Shown here: one piece after another, positions 1 to 39,996 of the stretch | Numbering within the stretch: position 1 is the stretch's first letter | Layout of the letters: each line of letters opens with the position of its first letter | IMG/VR virus record: IMGVR_UViG_3300018080_000314 | Coordinates: 1 to 39,996 of that record | Source of the DNA: a virus | DNA: 39,996 bases | Strand: one strand, 5' to 3' | Program-made: the position numbers and the translations under genes | The notes under the pieces: model-generated | Database searches by the model: none | The model's input: the letters and a program-made list of their open reading frames with translations, nothing else | What the model was told of the DNA's origin: nothing

Positions 1-2424
1 ATCTGTACCGTCCTCAAAGAGTTTATGGGTGTTATACCCCTTTGCAAAGCCAGTGGCCGCAGAATCGGTGTAGGCGTTCCCCATGATGGGGGTCGCCATG
101 AACGCAGCACTTTCGTTTACTGGCGTTGTTAATGTATATGTACCACTGGTACCCGTTATCTCGTTAGTCCCTGCAGATTGAGTAGCGAAGTTAGAATGGG
201 AAACAACGAAGTAAGAGACCTCACAGCTATCGTCTGAAGACCCCCTGGCAAACTCTGCCTCGGTTGTCGAAGTGAACCTTCCTCGCACCATGCCCCTGCT
301 AGGGTAATAGGTCGTATCCGTGTAGTAATTGTAGAATAAAACGCTTTCAGCCAGCGTTACTTCTGTAATCGTGGGGGTTACTGTCGTCCCTGTTAAACTC
401 GATGTCCCGCTTTCAACCGTAGCACCGTTCCATTCCACGACCCACCATCTTATAGCGGGTGTTGCACCCGAATCACCCCTGTCAAACTGAATCTCGGTGG
501 CACTATTTATCTTCGCCCTTATGAAACTACGGCTTGCGTTAGCCGATGTTGCAGTATTGGACAGAACTATAAACGCCTTAGTCGTATCAATCGAGGTTAT
601 AGGCACGGTCTCGGAGGTATTGTCATTGGTGAAAACCTTTTCCCCCGTCTGGACGGTTAAGCCACTTCCCGATATAACCTGCCATTCTACATAGCAGTCA
701 TACCCAGTCCCCCCCGTATTGCGGGTGGCTTTTACTTTAGTCCACTGCCCGCTTACTTCATCGGTTAATTCTACCTTGGCTAAACTGTAAACGGGGAAGT
801 CCTGGTCGCTACGAACAGAAGCAATAACAAACGCTCGTCCTACATCAACGGGAGCTGTTAAGGTTGTCTCCGATGAAAGCGTGGAGTTGGTAAGGGAAAT
901 GACCCCTCTTTCAACATTGACCCCAGCAGCACCCGAAACCTCGAAAGAAGCACTGGTAACTAACCCTATTATTTTAGAGGCTAATCTCTGAATACCACTA
1001 GTACGAGAAGCAGATGTTACAAGTCCTATCGCTTTGGAAGCAGCCCTTGTAGCACCTAAAGTCCTAGATGCGGAAGTTACCAATCCCACCGCAAGCGATA
1101 CTATCTTGGCGGGTTGCTTCAGTGCGGATGTTACTAATCCAACAGCGTTAGACGCTGCCCTTGATAATCCCCCCGTCCTTGAACTGGTGGTAGCAAGTCC
1201 TACAGCACATTCAGCACCTACTGGAACAATTTGGCTAACCACATCCCCATACCCATACCCTACTGAATTCTTACCGAAAGCCTGAACGTAGTATTGGGTA
1301 TTAGCGTCCAGACTTGTTATAGGTAAGTCATAAGTTCCTTCAGAGAATGTTCCGTCTTCATCTTCTATGTCCCAGACGGCTACTTCGTCAGCCCATGCTT
1401 CACCTAATTGAGCAGAAAGCCGAACAATACTATCGTCGCCTGAAGACGATGCCATACTAGCAGAGCTTTGTATAAGTAGACCGTTAAGATAAATATCGTA
1501 TGTATGGTTATCCCAGTCTACATTCTGGATAGCTAACGTATACCACGTTCCTACTTCGACATCAGCCCCAGTATCATGATATGAGCCATCGTTGTACTCT
1601 ATATCCTCATCAACATCTACCCGAACCCATATACGATACGAACCATTACCATGAAAAATAAAGAACTTACTACTATCGTCTTTACGGAATCTGGTGAACA
1701 ATACTTGCGTCGCACTAACTGCAGTTTGACTAAAATAGCCATAGGCTTCCCCGTCTACATAATGGAAATGAGCACTCCTAGTGCCCGTATAGTGTTGGCT
1801 TGTGTCTATCTCGGCTTTGTTATCCCCACTTGCCACAGTTGTCCAATCTATCGCCCCACCATCATCTGAAAGCGGGTCTTCGTCACTCCCCCACTCGAAG
1901 TTGTCAAAGACCTTAGAATAGTGAAAGCCCCTTGTGGTTACTGAACTTGCGACTGCGGTTAGGACTTCCCCGTTGGCAGTGAACGAACTGCCGTCCACGT
2001 CGGTACAAGCGTCCGTGTCCATTTCGGGGGGGATGGAGTTGAAAGCGAACTCATTTATATGCCCATAATGCAAAGAAGCCAGCGTAAAGCTAATTTTTGC
2101 CTTTGTAACAACTTCCGTGCTACCAACGATTACCTCTATCCATGCGTCTTTGGTTATCGAGCCTGTATAGATTTGATGGTATGCCCCGCCATAATAGACA
2201 GAAATCGTAACAGTAGGGTCACTGTGCAAGTCTGCAACATCCCAATCAGCGGCATGTATTCTTACCTTATCACAGACGATTGCGCCAATGGTTAGCTCAA
2301 GTTCGCCTCCGTTTGTTGCCGTATAACAACCATCAGTTGCTACATTACCATCATAGGCTTGCGTCTCCTGAACATATGCATCGAGGTCATTATGCCCTGT
2401 AGGTGATACCCAGTTATCTGCCAC
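1..2424 (-). CDS. Repeat-rich tail fibre/receptor-binding-type protein, N-terminal 808 codons
   Basis: This frame opens at a GTG (2422-2424) that overlaps the upstream stop by one base and runs off position 1 without a stop. It continues in frame at 39,989 if the seven identical end bases are collapsed, giving 1,065 residues. In order I see a beta-rich N-terminus, a concanavalin/laminin-G-like segment (aromatic strands, motif YDIYLNG), a fibronectin-III-like end (LDANTQYYVQAFGKNSVGYG), five copies of a ~19-residue unit of type AVGLVTSASRTLGATRA (about 960-1240), and then three or four ~90-residue modules with the pattern RGDSG...WVVEWNGA. The modular beta and low-complexity repeats, and a position late in the structural operon, suggest a tail fibre or host-contact protein. 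That role is inference; the open frame is seen directly. Confidence 0.8.
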   Translation of the reverse strand, partial: MADNWVSPTGHNDLDAYVQETQAYDGNVATDGCYTATNGGELELTIGAIVCDKVRIHAADWDVADLHSDPTVTISVYYGGAYHQIYTGSITKDAWIEVIVGSTEVVTKAKISFTLASLHYGHINEFAFNSIPPEMDTDACTDVDGSSFTANGEVLTAVASSVTTRGFHYSKVFDNFEWGSDEDPLSDDGGAIDWTTVASGDNKAEIDTSQHYTGTRSAHFHYVDGEAYGYFSQTAVSATQVLFTRFRKDDSSKFFIFHGNGSYRIWVRVDVDEDIEYNDGSYHDTGADVEVGTWYTLAIQNVDWDNHTYDIYLNGLLIQSSASMASSSGDDSIVRLSAQLGEAWADEVAVWDIEDEDGTFSEGTYDLPITSLDANTQYYVQAFGKNSVGYGYGDVVSQIVPVGAECAVGLATTSSRTGGLSRAASNAVGLVTSALKQPAKIVSLAVGLVTSASRTLGATRAASKAIGLVTSASRTSGIQRLASKIIGLVTSASFEVSGAAGVNVERGVISLTNSTLSSETTLTAPVDVGRAFVIASVRSDQDFPVYSLAKVELTDEVSGQWTKVKATRNTGGTGYDCYVEWQVISGSGLTVQTGEKVFTNDNTSETVPITSIDTTKAFIVLSNTATSANASRSFIRAKINSATEIQFDRGDSGATPAIRWWVVEWNGATVESGTSSLTGTTVTPTITEVTLAESVLFYNYYTDTTYYPSRGMVRGRFTSTTEAEFARGSSDDSCEVSYFVVSHSNFATQSAGTNEITGTSGTYTLTTPVNESAAFMATPIMGNAYTDSAATGFAKGYNTHKLFEDGTD

Positions 2425-2831
2425 TAATCCGCCTTAAACTGGATTTTCATTTGCACATCGAGGGTGTCCGAACTTTCCATAGCAATACCAGCGTTGAAGC
2501 AACATTCACCGTAGAGAACATCGTCCTCATCGTTACAGATACCAAAACCTGTTACGGTCTTCGTGCCAGAAGCGGTGAACTGGTGGTCTAGCTGAACTGT
2601 GTCGTCTGCTGTAGTCGTCTGTACAGACGATACAGTATCGGCATCCGCTATGCTCAGCCCAGAATCCGTAATCTTGGTGGCAGCGGGCGAAGCATAGGTA
2701 GAAGTCTCAGCAGCAGCTGTACAAGTGCTTTCATAACAGACTACAGAAGTAACCGCAGATGCAGCCTCTCCTGATACTAGCTTGCCGAGTTCTCCATAAC
2801 CCTCGTTGGTTGTCGTTTGACTTTGAGCCAT
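2424..2831 (-). CDS. Putative virion protein, 135 aa
   Basis: A small Thr/Ser/Ala-rich protein with no recognised domain. An AGGAGG Shine-Dalgarno 7 bases before the ATG (MAQSQTTTNEG) fixes the start. The sequence is acidic and beta-rich, with several cysteines (VVCYESTC; GICNDED; GECCFNAG). Its stop overlaps the GTG start of the large tail protein by one base, so the two are probably translationally coupled. Position among structural genes suggests a virion component such as a decoration or fibre-associated protein. No family is recognised. Confidence 0.7.
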   Translation of the reverse strand: MAQSQTTTNEGYGELGKLVSGEAASAVTSVVCYESTCTAAAETSTYASPAATKITDSGLSIADADTVSSVQTTTADDTVQLDHQFTASGTKTVTGFGICNDEDDVLYGECCFNAGIAMESSDTLDVQMKIQFKAD

Positions 2832-3148
2832 GTGATTAACCTCCTTGTTTGAACTTTAATAATTTCCCAGATACTCGACCATATTCCTTCTGGGGCATAA
2901 TCTCCTGTCCTGTATTTCAAGGGAATATCCAGTTGGGGATATTCCTCCGCATATTCAGTCCTATATCTGTGGTACAAAAGCACCAAAACATATCGCCATG
3001 ACTTGATGATATATTTCACAAGGCAAGACGGTCTTACACAATCTATTGGTGCAGGTCCCTCTATCATGGCCTGTCTCGATACCAACTTTCCGCCTCTTTT
3101 ATGAACTACCCCCCAGTTCAATCTTAATCCTGATTTACTTATTGTCAT
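2777..3148 (-). CDS. Hypothetical protein, 123 aa
   Basis: This basic, Trp/Tyr/Arg-rich protein starts at an ATG 14 bases inside the 3' end of the glycosyltransferase gene and overlaps the next gene by 55 bases. The middle part (SWRYVLVLLYHRYRTEYAEEY) looks like a genuine amphipathic alpha-helical segment. The last ~20 residues overlap the Shine-Dalgarno and start of the downstream gene, so that end may be less constrained. No family is recognised. The unusual overlap lowers confidence, but without it this stretch would be an unexplained 300-base gap in a tightly packed operon. Confidence 0.5.
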   Translation of the reverse strand: MTISKSGLRLNWGVVHKRGGKLVSRQAMIEGPAPIDCVRPSCLVKYIIKSWRYVLVLLYHRYRTEYAEEYPQLDIPLKYRTGDYAPEGIWSSIWEIIKVQTRRLITWLKVKRQPTRVMENSAS

Positions 3149-4751
3149 GTTCTCCCTCTGTTATCTCGATAGTGGCTCTCTTAATATGCTTGCACCACAC
3201 TCCAGTATGTGCGTACACTCTGGAGCCTGCCTTTCTAACCTTCTCGCAATTGTGAGAGACAAATCCATCAGCTATAAAATTACCACTCGTTGTGGTAAGA
3301 CACTTAACATCTCGCTTACCTATTTTCTCTATGGCTATAATCATAGGCTGGCTTGATTGTAATATCTTGTATCCATTGGCACCCTGCCCATTGAGACTAA
3401 TTTTTCGGGTGATTGCCGGTGAAGTAGATTGCCAGAATTGATGGCATAATTTTTGTGAGGCAAATTGTATCTCATATAAGCCATCGTTTCGTGTATTACA
3501 TTTAGCAGTAATACCTATCAAGGAAAGAGCCAATTCAATTTCGTCTGCTATTTGTTTCTTTTTGTTGGCTATCCGTAGTAACCCCTTCCTGTAGGAGCCC
3601 TCAGCGTCATATATTCCAGCTAGGAAACCTTGAGCTATCAACTTGGAATCTATTGGTTTATTGCATATATTTTGTATACCCTTCCCACAATAAAATCCCC
3701 ATAATGGCTTCCAATTGCGGTTATTTAATTGGCGTTCCCTTATCTCGCCTGCCACTAATCCCAATTCATTAACAAACTTATGCGCTCTAATAATCGCCTC
3801 TTTGTCAGTCATTTCTATGGTTGCATAACCTCTTGGGTTAATGGCTCCATCACCCTGCCAAACTCCTTTAATATAACCCGCCTTGTATTCTGTGTTGCCA
3901 GTATTGGGATTAGGGAAGGGTTCTATGGGCGTATTAAGGCGTTGCCCTATGTGTAGTTTTTCAACAGTAAGCCATCTCGTAGCTGTCCCGCTAGGACTAC
4001 TTGCCAACAACGGGTGTTTTGCTGTGGCTATTATCTCACCATTTGTAGTAATAACCCTATAAGCATCTTGGATTTGCTCAACCACATCAGTTACCTTCGC
4101 AACCTGATAAGAACGATGATTGGCTGATGGGGCAGAGAAGCCTATTACCTCGTCACCAATTCCAAAATCCCCCAAGGGTTTCCATCTGAAATCAGGCATA
4201 AGCACAGAAGTATTAGATAAGAGTGGAAAGTCCCAGTCCTCCGACAGGAAGAACCCGTCGTAAACTCTGGTCTCAAAGAAGGGATAACAGGTCATCCAGT
4301 CGTCCTTCTGCAACAGGGGCATATCTTTACTGATTTTCTCTAATATCCTTCGGCTTATGCCCATAAATCCTGTCGAGGCATACCTTACGTCTAAAACCTC
4401 GCCAGTCAGCGGAACCTGCTGGTCTTCCCAGTCGCAGATGGCTATTTGGTTTCCACCCTGCATGGCGTATAATCCAGCAATAACGTCCTTCCCGCTTTTG
4501 AGTTCGTCCAGAATCTTGGTTACATCCTCTGGCTCGAACACAATATCGGCATCGAGGAATATCATGTACGGAGCGTCACTTCTAGTAAGGAATCTATACG
4601 CTGCTACGCTTCTTGCACGGGCTATCAATGCATCCCCAGTCACAAACCACCAGTCAAAGGTGTGATCAGTCTTGTGTAATTTCTCTACCGAAGTGATGGT
4701 TTTGGACATCACATCCAGATAGGCACAGGTGTATAGTATGAAATCTTGCAT
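3135..4751 (-). CDS. GT-A glycosyltransferase interrupted by an in-frame intein
   Basis: The exteins form a family-2-like GT-A glycosyltransferase of about 212 residues. It has a sugar-nucleotide fold with the metal-binding motif FLDADIVF and, late, SEDWDF joined after splicing to CEKVRKAG, which is the usual acidic GT motif region. An in-frame insertion of 326 residues separates F from C in that motif and carries intein splicing blocks and two LAGLIDADG-type motifs. The enzyme would transfer a sugar in the cytoplasm, perhaps to a capsid or tail protein or to a host surface precursor; the acceptor cannot be read from sequence. The frame is open 30 bases further to a TTG at 4781, but that TTG lies in an RNA hairpin and has no Shine-Dalgarno, so I prefer the ATG at 4751. 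Residue numbers in other entries count from the TTG. Confidence 0.85.
   Translation of the reverse strand: MQDFILYTCAYLDVMSKTITSVEKLHKTDHTFDWWFVTGDALIARARSVAAYRFLTRSDAPYMIFLDADIVFEPEDVTKILDELKSGKDVIAGLYAMQGGNQIAICDWEDQQVPLTGEVLDVRYASTGFMGISRRILEKISKDMPLLQKDDWMTCYPFFETRVYDGFFLSEDWDFPLLSNTSVLMPDFRWKPLGDFGIGDEVIGFSAPSANHRSYQVAKVTDVVEQIQDAYRVITTNGEIIATAKHPLLASSPSGTATRWLTVEKLHIGQRLNTPIEPFPNPNTGNTEYKAGYIKGVWQGDGAINPRGYATIEMTDKEAIIRAHKFVNELGLVAGEIRERQLNNRNWKPLWGFYCGKGIQNICNKPIDSKLIAQGFLAGIYDAEGSYRKGLLRIANKKKQIADEIELALSLIGITAKCNTRNDGLYEIQFASQKLCHQFWQSTSPAITRKISLNGQGANGYKILQSSQPMIIAIEKIGKRDVKCLTTTSGNFIADGFVSHNCEKVRKAGSRVYAHTGVWCKHIKRATIEITEGEHDNK
3249..4226 (-). mobile_element. Intein with LAGLIDADG homing endonuclease, proline at position 1
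   Basis: The insertion covers 326 codons. Its N-terminal block A reads PLLSNTSVLMPDFRWKPLG, followed by GIGDEVIGF. Block B is TTNGEIIATAKHPLL. The endonuclease motifs are GYIKGVWQGDGAI and FLAGIYDAEGSY. Block F is DVKCLTTTSGNFIADG and block G is FVSHN followed by the +1 cysteine. The boundaries come from the extein, since EDWDF joined to CEKVRKAG restores a continuous glycosyltransferase motif. Position 1 is therefore Pro rather than the usual Cys or Ser. A Trp after block B (LTVEKL context) and a Cys in block F match the W and C of the WCT signature of class 3 inteins, which lack a nucleophile at position 1; the third position (before HN) is Ser here, not Thr. Splicing activity is inferred. 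Confidence 0.85.
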
Positions 4752-4761
4752 TTGAAAGTTA

Positions 4762-4785
4762 GGGGTTGTTTGGAGGCACAACCCC
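4762..4785 (-). promoter_or_regulatory. Hairpin before the glycosyltransferase start
   Basis: A perfect 8-bp stem (GGGGTTGT with ACAACCCC, loop 8 bases) lies in the 52-base gap after the 225-aa gene and just before the ATG at 4751. There is no U-run, so it is not a standard terminator. It hides the alternative TTG at 4781 and may be an mRNA stabiliser or a partial attenuator. Confidence 0.45.
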
Positions 4786-4803
4786 CGAAAGCCTCGCCAT
4801 AGA

Positions 4804-5481
4804 TTAAACCGTTAGTTCAATCCATCTGAGCAGACCATAGCCAGTGACATCGGCAGTCGTAGCACCAAAGTGCAGCAGTAGCGAGCCAGCACCCTGTATA
4901 ACAGGTGGGCATACATCGCCCTTCCACACAAAGTACTTCTCATCTGCCGTAGCCGTAGCCTTGGCATCCTCACCAATAGGCAGGCGGGCAAACTCAATAG
5001 ACCCGCCTGATGTCTTGGCTGACACCGTAACACCAGCATCAGTAGAAGAATTCACATACGCAGTGCAAGCTGATGTATTGCTAGACCCAGTATGCAAATT
5101 GAGAGGGGTAAACGCTGTCCCGCCAGAACTGTAACGTGCCTTGGCGTCATCGGCTTCAAGCATGACGTTTATCAGAGTTGCAGTTGTCCACGTTGCTACA
5201 TGAACCTCTGCATAGATGGGAATTATCATCGTGCTTGCAGACGAAACATCCACTACCGCCCACACTAACTCATCGTCAATGGCAGCAGTGGAGTTTACGG
5301 GCGCATCTTCCGCCCCAATCTGAATCTGGTAGACCTTGCCCTCCAACACTTTGAGCAAATCCCAAGGCATCGTACTGAGTGTTCCGTCTACAAATGCTCT
5401 TGCATCCACGGGAAACCCGTCAGCCATATTGGGAACATTCGCATCTACCGCTACCCTTCCCCTAATTTCAGTTGAAGACAT
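4804..5481 (-). CDS. Putative capsid-associated virion protein, 225 aa
   Basis: An ATG preceded by AAAGGAGG starts this protein. It is rich in Ala, Thr, Val and Ser, with strongly alternating beta-strand patterns and no cysteine cluster, signal peptide or membrane segment. It lies three genes downstream of the major capsid gene. The composition and position are typical of decoration or minor structural proteins of tailed phages. No named family is recognised and the role is inferred from context only. Confidence 0.75.
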   Translation of the reverse strand: MSSTEIRGRVAVDANVPNMADGFPVDARAFVDGTLSTMPWDLLKVLEGKVYQIQIGAEDAPVNSTAAIDDELVWAVVDVSSASTMIIPIYAEVHVATWTTATLINVMLEADDAKARYSSGGTAFTPLNLHTGSSNTSACTAYVNSSTDAGVTVSAKTSGGSIEFARLPIGEDAKATATADEKYFVWKGDVCPPVIQGAGSLLLHFGATTADVTGYGLLRWIELTV

Positions 5482-5569
5482 TTGATTCCTCCTTTAGTTA
5501 TTTGTTAAAGGCTTTTGTTTTAACGTGGTGAGCCTCCGAAACCACTCTAACCACAAGAGTGTATCGACC
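5482..5569 (-). other. Intergenic region with two small hairpins
   Basis: On the minus strand, downstream of the 250-aa gene, CACTCT pairs with AGAGTG (7-base loop) and GTGG pairs with CCAC, followed by an A-rich stretch and then the Shine-Dalgarno of the next gene. These could be a weak terminator or an mRNA-processing site. No strong U-run follows. Confidence 0.3.
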
Positions 5570-6322
5570 TTATTCGTCCTGCCAGCAGGTTATCCTATCA
5601 ATAGTTGCTACCCTTGCTACGCCGTCTCTAGCGACAATGGCTACATACGGACACATCAAGGTAGCAGCAGTACAACACTCTGGCAGATACCCGACTGCTT
5701 CACCATTGTAGTAAAAAGTAGCATTTCCGCTGGTATCAAGAGCTACCCTGAAATTGGCGTAGGTGTTGTTCACTGGTGCGGTTGTTGCACCATAAGTCCC
5801 ACCAGCCAAAGTGACGGGAGTACCCTCGGTATCAGATTTAACCGCAGCACAATACCAAACATCAGTGCCAGCGTCAGTGTCAAAAACAAACGCAGCACCA
5901 TCACTACCACGAGCATTAACCAGTGCATTAGTACCGTCTAGCTCATAGCATATCTGGTCGTTTGCACTCATATCAGCGTCAATCCAACCGACATTGAGTC
6001 CAACTGTGGTGATGTCGTCTACCTTCACCCTGGCTTCCATGACGCAGTTCTTTGAGCCACTCCATTGTGCTGCATGAGAGAATTCACCCACATCATCATC
6101 CGTCCCACCTGTAGTGATGGTCACTGTACCCCCGTTAGCAGCAGCTTGTGCAATTGTGGAACCATTGCTTGCTTCTTCTACCCAATCCTGTTCGTCTGGG
6201 TCAGCAATGAAATGGTCATGGAGATAGACTTTCTCCATCATGGCATTGCCCTTGATATTAGCACTCTGGTTTGCATATCCAGCAAATACTAAATCCCTTG
6301 CAATTCTTACTTGTTGTGACAT
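5570..6322 (-). CDS. ConA-like jelly-roll virion protein, 250 aa
   Basis: The first ~35 residues (MSQQVRIARDLVFAGYANQS) are charged. The rest reads as a beta-sandwich of the concanavalin-A/laminin-G type, with strand patterns VMEARVKVDD, GLNVGWID, WYCAAVKS, ANFRVALD and NATFYYNGEAVGYLP, the last being the typical edge strand of such domains. An AGGAGG lies 7 bases before the ATG. Its place two genes after the major capsid protein suggests a head-surface or decoration protein that may bind glycans. The fold call comes from pattern recognition, and no specific family is assigned. Confidence 0.75.
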   Translation of the reverse strand: MSQQVRIARDLVFAGYANQSANIKGNAMMEKVYLHDHFIADPDEQDWVEEASNGSTIAQAAANGGTVTITTGGTDDDVGEFSHAAQWSGSKNCVMEARVKVDDITTVGLNVGWIDADMSANDQICYELDGTNALVNARGSDGAAFVFDTDAGTDVWYCAAVKSDTEGTPVTLAGGTYGATTAPVNNTYANFRVALDTSGNATFYYNGEAVGYLPECCTAATLMCPYVAIVARDGVARVATIDRITCWQDE

Positions 6323-6382
6323 CCTAATCCTCCTATATTATTTCCTAGACTTGACGGCTCTAGGAGTAAGCCAGATTTCGAC

Positions 6383-6622
6383 CTAATACTTTTCACCGTG
6401 ACGTGAACCAACATGGAACTTCGGAGATTGGGGACTCCAATCTCTAGCCCACCTTCCCCTTGGTGTATTCCAACTTCCTTGAACCTTAATCACCGCAGGG
6501 GAAGTCATTTGCCTGACCGAAATACCCCTGCATTGCGAGCAGGATAGCGAATTTACTACCCTGCTCAACAATACATCTTCCTCATGCCCACATTCGGAAC
6601 ACTTGAAAGGATAAATCGGCAT
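6383..6622 (-). CDS. FmdB-type zinc ribbon protein, 79 aa
   Basis: The N-terminus MPIYPFKCSECGHEEDVL and the second pair CSQC form the four-cysteine zinc ribbon of the FmdB regulatory-protein family (usually MPxYxYxCxxCG). The C-terminal half is basic and Trp-rich (SWNTPRGRWARDW). Its start overlaps the end of the major capsid gene by one base, so the two are probably coupled. FmdB-like ribbons are common small genes of bacteria and phages. The function here, perhaps binding nucleic acid or a virion protein, is not known. Confidence 0.8.
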   Translation of the reverse strand: MPIYPFKCSECGHEEDVLLSRVVNSLSCSQCRGISVRQMTSPAVIKVQGSWNTPRGRWARDWSPQSPKFHVGSRHGEKY

Positions 6623-7473
6623 TAGCTACTCCGAGTGTAGAACGGAACGCCGAACGTGTCTCGTAGCTCACCGACACCGTAGACCACTTTGACCTGGTAG
6701 ATCACCTGATGTTCCCAGGGCATCTCTACACGCTGGGTGTAGGGTGAACTCTGGACTATACATCCGAGAGCGTCCCTGTGAAGCATACAAGCGTAATTAC
6801 CAGTTGTCGCACCAGTGAGGTTGTTGGTAATGAGCACCTTCATGTTGTAGACATTACCAAACTGACCAGTTGCAATGGGTTCACCACGGATGTAGTCGTT
6901 CCTGACGAATTTATCAATCTTCAACAGGTCTGACTTCGAGGACGGGTCACAGATTATACTGCGGTTGTCCTCTGGTACATCGTTCTCGTCCAATGTCTCC
7001 ATACAGGCGAGTATGATGTCATCCGTTAATGTCTGCCCGTCACTCCCGTAAGCCGAAGTGGAGTAACCACCTAAGCTAGAGAACAAAGCACCAAGCGCAG
7101 TATCAACCTGCTTGGCAATGGCGTATGCACAAGACTCCGCAGCCTTTTCAAGGTACTTAACGTGGTCTTGTATCATCTCCTGTTCGCTCTCTTCCACACG
7201 GACACCGTACCATTGGTCAATGGTGATGGTTTTACCCGTAGTGGTAGCGTCCTCGGCGGTCAACTCACTTCCAGCCGTAACCGAACCAGCACTGGGTTCG
7301 GTCATAACGGGAATGTTGACGTTATATCCCAACTTTGCATCTCTGGCATAATCAGTGTTAACGGCATTGGCAACCACAAGATTAGACATGGTGTGCATGA
7401 TAACGTTCTTAGAGAAGTTTTCAGGTATCCAAAATCTATTCTTGAGTTCCGCATAGGTTGGGTCGTTAGCCAT
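6622..7473 (-). CDS. Major capsid protein
   Basis: A 283-residue protein with the HK97-fold, P22-coat-like signature. The N-terminal arm MANDPTYAELKNRFWIPEN is followed by the long axial-domain segment ending in IDKFVRNDYIRGEPIATG, QFGNVYNMKVLITNNL and a C-terminal strand set with Trp/Tyr-rich turns. It directly follows a coiled-coil, charged scaffold-like gene, the standard order in tailed phages. It would assemble the icosahedral head around the scaffold. The start is an ATG with GGAG about 8 bases upstream. Family and position agree well; the exact capsid subfamily is less certain. Confidence 0.88.
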   Translation of the reverse strand: MANDPTYAELKNRFWIPENFSKNVIMHTMSNLVVANAVNTDYARDAKLGYNVNIPVMTEPSAGSVTAGSELTAEDATTTGKTITIDQWYGVRVEESEQEMIQDHVKYLEKAAESCAYAIAKQVDTALGALFSSLGGYSTSAYGSDGQTLTDDIILACMETLDENDVPEDNRSIICDPSSKSDLLKIDKFVRNDYIRGEPIATGQFGNVYNMKVLITNNLTGATTGNYACMLHRDALGCIVQSSPYTQRVEMPWEHQVIYQVKVVYGVGELRDTFGVPFYTRSS

Positions 7474-7483
7474 CTAATTTCTC

Positions 7484-8251
7484 CTAATCTCTGATTCTGC
7501 CCTGTCGTATCGCTTCGTCTATGTCTTTCTTCTTTTCCTTGTACTCTTCAATAGACATATCGTCTATCTGCTTCCGAGTAAAGTACCTGCCACTAGACCC
7601 AGACGGAGTACCAGCACCTTCAGAGGTTAAGCCCATTTCCTTAGCCCACTTCTCGCGCTCTTGCTGAAGTCGGGCGTTAAGCTTTTCGTCTAACAGCTTG
7701 TTCATATCCACGTTGTTGTTTTTCATCTTGTCCTTAAGGTATTTCAATCCTTCCTTGAAGCTCCGCCCTTCGCTAAGGGCTTCCTTCACCGCAGGATCAC
7801 AGGCATCCAAATCTTCATAATCCAGATGCAAATCCATAGCGTCACAGTAGTTCAAAAACCTCTGTGCGTCTGGGTCTGGCCTGGGTTCTTCAGGCTTGGA
7901 TTTCTGTCTGCGCTCCTCCAGTTCTTGTTTGTAGGATTTCCTTGACGGCTTCGGTTCCTCATAGTCGCCCGCTACTCTTGTAGCAATATCGTCCAGGGCA
8001 CCCGCAAGCCATTCCTCTTGAGACTCGATGCGTTTACCCAACGCTTCAATCTCAGACCGTGAAGCACCTCTTTGCCGTGCTTCCTTCAGGTCTCTTTTTG
8101 TTTGCTGTAGAACGCCCTCTTTGCGCTCTATCTCCTGCCTGGCTTCGTCTAATTGCTTCCGAAGCTCCTCGACAGTTGGTTGAGGTTCAACTTGGCCTTC
8201 AGGTTGAGTAGTCTCGTCCTCTACAACCTGAGCCGTTTCTTGCTCTTCCAT
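7484..8251 (-). CDS. Scaffolding protein
   Basis: This highly charged, Glu/Lys/Arg/Gln-rich protein has a long predicted coiled coil (VEELRKQLDEARQEIERKEG onward), a Pro/Glu-rich linker and a C-terminal basic segment (RKQIDDMSIEEYKEKKKD) like the coat-binding tail of scaffolds. It sits immediately upstream of the major capsid gene. I start it at MEEQETAQV (8251). The longer frame to 8335 would run through a terminator hairpin and has no ribosome site. The protein would guide procapsid assembly and then leave or be degraded. The assignment rests on composition and position, since scaffolds share little sequence. Confidence 0.8.
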   Translation of the reverse strand: MEEQETAQVVEDETTQPEGQVEPQPTVEELRKQLDEARQEIERKEGVLQQTKRDLKEARQRGASRSEIEALGKRIESQEEWLAGALDDIATRVAGDYEEPKPSRKSYKQELEERRQKSKPEEPRPDPDAQRFLNYCDAMDLHLDYEDLDACDPAVKEALSEGRSFKEGLKYLKDKMKNNNVDMNKLLDEKLNARLQQEREKWAKEMGLTSEGAGTPSGSSGRYFTRKQIDDMSIEEYKEKKKDIDEAIRQGRIRD

Positions 8252-8318
8252 ATACTTCCAATCTCCTTTATCTCTTGGATAGTAAACCCCCATCTCGACC
8301 TTGAGGGGGATAATAAAA

Positions 8319-8341
8319 CTCCCTGTTCGACCCACAGGGAG
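8319..8341. terminator. Bidirectional rho-independent terminator
   Basis: CTCCCTGT pairs with ACAGGGAG around a 7-base loop. A TTTTATT tract follows on both strands (8344-8350 on plus; complement of 8312-8318 on minus). On the minus strand it sits between the ejection-protein gene and the scaffold gene, which implies partial read-through or a separate promoter for the head genes. A second GC hairpin (CCCCC/GGGGG, about 8288-8310) follows on the minus strand. Confidence 0.7.
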
Positions 8342-8357
8342 GGTTTTATTCGTAAAC

Positions 8358-8386
8358 TTGACAAATAATTCTTTTGGTGATAGTTT
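8358..8386 (+). promoter_or_regulatory. Sigma-70-type promoter for the lone rightward gene
   Basis: A perfect TTGACA (8358-8363), a 17-base spacer and TAGTTT (8381-8386) lie just after the bidirectional terminator and 18 bases before the ATG of the plus-strand membrane-protein gene. Confidence 0.55.
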
Positions 8387-8403
8387 GAAAATGAGGGAAT
8401 AAA

Positions 8404-8619
8404 ATGTTGTGGGCTAAAATACTGTTAAGTCTGGGGACAACCATCTATGCCGTTTGGCTCATTTTGGAATTAAGACACCGTGAAGCCATAGCACACGTCT
8501 TACAGCCTGGGCATGGTGGTGATGAGGATATTACAGACTTTAGTTTTGGGTGGAAACTTGCCCTCGGATTCCTTTTAGGGCTACCAGCACTTGTGATTCT
8601 GTGGAGTTTCGTTATTTAA
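8404..8619 (+). CDS. Small two-helix membrane protein, rightward orientation
   Basis: A 71-residue protein encoded opposite to all of its neighbours. It has two hydrophobic helices, about residues 2-22 (AKILLSLGTTIYAVWLIL) and 48-70 (WKLALGFLLGLPALVILWSF), separated by a His/Asp/Glu-rich loop. GAGGG lies about 8 bases before the ATG, and a TTGACA promoter is upstream. The 3' end overlaps the converging ejection-protein gene by 8 bases. A self-contained, oppositely oriented gene between structural genes is the hallmark of a phage moron, and small membrane morons often act in superinfection exclusion. That role is inference; no family is recognised. Confidence 0.6.
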   Translation: MLWAKILLSLGTTIYAVWLILELRHREAIAHVLQPGHGGDEDITDFSFGWKLALGFLLGLPALVILWSFVI

Positions 8620-11600
8620 GGTCTGGCCTTAATTCGTAGAAATGTTCCTTTAGGTTGTCTGGCATATCTGCCCATTTCTTATATCCGTATGCTTGTGCAT
8701 AAGCATCTTGCAATGCTCCCACAGCATCACCCTCGTTTTTCAATGCGTATTCGGAGAATACTAATTGCCGTAAATCGGCATTTCGTATCATGCGTTCTAT
8801 TTGTACCGCATAGGGGGTGGGTACACCTACTATTTGTCCTACACCCTTTGCGTAATGTTCTATTGTTCTTACAAGGTATTCTGTATCAACATCTTTAAGG
8901 GGGTCTTTGCCCTGTTCTATTAGATTAACAGTACCAGTGAGGGCATACTGCATTTCCCTTAATGTAGAGAAAACGGGACTAGCCTCAGCAGGGAATGGTT
9001 CACCAGTAATCCAACCGTATGCTGATTGCAGTATTTGACCTGCTGCCAGAAGATAATTAGCGGGGCCAAGTATCGCTACCCTAGCCTGATGTTCACTCTT
9101 CCATTGAAAGGCATCTGATACCAACTGGAACATAGCAGGTAATACCCACCAGGCTAAAAGAATATTTAATAGGTTTCTTCCCCTTGAACCACGACCTGCC
9201 CTTAGATTCCTGGCACTATCGGCTATTAATCTATAGTATTTATTGGGCTGGCTCTGGAACATGGTAAACAATTTCCCCCATGAACCATGTTTGCGAAGTG
9301 CAGCCATGTCTTCTAATCCAAACGAGGGCTGGCTTCTTTTAGTTGCTACCTCTGCATGGGTGATTGCCTCCTGCTTAGACATCCCCTGCCTGAGCATGGA
9401 TTTATATACAGACCATGCCCCAGGTTGGGTAACTGCGGTATCCACTTTATGTATCCCCAACATCAATAAATCACGCCAGTTTTTAGCATTGGATAACCTT
9501 CCCGCAACATCCTTTTCCTTGACTAGCCTAACATCTCTTTCATGTCCTCTTCCCCATCTTTCGGTGAAATACCCCGATAGTTCCCTCATCTCATTAATGC
9601 TTGACTTTGGATGCTTCCAGAAATCAGCAACCCCAGTAAAGAAGTCTTTAATAGGCATTGGCTCATAGGTTAAATAAGCGGGAACGGATAATGCCTGCTT
9701 GAAGGCAACATTTACCTTAACGCCTAGAGCAGCCAGCGTAAAATGCCCCCTTAATTTATCAATACTTTGTACTATTAATGCCCTGTCAATCCCATCTCTT
9801 GCTATGTCATCTAAATGCCTGTCTATATGCTTTAATATATCATTGCCATGATATTGCTTGATGGCGGTTCTAACATCGGGATTGCGGAACACCATACGGG
9901 CTTCCTTCATTGGCTTCCAGAAAGCCTTAAAATGTTCCATCTGTATGACATGGCGCACCCAGACCTGGGTAGCCCCATTAAACTTCAAGGGGATTCTATT
10001 TTTAGTCCTAGCCTTCAGGCTGTTGTTAGAAACACCAGCGTATCTATAGTTATCCTGTGCTGTTAGGATATGTTCATAATAACTACCTTCCAATTCCCTG
10101 TTTAATGGAACATAGTGGGGATTTTCAGGAAGAGGAATGTGATACTTTTCTTCAAAGGCAGGCTTTATAGTTTTCCCATAATCATTAACATACTGTTTTG
10201 ACAGCCAGTTGGCATATTCAATATCATCTGCCGTCATGGAATCCCTGACGGCACTCATCATCTCATCCGTCCATTTCATACCCACTCTAAATGTTTCATC
10301 AAGTGTCGGGTCTTGGAGTTCTAAGTATTTCTGGATAATCTGGTCTTTGGTTAGAGATAGCTTTAATTGCTTACCTTCGGTATTAACAAATGTACCAATG
10401 TCAATCTTATCAGTGGCCAATCGCCCCAAGAATTTATGAAGCTCGCCTCTCCCCTTTATTCCATATATTTCCTTGACCCTATCGGCTGTTTTACCGTCTA
10501 TCCAATTCTGAATACCCGCCTGATTGATACTCCGTGCGGTATGCATACTAAAACCAATCTGGCTTACTGGACTTTGGAATGGCTTGGAGGATTTATCAAA
10601 TCTACTTACCTTATCAAAAATATCATCCATGCCATACTGCCAGTTAGTAACAAAAGACTTAACCTTGCCCTCTCTAGCCCATAAGTCATGCGTGTCAATA
10701 GTACCAACACCAGGCTTTATGCCCTTGCCACCTGTTACAGTATTAATAACATCGGTTCTTAATTTTTCTATCCGTTCTGCTTCTGCTTCCTTTTCGGCAG
10801 CCCTTAACCCACGACCTGTTTCCTTCAGGGATTTAATTTGCTGGAGCGTATCGGCCAATTCCCCAGAAGACATACCTTTTAATCCAGAATAGGCCAATAT
10901 CTCATTAGCTTTATCAGCTTCCTCAAAGGACATCTTCCCATTTTCCGCAGCCTCCATATTTTGCAGAATTTGGGATTTAGCAGCCTCCCTGTCCATTGCG
11001 GTATTCTTTTTAATTTCGGTTAATTGCCTTTGGGTTTCAGCAGTAAATCTACCATAGCGGTATCCAGTAACCTGCTTCTTGGGGGTTATGGTTCTTAATT
11101 CTTTGGTTATCTGTGATTTAAGGTTTTTCTGTGCTGCCTGTTCCGCATATTTATCAGCAAGGTTTAATGCTTTTTGCAAACCCGCTTCTGTCCTGACATT
11201 CTTAACGGAAGCCAGCATTTTCCCCTGAGCCTCTTTGGGAAGATTCTCTTTCACATAATCAATGAGTTGTTTCTTAACATCTTCGTACTTTATCTTTTGA
11301 TTGGCATATCTTGTTCTTAATGTACGGAGTTGCTTTAATGCATCATACTCCTTTGATTCTAGCCCTGTCATAGAGACCTCGCCTTCGAGGACTTCACCTG
11401 TTACCGTTTCGCCTTCTGCCAGAGCAGTAACTTCTACTGTGGGTGCAGTAGGTTTTACTGCTCCACCCTCTAATTCCCCAATCTGGTCTTGGAGATATTT
11501 AACCATCTCTTCCTGTGCTTTTATCTCGGCAGTTTCATTAGGTTCAAAGAGTTTTAATCTTTCTAATGATTCCTGCTTTCTGCCAAGCTGTATCTTTAAT

Positions 11601-13261
11601 TGCAGTATCTGGGTCTTGGCATTGGGTTTTGGTGTAACAAGAGCTTCTTTTACCCCGATAACGCCAGCCTTGACTATGTTGTTTATCCCACTAACAAACT
11701 CCTGTGGAGTGTTTTTAGCCACCAAGCCTGTTATAGAAGCTGTGGTTAGTTCCTTGCCACTTTGAACAGCCCCAACGATATTATCAACTGTCTTGGTGGT
11801 AGCCTCAATGCCTTCATTTAACAACCGTACTGCGTTTTCTTCAGGTACTCTTGTGGCTCTGAGTGCTGCTTTCTTTGCATCTAAATACGCAGATGCCTGC
11901 CTAACCAAATATTCATTATGAAGGGTATATATCTTATACAATAATCTGTTTTTGGTGGTAAGGTGGCTAAGGTCGGGCTTACCGCCCTTTGTAGGTACGT
12001 TCTGAGCTATACCCACAATACGCTTTGCATTTTTGTCTAAATATGCACTCAGAATCTTTTGAGTACCAGTTGATAAAGCCCTTGACGGCAGCCTCATCAA
12101 TGCGGTAACTCCCTGCTCATATAATTCGATGGGTTTTAAGGCAACCCTTCCAGCCTGTGCGACTCTGCCTGCAACCCCCCCACCTTTTATTATTGGTTGT
12201 AATGCACTCCTGACTGCACCAGCACTAGGCATTAACGCCAGTGTTAATACTGGCATAATCCATTCGCCAATAAATTGCTCACCCTTGCTTAACGAAGTAC
12301 CAAGTCCTAATTGCGGTGCAGTATAAAGATAGTCAGGGGGCAATGTAGGTAATGGTAATGTCTCCTCTAACTCCTCCTCTGTTATCGGGCCTATTGTCAA
12401 ATCCTTTGTGGGCTTATCCATTAAGTCCTCAACCCACTGTTCGGGATTAGTTATATTATGGCTAGAGGCCCAACTCACTAATTGATGTTTATAGTCACTT
12501 AATTGCTGTTGTTCTGGGGACATCCAGTAATACGGATTGAGGGGAATAGATTTCCATACAGCACTAAAGAAATTCCTAATCTTTTGTCCAGCACTTACCC
12601 CCTGTGGTTTTATTTCGCCAGTTGTGGGGTCTAACGTGCCAACAGTTTGATTAGTTGCATCAACCACAGAATAATCTGGGAGAATCTTAAACCCATCACC
12701 CAAATCAACCCCCTCTTGGGGGATTTCAATATTTGTTTTCGTTTCTGCGGGCAAATTACCAGATTCAACCTTGTCGTACCAATCATTGATTAGTTGTTCC
12801 TTTTGTTCGGGGCTATAATCTGCCCAATTTACATCTACCTGACGTGTCTCCCACTTAGCCCAATCCTCTGCCTCATCCCTTATAGCCTTGCTCCTGGCTT
12901 CTGCTGTTGCTGCCTCTGCCTGCTGGACAACCTGTCCAGTCCAAGACCTGCCAGACATTATCTGTTGTTTAATAGAAGATTGATTAATAGGGATAAGGCC
13001 ATCAACACTATATCCCAGGTCTAACAACTTTCTGTTGGCATCCCTTATCTCATCCCATGCACTGTAACGCTGTTCTGCAAGAGCATAACTTCTAGCCAAT
13101 TCACCACTGCGTATATTCTTCTGGCGTTCCTCCTCTGCCAATCGCTGTTTACGTGCCTCTGTCTGCCTGGCCAGCCTATCCAATAGGCTATTGGTCTTAG
13201 AACGTGTCACATTGGCTTCACGTGTAACTATATCTGCTGTTTGCCACCATTTAAGTCCCAT
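8612..13261 (-). CDS. Giant internal virion/ejection protein with LPD38-like C-terminus
   Basis: This 1,549-residue protein is the largest gene that lies wholly within the window. The N-terminus is a charged coiled coil (LLDRLARQTEARKQRLAEEER). Helical and low-complexity regions follow, with a hydrophobic stretch near LTLALMPSAGAVRSAL and further long coiled coils. The C-terminal ~400 residues carry alternating amphipathic and hydrophobic helices (HFTLAALGVKVNVAFKQ, ATKRSQPSFG, LFTMFQSQPNKYYR, NLLNILLAWWVLPAMF). These resemble the large polyvalent-protein domain LPD38 and podovirus ejection proteins. It lies between the portal-side genes and the scaffold, where podoviruses encode internal core proteins. 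It is likely carried in the head and injected with DNA. The domain label is moderately certain. Confidence 0.75.
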   Translation of the reverse strand: MGLKWWQTADIVTREANVTRSKTNSLLDRLARQTEARKQRLAEEERQKNIRSGELARSYALAEQRYSAWDEIRDANRKLLDLGYSVDGLIPINQSSIKQQIMSGRSWTGQVVQQAEAATAEARSKAIRDEAEDWAKWETRQVDVNWADYSPEQKEQLINDWYDKVESGNLPAETKTNIEIPQEGVDLGDGFKILPDYSVVDATNQTVGTLDPTTGEIKPQGVSAGQKIRNFFSAVWKSIPLNPYYWMSPEQQQLSDYKHQLVSWASSHNITNPEQWVEDLMDKPTKDLTIGPITEEELEETLPLPTLPPDYLYTAPQLGLGTSLSKGEQFIGEWIMPVLTLALMPSAGAVRSALQPIIKGGGVAGRVAQAGRVALKPIELYEQGVTALMRLPSRALSTGTQKILSAYLDKNAKRIVGIAQNVPTKGGKPDLSHLTTKNRLLYKIYTLHNEYLVRQASAYLDAKKAALRATRVPEENAVRLLNEGIEATTKTVDNIVGAVQSGKELTTASITGLVAKNTPQEFVSGINNIVKAGVIGVKEALVTPKPNAKTQILQLKIQLGRKQESLERLKLFEPNETAEIKAQEEMVKYLQDQIGELEGGAVKPTAPTVEVTALAEGETVTGEVLEGEVSMTGLESKEYDALKQLRTLRTRYANQKIKYEDVKKQLIDYVKENLPKEAQGKMLASVKNVRTEAGLQKALNLADKYAEQAAQKNLKSQITKELRTITPKKQVTGYRYGRFTAETQRQLTEIKKNTAMDREAAKSQILQNMEAAENGKMSFEEADKANEILAYSGLKGMSSGELADTLQQIKSLKETGRGLRAAEKEAEAERIEKLRTDVINTVTGGKGIKPGVGTIDTHDLWAREGKVKSFVTNWQYGMDDIFDKVSRFDKSSKPFQSPVSQIGFSMHTARSINQAGIQNWIDGKTADRVKEIYGIKGRGELHKFLGRLATDKIDIGTFVNTEGKQLKLSLTKDQIIQKYLELQDPTLDETFRVGMKWTDEMMSAVRDSMTADDIEYANWLSKQYVNDYGKTIKPAFEEKYHIPLPENPHYVPLNRELEGSYYEHILTAQDNYRYAGVSNNSLKARTKNRIPLKFNGATQVWVRHVIQMEHFKAFWKPMKEARMVFRNPDVRTAIKQYHGNDILKHIDRHLDDIARDGIDRALIVQSIDKLRGHFTLAALGVKVNVAFKQALSVPAYLTYEPMPIKDFFTGVADFWKHPKSSINEMRELSGYFTERWGRGHERDVRLVKEKDVAGRLSNAKNWRDLLMLGIHKVDTAVTQPGAWSVYKSMLRQGMSKQEAITHAEVATKRSQPSFGLEDMAALRKHGSWGKLFTMFQSQPNKYYRLIADSARNLRAGRGSRGRNLLNILLAWWVLPAMFQLVSDAFQWKSEHQARVAILGPANYLLAAGQILQSAYGWITGEPFPAEASPVFSTLREMQYALTGTVNLIEQGKDPLKDVDTEYLVRTIEHYAKGVGQIVGVPTPYAVQIERMIRNADLRQLVFSEYALKNEGDAVGALQDAYAQAYGYKKWADMPDNLKEHFYELRPDLK

Positions 13262-13417
13262 TTATTTCTTTTTCCTCTTTTTAACCTCTCCCCTTACTGG
13301 CGACCCACCACCTTTAGGATAGCAGACATGAATATATGTCTTACTCTCCTTACCTTTTGGCTTGATTGTTCTTACCCTGCCACCACGTTTTACACATCTT
13401 TCAAATTTCTCTGGCAT
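13262..13417 (-). CDS. Small conserved phage protein, 51 aa
   Basis: This short gene encodes MPEKFERCVKRGGRVRTI...YIHVCYPKGGGSPVRGEVKKRKKK. It is strongly basic, with a central pair of cysteines in a beta-hairpin-like context, and matches the look of a small protein often found beside phage structural genes (FExCVxxGGxVRT...GKYxxVC). GAGG lies 8 bases before the ATG. The gene fits exactly between its neighbours: the start is one base after the upstream stop, and its TAA directly abuts the ATG of the ejection protein. Function unknown. Confidence 0.7.
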   Translation of the reverse strand: MPEKFERCVKRGGRVRTIKPKGKESKTYIHVCYPKGGGSPVRGEVKKRKKK

Positions 13418-13418
13418 A

Positions 13419-14192
13419 TCATTGCCTCGCTATCGCCCATCTGGGCGTTTGTGTTTGCTGTCTGGGGAATAGACTTTGCGATAATGTAGTATGGGGTTGC
13501 CAGTATCTTTCTAATTGGGACATGCCAAGTAAAGCATTTTGCGAATATTGTGTGGGCATACCAGACTTCTGCCACGCTTCATAACCAGCCATATAAGCCA
13601 TCTGGTCAGGCGTTAATTCAGTCTGTGCCCCTAATGGACGTAAAACCTTGATTTCTTTGGTTTTCTCTCCCCCACGCCTTCTACTGGATTTACCTGGTCC
13701 CTCTTTTACAGGGACAGTTCTTGTTTCAACATAAGGTTCCATCCATGACGGAATGGGCGGAGCCTCTTCATATTCGGGTTGCCGTACTTCGGAACGAGCA
13801 TATCGCTTGGCAAGGTCGTATTCTAATGTCTTCACCCTATTGCCTATTAACCACCTTATCATGGCTCCCTCTGGCCCCGAATACTCCATCTGTAACTGCC
13901 GTAAATTTGCTATCCTTTGCTTTTCGTCCCAGAATCTAGGAAGCATAGAACCTGTGGGGCCGAAGGTGTGATAAACTTCAGGGTATAAAGACCTGTAGCG
14001 TGTCGGCCCAAGCATGGCTAATTGGTGCGTCTTGGCCATTGTTAGTGTTTCAGGATTGCCAGCCCAGTTTCTTAATAAATCTGCCTGTTCCTGCCAGTAT
14101 TCTTCAGGCTTGCCGCTACCACCCCAACCACCCTGTCCTCCAGAATACTGGTAATTAGAGGTTGGGCATACACCCCCATAACATTCAGCCAT
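13419..14192 (-). CDS. Putative virion protein, 257 aa
   Basis: The N-terminus is Gly/Tyr/Cys-rich (MAECYGGVCPTSNYQYSGG). A helical region rich in Arg/Tyr/Leu follows, then a Pro/Glu segment, a basic stretch (SSRRRGGEKTKEIKV) and a Gln/Ser-rich C-terminus. It has no membrane segment or recognised domain. It overlaps the upstream 78-aa gene by 8 bases and lies between the portal and ejection genes, so a head-completion or internal virion role is plausible. That is inference from position only. Confidence 0.7.
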   Translation of the reverse strand: MAECYGGVCPTSNYQYSGGQGGWGGSGKPEEYWQEQADLLRNWAGNPETLTMAKTHQLAMLGPTRYRSLYPEVYHTFGPTGSMLPRFWDEKQRIANLRQLQMEYSGPEGAMIRWLIGNRVKTLEYDLAKRYARSEVRQPEYEEAPPIPSWMEPYVETRTVPVKEGPGKSSRRRGGEKTKEIKVLRPLGAQTELTPDQMAYMAGYEAWQKSGMPTQYSQNALLGMSQLERYWQPHTTLSQSLFPRQQTQTPRWAIARQ

Positions 14193-14421
14193 TTTTACTC
14201 CTCTGCTCCATTCTGTAGAGCCATTTGTTTACCTCGTTTATGCCATGTTGTTCTACCAATTCGTAAAGTTGGGCTTCGGTTAGATTTTTATACATTTCCA
14301 TTTGCTCTTTAGGAGTGGCCTTGCGTGTTCCATAAGGTTCTGTGGCGTATTCTTTATATTTGTCATCAATGGCTTGCAGAACATGAGTCATTTTCTGCAT
14401 CGCTAATGTTGCAACATTCAT
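14185..14421 (-). CDS. Small helical protein, 78 aa, after portal
   Basis: A charged, all-helical protein (MQKMTHVLQAIDDKYKEYAT; KEQMEMYKNLTEAQLYELVE). It starts at an ATG overlapping the portal stop (ATGA arrangement) and overlaps the next gene by 8 bases, so translation is probably coupled. There are no cysteines or membrane segments. Small helical genes in this slot can be internal virion or assembly proteins, but the family is not recognised. Confidence 0.7.
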   Translation of the reverse strand: MNVATLAMQKMTHVLQAIDDKYKEYATEPYGTRKATPKEQMEMYKNLTEAQLYELVEQHGINEVNKWLYRMEQRSKNG

Positions 14422-16145
14422 TCGGCTAATCTCCCTGCCATCTCTACCTCACGTGGTGTTGTAGAAGGCTCTACCCCAGGGGTTATTCTCCCCCTTGTTC
14501 TGGGTTCCTGCTGCGGGACACCCTCGCCCTCTTTCGGAGGAGGTATGTTCTTGGCAGCATTGGCCTGTGCCTGTTCCAGTAATTCTAATTCCTTCTCCAT
14601 TCCCAGTCTTTGCATGGCATCTTTGGCAATAGCGTCCAACACACCCATTGAATTCAAGCCCCTCTCAGCATATTTCTGTGCCATCTCATCCATCATCTCC
14701 TTCTCGGACATATCGTGGTATTCTTTGAGTTCTGTTCTTTCGCTAATAGACCCACCCTTTCTGAGATTAGCACCGAGATATTTTCTGGCATCAGTCGCCT
14801 CTGGGGGTTCGGCTAATAATTCAACCTCGCAATCATAGTGTCCGTTTATATCTTTGGGTGTTAATCTTAGATAACCTTTAACATCTGGGTCGGAGAGGTT
14901 CTTTAATTGGACGGGGTAATTGTAGACTTTCTCTAGAATTTTCAACCCCATGCCTACATTTACGGCTAAACCGTCCTCTAGGTTCTTGAACGGGTCTTTG
15001 TATATCGGTTTAGCGGTGCTTAATAGAGTCTCCTGATGCTGCCCCGAATACACCCCCGTCGGTCTCATCCCGCTTAACACGGCGGGCGGGCTGGAGTATT
15101 CCCTAATCATTGCTAATTGGTTGAACAACCCCATAGGCGGGTCTTCGCCCTTGATGATTTCGGTGGTGAGTTCGTTTGCTACGTCGAACAACCATTTTGA
15201 CGGGTCGGTGGGTACTTTACCGTCGGGGTATAGTTGTTTGATAATATCCGTGTTGGCTCTGCCTAAAGTAGCTTTATATCTCGCCCAGGCATACCTCGCC
15301 AGAATAGCGTCCATTTGGGAGAGGTTTCTGGCCTCCAGTTTCAGCATATCCTTCCTAGGCCAGATGATTGACCTGTATAAGTATTCGGGCTTCCCTTCAT
15401 AGGACGACTGCCCTACTCCAGCGTTTATATGAACCACGTTTGTAAAACCCAATATGTTCGGTTGAACCTCGTCGGGAAGCACGGGGTCATCATCTATCAT
15501 AAAGCAACGCCATTGAGGACTTTTATACGAAAACCACGTTACTAATTTGTCGTCTTCCTTATCGGGTGTCCAGTCCCAGTTGTTTTCCTCGCAGATCGCC
15601 CTCGCTTCTGCAACCGTAATCTTGAAAGACCTGATAATATCCCTGGGCACTAATCCGCTATGTGCGGGAGAGCAATAGGTATTTATCGGGTCGAGTACGT
15701 TCATCGTCAAGGGGAAGTGGTATAATCTTTCGTCATTGTCCTCCCCTAAATAGGTGTCGTCCATCCCGACTTCTATAAACACTTCACCCCTTAATAGGAG
15801 TTTCTTAGCAGCTTCCTTAATCGTCTGGATGTATAATCTCAAGAAGAAATTACCAAAGGTTTCCAATAGCGCAACTTGATTTCTGGCAGCGTCGCTATTG
15901 TTCCGTTGGAAGAACTTTGTCCTCGGATTGTCCAACGTATAATGCCTCACGCCAGCGTCAACCCAACTTCTTGCAGTGTCGGGCATCCGCACGGGATATT
16001 CGGCAGGTACACCAGGGTCGAAAGTTAGTTCGTAATAATCGTCTATATCCTTCTGGTCTTGATGTAAACGCCCGTAATATCTCTCGTATGCGCTGAACTT
16101 GTCTTTGATTTCGTCTATTGTCGGTTTTTCTTCTATTTGTGCCAT
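14418..16145 (-). CDS. Portal protein
   Basis: This protein of about 575 residues has the usual portal features. A helical N-terminus (DEIKDKFSAYERYYGRLHQD) leads into clip/stem-region motifs such as AKKLLLRGEVFIEVGMD, DPINTYCSP and SLxRSIIWPRKDMLKLEARN-like helices. A C-terminal wing and crown are rich in Glu/Gln. It forms the dodecameric DNA entry/exit ring at one capsid vertex and docks the terminase, whose gene lies directly upstream. I choose the ATG at 16145, which has GAGG at 8-base spacing and lies 2 bases after the terminase stop, over the GTG two codons earlier. Confidence 0.82.
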   Translation of the reverse strand: MAQIEEKPTIDEIKDKFSAYERYYGRLHQDQKDIDDYYELTFDPGVPAEYPVRMPDTARSWVDAGVRHYTLDNPRTKFFQRNNSDAARNQVALLETFGNFFLRLYIQTIKEAAKKLLLRGEVFIEVGMDDTYLGEDNDERLYHFPLTMNVLDPINTYCSPAHSGLVPRDIIRSFKITVAEARAICEENNWDWTPDKEDDKLVTWFSYKSPQWRCFMIDDDPVLPDEVQPNILGFTNVVHINAGVGQSSYEGKPEYLYRSIIWPRKDMLKLEARNLSQMDAILARYAWARYKATLGRANTDIIKQLYPDGKVPTDPSKWLFDVANELTTEIIKGEDPPMGLFNQLAMIREYSSPPAVLSGMRPTGVYSGQHQETLLSTAKPIYKDPFKNLEDGLAVNVGMGLKILEKVYNYPVQLKNLSDPDVKGYLRLTPKDINGHYDCEVELLAEPPEATDARKYLGANLRKGGSISERTELKEYHDMSEKEMMDEMAQKYAERGLNSMGVLDAIAKDAMQRLGMEKELELLEQAQANAAKNIPPPKEGEGVPQQEPRTRGRITPGVEPSTTPREVEMAGRLAE

Positions 16146-16147
16146 AG

Positions 16148-17533
16148 TCACGTCCTCGCAAATGTTCTGGGTGTTCTACTGCCACCCCACTCTAATACGG
16201 GGGTGAACTTGAGGTCTCTGCTAGTAAACCCGAATTTGTCATATAGATAATATATCCACGTCATACACGCATGGTTGTCCCTTTCAAGGGGTTTGCGGGT
16301 GTCTTTGTGCCTCATCCACATCCCTCCACCATCTACGGGAGACATCCCACCGCCACATTCGGCTATCATGCCCTTGCACTTGGGGTCTAGATATATCCCC
16401 GCCTGTCCAGTTATCGGGTGGGGTTGCAAGTGGGTTCTTAACAAATCTATTCCATCTTCTTCGAGACTCTGTAATTTATGACTAACGGGAACGATCTTGT
16501 TATTAGTTTCCGCAGCCCATACTTCCGTGGCGGGTATCAACCCGCTTTGATGCTGCTTGCCAGCAATGTCTATCACGGAGTGAGTAACAGCGTCATACCA
16601 GGGCTTTTTCTTAACTATCGTGATAACGTCTTTTAAGATAACGTTGGTAACGTAAACTTCGTCTATCCCCGCCAGATAATCCCCGTAATCCTGTATCGCA
16701 GTAACGGCACACGCTCCCCTATATCCAGGGTCTATGCTTATATGAACGGGTAAATCTTTGTTAAACGGGATTTCCTTCACATGGACATGGTTGGCAAACT
16801 CAGGTATAACCCTGCCACTTCTGGGACAGGGTTCACCCCCGAACCTTTCCATGAACCTGTCATGCGACATCCCCGCTTCCTGTTTTAGAATCTCAGGGTC
16901 TTCTCTCCCGCCAGGGAAGATAAACGTATTAGTCCACGTAGGAAGAGAAAAGGACTTTAATGCCAGATTATTAGCCGATTGGCCTAATTGAAATAACTCC
17001 CTATACCAGCTAACATAGTCTTCCTGCTCGAAAGTCCCCGCCATGCACAACCAACCTCTTTTTTCCGCTAATCTTGTCCACGCTCTTAGAAAGGTGTCAT
17101 AGTCAATCTGGGCAGCCTCGCAGATTAAAATACCGTTAGGCGCTACGGTGGCGATTTTCTCAGGATACCTTGCGGACTTGGTAAGAATCTGAGTCCCATC
17201 CTGCAGGAGAATCTCGCCAGGATCTATGTTCTTAGTTGGGGGTTTGGCTAAAACCTCTATTTTCTGAAAGTCCTCTACTATATGCTCCCATTCCCCCCTA
17301 CACGCTTCGTAATCGTTTCCTAAAAGCCAATATAAACCTTTCCCCTTTTTAGAAGCGACCTCAACAAACCAGTGATATAGAAGCTCCTTCGAGTTTACCT
17401 TTGATTTTCCAGCTCTCTCCCCGCCAGCGATTAGCTTATTTCTGGTTTTGTCCTTGTGAATCTCAAATTGCGCCTCGGTGGGGATGTAGTCCACAAGGCT
17501 GAATACTTGACTTTGCGCCTCTAAATAACCCAT
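16148..17533 (-). CDS. terL: Terminase large subunit
   Basis: The DNA-packaging motor ATPase/nuclease, 461 residues. The N-terminal ATPase has the Walker A GGERAGKS (residues 37-44) and the Walker B-like ILICEAAQ with catalytic Glu141. The C-terminal RNase-H-like nuclease has acidic residues in ISIDPGYRG (Asp270), SVIDIAGKQH (Asp324) and LERDNHACMT. The length is normal for the family. It would cut concatemeric DNA and pump it through the portal, whose gene follows 2 bases after its stop. The small subunit is not adjacent: it lies about 1.6 kb upstream, beyond a cluster of tiny genes. Confidence 0.93.
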   Translation of the reverse strand: MGYLEAQSQVFSLVDYIPTEAQFEIHKDKTRNKLIAGGERAGKSKVNSKELLYHWFVEVASKKGKGLYWLLGNDYEACRGEWEHIVEDFQKIEVLAKPPTKNIDPGEILLQDGTQILTKSARYPEKIATVAPNGILICEAAQIDYDTFLRAWTRLAEKRGWLCMAGTFEQEDYVSWYRELFQLGQSANNLALKSFSLPTWTNTFIFPGGREDPEILKQEAGMSHDRFMERFGGEPCPRSGRVIPEFANHVHVKEIPFNKDLPVHISIDPGYRGACAVTAIQDYGDYLAGIDEVYVTNVILKDVITIVKKKPWYDAVTHSVIDIAGKQHQSGLIPATEVWAAETNNKIVPVSHKLQSLEEDGIDLLRTHLQPHPITGQAGIYLDPKCKGMIAECGGGMSPVDGGGMWMRHKDTRKPLERDNHACMTWIYYLYDKFGFTSRDLKFTPVLEWGGSRTPRTFART

Positions 17534-17560
17534 CAGTATTTCATGACTTTATCTTGAATT

Positions 17561-17953
17561 TCAAACCTTGCCCACAAGGTATCCCCCAGAGGGGTTTACC
17601 ATTGAAACCGCATCTTCCCTGGACTCAGCCTCCACCGTTTCGGAAACCCATTCGTGTTCATCATTGAAGTATGAAACCTTGTATCTCCTCAGAATGGGTT
17701 CAAAATCAGTGCCGTTATACCCGACAAAACAATTCTTCCCTGCCTCTAATCCCAATTTGTCGGCCGCTTCTTCAGATGTCCACGCCGTTACACTCTCAGT
17801 TACCCAGTCGTGATTAGCGTCAAAATACGATACCCGATAATACTTAACGACATCGTAAAGATAACAGCATCTTTCACAGTAATTCGCTGACGTGAATACG
17901 GGAACGCTCAGTAAAAGAATTCCTATTAATATCCCTAATATGATTTTCTTCAT
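17561..17953 (-). CDS. Secreted protein with internal duplication
   Basis: The start MKKIILGILIGILLLSVPVF has an AAGGAG site 6 bases upstream and gives a clear Sec signal peptide, with cleavage likely after TSA. The frame is open 14 codons further upstream, but that part overlaps a separate small gene. The mature protein has a Cys-rich head (NYCERCCYLYD) and two ~38-residue repeats (YRVSYFDANHDWVTESVTA and YKVSYFNDEHEWVSETVEA), each followed by an S-x-E-x-A helix. It would be exported to the envelope or periplasm. A secreted gene beside the terminase is unusual; it may alter the host surface or assist lysis. No family is recognised. Confidence 0.75.
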   Translation of the reverse strand: MKKIILGILIGILLLSVPVFTSANYCERCCYLYDVVKYYRVSYFDANHDWVTESVTAWTSEEAADKLGLEAGKNCFVGYNGTDFEPILRRYKVSYFNDEHEWVSETVEAESREDAVSMVNPSGGYLVGKV

Positions 17954-17955
17954 TC

Positions 17956-18054
17956 TTATCTCCTTCCACGCCCAAATCGGCGTGTAACTCTGCATCCGTT
18001 TCTTCCCCTGTTTAATCTTCTGCCACCACCGCTACCGTCTCTCTTTGGTCTCAT
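17956..18054 (-). CDS. Tiny Gly/Arg-rich protein, 32 aa
   Basis: Encodes MRPKRDGSGGGRRLNRGRNGC plus a basic tail ending RFGRGRR. AAGGGGG lies upstream of the ATG, and the TAA is 2 bases before the start of the secreted-protein gene. The DGSG...G...NRGRxGC pattern resembles short glycine/arginine-rich proteins of the DUF5320 kind, seen in phages and anaerobes. It is probably nucleic-acid-binding or disordered. Function unknown. Confidence 0.5.
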   Translation of the reverse strand: MRPKRDGSGGGRRLNRGRNGCRVTRRFGRGRR

Positions 18055-18080
18055 TTAATCCCCCCTTTATCTTGTCTGCC

Positions 18081-18167
18081 TATTTTTTGTCTATGAAAGG
18101 CTTTATCACCCCCTTGCGTAGCCATCTCTGCCCGCAGTTTTTACATCCTAAGTTTCTTTCAGCCAAT
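18081..18167 (-). CDS. Possible 28-aa CxxC peptide
   Basis: A TTG-started frame (AERNLGCKNCGQRWLRKGV) carries one CxxC knuckle and a basic tail. GGAG lies 6 bases upstream, and the start overlaps the end of the 61-aa gene. It fills an otherwise empty gap. The short length and rare start make this tentative. Confidence 0.35.
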
Positions 18168-18344
18168 TTCTACTCCATGTAAACTCAGTAGTAACCACTC
18201 TAACCATGTCGGCTTCCTGTAAAAATTCAGCCTGTCTCCTCGCCATATCCGTATAACTCCATTGTCAATGTGAAACATGAAATACCTGCCCTGATGAATA
18301 TCCCAAAATCTTAAAAACGATAGTATGTTCTTTATATTGTTCAT
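18159..18344 (-). CDS. Hypothetical protein, 61 aa
   Basis: A small aromatic protein (LSFLRFWDIHQGRYFMFHIDNG...WLEWLLLSLHGVEIG). It begins 5 bases after the stop of the 85-aa gene and has only a weak ribosome site. The strand/turn pattern in the middle and the amphipathic helix at the end look protein-like. No family is recognised. It is kept mainly because it fits the compact operon without overlap. Confidence 0.5.
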   Translation of the reverse strand: MNNIKNILSFLRFWDIHQGRYFMFHIDNGVIRIWRGDRLNFYRKPTWLEWLLLSLHGVEIG

Positions 18345-18349
18345 TACTT

Positions 18350-18607
18350 CTATGTATTAGCCGTAAGAGTTAAGTCATTGCCAACATCAGGCCAAGTTGT
18401 GATATCCCTCCACGTGCTTGGACAGTTAATCTTTGTCGTAGTAGTACCGTCGGATACATAAGTCCAAGAAATTGGCTCGGTTCGCTTATGCCTGCATTTA
18501 ACCTCAGGCTCCAACGGTGCGGGCAACTTGGTCTCCTGTTCGTACTTCTCTACCTTAGCCCGATACTTGCACACATCATTCTTGATGCAATCTTCACAAA
18601 TGTTCAT
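18350..18607 (-). CDS. Cys-rich small protein, 85 aa
   Basis: The N-terminal motif MNICEDCIKNDVCKYRAKVEKYE has three cysteines spaced like a zinc knuckle followed by a charged helix. This arrangement recurs in many small phage and Firmicute proteins. A fourth cysteine lies at VKCRHKR and a fifth near the end. Its start overlaps the upstream 42-aa gene (ATGA), with AAGGGGG as ribosome site. It is probably a small metal-binding accessory protein. Function unknown. Confidence 0.65.
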   Translation of the reverse strand: MNICEDCIKNDVCKYRAKVEKYEQETKLPAPLEPEVKCRHKRTEPISWTYVSDGTTTTKINCPSTWRDITTWPDVGNDLTLTANT

Positions 18608-18732
18608 AATTCCCCCTTTATCTTGTGGTATAACACTAGAATCCCCAAAACAATAGCAACACCGCTAACGAAGAACCCGATAAACGCAAAAACCGTAGTC
18701 AGGATTTCATTTACCCCCATCATTTCTACCAT
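18604..18732 (-). CDS. Single-pass membrane peptide, 42 aa
   Basis: MVEMMGVNEILTTVFAFIG continues into FFVSGVAIVLGILVLYHKIKGEL: a short head, one transmembrane helix of about 25 residues and a basic end. TTAAGGAGG lies 4 bases before the ATG, and the stop overlaps the next start. It could be a holin or antiholin-type peptide or a small membrane modulator. The role is not known. Confidence 0.6.
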   Translation of the reverse strand: MVEMMGVNEILTTVFAFIGFFVSGVAIVLGILVLYHKIKGEL

Positions 18733-18741
18733 TAACCCTCC

Positions 18742-18819
18742 TTAATTTCCGTCTCTAATGCCCCTCAGAGCTTCAAGAAAGCCCTTTCGGGGTCTAAGCC
18801 GTACATTTTCCTGCCCCAT
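18742..18819 (-). CDS. Possible 25-aa basic peptide
   Basis: The frame MGQENVRLRPRKGFLEALRG plus IRDGN ends at a TAA that overlaps the ribosome site of the membrane-peptide gene. The ribosome site is weak. Included as a low-confidence leader-type ORF. Confidence 0.22.
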   Translation of the reverse strand: MGQENVRLRPRKGFLEALRGIRDGN

Positions 18820-19108
18820 GTCTCTTTACCCCCTGTTTTTTGTAAATTAGCTGTGAAACCCCCAAAGGTTTACATGATGTTATTATGTTAAGTAATTGAA
18901 ATCTTAATCTGGAGCGGGTGGGGTATCTTTCTACACACAAGGCGGGGTAGTCTTGGTTTAGCCCTATGGCGTTTACTAACAGTGAACACACCCACACCCA
19001 CACCCATATTCACCCAGTACCAACATGATTATCTTATTATTAGCTATGATATAGTCTTGAGGTACATACAAATGTTAAGATACGTCGCAAACTGTACGTT
19101 GTCCGAAG
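18820..19108. other. 289-base region without a convincing gene
   Basis: Between the small terminase subunit and the tiny-gene cluster I see no convincing coding frame; the longest is a low-quality 69-codon frame. It holds a GC-rich run, a CCCACA microrepeat (18988-19006) and AT-rich segments. A packaging (cos/pac) recognition site next to terS is a possible explanation, as in other tailed phages, but no specific motif is recognised. Confidence 0.4.
18988..19006. repeat. CCCACA hexamer microrepeat
   Basis: About three tandem copies of CCCACA (GTGTGG on the minus strand) lie in the non-coding stretch downstream of terS. This could be a protein-binding array, for example for terminase, or a chance low-complexity run. 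Confidence 0.6.
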
Positions 19109-19537
19109 TTACGAAGTGCCCTCGTCTAATAGCTTTGTGTCCTGTAGTAATTGATTGGCCTTGTCCTGGAGTGCTAAGAGGACTTTACTGGGACCAACTT
19201 CTAACTCCATTCTTCTGCCATAATCAGCAGGATATTTACGCTCTAGTATCCATGCAGATGCTTGCCATGAGTTAGGTAGTCCCTTATCACCAGCAGATTG
19301 TATGTTCTTCAGGTTGTGAGCTATGTTCTCATGCTCTGCTCTTTTTAATTCTTCACGGAATTGACGATATATATCATGCTCAGCACCAGGCAAGTCAGCC
19401 TTATTCAACCAATCATAATATCTTTGTTCAGGGATACCAGAGGCAAGGCAAGCAGTTTTAACATAGTTCCCTTCACTTATTAACTTAATAATATTGTCTC
19501 TTAATTCTTTATTTAATAATTTAGTTTTTCTTCCCAT
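19109..19537 (-). CDS. terS: Terminase small subunit
   Basis: A 142-residue protein with an N-terminal helix-turn-helix (LRDNIIKLISEGNYVKTACL, ASGIPEQRYYDWLNKAD), matching the phBC6A51-type small terminase subunit. A long central helix (REELKRAEHENIAHNLKNI) and the motif SWQASAWILERKYPADYGRR follow, typical of this family. It recognises the packaging site and stimulates the large subunit. It is separated from terL by ~1.6 kb of small genes and non-coding DNA. It lies at the head of the leftward late operon and is divergent from the rightward cluster. No clear Shine-Dalgarno precedes the ATG. Confidence 0.85.
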   Translation of the reverse strand: MGRKTKLLNKELRDNIIKLISEGNYVKTACLASGIPEQRYYDWLNKADLPGAEHDIYRQFREELKRAEHENIAHNLKNIQSAGDKGLPNSWQASAWILERKYPADYGRRMELEVGPSKVLLALQDKANQLLQDTKLLDEGTS

Positions 19538-19539
19538 AA

Positions 19540-19590
19540 TATATATTAATTATTATTAATTATTTTATTATTATTAATTAATACTTATAG
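19540..19590. other. AT-rich low-complexity tract in the divergent intergenic region
   Basis: An almost pure A/T run built from TTAATTATTATTAAT-like units separates terS from the rightward promoter. It resembles the AT-rich tract at 30,070-30,121. It probably contains the leftward late promoter and may bind a host nucleoid protein. A minus-strand TTGTCA is present, but I could not find a -10 box at correct spacing. Confidence 0.5.
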
Positions 19591-19601
19591 CTAACAGGGG
19601 G

Positions 19602-19631
19602 TTGACAAAGGTTTAGAGATTGTTATATAGT
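19602..19631 (+). promoter_or_regulatory. Strong sigma-70 promoter of the rightward cluster
   Basis: TTGACA (19602-19607), an 18-base spacer and TATAGT (19626-19631) precede the first rightward gene by about 30 bases. This is the best consensus promoter in the window and suggests strong early expression. Confidence 0.8.
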
Positions 19632-19662
19632 GAGTGCATAATCAAGTTGAAAGGAGTGAGAA

Positions 19663-19959
19663 ATGACAGAACAGGAGTTACAGTTTCAACGAGAGTATGG
19701 TGAACGCAAGGCTAAAAGGATATTGCGAGCAGCCAAATACGCTGATGTTATAGCTCGCATCCCTAGTAATGGGAGCATTATTGAACTAAGGCGTAGTCTG
19801 CGTTCAAAGGGTTATCGTAGTAACTACGAGCCTGTGCCCCAGTATTGGGCAATAGAATACAAGGACGGTAAGCCTGTTTATGGGAGAAGTCTAACAGAAA
19901 AGGCTTACCAGGAAGCCAAGGCTTACGCCCTCAAACATCGGAATATACATTTACCATAA
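19663..19959 (+). CDS. First gene of rightward cluster, 98 aa
   Basis: A basic protein with a charged helical N-terminus (ELQFQREYGERKAKRILRAA), a middle of alternating polar residues (GSIIELRRSLRSKGYRSNYE) and a C-terminal helix (TEKAYQEAKAYALKHRN). AAAGGAG is 7 bases before the ATG. Its TAA is followed without a gap by the hammerhead ribozyme, so a terminating ribosome would cover the 5' part of the ribozyme. No family is recognised. Its early position suggests a host-takeover or regulatory role, which is inference. Confidence 0.75.
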   Translation: MTEQELQFQREYGERKAKRILRAAKYADVIARIPSNGSIIELRRSLRSKGYRSNYEPVPQYWAIEYKDGKPVYGRSLTEKAYQEAKAYALKHRNIHLP

Positions 19960-20013
19960 GCCCGAAACTGCCCTCCGGGGCAGTCTAGCGGTTAATCCGC
20001 TACTGATGAGGGC
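19960..20013 (+). ncRNA. Type II hammerhead self-cleaving ribozyme
   Basis: All core elements are present in circularly permuted order. The 3' strand of stem II is GCCC (19960-19963), then GAAA (19964-19967). Stem III is CTGCCC/GGGCAG with loop TCCG (19968-19983), and GTC is the cleavage triplet (19983-19985). Stem I is TAGCGG/CCGCTA with loop TTAAT (19986-20002), then CTGATGA (20003-20009) and the stem II 5' strand GGGC (20010-20013). The open end is stem II, hence type II. The predicted cut is after C19985. It is transcribed with the rightward cluster and would split the message between its first and second genes. After cutting, the upstream RNA ends in the stem III hairpin and the downstream RNA begins with the stem I hairpin. 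Confidence 0.92.
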
Positions 20014-20032
20014 ACTTTAACAACTGAATATG

Positions 20033-20058
20033 TTTCGAGGTTGACTCCTGGGCTGGTA
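20033..20058 (+). repeat. Left arm of a 26-nt inverted repeat bracketing the second gene
   Basis: TTTCGAGGTTGACTCCTGGG plus CTGGTA can pair in RNA with 20446-20471: 24 of 26 positions pair, two of them as G-U, with one two-base internal mismatch. It lies between the hammerhead ribozyme and the ribosome site of the 120-aa gene. Confidence 0.75.
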
Positions 20059-20072
20059 GGAAAGGAGCCAAT

Positions 20073-20435
20073 ATGAGCAAGGCTAGTGATGTGGCTTATA
20101 AACTCTGCAACGGTACGAAGCTCACAATCCAAGAGTTTAGCATAGCCATAGAAAAGGGAATGCTAACAGGCCCAAAGCCTCAAACCCAAGAGGAATTAGC
20201 CGAAAGTTATCTATACTGGGTAGCTGGCTATTACGAGAATAGTAAACACAGGGGTTATCTGTGTAGTAGCCATCCTACCAAGTGGATAAGAGACCTGCCT
20301 CATGGGGGTAAAGAGTTCTGTAGTGGGGGAATCCACATGGATGAGGTTAACCCTAAAGCCCTAACTAAGGAAAATCTAAAGTTTCTCCGCCACCATTTTG
20401 GCAAGGATAAAGTCAAGGAAATAACAGGAAGCTAA
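20073..20435 (+). CDS. Hypothetical protein, 120 aa, between inverted repeats
   Basis: AAAGGAG lies 5 bases before the ATG. The N-terminus (YKLCNGTKLTIQEFSIAIEKG) looks helical. The core has Tyr/Trp/Cys/His residues (YWVAGYYENSKHRGYLCSSH, DLPHGGKEFCSGGIH), with two cysteines and several histidines that could bind a metal. The C-terminus is basic. No family is recognised. It is enclosed by a 26-nt inverted repeat that would loop the whole ORF out of the mRNA, and it lies directly downstream of the hammerhead ribozyme. Confidence 0.7.
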   Translation: MSKASDVAYKLCNGTKLTIQEFSIAIEKGMLTGPKPQTQEELAESYLYWVAGYYENSKHRGYLCSSHPTKWIRDLPHGGKEFCSGGIHMDEVNPKALTKENLKFLRHHFGKDKVKEITGS

Positions 20436-20445
20436 ATAAACCATT

Positions 20446-20471
20446 TACCAGTCCAGGCATCAGCCTCGAAA
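20446..20471 (+). repeat. Right arm of the 26-nt inverted repeat
   Basis: TACCAGTCCAGGCATCAGCC plus TCGAAA is the imperfect reverse complement of 20033-20058. It begins 11 bases after the stop of the 120-aa gene. Within it a smaller local hairpin is possible (ACCAGT with ACTGGT further downstream). Confidence 0.75.
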
Positions 20472-20512
20472 TAACTGGTGAGATAGACAATATTAAAGTT
20501 CAAGGAGGTGAA

Positions 20513-20575
20513 ATGATAGAAGTATTTATAGTCCTATTCGTGGCAACACTACTCTATTTTGCGTATCAAATATGA
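20513..20575 (+). CDS. 20-aa membrane peptide
   Basis: MIEVFIVLFVATLLYFAYQI is a single hydrophobic helix. AAGGAGGTG lies at ideal spacing before the ATG. Such strong translation signals on a tiny membrane peptide suggest real expression. Function unknown. Confidence 0.55.
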   Translation: MIEVFIVLFVATLLYFAYQI

Positions 20576-20587
20576 AAGGAGAGAACT

Positions 20588-21190
20588 ATGAAACCAATCA
20601 CAGTTAAGTATCAAGGACAATGTCGCAAATGCGGAACAACCCTAGAGGTTGGCTCACAAGCTATCCATGAAAGGCACATCGGCATATTTTGTCCATCTTG
20701 CGAACCAAAAGACCCCGAAGAGATAAGACAATATCGCCAAGAAGCAGCCGACAGAAGAGCCGATAGGTACGAAGGCTGGGCAGCTAAACGAAGGCAAACA
20801 GCAGAAGCACAATTAAATAGCCATCCTGAAGTTCGCCATGATTGGGCTTTTATCACCCAACCTGGACATATTCCCCTAAGAGACAGAATGAACAGAGCCG
20901 ATGATAAGGCTATGGAGAGCCTTCAAGTAGCCGAATCAATGAGAAACAAGGCTGAGAATCTACGCCATGTCAGAGTTAAGGGCGATGCCGAAAAGCGGTG
21001 GCAGGCATTACGAGACCTTAACTTGTCTAGGTTCAAGGTTGGGGATAGGGTGAATACTGGCACACTTGGCGAAGGCACTATCCTGAAATTCAATAAAAAG
21101 ACTGTCAAAGTAGGGAATTGTGGGACAAGTGGCACATTCACCTGTAATGTGGACTTAGCTTTTCTCTCACCATTGAGGCAAGAGGCATAA
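20588..21190 (+). CDS. DUF3560-like protein with N-terminal zinc knuckle, 200 aa
   Basis: The N-terminus holds a four-Cys pattern (GQCRKCGTTLE, then FCPSC). The middle is a charged helix (DRRADRYEGWAAKRRQTAEA) followed by ITQPGHIPLRDRMNRADDKA and SMRNKAENL, which matches the general layout of DUF3560 proteins (helix, then a GQP/GHH-like motif, then R-rich helix). The C-terminus resembles a small SH3/KOW-like beta domain (FKVGDRVNTGTLGEGTILKF). AAAGGAG is at good spacing. Its biochemical role is unknown; DUF3560 genes are common on phages and plasmids. Confidence 0.65.
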   Translation: MKPITVKYQGQCRKCGTTLEVGSQAIHERHIGIFCPSCEPKDPEEIRQYRQEAADRRADRYEGWAAKRRQTAEAQLNSHPEVRHDWAFITQPGHIPLRDRMNRADDKAMESLQVAESMRNKAENLRHVRVKGDAEKRWQALRDLNLSRFKVGDRVNTGTLGEGTILKFNKKTVKVGNCGTSGTFTCNVDLAFLSPLRQEA

Positions 21191-21191
21191 A

Positions 21192-21269
21192 ATGCAAATA
21201 GCACTACCAACAGCACTAATACTAGGAATAATACTATTTAGTTGTCTAATCTATGTTAAAAGACATTAA
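21192..21269 (+). CDS. 25-aa membrane peptide
   Basis: MQIALPTALILGIILFSCLI plus YVKRH is one transmembrane helix with a basic end. It begins one base after the stop of the 200-aa gene and has a weak ribosome site but a tight fit in the operon. Confidence 0.45.
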   Translation: MQIALPTALILGIILFSCLIYVKRH

Positions 21270-21279
21270 AGGAGGCCAA

Positions 21280-21390
21280 ATGAACAAAATCAAATGCCCT
21301 AACTGTGGCTCACACTGGGTTAGAACACGACTCACAGATAAAACTCACGTCTGCTTGAAATGTGGACATGAGTGGAAGGAGGAGAAATGA
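21280..21390 (+). CDS. 36-aa zinc ribbon
   Basis: MNKIKCPNCGSHWVRTRLTD, later HVCLKCGHEW, gives two CxxC knuckles of a classic zinc ribbon. GGAGG precedes the ATG, and the end overlaps the next start (AAATGA). It probably binds nucleic acid or a protein partner. Confidence 0.65.
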   Translation: MNKIKCPNCGSHWVRTRLTDKTHVCLKCGHEWKEEK

Positions 21391-21698
21391 ACATACGAAT
21401 ACCCACCAAAGAAAAGCCAATTCAAGCAGCGGGGATGAACCTGCAAAGATATGAATTTGCTCATCAGTATTTCTTGACTCATGCGCTAATGTTTAGTAAT
21501 AATGGTGGCAAATCCTTCAAGCGAACAGTACATATACTACACCCCGAAGCTGCTAGTTGGGCTGAATTCGCCTTTGGCAACAAACAAATAAATACCATAA
21601 CCAATGTTACTGGCTTGCATGAACAAAAATTGGCACAAACCGAATTGAACCAGCTATGGTATCATTGGGCTGGGGATATTCCAGCCGAAGGCAAGTAA
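21387..21698 (+). CDS. Last gene of rightward cluster, 103 aa
   Basis: I start it at the ATG at 21387 (AAGGAGG with 4-base spacing), which overlaps the zinc-ribbon stop, rather than at an in-frame GTG at 21372. The protein (MNIRIPTKEKPIQAAGMNLQ, RYEFAHQYFLTHALMFSNNG, FKRTVHILHPEAASWAEFAF) has an aromatic, His-rich middle and a helical end. No family is recognised. A strong terminator follows 18 bases after the stop. Confidence 0.7.
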   Translation: MNIRIPTKEKPIQAAGMNLQRYEFAHQYFLTHALMFSNNGGKSFKRTVHILHPEAASWAEFAFGNKQINTITNVTGLHEQKLAQTELNQLWYHWAGDIPAEGK

Positions 21699-21716
21699 AT
21701 TGTTAATGACCCACAT

Positions 21717-21736
21717 AGCCCCGCTTCGGTGGGGCT
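21717..21736 (+). terminator. Rho-independent terminator of the rightward cluster
   Basis: AGCCCCGC pairs with GTGGGGCT around a C(TTCG)G loop, followed by TTTCCTTT. The U-run exists only for rightward transcription. The leftward early operon ends on the other side of this hairpin, at 21742. Confidence 0.85.
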
Positions 21737-21741
21737 TTCCT

Positions 21742-21939
21742 TTATCCGAAGCACTGAACCAAGCCTATGACAAGCCCTAATAAAGCCATACCCCCCATGA
21801 ACATCCACCTGTTAGTTTTGACCTTATCATTCAGCATCATCACAGCCGTGAATATACAGCTTAAATGATTGTCCTTGATCTCCTCAACATCTTCTTTTAA
21901 TTGCTCAACATCCTCTTTGACTTTAGCAAGTTCATTCAT
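21742..21939 (-). CDS. Coiled coil plus transmembrane protein (XhlA/holin-like), 65 aa
   Basis: MNELAKVKEDVEQLKEDVEE is a regular heptad coiled coil. The C-terminus (WMFMGGMALLGLVIGLVQCF) is one membrane helix. This layout matches XhlA-type small membrane proteins that act with holins in phage lysis. The ATG at 21939 has GGAG at proper spacing; an ATG two codons earlier is too close to it. It is the last gene of the leftward early operon, near another putative holin and a peptidase-like gene. The lysis role is inference. Confidence 0.65.
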   Translation of the reverse strand: MNELAKVKEDVEQLKEDVEEIKDNHLSCIFTAVMMLNDKVKTNRWMFMGGMALLGLVIGLVQCFG

Positions 21940-22126
21940 AGGCATCTCCAGTATAAGAATTTTCAGTCCACGTAAAGTTACCCTCGAAGGTTAACTCCTG
22001 AGAATATCTGGCAATCATCCACCAGAATACATCGCTAGGCAAATCAACTTCGTCGCACGGCGTGATGATATGATAATGTTCGTTCTTGACTATCGTGTAG
22101 CCATCGCCTATTTGTACTTTATTCAT
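21932..22126 (-). CDS. Hypothetical protein, 64 aa
   Basis: A small acidic, aromatic protein (GDGYTIVKNEHYHIITPCDE, VFWWMIARYSQELTFEGNF) with alternating beta-like segments. It overlaps both neighbours by a few bases. No family is recognised. The regular packing supports it as a real gene. Confidence 0.6.
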   Translation of the reverse strand: MNKVQIGDGYTIVKNEHYHIITPCDEVDLPSDVFWWMIARYSQELTFEGNFTWTENSYTGDAYE

Positions 22127-22295
22127 GTTCTATCCCGTGGTATGCATGCGCCTTTGCCAGTCTCCGAGCTGTGTTCCCCTTCTTATCCTTCTTGTATTCG
22201 TGCCAGACGTATTTAAACCTCATGCCTGGCAATATGGACCTCTTACAGATAACGCAAACGTAGCTCTCCTGGGCTGTATATGTTTTATCTTTTAT
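22119..22295 (-). CDS. Small Cys protein with unclear start, about 58 aa
   Basis: The frame encodes KDKTYTAQESYVCVICKRSI, LPGMRFKYVWHEYKKDKKG and TARRLAKAHAYHGIEHE. A CxxC knuckle followed by a basic HExxK-like helix looks clearly protein-coding. No ATG, GTG or usable TTG precedes the CxxC. The frame is continuous with the upstream 78-aa gene except for its TAA, so translation would need an ATA start at 22295, read-through of the TAA, or a correction of the sequence. I give the ATA position as a provisional start. Confidence 0.45.
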   Translation of the reverse strand: MKDKTYTAQESYVCVICKRSILPGMRFKYVWHEYKKDKKGNTARRLAKAHAYHGIEHE

Positions 22296-22301
22296 ACTCC
22301 A

Positions 22302-22538
22302 TTAGATTATCCAGACTATCATCGCTGTTATAAATGCGATTATTCCTAATCTACCGAAGATTAAACCACCTTTGTAATAGTGAAACTCCCAGTCCATGTG
22401 TTCATGTAACCCGTAGAGATCATTTATTCTGTGCCAGTCCGTCTTTTGGAATGTGATACCATCGGCTAGACCTATGACAAAAGAGTGCCATTCCTGATAA
22501 GTGTCCAGAAAGTTAGGCCAGTGGAACCATTTGAACAT
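22302..22538 (-). CDS. Hypothetical C-tail membrane protein, 78 aa
   Basis: The soluble part is Trp/His/Phe-rich (MFKWFHWPNFLDTYQEWHSF, TDWHRINDLYGLHEHMDWEF). The C-terminus (LGIIAFITAMIVWII) is a membrane helix. The start overlaps the last base of the upstream gene. The stop TAA is followed in the same frame by another coding-looking segment. Lysis-region position; function unknown. Confidence 0.6.
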   Translation of the reverse strand: MFKWFHWPNFLDTYQEWHSFVIGLADGITFQKTDWHRINDLYGLHEHMDWEFHYYKGGLIFGRLGIIAFITAMIVWII

Positions 22539-23110
22539 TAAATTATTACAATCGCACCTTTAAGGGAGTAAAACTTTTCTGGTCTCTTAGGCCAGACATA
22601 TAGAGCATCGCTTTGAGGTTCGAGTACATGGACATTGCCATCGGGATAAATTACAAGGTTATATCCGTGCTTCGACTTATAATCTATCACGATGCCCACC
22701 TGTGAAAGTTTAAAGTACATATCAACATGGGCTTTAAAGCTGATAGCAAAGTTTTCACAATCAAAGAATTCCTTGTCATACTTGATGCTGTCTATCCAGT
22801 CCCATGCCACGACATTAAGGAAATTCTTTTGGTTGGTCATGCGGTATATGCTATCTAGTGGAACCCTGATAATTCCTAATCTCAAACCATCCAGGACAGA
22901 CTGCACCCATACTGTATCTTTCTCTACAACATAGTCTATCTCTGGGGGTGTGGGTCTAGGAACTAATAGTTCTAATTGTCTATTCCTTTCCTGTAATTTG
23001 CTAAAGTGAAAATTAAGATTGCTTAGTCTCTTTGTACAGTCGGCTAAGGCATCTTGACATTCGCCATCGCCACAGCCTAATAATTGGCAGAGATAGTCTT
23101 TTATATTCAT
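22538..23110 (-). CDS. Cys-His peptidase-like (transglutaminase/agglutinin C-terminal type) protein, 190 aa
   Basis: I start at MNIKDYLCQLLGCGDGEC (23110), which overlaps the upstream stop in an ATGA pattern. An N-terminal Cys-rich coiled coil leads to a domain with FDCENFAISFKAHVD (Cys118), DYKSKHGYNLVIYPDG (His148) and VHVLEPQSD (Glu164). This Cys-His-acid order in a papain-like or transglutaminase-like fold resembles the cysteine-peptidase domain related to fungal agglutinin C-termini that recurs in phages. It may cut peptides or cell-wall cross-links. No standard endolysin is seen elsewhere, so a lysis role is possible. The catalytic assignment is by pattern only. Confidence 0.65.
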   Translation of the reverse strand: MNIKDYLCQLLGCGDGECQDALADCTKRLSNLNFHFSKLQERNRQLELLVPRPTPPEIDYVVEKDTVWVQSVLDGLRLGIIRVPLDSIYRMTNQKNFLNVVAWDWIDSIKYDKEFFDCENFAISFKAHVDMYFKLSQVGIVIDYKSKHGYNLVIYPDGNVHVLEPQSDALYVWPKRPEKFYSLKGAIVII

Positions 23111-23310
23111 TCCTTGCCTTTTTGCTTTGTTATCCCACGCTCTACAAACCACTCACCGATAACGGAAATTGCAAAGTACCTGAACCATCCGACTACAGGA
23201 TAGCCAACCGATTCCAGCACGGCAGTAACTATCAAGGCCAATACAAGAAATATCATCGCCAAGGGCCTGGCGTCTTGTTTAAAGCTCAATATCCCCTCCC
23301 TTGTTTCCAT
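23107..23310 (-). CDS. Putative holin, 67 aa
   Basis: A short charged N-terminus ends in DARP. Two hydrophobic helices (LAMIFLVLALIVTAVLESVG and VGWFRYFAISVIGEWFVERG) and a basic tail (ITKQKGKE) follow. The RPL...helix...P..WF...helix...E+G pattern is typical of small phage holins. The stop overlaps the start of the peptidase-like gene (ATGA), so the two are coupled. It would open the membrane at the end of infection. Moderately sure. Confidence 0.6.
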   Translation of the reverse strand: METREGILSFKQDARPLAMIFLVLALIVTAVLESVGYPVVGWFRYFAISVIGEWFVERGITKQKGKE

Positions 23311-23382
23311 CTTTTAAATAGAAACCGAGACATGAAGTGAAAAGTTTCACAACATACAATGCAAACTAAAATCTCAATAGGG

Positions 23383-23655
23383 TTAATCATTTACTCTGAA
23401 CGGATTATCCTTATAAATTATGTCGCCCCTCATCATGCAACGTGGCAATATAAATCTTTCTGTTGCAACCCAATCACCATTAGGCGTTTTATAATAATCA
23501 CCACATAAAATAATGGTATCATCATCTTGATAGGCTAGAAATCCCCCATGATGGCGGATAACTGGGTTCATGTCGCTTAATGCATTGATTAACAATGCAT
23601 CGCTCTCAGCCCACGCATCTACCCATGCAACTTCAACTAATGGTAACTTTTCCAT
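23383..23655 (-). CDS. Hypothetical phage protein, 90 aa
   Basis: The sequence (VEVAWVDAWAESDALLINAL, MNPVIRHHGGFLAYQDDDTI, DWVATERFILPRCMMRGDII) has the layout of a small beta-rich protein common in phage early regions (V.W.DA....PV.R...G+L...DD.+.+). Its 5' leader carries the structured RNA element described at 23670. The ATG lacks a clear Shine-Dalgarno, so translation may depend on the leader structure. Function unknown. Confidence 0.65.
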   Translation of the reverse strand: MEKLPLVEVAWVDAWAESDALLINALSDMNPVIRHHGGFLAYQDDDTIILCGDYYKTPNGDWVATERFILPRCMMRGDIIYKDNPFRVND

Positions 23656-23669
23656 GATTGTTTATAGTA

Positions 23670-23872
23670 AGTGCTGGCTCGGTTGATTCTCGCCTTCTGT
23701 ACCACCGATAGTTTATTTCACATGGACACCAGCACTATGGCGTTCCCCCGTATAAGTCCAGGGGATAAGCCCCGAAACGCCCATCTTGCCTAATCCTCGG
23801 TCAAGACATCCTCAACATAACTGGACAGGGTGCATACTGCGGGCGTCGACCTAGAGTTACTCGCTCTAGGGG
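23670..23872 (-). ncRNA. Structured leader RNA A with predicted pseudoknot
   Basis: Read on the minus strand: a CCTAGAG/CTCTAGG hairpin (near 23850-23872); then GTCCAG (23826-23821), GGCGTT (23781-23776), CTGGAC (23761-23756) and AACGCC (23744-23739). These form two crossing 6-bp helices, that is, a pseudoknot. A 67-nt domain closed by AGTGCTGG/CCAGCACT (23736-23670) follows. No ORF fits the 226-base gap. The closing stem is shared, with compensatory changes, by the elements at 24724 and 31863. It lies directly upstream of the 90-aa gene. No known RNA family is recognised. Confidence 0.55.
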
Positions 23873-23881
23873 GGGGTAAAT

Positions 23882-24163
23882 CTAAATAATCCTGTATCCA
23901 TGAAAGCCGTCATATTCATCTTCCCGTAATTCAATAGATTCTAAGTTTCTCTTGCGAGAGGCTTGGCGAAGGGAGCTTTGTATTACTCGCTTCGCCACTT
24001 CTTCATCATAATTTTCTGTCCCTATCCACTCATCTACGGCATCATTAACTGCATTGTCCGCAGCATCCTGCCTTAAAGACCTGTCTGTGAAATACCGACC
24101 TGCCTTATACCATGCATACTTTTGAAGCCTGTTATAGACCTGAGTGAACTCGGCTTGTAACAA
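23882..24163 (-). CDS. Helical protein resembling sigma-factor region 2, 93 aa
   Basis: A TTG start has AGAGG 4 bases upstream. The sequence (FTQVYNRLQKYAWYKAGRYF, RQDAADNAVNDAVDEWIG, VAKRVIQSSLRQASRKRN) has the D..DA....DA..EW spacing of sigma-70 family region 2.1-2.2 and a basic helix after it. This is only a resemblance and the protein is too short for a full sigma factor. It could be a small regulator. Its start follows 50 bases after the stop of the 124-aa gene. Confidence 0.5.
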   Translation of the reverse strand: MLQAEFTQVYNRLQKYAWYKAGRYFTDRSLRQDAADNAVNDAVDEWIGTENYDEEVAKRVIQSSLRQASRKRNLESIELREDEYDGFHGYRII

Positions 24164-24215
24164 TATTCCTCTCTATAATATGAAGGGGACAAAAAACAGC
24201 CCATTTTCAGAAATC

Positions 24216-24590
24216 TTAGCTTTGGCGAAAATCCGTACGAACGACTTTTTGCCCGTTAAGAACTTCCACCATTCTTTTATAAGCCCTTCCCCTTAATTGT
24301 GGTAATTGGTAAAACCCCATGCCCTGCAATTCGCCGTCATGTATTCCTAAAATATCAGCTATTACTATTCGCTGGAGCTTCCCAAAGCCCTTATAATCTT
24401 TGAATTTGTGGCTGGTACAGCCTTGCCAGTTTCCTTTACCGATAGACGTTAAGACCCTGTCAAAATCAGCTTTGAGTAATGCTACTGTATATATGAGCTT
24501 CCAAGAAGCATCGCTATACAGGGAATCATAGGATTTAGCCACAGCCTTTAATACCCCCGTGTTGTAGTAATAAATATCTTCGTGCCACAT
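24216..24590 (-). CDS. Hypothetical protein, 124 aa
   Basis: A helix-rich protein with motifs LKADFDRVLTSIGKGNWQG, FKDYKGFGKLQRIVIADILG and LPQLRGRAYKRMVEVLNG. The regular helices and conserved-looking Gly/Trp turns suggest a genuine domain, perhaps a DNA-binding regulator paired with the sigma-like gene downstream. The ATG is preceded by the U-tract of a terminator-like hairpin, with no Shine-Dalgarno, so its expression may be controlled by the structured leader. No family is recognised. Confidence 0.65.
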   Translation of the reverse strand: MWHEDIYYYNTGVLKAVAKSYDSLYSDASWKLIYTVALLKADFDRVLTSIGKGNWQGCTSHKFKDYKGFGKLQRIVIADILGIHDGELQGMGFYQLPQLRGRAYKRMVEVLNGQKVVRTDFRQS

Positions 24591-24593
24591 AAT

Positions 24594-24625
24594 AAAAATG
24601 GCGAGTCGAGTTCCCGATACTCGCC
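24594..24625 (-). terminator. Terminator/attenuator hairpin just before a start codon
   Basis: GGCGAGT pairs with ACTCGCC (12-base loop), followed on the minus strand by ATTTTTATT and immediately the ATG of the 124-aa gene. A terminator ending at a start codon suggests attenuation in combination with the leader RNA upstream. Confidence 0.65.
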
Positions 24626-24660
24626 TCAGTTGTTCTGTCGGCCAATATTTAATTTTTAAT

Positions 24661-24795
24661 TAGATAAGGGCTGGTGTCTATTCCACCACGCCACCAACTT
24701 GTAGATTAGTACACCCTTATCTACACTGGCTCGGATTACTTCTGCATCTCGCCGACCTCCGAGCATGGGCGGTCATGCGTTTTACAACGCCAGTG
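24661..24795 (-). ncRNA. Structured leader RNA B, two abutting domains
   Basis: Domain B1 (24795-24724 on the minus strand) is closed by CACTGGC/GCCAGTG and contains local stems GCGTT/AACGC, CATG/CATG and CTCGG/CCGAG. Domain B2 (24723-24661) begins at the very next base and is closed by a 10-bp stem, TAGATAAGGG/CCCTTATCTA, with an inner TGGTG/CACCA hairpin. The terminator-like hairpin at 24625 follows. B1's closing stem differs from that of elements A and C by paired changes that keep pairing. No coding frame. It is not a tRNA, as no T-loop is present. Confidence 0.55.
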
Positions 24796-24839
24796 CTATT
24801 AAACTATTTTAAGGTTTTGTTTAATAAGCATTATCGTTA

Positions 24840-25004
24840 TTAAAGTTTTGTTTGCTTAATAGCCTTACTTTCTATTATTCTTTCTATCTCCATTCTAACG
24901 ACCTTGCCATACCGATAATAGAATATAACGGGGATCTTCCCGAACTCTATTCTATTATCCCTCAGTTCGTGGAGTATTCCTTCTTCTTCAGGGGTTATTG
25001 TCAT
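24840..25004 (-). CDS. Small protein, 54 aa
   Basis: Encodes MTITPEEEGILHELRDNRIE, FGKIPVIFYYRYGKVVRMEI and ERIIESKAIKQTKL. The ATG overlaps the stop of the zinc-knuckle gene (ATGA). The strand-turn-helix pattern with charged residues looks like a small DNA-binding or regulatory protein. No family is recognised. Confidence 0.6.
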   Translation of the reverse strand: MTITPEEEGILHELRDNRIEFGKIPVIFYYRYGKVVRMEIERIIESKAIKQTKL

Positions 25005-25171
25005 AATTCTGCATTACCCACTACGTTCTCTTTATCTTCATAGAAGTTCCCACCCATAAATAAGTTCTTATCACGGTAATCGTCTAGTTCTTTTACCACG
25101 CACCAGTAACATTTATCCGATGGTAAATCGGGGTCATCGTATATTAGGTTTCCACATTTACAGGTTTTAAT
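25001..25171 (-). CDS. Zinc-knuckle protein with probable ATT start, 56 aa
   Basis: The frame reads KTCKCGNLIYDDPDLPSDKC, YWCVVKELDDYRDKN and ends NVVGNAEL. Cysteines at 4, 6, 21 and 24 form a zinc ribbon. No ATG, GTG or TTG opens the frame before the first Cys. An ATT lies exactly 5 bases after AAGGAGG, which is the likely start. The 5' end overlaps the upstream 85-aa gene by 28 bases, and the stop overlaps the next ATG. Confidence 0.55.
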   Translation of the reverse strand: MKTCKCGNLIYDDPDLPSDKCYWCVVKELDDYRDKNLFMGGNFYEDKENVVGNAEL

Positions 25172-25401
25172 TTCACCCTCCTTATATACTCAACACTTAT
25201 AGGCTTAGTTAAATCCCCCCTGACATACACTCCCCAATCTTCTGCCAGTTTAGTTAATTCTATTATCGCCTGATTCACGTAATCACTCTGCCCGTACATT
25301 CTTAACGGCTCCAATATCTTTGTGATAGAACCCTGTAATAAAAACCTGCCTTTGGCATAATCTTCTTCTGATAGTGTGATATATCCAAGTTCTTCATCCA
25401 T
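25144..25401 (-). CDS. Hypothetical protein, 85 aa
   Basis: An acidic N-terminus (MDEELGYITLSEEDYAKGRF) leads into helices (LLQGSITKILEPLRMYGQSD, QAIIELTKLAEDWGVYVRGD). Overlaps of 8 bases with the upstream gene and 28 bases with the downstream gene suggest translational coupling. No cysteines or membrane segments. No family is recognised. Confidence 0.6.
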   Translation of the reverse strand: MDEELGYITLSEEDYAKGRFLLQGSITKILEPLRMYGQSDYVNQAIIELTKLAEDWGVYVRGDLTKPISVEYIRRVKLKPVNVET

Positions 25402-25636
25402 CTATGCCCCATTCTTTGAGCCTAGATTGCCAATCCTCTTTGTAAATCAACAAAGTGCCATCTTCAAAACCAAACCTACGATATTTGTTATATTCTTTCA
25501 ACCAATCCACCGCTTCTTTGATTCCTGCTTGCTTGCCATCCAGATACCCCTGCACGTAAGAATCTGCGTCATGCCCTCTTGGTGAGGCAACAACCCCCTT
25601 TTCCATGTTGTGTTGCTTCGCTGTTTTGGGTTTCAT
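25394..25636 (-). CDS. MKPKTAKQ-family small protein, copy 1
   Basis: I start at MKPKTAKQHNMEKG (25636), with GGAGGAG 3-5 bases upstream; the frame is open 6 codons further. The body (YLDGKQAGIKEAVDWLKEYN and the end QSRLKEWGI) aligns with the gene at 25994 in its N-terminus, its AGIKEAVDW helix and its C-terminal LKEWGI. The two are paralogues separated by two other genes. Probably a small helical regulator or adaptor; function unknown. Confidence 0.65.
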   Translation of the reverse strand: MKPKTAKQHNMEKGVVASPRGHDADSYVQGYLDGKQAGIKEAVDWLKEYNKYRRFGFEDGTLLIYKEDWQSRLKEWGIDG

Positions 25637-25860
25637 GTCTCCTCCTTGAAACACTCACAATTTTTGCAATACTCCCTAGATATTTCATGCCTTATTCCGA
25701 ACAAATCCATCAATGACCAGCACCCCATTTCGCCTTCAAGAGCATCAGGGTAAGTGCACCATGCAGGCTGTTTATACCTCTCTTTCAACTCACCATATGT
25801 AACCTTTTGACGAATCAACCTGCGAACAGTAGAATCTGCTAGTGTGTGAAAGTATCTCAT
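25633..25860 (-). CDS. Cys-rich phage protein, 75 aa
   Basis: An N-terminal basic helix (LADSTVRRLIRQKVTYGELK) is followed by a Cys-containing motif WCTYPDALEGEMGCWSL and a C-terminal REYCKNCECF. The WCxYPxA...GCW...CxxC pattern recurs in small phage early proteins and could bind zinc. The start overlaps the upstream stop (ATGA). Function unknown. Confidence 0.65.
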   Translation of the reverse strand: MRYFHTLADSTVRRLIRQKVTYGELKERYKQPAWCTYPDALEGEMGCWSLMDLFGIRHEISREYCKNCECFKEET

Positions 25861-26006
25861 TGTCCCTCCAAGCGGCTATAGAGAATAGAGCCTACTATCC
25901 ATATATGCCCAATTATTTGTAGGTCTATATCCCCTATCACAAGCCCACCTATAACACCCACCAAGCCTAGTGTTAATGCTATAATCCCCATAATTACTCT
26001 AAACAT
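25857..26006 (-). CDS. Two-helix membrane peptide, 49 aa
   Basis: MFRVIMGIIALTLGLVGVIG, GLVIGDIDLQIIG and HIWIVGSILYSRLEGQ form two membrane helices with a short polar turn. AAGGAGG lies 5 bases before the ATG. It overlaps both neighbours by a few bases, as expected in this packed operon. Function unknown. Confidence 0.65.
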   Translation of the reverse strand: MFRVIMGIIALTLGLVGVIGGLVIGDIDLQIIGHIWIVGSILYSRLEGQ

Positions 26007-26266
26007 TGTCCCTCCTTGATGCCCCATTCTCGGAGCTTGGCTTCTAGTTTCTCATCCGATATTGCAACACCATAACCCACATCTTGAATTAAGGTTTTAG
26101 CTGCCATTCTTTGGCTTTCTATCCAATCCACCACTTCCTTGATGCCTGCCTTCTTGCCACACTCCCAAATAGTACGCTCTAACATAGTGGGTTCACCTGA
26201 TTGCGCCCAATATTCAGTAAATACCCCCATCTCTTGATTTATTTGTTTTGCTGTTTTGGGTTTCAT
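25994..26266 (-). CDS. MKPKTAKQ-family small protein, copy 2
   Basis: The N-terminus MKPKTAKQINQEMGVFTEYW, the helix KKAGIKEVVDWIESQRM and the C-terminus EAKLREWGIKEG align with the gene at 25394. Like that copy it is preceded by GGAGGAGAC. The middle differs. Tandem paralogues suggest recent duplication and divergence. Confidence 0.65.
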   Translation of the reverse strand: MKPKTAKQINQEMGVFTEYWAQSGEPTMLERTIWECGKKAGIKEVVDWIESQRMAAKTLIQDVGYGVAISDEKLEAKLREWGIKEGQCLE

Positions 26267-26274
26267 GTCTCCTC

Positions 26275-27177
26275 CTATACAATAACCTTAACTGCCTGTC
26301 TGGGCTTATCTGGTAATTCCTCCCAATAGGGTGTATATGGGGTTAAGAATTTAACAAGCGGAGTAGCTAAATCAGTAGGGGGGAAACCCCCGAATTCACT
26401 ATAGCCACCCCATTTAAGATAGGCATTGGTTTTTACCAGCATCTTCCTATGAGCTTTTACCCTACCTACTTTGAATCCTGTCTCTCCCCCGTTATCGCTC
26501 TTTTCATTTCTAGTTCTAGGGTCTGGGAGAAGATAGACTGATGGTGCAGTATTTACCACATGGTCATGCGACATTAAATAACAATCAGCGTGTATCCAAA
26601 AAGATGTTCTTTCAACCTTAACTGCTTTTGCTGCCGTTGTTCTAGCTCCTCCATACCCATGAGTCTGATACACCCAGAATACAAAAGGCTTATCAGAATG
26701 GTTACTATTCCCCTTCCCAAAGCTAATCTTATGGAGTAACCCCTCTGGTCTATAGGGGATACCCAAAGCCCTAGCTATATCCCTGATGATATGGATACCT
26801 GCCTCTCTCCATATCCTGTCTTCATGGTTGCCATCTACGGCCCCAAGAAGTTTCTCCCTATACGGATATAGCAAATCTATCATCTTATCCCTCTGGTCTT
26901 CGGGTGAACCAACTTGCTTATAGATTTCACCCTTTGAAGTCCGCAATGTGGATTCACATAAATCACCATTAAGTAGCGAATAGGCATTTGGTCTTCCGAG
27001 AAATTCTAATGTTCTCCTGAAATGTTTTAGTGAAAAGAGGGGGTTCCCATAATGTGCATCTGAAATTGGAGGCATATCTATACCAGTAAACCCATCATCT
27101 AAGTCATGCGAATAATAAATCAATTCGCCTGGACTTATTAATTCCTCCCGCTTTATTGTTTGTGGTATCTTTTTCAT
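26275..27177 (-). CDS. Calcineurin-like metallophosphoesterase
   Basis: A 300-residue protein with the full metal-binding signature: ISDAHYG (Asp40, His42), NGDLCES (Asp72), DGNHEDR (Asn117, His118), QTHGYGG (His173) and MSHDH (His204, His206). It would hydrolyse phosphodiester or phosphomonoester bonds with two metal ions. Phage members include DNA-repair nucleases of the SbcD type, RNA 2',3'-cyclic phosphodiesterases and protein phosphatases; the sequence does not decide among these. It lies in the early region with recombination and replication genes. A ribosome site TAAGGAG precedes the ATG. Confidence 0.88.
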   Translation of the reverse strand: MKKIPQTIKREELISPGELIYYSHDLDDGFTGIDMPPISDAHYGNPLFSLKHFRRTLEFLGRPNAYSLLNGDLCESTLRTSKGEIYKQVGSPEDQRDKMIDLLYPYREKLLGAVDGNHEDRIWREAGIHIIRDIARALGIPYRPEGLLHKISFGKGNSNHSDKPFVFWVYQTHGYGGARTTAAKAVKVERTSFWIHADCYLMSHDHVVNTAPSVYLLPDPRTRNEKSDNGGETGFKVGRVKAHRKMLVKTNAYLKWGGYSEFGGFPPTDLATPLVKFLTPYTPYWEELPDKPRQAVKVIV

Positions 27178-27190
27178 AACTCCTTATCGC

Positions 27191-27562
27191 TCATTCTTTT
27201 GAACTTGTGCTCAATAATTCGGGATTAGAGTAGATATTGCCGATGATTTTCATTTCTATATTGGAATCTATTTCATTGTAATCACCAAACTCAACGCTTC
27301 TAAGATTATAGCCACCGTTAGGCGCATCACATTCAACAATACAATCTTCAATCTCTATATCATTTTCAATCCAAGTTACTATATCCCCTTCATATATCTC
27401 TTTCCCGTTCTTATCGTGGAGTCCTGTGTATTACATGAGAATATCATCTGTTTCCCCTTTAAGAATCCCAATTAACCAGTCGTCAGGGTCATTTAATAAA
27501 GACCCCCAAGGAACCATTCCCCCCTCGCTTTCATCCCATGCCCTGAACTTAATCTCTCTCAT
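27191..27562 (-). pseudogene. YopX-family gene interrupted by an in-frame TAA
   Basis: The frame begins MREIKFRAWDE, with AGGAGG before the ATG, and continues YTGLHDKNGKEIYEGDIV and IIGNIYSNPELL, the typical YopX-family signature. At codon 44 (27431-27433) a TAA replaces the usual Gln of the (L/I)MQYTGL motif, so one C-to-T change (CAA to TAA) explains it. The rest of the frame stays open and family-like for 79 more codons. It may be a recent nonsense mutation, a population variant, or a sequence error. YopX proteins are common in phages; function unknown. Confidence 0.8.
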
Positions 27563-27580
27563 TCAAACCTCCTGTAATAA

Positions 27581-27925
27581 CTATCTCTCATGCTGGTCAA
27601 GCCAGTCATCGAACCTCTGCACAATATATTTACAGCGTTCTTCCCTATCGTAAATTACCATGTGGCCTAGATGCCCGTCAGGGGCATTGCGTATCGCCTG
27701 CACCATGCCATCTCTAAACCACTTCGGTAATGATTTTTTCGATTTGCACTCAAAAGAAGCCCACGTATTGATAACGTCTGGTGGTCGCTGTGGGTTAATC
27801 TGAATCCATTTATCATCTACCCTAACAGCCTTAGAACGCCCACAGACTACACCATGAACAAGCTTGGCTATTGCCCTTTCGAAGTTAGAGCCTCGCCAGC
27901 GTGATAGTTTCTGTGGTGATGTCAT
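27581..27925 (-). CDS. PD-(D/E)XK Holliday-junction-resolvase-like nuclease, 114 aa
   Basis: The motif order fits small restriction-fold nucleases: RGSNFERAIAKLV (Glu16), RPPDVINTW (Asp50), SFECKSKKSLP (Glu59, Lys61) and a Gln-bearing helix (GMVQAIRNAPDGHLG). This resembles archaeal-type Hjc resolvases and related phage endonucleases, which cut branched DNA during recombination or packaging. A RecT and an exonuclease are encoded in the same operon, so a role in resolving recombination intermediates is likely. The catalytic roles are inferred. Confidence 0.7.
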   Translation of the reverse strand: MTSPQKLSRWRGSNFERAIAKLVHGVVCGRSKAVRVDDKWIQINPQRPPDVINTWASFECKSKKSLPKWFRDGMVQAIRNAPDGHLGHMVIYDREERCKYIVQRFDDWLDQHER

Positions 27926-28146
27926 TTCAACCTCTCAAGGATGGCTTGGCGACAATCTTCAAAGCCTGTCCATTCCCCACAAAATCCAGAATATCGGTCA
28001 GATTCGGGATTCTCCACCCCCTCTATCTCCTGTTTGAGTAGATTAATTATTTCCCAAGAAAGAGTAATAAGACCTGCATCAGCCACAGCTTCATGTATTT
28101 CATGGTAATACCATTCATGCAATACCTCTGCTATCTTCTCCCTCAT
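27922..28146 (-). CDS. Hypothetical protein, 74 aa
   Basis: An acidic helical protein (REKIAEVLHEWYYHEIHEAV, SWEIINLLKQEIEGV) with a C-terminal segment holding two cysteines. It overlaps both neighbours by 4 bases (ATGA pattern). No family is recognised. Probably a small accessory factor of the nuclease encoded next to it. Confidence 0.6.
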   Translation of the reverse strand: MREKIAEVLHEWYYHEIHEAVADAGLITLSWEIINLLKQEIEGVENPESDRYSGFCGEWTGFEDCRQAILERLK

Positions 28147-28967
28147 TTTCCCTCCATCTCATAAACTATCTTGGCATTCTTGCCACTATGAAGTCGCCAT
28201 GTTTCACCATCATAAGAAGGCACAAAACCCCGTTTCCATAAATCTACTGCTGGCTGAAAGGGATACTCCCCTCGTTTATGTTTAATGTATTTCCACTTCT
28301 TGATATTCGGAAATAGGCTACCAATATATGTCCAGACTGAATCCCAGACTGAATCCCTGACTGAAACCCAGACTGAAACCCTGACTGAATCCCTGACTGA
28401 ATCCCTGACTGAAACTCTGACTGAATCCCAGACTGAATCCCTGACTGAATCCCCGACTGAATCCCTGACTGAATCCCAGACTGAATCCCCGACTGAATCC
28501 CCGACTGAAACCCTGACTGAGACTGAATCCCAGACTGAAACCCAGACTGAATCTCTGATGCTAATCCATCTATGTAGCAGCTCTATGTCATCTTTTGTTG
28601 GCTTCTTGCTTTTGCCTTGCAATGGTTTTATGGGATTGATTGCTTCTGAGTACTTCCAACCGAATAGCTTGTCGAGGTCGTGGACTTCCTCCAGCACCGC
28701 AAGATCAAGAAAGCCCCACTTCTCTTTATCCCCACAGACAGGCTTCCCCTCTACTCTATAGGCAGAGCACGGGACCCTTGCTCCAACAAAACAATCGTTG
28801 GGGTTTTTGCTTGCATGAATGACACCTTTTGAGCAAATGCCTAATTTGGCGTTCCCGTTCGGGCATTTGACAACCCGCCCGATATTCTCTCGATAGTTGA
28901 TAGTTTCCCCTGTATAAAAATCCCAACCATCGGGTCTTGCCAATTTATACGCTTTTACCATCTTCAT
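28143..28967 (-). CDS. Protein with a DSV-type tetrapeptide tandem repeat, 274 aa
   Basis: The N-terminal ~130 residues form a compact domain with cysteines (KCPNGNAKLGICSKGVIHAS). Then come about 18 four-residue units of type (R/W/G/V)-(D/V)-S-V, and a C-terminal basic and aromatic domain (YIKHKRGEYPFQPAVDLWKR). A four-residue Ser-Val repeat with bulky third positions may form a stacked beta structure. Proteins with such repeats recur in phage genomes without known function. GGAGGG precedes the ATG. The underlying DNA repeat is listed separately. Confidence 0.75.
   Translation of the reverse strand: MKMVKAYKLARPDGWDFYTGETINYRENIGRVVKCPNGNAKLGICSKGVIHASKNPNDCFVGARVPCSAYRVEGKPVCGDKEKWGFLDLAVLEEVHDLDKLFGWKYSEAINPIKPLQGKSKKPTKDDIELLHRWISIRDSVWVSVWDSVSVRVSVGDSVGDSVWDSVRDSVGDSVRDSVWDSVRVSVRDSVRDSVRVSVWVSVRDSVWDSVWTYIGSLFPNIKKWKYIKHKRGEYPFQPAVDLWKRGFVPSYDGETWRLHSGKNAKIVYEMEGK
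28334..28552. repeat. 12-bp tandem repeat inside the DSV gene
   Basis: On the plus strand the unit is GACTGAATCCCN, with variants GACTGAAACCCN and GACTGAATCCCC, in about 18 copies with one half unit. The repeat is in frame with the gene, so copy-number changes by slippage would keep the frame and alter protein length. Confidence 0.9.
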
Positions 28968-28977
28968 TTAGTCCCTC

Positions 28978-29988
28978 CTATTTATCAATATATTTCCTGC
29001 CTTCACATAAAGGACATCTTTTATATTCATTCCCGACTTTGACATATCCCTTCTTGAAGCATTTAGGACATTTGACAACCTCTCTGATATTGATTAGATT
29101 CGCCCCGTAATCGGCAAAGCCAAAGGCGAATGTTCTACCCGAAGGGGATTTACCTTTAGAAGCCTTGACCTTATCTACTGTTAGTAAACTTTCCCCATCG
29201 CCAAACCTGTCTATCTTTAAGACTAAATCGGCATATCTGTTAGCTCTCTGCCCACCCTCGCTAAACTCAGCACCTTTGTTCTTTTGGGTAACGACAATCG
29301 CCAATCCTCTGCCGATAGAGTTCTTGATAGTTTTCATTACAGTATCTATCATCCAGAATTCCCCAGGTATGGTCAGCCAGTCAATTACCGTTAAATGGTT
29401 CGGTACGATATAATCTTCATAATCATGCTCGATAGGCCACAAGTTGAACCTCATTCCGTTTTCATCATCCCATTTAGCCCAGTTCATTCTCTTTAATCTT
29501 CGCTTGAACTTGGGTGAAATCTGTCCGTCTGGTGAGTTGTATTCACTTCCCATTAAGTCTGTGGCCTCCAATAAGCCCAAATTCTCTGCCAGAAATGAAA
29601 CAGCAATCCCCGTCTTACCGTAATTAGTTTCGCCTGTGATTAAGATTAAATCTCCCTCCGACAATTCCACATTATCCTGAAAGTCAAACGAGCTATCATC
29701 TATGTAACTTCTAGGAAAACGAACATCTAATATTCCCTCTTTGTCATCGCCGTCTAACGTGAACGGCACACAATTAATGGGTTTTAGCACCTTGTAATTA
29801 CCATCCCTTAAACCCGATGGCTTTACAACCCTATCCTTTGATAGCAATTGCATTGTCTTCCTTATGGACTCCCACTCTGGAGTTCTTGGCTGTAACATAA
29901 GTTCACGCCTTAGTTCATTCAGGTGTATAACCTTGCCTTCAGCACCTTCCAGTACCTCCCTTACTTTATCTATTAATCTTTCTGCCAT
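28978..29988 (-). CDS. DnaB/RecA-like ATPase with N-terminal winged helix and C-terminal zinc ribbon
   Basis: A 336-residue protein. Residues 1-65 look like a winged helix (DKVREVLEGAEGKVIHLNEL). The P-loop GETNYGKT (119-126), a Walker B-like LTVIDWLT (Asp203) and a sensor-like IVVTQKN (231-237) give a RecA-fold ATPase of the DnaB/KaiC type. The C-terminus has CPKCFKKGYVKVG...CPLC. It is a good candidate for the phage replicative helicase or helicase loader. The start codon lies at the edge of an iteron array, with an iteron in place of a Shine-Dalgarno, suggesting autoregulation or origin-linked control. Confidence 0.8.
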   Translation of the reverse strand: MAERLIDKVREVLEGAEGKVIHLNELRRELMLQPRTPEWESIRKTMQLLSKDRVVKPSGLRDGNYKVLKPINCVPFTLDGDDKEGILDVRFPRSYIDDSSFDFQDNVELSEGDLILITGETNYGKTGIAVSFLAENLGLLEATDLMGSEYNSPDGQISPKFKRRLKRMNWAKWDDENGMRFNLWPIEHDYEDYIVPNHLTVIDWLTIPGEFWMIDTVMKTIKNSIGRGLAIVVTQKNKGAEFSEGGQRANRYADLVLKIDRFGDGESLLTVDKVKASKGKSPSGRTFAFGFADYGANLINIREVVKCPKCFKKGYVKVGNEYKRCPLCEGRKYIDK

Positions 29989-29993
29989 ATAAT

Positions 29994-30121
29994 TTCACGC
30001 ATTTCACGCATTTCACGCATTTCTTATAATTTCACGCAACCACTCGTAAAACTTCACGCACTTCACGCAAATAAACCCAAATCACCATAATAATTAATAA
30101 AATAATAATATTAATATTAAA
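29994..30121. other. Candidate replication origin: iterons plus AT-rich tract
   Basis: Six direct copies of TTCACGCA (TGCGTGAA on minus) begin at 29994, 30003, 30012, 30031, 30053 and 30062; several are spaced 9 bases apart. They are followed by an almost pure A/T tract (30070-30121) that could melt. The array lies directly before the helicase-like gene. Iterons beside an AT-rich unwinding element and a replication gene are the usual plan of phage and plasmid origins. Confidence 0.7.
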
Positions 30122-30329
30122 TAGTATATTTCTTGTAGGGTGGTTTCTTCTTCCTAGGGTATTTATCTTCCAAGGCATATATTCTCTTTTCAAGGTTAAG
30201 TTGTTGTCTTCTTCTTTGTTCCACTTCCCAGTCAAGAATTCTCAGGGTGCGGTGCTGAACGGCGATTATATGAGATATTGCGTGCAGGCTTGCGTCGATT
30301 GCTTCTATCTCATAGTCTGTTAATGGCAT
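30117..30329 (-). CDS. Small coiled-coil protein, 70 aa
   Basis: MPLTDYEIEAIDASLHAISH continues into LDWEVEQRRRQQLNLEKRIY and a Lys-rich C-terminus (DKYPRKKKPPYKKYTI). The helix and basic tail suggest DNA binding. It is the gene immediately upstream of the candidate origin, so an origin-binding role is possible but not shown. Its 3' end lies at the edge of the AT-rich tract. Confidence 0.6.
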   Translation of the reverse strand: MPLTDYEIEAIDASLHAISHIIAVQHRTLRILDWEVEQRRRQQLNLEKRIYALEDKYPRKKKPPYKKYTI

Positions 30330-30335
30330 TTCCCG

Positions 30336-30665
30336 TCATACCTCAACTGAGCAGTCATTCAGTCTCTGGCTTATTGTTTCTCGTATTGCCGTCTTTATGA
30401 TGTCTTTCAGCATGGACATTGCCACAGATTTCTCAAGGTCTGTTCGGATAACCATGCAAAGCTCTAGTTCTGCCAGATTTAATAATGATATTTTCACCTT
30501 TATAGGCATGGTGATTAGATCCAAATCGCTTTCGCTTTTGTATGTGTTTGGGGGTTTGTTTGTAACCTCGCTTTGGACCAGGTCTCTGTTTTGGTATATC
30601 ATCCCCTCGTAACCTTGCCCTATCAGGTATTTATTGTTTCTCTCGATGGCTCCATCTAATGTCAT
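30336..30665 (-). CDS. Hypothetical protein, 109 aa
   Basis: The sequence (AIERNNKYLIGQGYEGMIYQ, MPIKVKISLLNLAELELCMV, MSMLKDIIKTAIRETISQRL) has a beta-strand region and a C-terminal amphipathic helix. It overlaps the upstream gene by 4 bases. No family is recognised. Confidence 0.6.
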   Translation of the reverse strand: MTLDGAIERNNKYLIGQGYEGMIYQNRDLVQSEVTNKPPNTYKSESDLDLITMPIKVKISLLNLAELELCMVIRTDLEKSVAMSMLKDIIKTAIRETISQRLNDCSVEV

Positions 30666-31027
30666 TGTTCTCCTTTCAGGGGTTCTACCTCAAACCCACC
30701 ACTAGCAATCTCGTAGGGGTTTACTTTCTCAGTAAAAGTCAATGGTTCTACCTTCTTGAAGCCAGCTTTGAGCATATCGTTCCTTCCTGCACAGTATGCT
30801 TCAAATAGCGTTTCATACTTATGCCACCAATCATTTTCAGGCAAACTCTGGTCATCTGCCCTTACCTCTATGCCGTCTATGCGCATGATTTCGGCTGCCC
30901 TTACATTGAACTCCCTTTGCCAGTCGTTATCTGCATCTTTGAGTGGTTTATAGGGCACCACATCTCCACGATATTGCTGATACAGCCTGTCTGCTATTTT
31001 CTCTCTTACTCTCTCAATCTTGTTCAT
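30662..31027 (-). CDS. Hypothetical protein, 121 aa
   Basis: A charged protein (REKIADRLYQQYRGDVVPYK, REFNVRAAEIMRIDGIEVRA, YETLFEAYCAGRNDMLKAGF). The middle motif W....A..I..ID.IEV is reminiscent of small phage proteins of unknown function. The start overlaps the upstream stop by 4 bases, and the stop overlaps the next start. No cysteine cluster or membrane segment. Confidence 0.6.
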   Translation of the reverse strand: MNKIERVREKIADRLYQQYRGDVVPYKPLKDADNDWQREFNVRAAEIMRIDGIEVRADDQSLPENDWWHKYETLFEAYCAGRNDMLKAGFKKVEPLTFTEKVNPYEIASGGFEVEPLKGEQ

Positions 31028-31260
31028 TGTTCCCCCTTCTCAGAATAGCCCTTTGGGGCGGTTGCATTGCGTTCTGCATTATCGAGAATCCCTTTAATTA
31101 GGCGTACATGCCTTTGGACTCCCACATCTCCGGTCGCCTCCAGTAGAAACTTGTAAGCCCTTTGGCGTGCCTGCCAACATTTAGCGTCTCCAGCAATGCT
31201 TCGGCTTTTCTTGAGATAGCAGTCTTGCTTGAATTGTGCGAGTATTGTTCTCTGTCTCAT
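31024..31260 (-). CDS. Small basic helical protein, 78 aa
   Basis: MRQRTILAQFKQDCYLKKSR and QRAYKFLLEATGDVGVQRHV are basic, amphipathic helices consistent with nucleic-acid binding. No Shine-Dalgarno is obvious. It is the second gene after leader RNA C. No family is recognised. Confidence 0.55.
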   Translation of the reverse strand: MRQRTILAQFKQDCYLKKSRSIAGDAKCWQARQRAYKFLLEATGDVGVQRHVRLIKGILDNAERNATAPKGYSEKGEQ

Positions 31261-31285
31261 TTCACCTTATAGCCCTTTTGGGCAG

Positions 31286-31741
31286 TCAATTATTTTCCCA
31301 AGGTCTATAGGACTCCTCGTATATTTCTTTGATGCAGTCAGGGCAAATATCCATAGGTTTCTCTTGATACCGTAAACGCCCCCATCGCCTAGGATTTATT
31401 GGGTCGTCCTGTCCCATTTCTTCATTGCCACAGATAGCGCATACCTTCATTTGTGCCATTGCTATCTTTGCTTGCTTTACTTTTAAAGGCAGCATCATCC
31501 AGTCAATAGCCTGCTGACGGGATAAAGGCATATTCATAGAGTAGTTGCAATAGGTTAGCTTCCCCCATTGAGTTCCCTTCTTGATATTACCTCCATCTCG
31601 TTTAGGGCATCTTCTAAATGCCACATCAATACCCATAGAGCTTATTCCTTGGATATACGGGCTATTCAATGCGGCGTACTCCAGATGCGCCAATTTATCC
31701 TCGGCTTGTTGCCTAGTTATTCCTTTGCTCATTTCACTCAT
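31286..31741 (-). CDS. Zinc-binding protein, 151 aa
   Basis: The N-terminus is helical (GITRQQAEDKLAHLEYAALN). The C-terminal third has CAICGNEEMGQDDPINPRRW and DICPDCIKEIYEES, giving two CxxC knuckles. It may be a small regulatory or nuclease-associated factor. The start lies downstream of the hairpins of leader C with no Shine-Dalgarno; an in-frame ATG four codons later is an alternative. Confidence 0.65.
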   Translation of the reverse strand: MSEMSKGITRQQAEDKLAHLEYAALNSPYIQGISSMGIDVAFRRCPKRDGGNIKKGTQWGKLTYCNYSMNMPLSRQQAIDWMMLPLKVKQAKIAMAQMKVCAICGNEEMGQDDPINPRRWGRLRYQEKPMDICPDCIKEIYEESYRPWENN

Positions 31742-31753
31742 TCTGGGCGGGGC

Positions 31754-31990
31754 TGGTGAGCCTATCTAGTATCCTCACCATTTACCCGTCTATTGGCACC
31801 CCACCTTGCCTTCGCTAGAATATTCTCCTGCAACCCATTCGAGCTACAGTAGCGAAAGCTCTGTGCTGGCTGTCGGTACACCCCTCAACATTTAAGCAAG
31901 CAGGGGGACTGGTTTCTTGCCACCAGCACTATTAAATTCTTAATGTTCAGTGGTAGCGGGATAGGCTTCACCACTTCCTATCCCGCCACC
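31754..31990 (-). ncRNA. Structured leader RNA C, four helices
   Basis: Minus-strand order: a 14-bp hairpin with one mismatch (31990-31952, core GGCGGGATAGG/CCTATCCCGC); a 67-nt domain closed by GTGCTGG/CCAGCAC (31929-31863); a TTCGCTA/TAGCGAA helix (31856-31811); and TGGTGAG/CTCACCA (31780-31754). No convincing ORF spans this region. The 67-nt domain has the same length and closing stem as the one in leader A. It precedes the 151-aa gene. No known family is recognised. Confidence 0.5.
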
Positions 31991-32058
31991 TATATCAAAA
32001 AGGAGGAGACGTTGATAATAGTCTGCATAGACCTTTTTATATTTACACCCATTATCAT
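31990..32058 (-). CDS. Possible 22-aa peptide
   Basis: MIMGVNIKRSMQTIINVSSF plus LI, with TAAGGGG before the ATG, just after the exonuclease gene. It could be a leader peptide for the structured region that follows. Low confidence. Confidence 0.28.
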   Translation of the reverse strand: MIMGVNIKRSMQTIINVSSFLI

Positions 32059-32066
32059 ACCCCTTA

Positions 32067-32675
32067 TCAGTCATTATCATGTCTTAATTTATAAATCTCA
32101 AGAAGGTGCTTGAATATCCCTTTCTCTTTTCGTAGGTCTGTCCGTATGGGACAGGCAAATCTGTCGTCTTTGGGCAACCAGAGTATCTGGTGACATTTAA
32201 CCTTTTGGTTATTTTCTAGGCCGAGTATGTCATAGCCTGCAAGCTGCAACCAAAAGGAATCATAAATACCATTTGACGTTTTAACATCAGCCCGTCTTTG
32301 CCAATCTACAAAGTAGAGGTCAAATTGTCCGCCATACTTTAATTTCTCGGATACCATTGGTTGTTCTACTATTACTTTAGGTTCACCCAATCTTTTTATC
32401 TCTTCGTTCCACCAGTGGAGGAATTTACCAAAGCACTTCGCCACGGTCTGGTCATGCAAGTCAATCGCTTCACCGGTGAAGAAATGTAAGACAGCTTCAT
32501 GCACCAGTGTCCCAATATCGCCAGCACTATCTCTTTCTTCTCGCCAGTCCTTTCCCTCACAACCTAACTTCCATGCCCATTGAATAAGCTGTGGCTTATC
32601 TAATTGATTGATTATCGTGGTAACACCTGGCACGACTGTGCCGTCTTTGAGTTTGTAAATATTCTTAGGCATCAT
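32067..32675 (-). CDS. PD-(D/E)XK exonuclease partner of RecT, 202 aa
   Basis: The motifs fit the RecB/Cas4/lambda-exonuclease group: GTLVHEAVLHF (residues 55-65), KYGGQFDLYFVD (Asp119), RRADVKTSNG (Asp130, Lys132) and the Gln-Tyr motif WLQLAGYDI. It would resect double-stranded DNA to expose single strands for the RecT-type annealing protein encoded directly upstream; their genes overlap by 4 bases. Together they form the two-component recombination module common in phages. Two adjacent Met codons are possible starts. Confidence 0.82.
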   Translation of the reverse strand: MMPKNIYKLKDGTVVPGVTTIINQLDKPQLIQWAWKLGCEGKDWREERDSAGDIGTLVHEAVLHFFTGEAIDLHDQTVAKCFGKFLHWWNEEIKRLGEPKVIVEQPMVSEKLKYGGQFDLYFVDWQRRADVKTSNGIYDSFWLQLAGYDILGLENNQKVKCHQILWLPKDDRFACPIRTDLRKEKGIFKHLLEIYKLRHDND

Positions 32676-33634
32676 TCCTCTTCGGTCGCATCTACCTCAA
32701 CCGCACCCAACTTTTTAGCTTCCTCTATTAGCAAATTGGAGCTTTTTTGCTCACCCAATTTATCTATCTCCCATAGAGCTTCAACCTGTTCCTTTTCTGA
32801 TAATTTGCTCCATGTCCTGTTACCATAATTTTCCTTACACCAATCATTGACTTTTGATGCATTCATATTAGCTTCCTCAGCCCTAGCCTTTAGAATAATT
32901 TTTATTTGGTCATTGAAATTACAGAATTGGTTATCTACGATATTATGGTATCTTTTCCCAAATTTATTAACCTTCCAGCTATCGCCATGCTCAGGACACA
33001 TCTCAAGAAAATGTGCATAGGGATTTTTATTGTCTATTTCAGGTTCTAATTCCTGTTCAAATTCTGGTGTTATTTGACTTGGTTCTTCTGCCTCATGGAA
33101 TTCAGTAATAACATTATCGGCTTGAGCCATTTCCTCATTGGTATATAATCCTGATAGTTCCTCTGGAAAACCCTTTCGTAATAACTTGGCTTCAGCACAT
33201 TTCTCCAACATGGTTTCGGGCATCTTTCTCCATATCTGGTTACTGTCAACTTTATATTCGTTAAATTTAGCCGTAGCAGAAAACTCAAATGCCTGTCCAT
33301 TCATTATCTTTATTCCAAATACAGTAGCCCTTAATAGATTCCCCCTGCTGTCATACTCAAAGTTTGTGGGCTTTGTCCCAGGGGCATACTTACCAGTTCG
33401 TTCCGCTATCAACCGAAAGCCATCTATCCCTGTCTGGATTGTTCCCTGCCCACCACGCTTAACAAAATGTATTTGCCTTGTGAGTGGGTTAAGTCCCCTC
33501 ATGCTTGCCGTGTAAAGGAATAGAGATAATTCTTGGTCTGTGGCATCCCTAGCCACCGTCTTTTTGATAAGGTCAAGTTCTTGATTTGTGAAATTTTGTA
33601 ATGCCTTTTCACTCTTTGCCATTGCTGTAGTCAT
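32672..33634 (-). CDS. recT: RecT/Bet-family single-strand annealing protein
   Basis: The 320-residue sequence matches phage recombination protein Bet: FTNQELDLIKKTVARDATDQ, then LYTASMRGLNPLTRQIHFVK, GIDGFRLIAERTGKY and KCAEAKLLRKGFPEELSGLY, the usual order in this family. It anneals complementary single strands and promotes strand invasion during phage recombination or replication. AAGGAGG precedes the ATG at ideal spacing. The C-terminal ~130 residues are variable and acidic, perhaps binding single-strand-binding protein or the adjacent exonuclease. Confidence 0.9.
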   Translation of the reverse strand: MTTAMAKSEKALQNFTNQELDLIKKTVARDATDQELSLFLYTASMRGLNPLTRQIHFVKRGGQGTIQTGIDGFRLIAERTGKYAPGTKPTNFEYDSRGNLLRATVFGIKIMNGQAFEFSATAKFNEYKVDSNQIWRKMPETMLEKCAEAKLLRKGFPEELSGLYTNEEMAQADNVITEFHEAEEPSQITPEFEQELEPEIDNKNPYAHFLEMCPEHGDSWKVNKFGKRYHNIVDNQFCNFNDQIKIILKARAEEANMNASKVNDWCKENYGNRTWSKLSEKEQVEALWEIDKLGEQKSSNLLIEEAKKLGAVEVDATEEE

Positions 33635-33939
33635 TCAACCTCCTTGCATGGATTATTCCTCTCTTGGTATAGTTTCAATCTCTTTTTATCGTAGGGGTCA
33701 AGAGCGTTTATTACGGCGTCTACGACTTTTATTCTGGCTTCATCTCTCCACCATATATTTTTATTGAAGTCTGCATCTGCCAGCGTTTTAATGGGAATCT
33801 CAAAGGCATCAACCTCTAATGAATCTTCTATTAACCTTAAATCCTCGCTCCAGCATGATGGGCAGACTAAATAACCATTCTTATGTTCGCCATCTTCGTA
33901 ATGAAATCTAGTGTCACATACTACGCACTCGTATATCAT
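33631..33939 (-). CDS. Zinc-ribbon protein upstream of RecT, 102 aa
   Basis: The N-terminus YECVVCDTRFHYEDGE and LVCPSCWSEDL form a two-knuckle zinc ribbon; the rest is helical and acidic then basic (NALDPYDKKRLKLYQERNNP). It overlaps the RecT start by 4 bases. It probably assists recombination or regulates the operon. No specific family is recognised. Confidence 0.68.
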   Translation of the reverse strand: MIYECVVCDTRFHYEDGEHKNGYLVCPSCWSEDLRLIEDSLEVDAFEIPIKTLADADFNKNIWWRDEARIKVVDAVINALDPYDKKRLKLYQERNNPCKEVE

Positions 33940-33941
33940 TT

Positions 33942-34154
33942 TTAATCCATCCTATCGCATATCGCTGAGTACATAACCTCGCATCGCCACGCATAGGGGC
34001 AGACCCCTGTGTCCTCACAATTAAAAGAAACATCAAGGTTGGCGTGTTTCTTGCAACATTCACCCATCTCTCCAATGAGATTATTAAACGACCTTCGTTT
34101 CATCGGCCTGTAGGTTTTAAGATTCTCATGCATTGTTCTTAATACTCTATACAT
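33942..34154 (-). CDS. Cys-rich hypothetical protein, 70 aa
   Basis: A basic N-terminus (MYRVLRTMHENLKTYRPMKR) is followed by CCKKHANLDVSFNCEDTGVC and YAWRCEVMYSAICDR. Six cysteines could bind zinc or form an iron-sulphur site. It overlaps the upstream gene by 16 bases. No family is recognised. Confidence 0.58.
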   Translation of the reverse strand: MYRVLRTMHENLKTYRPMKRRSFNNLIGEMGECCKKHANLDVSFNCEDTGVCPYAWRCEVMYSAICDRMD

Positions 34155-34345
34155 AGGTTTAGTTCCCTTATCTCTTCTTCACAGATAGTCCTTAGTTCTT
34201 CTACGGTTACACTGGAAGTCGGATAAGCAATAAATTTGTCCTTGAAATAGAGTTTAAGTATGTGGTCGTCTTCTTCTAATCTAAACCCCATCAGTCCGTA
34301 TTCCCCTAATACCGCTTGATTGATTTCTCTTGTAAAAACTACCAT
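34139..34345 (-). CDS. Hypothetical protein, 68 aa
   Basis: MVVFTREINQAVLGEYGLMG, DDHILKLYFKDKFIAYPTSS and VEELRTICEEEIRELNL show a beta-strand core with a C-terminal helix. Its start follows 2 bases after the upstream stop. Unknown function. Confidence 0.6.
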   Translation of the reverse strand: MVVFTREINQAVLGEYGLMGFRLEEDDHILKLYFKDKFIAYPTSSVTVEELRTICEEEIRELNLCIEY

Positions 34346-34347
34346 TT

Positions 34348-34686
34348 TTAACCCCCTTTTCTTCTCTGGGTGTTATTACTCGGCTTAACTCTTTTACCCC
34401 TAAATTTCCCTTGTTCCCCAATGGTTTTTTCACCGATTAGGCGATTTCTCTGCAACCTCTCACCCATTTTCCTCCGTGTTTCGGCAGAATATTTGCGTGG
34501 TATCTTTATGGTTACTAATTTTTTAGGTATGGTATAGAGCTTCCCTCCATAACCATTATTAAAATAAGGCTTTATGCCTATTCTTTTCTCTATTCTTGTC
34601 TGGAGTGATTTGCTGTAGGTTAATAGGTCGGCATCGGGGGATGATTCATCGAAGTTGATTGTGGTTTCCTTTTCTTCAAGTTCCAT
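34348..34686 (-). CDS. Conserved phage protein of unknown function, 112 aa
   Basis: The sequence SSPDADLLTYSKSLQTRIEK, IGIKPYFNNGYGGKLYTIPK and YSAETRRKMGERLQRN belongs to a small protein type seen in many phages (SPDA...Y.+SLQTR+EK.+G...NNG.GG..Y..PKKL). It is basic at the C-terminus (NNTQRRKGG). Function is not known to me. It lies between the recombinase remnant and the recombination module. Confidence 0.65.
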   Translation of the reverse strand: MELEEKETTINFDESSPDADLLTYSKSLQTRIEKRIGIKPYFNNGYGGKLYTIPKKLVTIKIPRKYSAETRRKMGERLQRNRLIGEKTIGEQGKFRGKRVKPSNNTQRRKGG

Positions 34687-34688
34687 GT

Positions 34689-34913
34689 TTATTTCAGCCT
34701 GTGGAATACCTTACTCGGCGTATGTTTATGGTGAATTGCGATAACATCTTCTACCATTAGGGGCGTGTAGTAGTTGGCTGTGGTTGTTATATTAGAATGC
34801 CCCAGAATTAAGGATAATGATTTAAGATTTCCACCGTCTTTCAGGTGGAATACACCAAACGACCTTCTTAATACCTGCGGGCCGAACTGAGTACCTTCAT
34901 AACCTACTTTCAA
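34689..34913 (-). CDS. Tyrosine-recombinase C-terminal remnant, 74 aa
   Basis: The frame has GPQVLRRSFGVFHLKDGGNL, then SLILGHSNITTTANYYTPL, the conserved end of a tyrosine integrase: the arginine of box II, LGHS, and the catalytic Tyr region. The box II His is Gln here. Family-like sequence (TPLRESGLYKIIRRFLLKVG) extends upstream of the TTG start to an in-frame TAA near 34,990, but the N-terminal ~200 residues and the first catalytic Arg are absent. The TTG has GAAGG 6 bases upstream and a promoter precedes it. It is probably a decayed integrase, or a short protein reused for DNA binding. Confidence 0.7.
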   Translation of the reverse strand: MKVGYEGTQFGPQVLRRSFGVFHLKDGGNLKSLSLILGHSNITTTANYYTPLMVEDVIAIHHKHTPSKVFHRLK

Positions 34914-34996
34914 TAAGAACCTTCGGATTATCTTATATAATCCGCTTTCCCTTAAGGGTGTCTTCTTGTGCCTGTTATCTTCGCGGATTTCTTATA

Positions 34997-35025
34997 AGTA
35001 AATCATGCCCTTAAAATCTTGTCAA
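34997..35025 (-). promoter_or_regulatory. Leftward early promoter
   Basis: On the minus strand, TTGACA (complement of 35020-35025), a 17-base spacer and TTTACT (complement of 34997-35002) point toward the recombinase remnant and the RecT operon. It lies just downstream of the late-operon terminator, as expected for a new transcription unit. Confidence 0.65.
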
Positions 35026-35071
35026 GTGCCAAATCTAGCTTTATTTACTCGTAAGGTTTGTATTTAGGCAT

Positions 35072-35104
35072 AAAAAAATATCCCCCCGCTAAAAAGCAGG
35101 GAGA
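35072..35104 (-). terminator. Late-operon rho-independent terminator
   Basis: On the minus strand, TCTCCCTGCT pairs with AGCGGGGGGA (10 bp, two G-U pairs) around a TTTT loop, followed by a run of seven T residues. It begins 13 bases after the last structural gene. Confidence 0.9.
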
Positions 35105-35116
35105 TGTTATTCTATT

Positions 35117-35518
35117 TTAGTAGTCGTACAATCCCCAACAGGTAAGTTTTACTCTGTATTCTGGGGATTTATCTTTTTCCAGTAGTTCAGTTGTTACCTC
35201 AAACCCGTCCTGGTCTATTTTAATAAATCTTTCCTTATTATCTAAACCTTTTAATGTGGCTGGCTCGGTCTCGGTTGCCACGGCTGAAAGCTCATCGAGT
35301 ATTTTATTGACTAAGGCAAGTTCATTAACACCCGCCCTATTGATATTATGCTCCCGACACTCGATAACCATATCTATTCTATTCTTAATCATGGAGGGTG
35401 CTGGCTTGAATAAGGGTGTGATATTCCATGCCTTCTTGCCGTTTATGGTTGCTAACGTATAGGAGTATTCATCTCCCTTGTGGTCGCCTGTATTCACAAT
35501 AAACTTTACATCCATCAT
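35117..35518 (-). CDS. Last gene of the structural operon, 133 aa
   Basis: A mixed alpha/beta protein (MDVKFIVNTGDHKGDEYSYT, LATINGKKAWNITPLFKP, NELALVNKILDELSAVATET, TTELLEKDKSPEYRVKLTCW). Its start overlaps the stop of the beta-propeller tail gene (ATGA-like). No domain is recognised. The position suggests a tail-associated or chaperone role. Confidence 0.65.
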   Translation of the reverse strand: MMDVKFIVNTGDHKGDEYSYTLATINGKKAWNITPLFKPAPSMIKNRIDMVIECREHNINRAGVNELALVNKILDELSAVATETEPATLKGLDNKERFIKIDQDGFEVTTELLEKDKSPEYRVKLTCWGLYDY

Positions 35519-37827
35519 GTCTCCAATAGCTTAAGTGTAACCCACCAGACTTCCGTTCTCATAGTCTCGTCATAGGCTAATTGCTCAGTATATCCGTCCC
35601 TGGCAAAGACGCAAGTATATGTAGTCTCATCTGGTGCGGTTATGGTTATCTCCCCACCAGCGTCATAGATAGTTCTTAGATTAGATAAGTCGGTAGAAAC
35701 AGTCCTTTCTTCCACCATGTTATCTCTTAACCTGATTTCAGGTGCCAGTTGAATAGTGGCGGTTATCTGTTGCTTCCTTGTTGGCTGAAGGACGGCATAA
35801 GTTACAATCCCAGCACCACCTTTACCGTAGAGAATAGGTGTATACTCGTCCACAGAAGCAGCCATAGCAAACTTGAACCTTATTCTTTCGGAAGATTGTC
35901 CTATATCTCTTGAATCAGTAGTCTCCGAAGGATACCCTCCTGAATATGCACTTGTGGTTAAAGCCGTCATTGCAGTCCATGAACCGCCTTTGATTTGATA
36001 ATACGGAGTTATGGAAGTCTTATCCGTACAGCAAATACTGGTAAAGTCAACCGACTTCCAGTATTTAGTTTCGGTGGGGAAGTTAGACACATACCAGGGT
36101 GCGTAGAAAGTCCCCGATGATTGACATTCATACCCAGTTTCAGTGTAGGGTTGGGAATATCCCACTGGTATGAAATAGGGGATAATCCCATCTGTATAAG
36201 TATCCGTCCCCACATATAACCTTTTAGAACCTGATAAACTGGAAATGAGCATGGAGGTTATATCGTTGTGAGAGCTTAACGTATAAAGCGGGTGCCAGTA
36301 GAAGTCGGTACTGCCCTCTACATTCTCCCATCTACCTGATAGGATTTTAATATCCGAACCGTTATCAAAAGCAGCATAGAGATATGTCTCATCGCCACAG
36401 ACTGCCAATAGTTCTTCGTCATAGTCCGAGTCGCCAACGGCATATTTAGTAGGTGAAAGTGTAGTAATCGTCCCCGAAGAAACGTCATACTCATAGAGTG
36501 AATTAGTACCCGAACCGATATATAAATTCCCCTTCCAGTAATACAATCCATAAGTATAGGTAGTAGAAGCCTCTGAAGATATTTCGGGGATTAGTTCGAG
36601 GACATCGCTGCCAGAAAGATAATAAACAGAGTCCTGCTTTCTAACGAACCATGTATCTTCATGGTCAACCAGTCCCGTAATGTCCCAGTCATCACTATCA
36701 ACCTGATACGGTGTTGAAAATGCCGTACCCCCGTTTATCGGATTATCGCTGCTTCTTAATGTGCTGTTGGTATCCGAGATAAGAAAGACAGAACCGCCGA
36801 TGTTAGCCATATACTTGGCGGTAGAATTAGATAGAGTACACTCTGTGAACGTGCTTAAATCTGCGGTATAGTAATACTCATCACTCCAACCTTGTGCGAT
36901 GTAGAGATAGTTTTCAAACACGCAAAGATCGGTGATGGTTTGAGGCAAAGTACCTATTTGAACTGCCGAACCCGAAGCGATATTGAATAAACAATTCCCC
37001 ATTGAGACAACAATATCATCGCCGAACTCCACTATATCTGTAACTGCACCATATTCCCAGTCATCATAAGTAACGGCAGCGTCATCCAGGTGGACATAGC
37101 TTACATCGGCATCATAATGTATAACTAGCCGTAGCCGTGTGGCACTTTGGCTCAATCTCTTGCTTACAGTTCCTTGTTGCCATGTGATAGTTTCTGTTAT
37201 GGCATCCGTCCCCTCTGTTTCGTCTACCCCATCATCTATGCCTACCCATCCTTCTGTACCACTGCTACCGCTAAAAAACCATGCGGTGAATGTAAATGAT
37301 GTTCCCCGATATTTAACATCCCAATCAATATCCTGATAGATTGTGCCAGCATCGTTTTCGGATACCCTTGCACTATATGTCCCCTCATGCGCTTGAGTGA
37401 CAGACATGGTCACGCCATCTCCCGTAGAAGTCCAATTAGTAAGTGTACTTTCATTATCCCAAACCTCTAATCCACCATCTGTTACTGTGGCAGTCGCTGG
37501 CTCGCTTCCAAAGGAAATAGCACTCAATTTCTTAGGAGCTAAAGTAACCTCGTTCTTGAACCTTGCATCGCAGTTTTCGGAATCGTAATACTTATATTGG
37601 TCGTCTAATTTGAAGTCCTGAAATCCCTTACGCCAGTCTACCTGAGAAATCTGGATCTCTCTTTCTGGTTGTAGATTAGTCGGAGAAGCGGATTCGGTTA
37701 CTAATGTCTGTGGTGTAAGCGGAGCATCGGAGATATTAAAATCTTTTGTTTGGCCCTGCTGCCGAAGCATATACTCATAATCGGTGCTACTATAAGTGAT
37801 AATAAAATCGTACTTATCTGCCCCCAT
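35515..37827 (-). CDS. Beta-propeller tail protein (podovirus nozzle-like), about 770 aa
   Basis: I start at MGADKYDFIITYSST (37827) with GGAGGAAATA before it. In order: an N-terminal strand region; a CBM-like jelly-roll (GLEVWDNESTLTNWTSTG, TYSARVSENDAGTIYQ, WVGIDDGVDETEG); then repeated blade-like units (VTDIVEFGDDIVVSMGNCLF, ITDLCVFENYLYIAQGWS, YGLYYWKGNLYIGSGTNSLY, ETYLYAAFDNGSDIKILSG) consistent with a beta-propeller; and a C-terminal beta domain. T7-type tail nozzle proteins use a beta-propeller, and the protein follows the adaptor gene, so a tail-tube/nozzle role fits. The assignment is by fold pattern and gene order. Confidence 0.7.
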   Translation of the reverse strand: MGADKYDFIITYSSTDYEYMLRQQGQTKDFNISDAPLTPQTLVTESASPTNLQPEREIQISQVDWRKGFQDFKLDDQYKYYDSENCDARFKNEVTLAPKKLSAISFGSEPATATVTDGGLEVWDNESTLTNWTSTGDGVTMSVTQAHEGTYSARVSENDAGTIYQDIDWDVKYRGTSFTFTAWFFSGSSGTEGWVGIDDGVDETEGTDAITETITWQQGTVSKRLSQSATRLRLVIHYDADVSYVHLDDAAVTYDDWEYGAVTDIVEFGDDIVVSMGNCLFNIASGSAVQIGTLPQTITDLCVFENYLYIAQGWSDEYYYTADLSTFTECTLSNSTAKYMANIGGSVFLISDTNSTLRSSDNPINGGTAFSTPYQVDSDDWDITGLVDHEDTWFVRKQDSVYYLSGSDVLELIPEISSEASTTYTYGLYYWKGNLYIGSGTNSLYEYDVSSGTITTLSPTKYAVGDSDYDEELLAVCGDETYLYAAFDNGSDIKILSGRWENVEGSTDFYWHPLYTLSSHNDITSMLISSLSGSKRLYVGTDTYTDGIIPYFIPVGYSQPYTETGYECQSSGTFYAPWYVSNFPTETKYWKSVDFTSICCTDKTSITPYYQIKGGSWTAMTALTTSAYSGGYPSETTDSRDIGQSSERIRFKFAMAASVDEYTPILYGKGGAGIVTYAVLQPTRKQQITATIQLAPEIRLRDNMVEERTVSTDLSNLRTIYDAGGEITITAPDETTYTCVFARDGYTEQLAYDETMRTEVWWVTLKLLET

Positions 37828-38024
37828 TATTTCCTCCAAGTCCTTGTTCTGATATGTTCTTTAGGCCACAGCTTTTTCATCTTCGCTTCGTAGTCGTCCA
37901 CGTCAAAGCCCGCTTCCCTTAAGTGTTTTCTCATCTCGGACTTCTCAGCGTCGGTTAGTTGATTGTACCGCTGTGCCGAGAGGTATTGGGGTTTGTTATT
38001 TTGTATTATCTCTTCTTTATTCAT
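37827..38024 (-). CDS. Small helical protein, 65 aa
   Basis: MNKEEIIQNNKPQYLSAQRY, NQLTDAEKSEMRKHLREAGF and DVDDYEAKMKKLW are charged helices. It overlaps the adaptor gene by 4 bases and the tail gene by one base. Perhaps a structural linker or chaperone. No family is recognised. Confidence 0.6.
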   Translation of the reverse strand: MNKEEIIQNNKPQYLSAQRYNQLTDAEKSEMRKHLREAGFDVDDYEAKMKKLWPKEHIRTRTWRK

Positions 38025-38896
38025 GCTTCATGCAACCACGGGGTTCCTTTGTCTTGAGTGGGTGCCCAGTCGAAACCCGACTTGGGTGGAGTTAACCTCC
38101 CCATTCTACTTTTGTTGGCATTTTCGTTGTATAAGTCCCTGAACCTCTGCGCCATAGCATCAAACCTTCCGCTATCTGTGGCGTTTACCGTTCCTGCCAG
38201 CATCCTGCAAAAGATAGAAGCTGCCAGATAGGACACAGTGTTAGCCTGCCCGTCGGTTAGTTCGGTGGTAGATGTATCATCGCTTGTGGTGAATTGAGTC
38301 AGGTAATTCTTGCCAATTAAAAGAATGTCGTCGTCTTTTGTGATATTGGCATAGAACTTCCACGTACCATCTACTAATTTGGCATCATAGTCCGTGATTT
38401 GGGTGTAGGTTATCTTGTCGCTCGATGTGTGCTTCTTCCAGATTTGGTCGGGAAATTCCGCAAAGTCCGATGGAACTTCATAATCAACGTCGCTTGACCC
38501 CAGTCCGTCCAAAGTTGTCTCGTCATCTACCCTCAAGTAGAAGTCGGAATAACTTTCATACAAAGAAAGATTGCAGGCTAATATCTTCTTATCCCTATCG
38601 TATCTATGTAGAGAATAAGAAGTAGAAGATGATACCTGTGATGTAAAGGCGTTATGAACGACAATCGTCCCTGTATTGCCGATGAAATCTTTAACGGGAC
38701 GCAGTTCAGTCCCTACATAAGCCCACCATTCGGGGTTTCTTTCAGCACCGCCAAAGTAATGGTCGGGATATTTACACAGAGAAGAATCTATGAGTGTAGT
38801 CTTATCCGTGTTGCCGTCCGAGTCGGTTGTCCCTGTTATGTAATCGTCAAGATGGATAGAGACTTTATCCAAAAAAGTAGTTAATGTCACGCTCAT
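38021..38896 (-). CDS. Head-tail adaptor-like protein, 291 aa
   Basis: The N-terminus TLTTFLDKVSIHLDDYITG and later FPDQIWKKHTSSDKITYTQI, then QANTVSYLAASIFCRMLAG and FDAMAQRFRDLYNENANKS, resemble the helical-bundle adaptor (connector) proteins that join the portal ring to the tail in short-tailed phages. It is followed by a basic C-terminal tail. It lies just before the nozzle-like gene, the usual order for adaptor then nozzle. No catalytic motifs. Moderately sure. Confidence 0.6.
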   Translation of the reverse strand: MSVTLTTFLDKVSIHLDDYITGTTDSDGNTDKTTLIDSSLCKYPDHYFGGAERNPEWWAYVGTELRPVKDFIGNTGTIVVHNAFTSQVSSSTSYSLHRYDRDKKILACNLSLYESYSDFYLRVDDETTLDGLGSSDVDYEVPSDFAEFPDQIWKKHTSSDKITYTQITDYDAKLVDGTWKFYANITKDDDILLIGKNYLTQFTTSDDTSTTELTDGQANTVSYLAASIFCRMLAGTVNATDSGRFDAMAQRFRDLYNENANKSRMGRLTPPKSGFDWAPTQDKGTPWLHEA

Positions 38897-39216
38897 ACGA
38901 CTTCCTCCTTGACCTCAAAGCTCCCTCTACCAGTAGAGACCTTAGTAGCGTCTGTTCCCCTACATTCGTATTTCCAGACACCACAGTTTGCAGTAACGGG
39001 GATGGTGTATCCAGAAAAGGAATACTTGCCAGTAGAGTCTCTCTCCATGTTGGTCAACGCCTGAACGACATCACTCGTGTTATCCTCAATGATGATTTGA
39101 ATGGAAGTGTCGGGGTCGTCTAATGACCCATCGGACACAACCCCATCATCGCTTATAGTCTGAGTTTTGAACACGGCGAATAACTTGGGAGTCTCACCAC
39201 GATAATATGTTTCCAT
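38893..39216 (-). CDS. Ig-like virion protein, 107 aa
   Basis: The beta-strand pattern (METYYRGETPKLFAVFKTQT, TSIQIIIEDNTSDVVQALTN, GKYSFSGYTIPVTANCGVWK, YECRGTDATKVSTGRGSFEV) resembles a small Ig-fold or BppU-type domain used in tails and baseplates. It overlaps the adaptor gene by 4 bases and the tail protein by 1 base. Probably a tail accessory protein. Confidence 0.65.
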   Translation of the reverse strand: METYYRGETPKLFAVFKTQTISDDGVVSDGSLDDPDTSIQIIIEDNTSDVVQALTNMERDSTGKYSFSGYTIPVTANCGVWKYECRGTDATKVSTGRGSFEVKEEVV

Positions 39217-39996
39217 TATTCATTACCCCCTTCATTTACAATTACTTTATGTATCCTGCCAGCAGCAGTTTTAACTTTATGGACAAAGCCTTCAGCCAGT
39301 ATGACTGAATGAACCCTGCCAGCAGCCACAATAACCTTGAACACATCGCCAGCACCGACCACGACTGAAGTTACCAACCCTATAACCGCAGAAGCAGCCC
39401 TCGTAACCCCCAAAGTTCTGCTTGCTGTTACCGCCAAACCTACAATACTGGATGCAGTTCTGGTGAATGTCGCAGCACCCCTGCTGGCTGTTATCGCTAG
39501 TCCAACAGCCACGGCTGCGGATACTACCTTGCCGAATATCTGCGAAGCGGAAGTTGCCAGCCCTATCGCAAGAGTGGACGGTTCACGGGTTGCACCTAAT
39601 GTGCGGGAGGCCGATGTTACCAGCCCAACCACAGTCGAGGCAGTAACGGAGAAAAACTCACCACCACCTTCGTAGATATGCGAAGCGAAAGTAATAAGCC
39701 CGCTGGCAACCGAGGCAGCCCTTGTCGCTGCCAGTGTTTTAGAGGCAGATACTACTAAACCTATCGCTGATGAAGCCTGCTTGATAAAGCCCTTACTAAC
39801 AGTTAATGCTAATCCAACTGCGGAAGCAGCAGTTCTAGTTGCTGCTAATGTTCTACTGGCAGTTGTCACCAAGCCAATAGCAACGGCAGCTATGACCTCG
39901 TTCGCGGTCGGCCCCACTGACACTTCGGTTACAAAGTAAGACGGGAACAGGCTACCAGTAACATCCCCACGCTCTATCGTAACTTTGGAATCTGTA
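39216..39996 (-). CDS. Repeat-rich tail protein, C-terminal part
   Basis: This is the continuation of the gene at 1-2424 (join at 39,989 after removing the seven-base overlap: KLFEDGTD then SKVTIERGDVTGS). It contains about nine ~19-residue units of type SAVGLVTSASRTLGATRAA, interrupted by GGGEFFSV. It ends with four short units of type VHKVIVAAGR (FKVIVAAGRVHSVILAEGFV, HKVKTAAGRIHKVIVNEGG). The Ala/Gly/Val/Ser/Thr composition suggests a regular beta or polar-apolar helical stack. The open frame reaches the window edge. A GTG at 39,923 is not the real start. Confidence 0.8.
   Translation of the reverse strand, partial: TDSKVTIERGDVTGSLFPSYFVTEVSVGPTANEVIAAVAIGLVTTASRTLAATRTAASAVGLALTVSKGFIKQASSAIGLVVSASKTLAATRAASVASGLITFASHIYEGGGEFFSVTASTVVGLVTSASRTLGATREPSTLAIGLATSASQIFGKVVSAAVAVGLAITASRGAATFTRTASSIVGLAVTASRTLGVTRAASAVIGLVTSVVVGAGDVFKVIVAAGRVHSVILAEGFVHKVKTAAGRIHKVIVNEGGNE
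39990..39996. repeat. Seven-base terminal overlap with positions 1-7
   Basis: ATCTGTA occurs at both ends of the window. Direct joining without overlap causes a frame break and an early TAG in the tail gene. Collapsing the seven bases keeps one long open frame. Confidence 0.75.

Follow-up and report, generated by a model that had tools for sequence, protein, structure and literature searches.

A complete type II hammerhead ribozyme lies between two genes of the window, the entire 39,996-b IMG/VR virus record analysed here, and at its 3' end some of its bases also belong to a boxA-like sequence that heads a cassette in which gene 2 is flanked by the arms of a long-range helix. The same cassette recurs around unrelated small genes in other phages. 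The reading tentatively preferred, at a little below even confidence, is that a genuine type II hammerhead occupies the leader of a gene cassette headed by boxA, and that its cut would give the cassette a 5' end of its own. The features on which this reading is built are collected in Table 1.

Table 1. Features of the hammerhead-boxA locus in the window (positions are those of the whole record)
Feature	Position	Strand	Basis or remark
Sigma-70-like promoter, TTGACA-18-TATAGT	19602-19631	+	consensus match only, 11/12
Gene 1, 98 aa, without family match	19663-19959	+	stop TAA 19957-19959
Type II hammerhead ribozyme, paired core	19960-20013	+	covariance models, fold, structure scan
Stem II 5' strand GCCC, partner 20010-20013, 4 bp, open	19960-19963	+	sequence, fold
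Stem III hairpin ACTGCCC-TCCG-GGGCAGT, 7 bp, UNCG-type loop (UCCG)	19967-19984	+	sequence, fold
Predicted cleavage site C19985/T19986	19985-19986	+	hammerhead consensus
Stem I hairpin TAGCGG-TTAAT-CCGCTA, 6 bp	19986-20002	+	sequence, fold
Core CTGATGA	20003-20009	+	sequence
Predicted pseudoknot strand UUAA(C), against loop I UUAA 19992-19995	20017-20021	+	G19991-C20021 optional fifth pair
boxA-like GCACTTTAACAA (20012-20023) and conserved CTGAATA	20012-20030	+	consensus match
Arm 1 of long-range helix, 26 nt	20033-20058	+	inverted-repeat search
Gene 2, 120 aa, between the two arms, no family match	20073-20435	+	ribosome-binding site AGGAAAGGAG directly after arm 1
Arm 2, inverted copy of arm 1	20446-20471	+	24/26 positions pair, counting G-U

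A type II hammerhead behind gene 1

No DNA similarity links the window to isolated phages, and identity between its terminase and known phage terminases is only about 25%. Elsewhere in the record, the minus strand (3135-4781) encodes a protein that matches glycosyltransferase-2 over a short stretch and contains a LAGLIDADG/intein-like insert (Pfam PF14528, 48.3 bits; NCBIfam intein-containing profile, E 1.3e-16), probably an intein within a phage glycosyltransferase. Upstream of gene 1 is a near-consensus promoter, in agreement with the strong promoter proposed in the initial annotation, and the ribozyme does begin, as also stated there, on the base after the gene 1 stop codon. Gene 1 has no protein family match, and no relatives of it were found in IMG/VR by the related-locus search; the idea that it is a conserved or mobile companion of the ribozyme was rejected on these grounds.

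Read along the plus strand, the ribozyme consists of GCCC, GAA, the stem III hairpin, the C that precedes the predicted cut, the stem I hairpin, CTGATGA and GGGC. Every conserved core base is present (CUGANGA, GAA, the A15.1-U16.1 pair and H17), and both the fold and the Rfam alignment have the type II permutation, in which loops close stems I and III and stem II is open. Minimum-free-energy folding yields the type II hammerhead (-28.8 kcal/mol, z -4.3, with none of 200 shuffles as good), and this fold dominates the ensemble with all stem pairs intact. The core pattern was matched once in the window and never in 100 shuffles, and a structure scanner that requires pairing found a single hit in the window, against a total of one for 100 Markov shuffles. 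A pseudoknot of at least 4 bp between loop I and the 3' tail is present in the majority of type II hammerheads. The one predicted here has 4 bp, or 5 with the closing G, and is equalled by 5% of random loops; with its strand included, the functional element probably reaches to about 20021. Sequence, fold, scans and covariance models thus bear out the complete type II hammerhead of the initial annotation, and the predicted fold has the hairpins expected at both new RNA ends. The helix lengths given there (4, 6 and 6 bp) are right for stem II and stem I, and stem III has 7 bp rather than 6 when A15.1-U16.1 is included.

The Rfam type II model (RF02276, Hammerhead_II), proposed earlier as a check, aligns to the ribozyme over its full length (33.3 bits; E 2.7e-5 on 261 b, and E 9.6e-7 for the same hit on the whole record), but the score falls short of the gathering score of that family, 37 bits; no Rfam family attains its own gathering score anywhere in the window. 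Membership is therefore claimed for the type II hammerhead class and not at the curated Rfam cut-off. Scored with a model of 39 type II hammerheads from other phages, the window reaches 61 bits (E 1.8e-12). This figure is partly favoured, because the pattern used to gather those 39 contained CCCGAAAC and CTGATGAGGG and so shared the core and part of stem II with the window.

The earlier statement that type II is far less common than types I and III is contradicted by a survey in which type II is as frequent in bacteria as the other two and often forms clusters flanking prophage genes (Perreault et al. 2011, PMC3088659), as well as by a single pattern scan of IMG/VR, which yielded 31 phage stretches, all 31 of them with properly paired type II hammerheads according to the structure scanner and one contig (L010) with up to five. 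As a ribozyme, that of the window belongs to a known kind, since type II hammerheads are common in bacteria, prophages and IMG/VR phages; tandem examples cleave in vitro, and one set does so in E. coli also (PMC3088659). Arrays of three to five per phage contig were noted in L010 (8521-11529), L028 (428-2465), L015 and L019. Most of the 39 other hammerheads end 6 to 25 nt upstream of a ribosome-binding site and start codon, and the placement before ribosome-binding sites in L002-L032 suggests a general leader-processing habit of phage type II hammerheads.

Bases shared with a boxA-like sequence

In bacteria, boxA is the signal by which the antitermination complex of RNA polymerase is loaded. 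From 20012 onward the window reads GCACTTTAACAACTGAATA, in which the boxA-like sequence agrees at 10 of 11 positions, with one mismatch, with the consensus GYTCTTTAANA, an E. coli (PMC5725501) and gammaproteobacterial consensus that may not be that of the host. Among the boxA bases are the final two of stem II and the strand predicted to pair with loop I in a pseudoknot. The 16-mer CTTTAACAACTGAATA has a single exact occurrence in the window. The boxA pattern was found at 17 sites in 25 records, many of which had been selected by that same pattern, and a backwards control pattern was found at none. A pattern combining boxA with a ribosome-binding site matched ten stretches of a genome collection; on inspection arms were present in none of them, and these matches were taken as chance.

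When CTGATGAG was required with CTTTAACAAYTGA no more than 12 nt downstream, a single record was recovered, L073, with a full hammerhead at 12228-12285 whose stem sequences differ from those of the window. It scores 50.2 bits (E 8.5e-10) against the model of 39 hammerheads and folds with z -4.2, and it goes unreported by the Rfam Hammerhead_II model at E 0.1. Here also the 3' strand of stem II (GGCT) overlaps a boxA, GCTCTTTAACA, which matches the E. coli consensus exactly, and loop I (UAAAG) is complementary to CUUUA of the boxA, a predicted pseudoknot attained by 0.6% of random loops. The boxA is followed by arms, ATACTGGAGCGGGTA and TACCCGCTCCAGTAT, around the next gene. The L073 hammerhead lies in the 3' end of an upstream reading frame (12085-12291), the stop codon of which is the TAA of the boxA, so translation should compete with folding of the ribozyme. 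The L073 record contains nothing that matches the window terminase, its 14.5-kb locus nothing that matches a window reading frame, and gene 1 has no similarity to the gene that precedes the L073 ribozyme.

Because the 3' end of the hammerhead shares boxA-like bases, messenger cutting and loading of the antitermination complex may be linked. The strongest form of such a link is considered rather unlikely: that hammerhead and boxA are one composite switch, in which Nus loading would compete with self-cleavage and an rRNA-like boxA-helix unit would be handed to the downstream gene, and that this switch arose or was exchanged at least twice, in the window and in L073.

The main rival explanation is that this is an ordinary phage mRNA-processing hammerhead, which would split gene 1 from gene 2 and set the downstream 5' end, with its contact to boxA incidental. 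The leader positions of most of the 39 other hammerheads favour it, as does the finding that none of them is followed by a real boxA (the sole string flagged lies within a coding region), and the clusters that flank prophage genes are thought to trim long transcripts to gene-length messages (PMC3088659). Such a view has to accommodate two unlike hammerheads that abut the same boxA, share bases with it and match it in loop I, and also the roughly 44 nt between the window ribozyme and the ribosome-binding site of gene 2, more than is usual for phage hammerheads. It is nonetheless a substantial possibility, perhaps somewhat over a third of the way to certainty.

A predicted helix around gene 2 and its recurrence as a cassette

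Arm 2 lies 387 nt beyond arm 1, and the arms flank gene 2 so that it falls inside a predicted long-range RNA helix, as rRNA does inside its leader-trailer helix. No other inverted pair in the window, at spacings of up to 1 kb, attains 24/26 or better, and ten shuffles together gave one such pair. As in a leader-trailer helix, the flanking arms are long and complementary and their pairing is retained in relatives. Four positions between the arms are not Watson-Crick pairs; two of these are G-U, and the changes in relatives keep the pairing, which favours an RNA helix over an inverted repeat acting at the level of DNA. A local hairpin hiding the ribosome-binding site of gene 2 was considered and rejected, since the region 19986-20090 folds no better than shuffled sequences.

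The cassette has the order boxA, arm 1, ribosome-binding site, small gene, arm 2, and was found around unrelated small genes in ten records (L048, L050, L052, L054, L055, L057, L059, L060, L062 and L073), as two tandem copies in L052, as two copies in L054 and with other arms in L048; where it is repeated in tandem, the genes inside can differ from copy to copy. Arm duplex energies range from -34 to -51 kcal/mol, against shuffled means of about -29, and most sites surpass all 10 of their shuffles, the exceptions being the second site of L052 and those of L056, L058 and L061. Four distinct versions of the type B arms keep 24 of 24 pairs, two of them with changes on both sides, whereas slid pairings keep at most 52%, and L060 has a compensatory change from G-C to A-U. 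Compared with column shuffles, arm covariation gave 48/500 and 175/500; the support that it lends is weak to modest because distinct arm sequences are few. No description of boxA-headed helices around single small phage genes was found in the open-licence PubMed Central literature.

The arms also bear on whether the likeness to boxA is coincidental, CTTTAACAACTGAATA being instead a basal part of the helix or a DNA-level element that involves no Nus factors. In favour of this, the 3' arm (AGAGGTTAA) of L057, L059 and L060 could pair with the entire boxA region. Against it, L050, L062 and L073 match the gammaproteobacterial consensus exactly, and in the window and L055 the helix offers the boxA no partner, yet it is kept regardless; coincidence is judged improbable.

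Several phages carry the boxA-helix cassette without the ribozyme, and in these the boxA is often right behind a promoter. The terminase of L050 is 65% identical to that of the window, and its cassette has a promoter-like sequence directly before the boxA, arms and an unrelated gene between them, with neither gene 1 nor a ribozyme; DNA similarity between the window and L050 starts at 20015, just past the hammerhead. The hammerhead is absent from the 19 records found through relatives of gene 3 and the terminase, and conservation of the ribozyme across the relatives of this phage (0/19) was rejected. The ribozyme is not obligatory, as L048, L057 and L060 have other sequence before the boxA and no hammerhead. 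A search of 13 boxA-cassette records with the Rfam model found no hammerhead either, a soft negative because the same model missed that of L073 at E 0.1. These ribozyme-free relatives, the abutting boxA-like sequence and the leader-trailer-like helix had all been overlooked in the initial annotation.

A ribozyme found in none of the searched relatives of this phage could be silent or slow in the cell, as a recent acquisition or a relic, or through a block by translation or by a competing structure. The pseudoknot is indeed weak, and of 18 consensus hammerheads assayed by Perreault et al., 4 showed no cleavage; the other 14 were active (PMC3088659), however, and the window ribozyme has an intact core and intact stems in a dominant fold, which makes a silent ribozyme very unlikely.

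Proposed processing and comparison with known systems

Under the preferred reading, in which the cut supplies the 5' end of the cassette, the transcript from the promoter upstream of gene 1 would fold and cleave itself after C19985 while transcription continues. Gene 1 would be freed as a separate message with its 3' end closed by hairpin III, and the downstream RNA would begin at 19986 with hairpin I, with the boxA 26 nt from the new 5' end, an end resembling that of the relatives in which the boxA is just behind a promoter. Until the cut, folding for cleavage and binding of NusB-S10 to the boxA would probably be mutually exclusive, because boxA bases serve both as the last 2 nt of stem II and in the predicted pseudoknot. 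After it, the upstream strand, held by only 4 bp, could leave and so free the boxA. If held at the polymerase in the manner of rRNA operons, it may then help arm 1 to find arm 2, and the resulting helix around gene 2 could protect that gene or be a target of RNase III.

The window ribozyme resembles other type II hammerheads (RF02276; PMC3088659) in its core, its open-stem-II permutation and its position between phage genes, and a pseudoknot of 4 to 5 bp between loop I and the 3' tail is predicted for it. It differs from them in scoring below the Rfam gathering threshold, in having the 3' strand of stem II and the predicted pseudoknot strand as part of a boxA-like sequence, and in preceding a boxA-helix cassette rather than a ribosome-binding site directly. 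The hammerhead HHphage of haloviruses HF1 and HF2 is likewise a phage hammerhead in a polycistronic leader, and a mapped RNA 5' end is within 3 nt of its predicted cut (PMC3088659); unlike that of the window, it has a variant core and lies 13 nt before a start codon, and no boxA is mentioned for it. The leader of suhB also has a boxA ahead of an mRNA ribosome-binding site (PMC5725501), but there the boxA is 6 nt from the Shine-Dalgarno sequence and represses translation, whereas about 34 nt and a helix arm intervene in the window.

In rRNA operons the leader arm comes after boxA, which is proposed to keep that arm close to the polymerase until the trailer appears (PMC10250234). The phage cassette shares with the rRNA leader a boxA followed within about 10 to 20 nt by the 5' arm of a long helix, the 3' arm of which lies behind the enclosed RNA; it differs in that its predicted helix encloses a short protein-coding gene and is repeated as cassettes around unrelated genes. 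A group of phages appears to enclose single small genes in long-range helices headed by boxA, a layout otherwise familiar from rRNA operons, and the two unlike hammerheads that share boxA-like bases offer a concrete and testable hypothesis, that self-cleavage may be tied to antitermination in phage operons.
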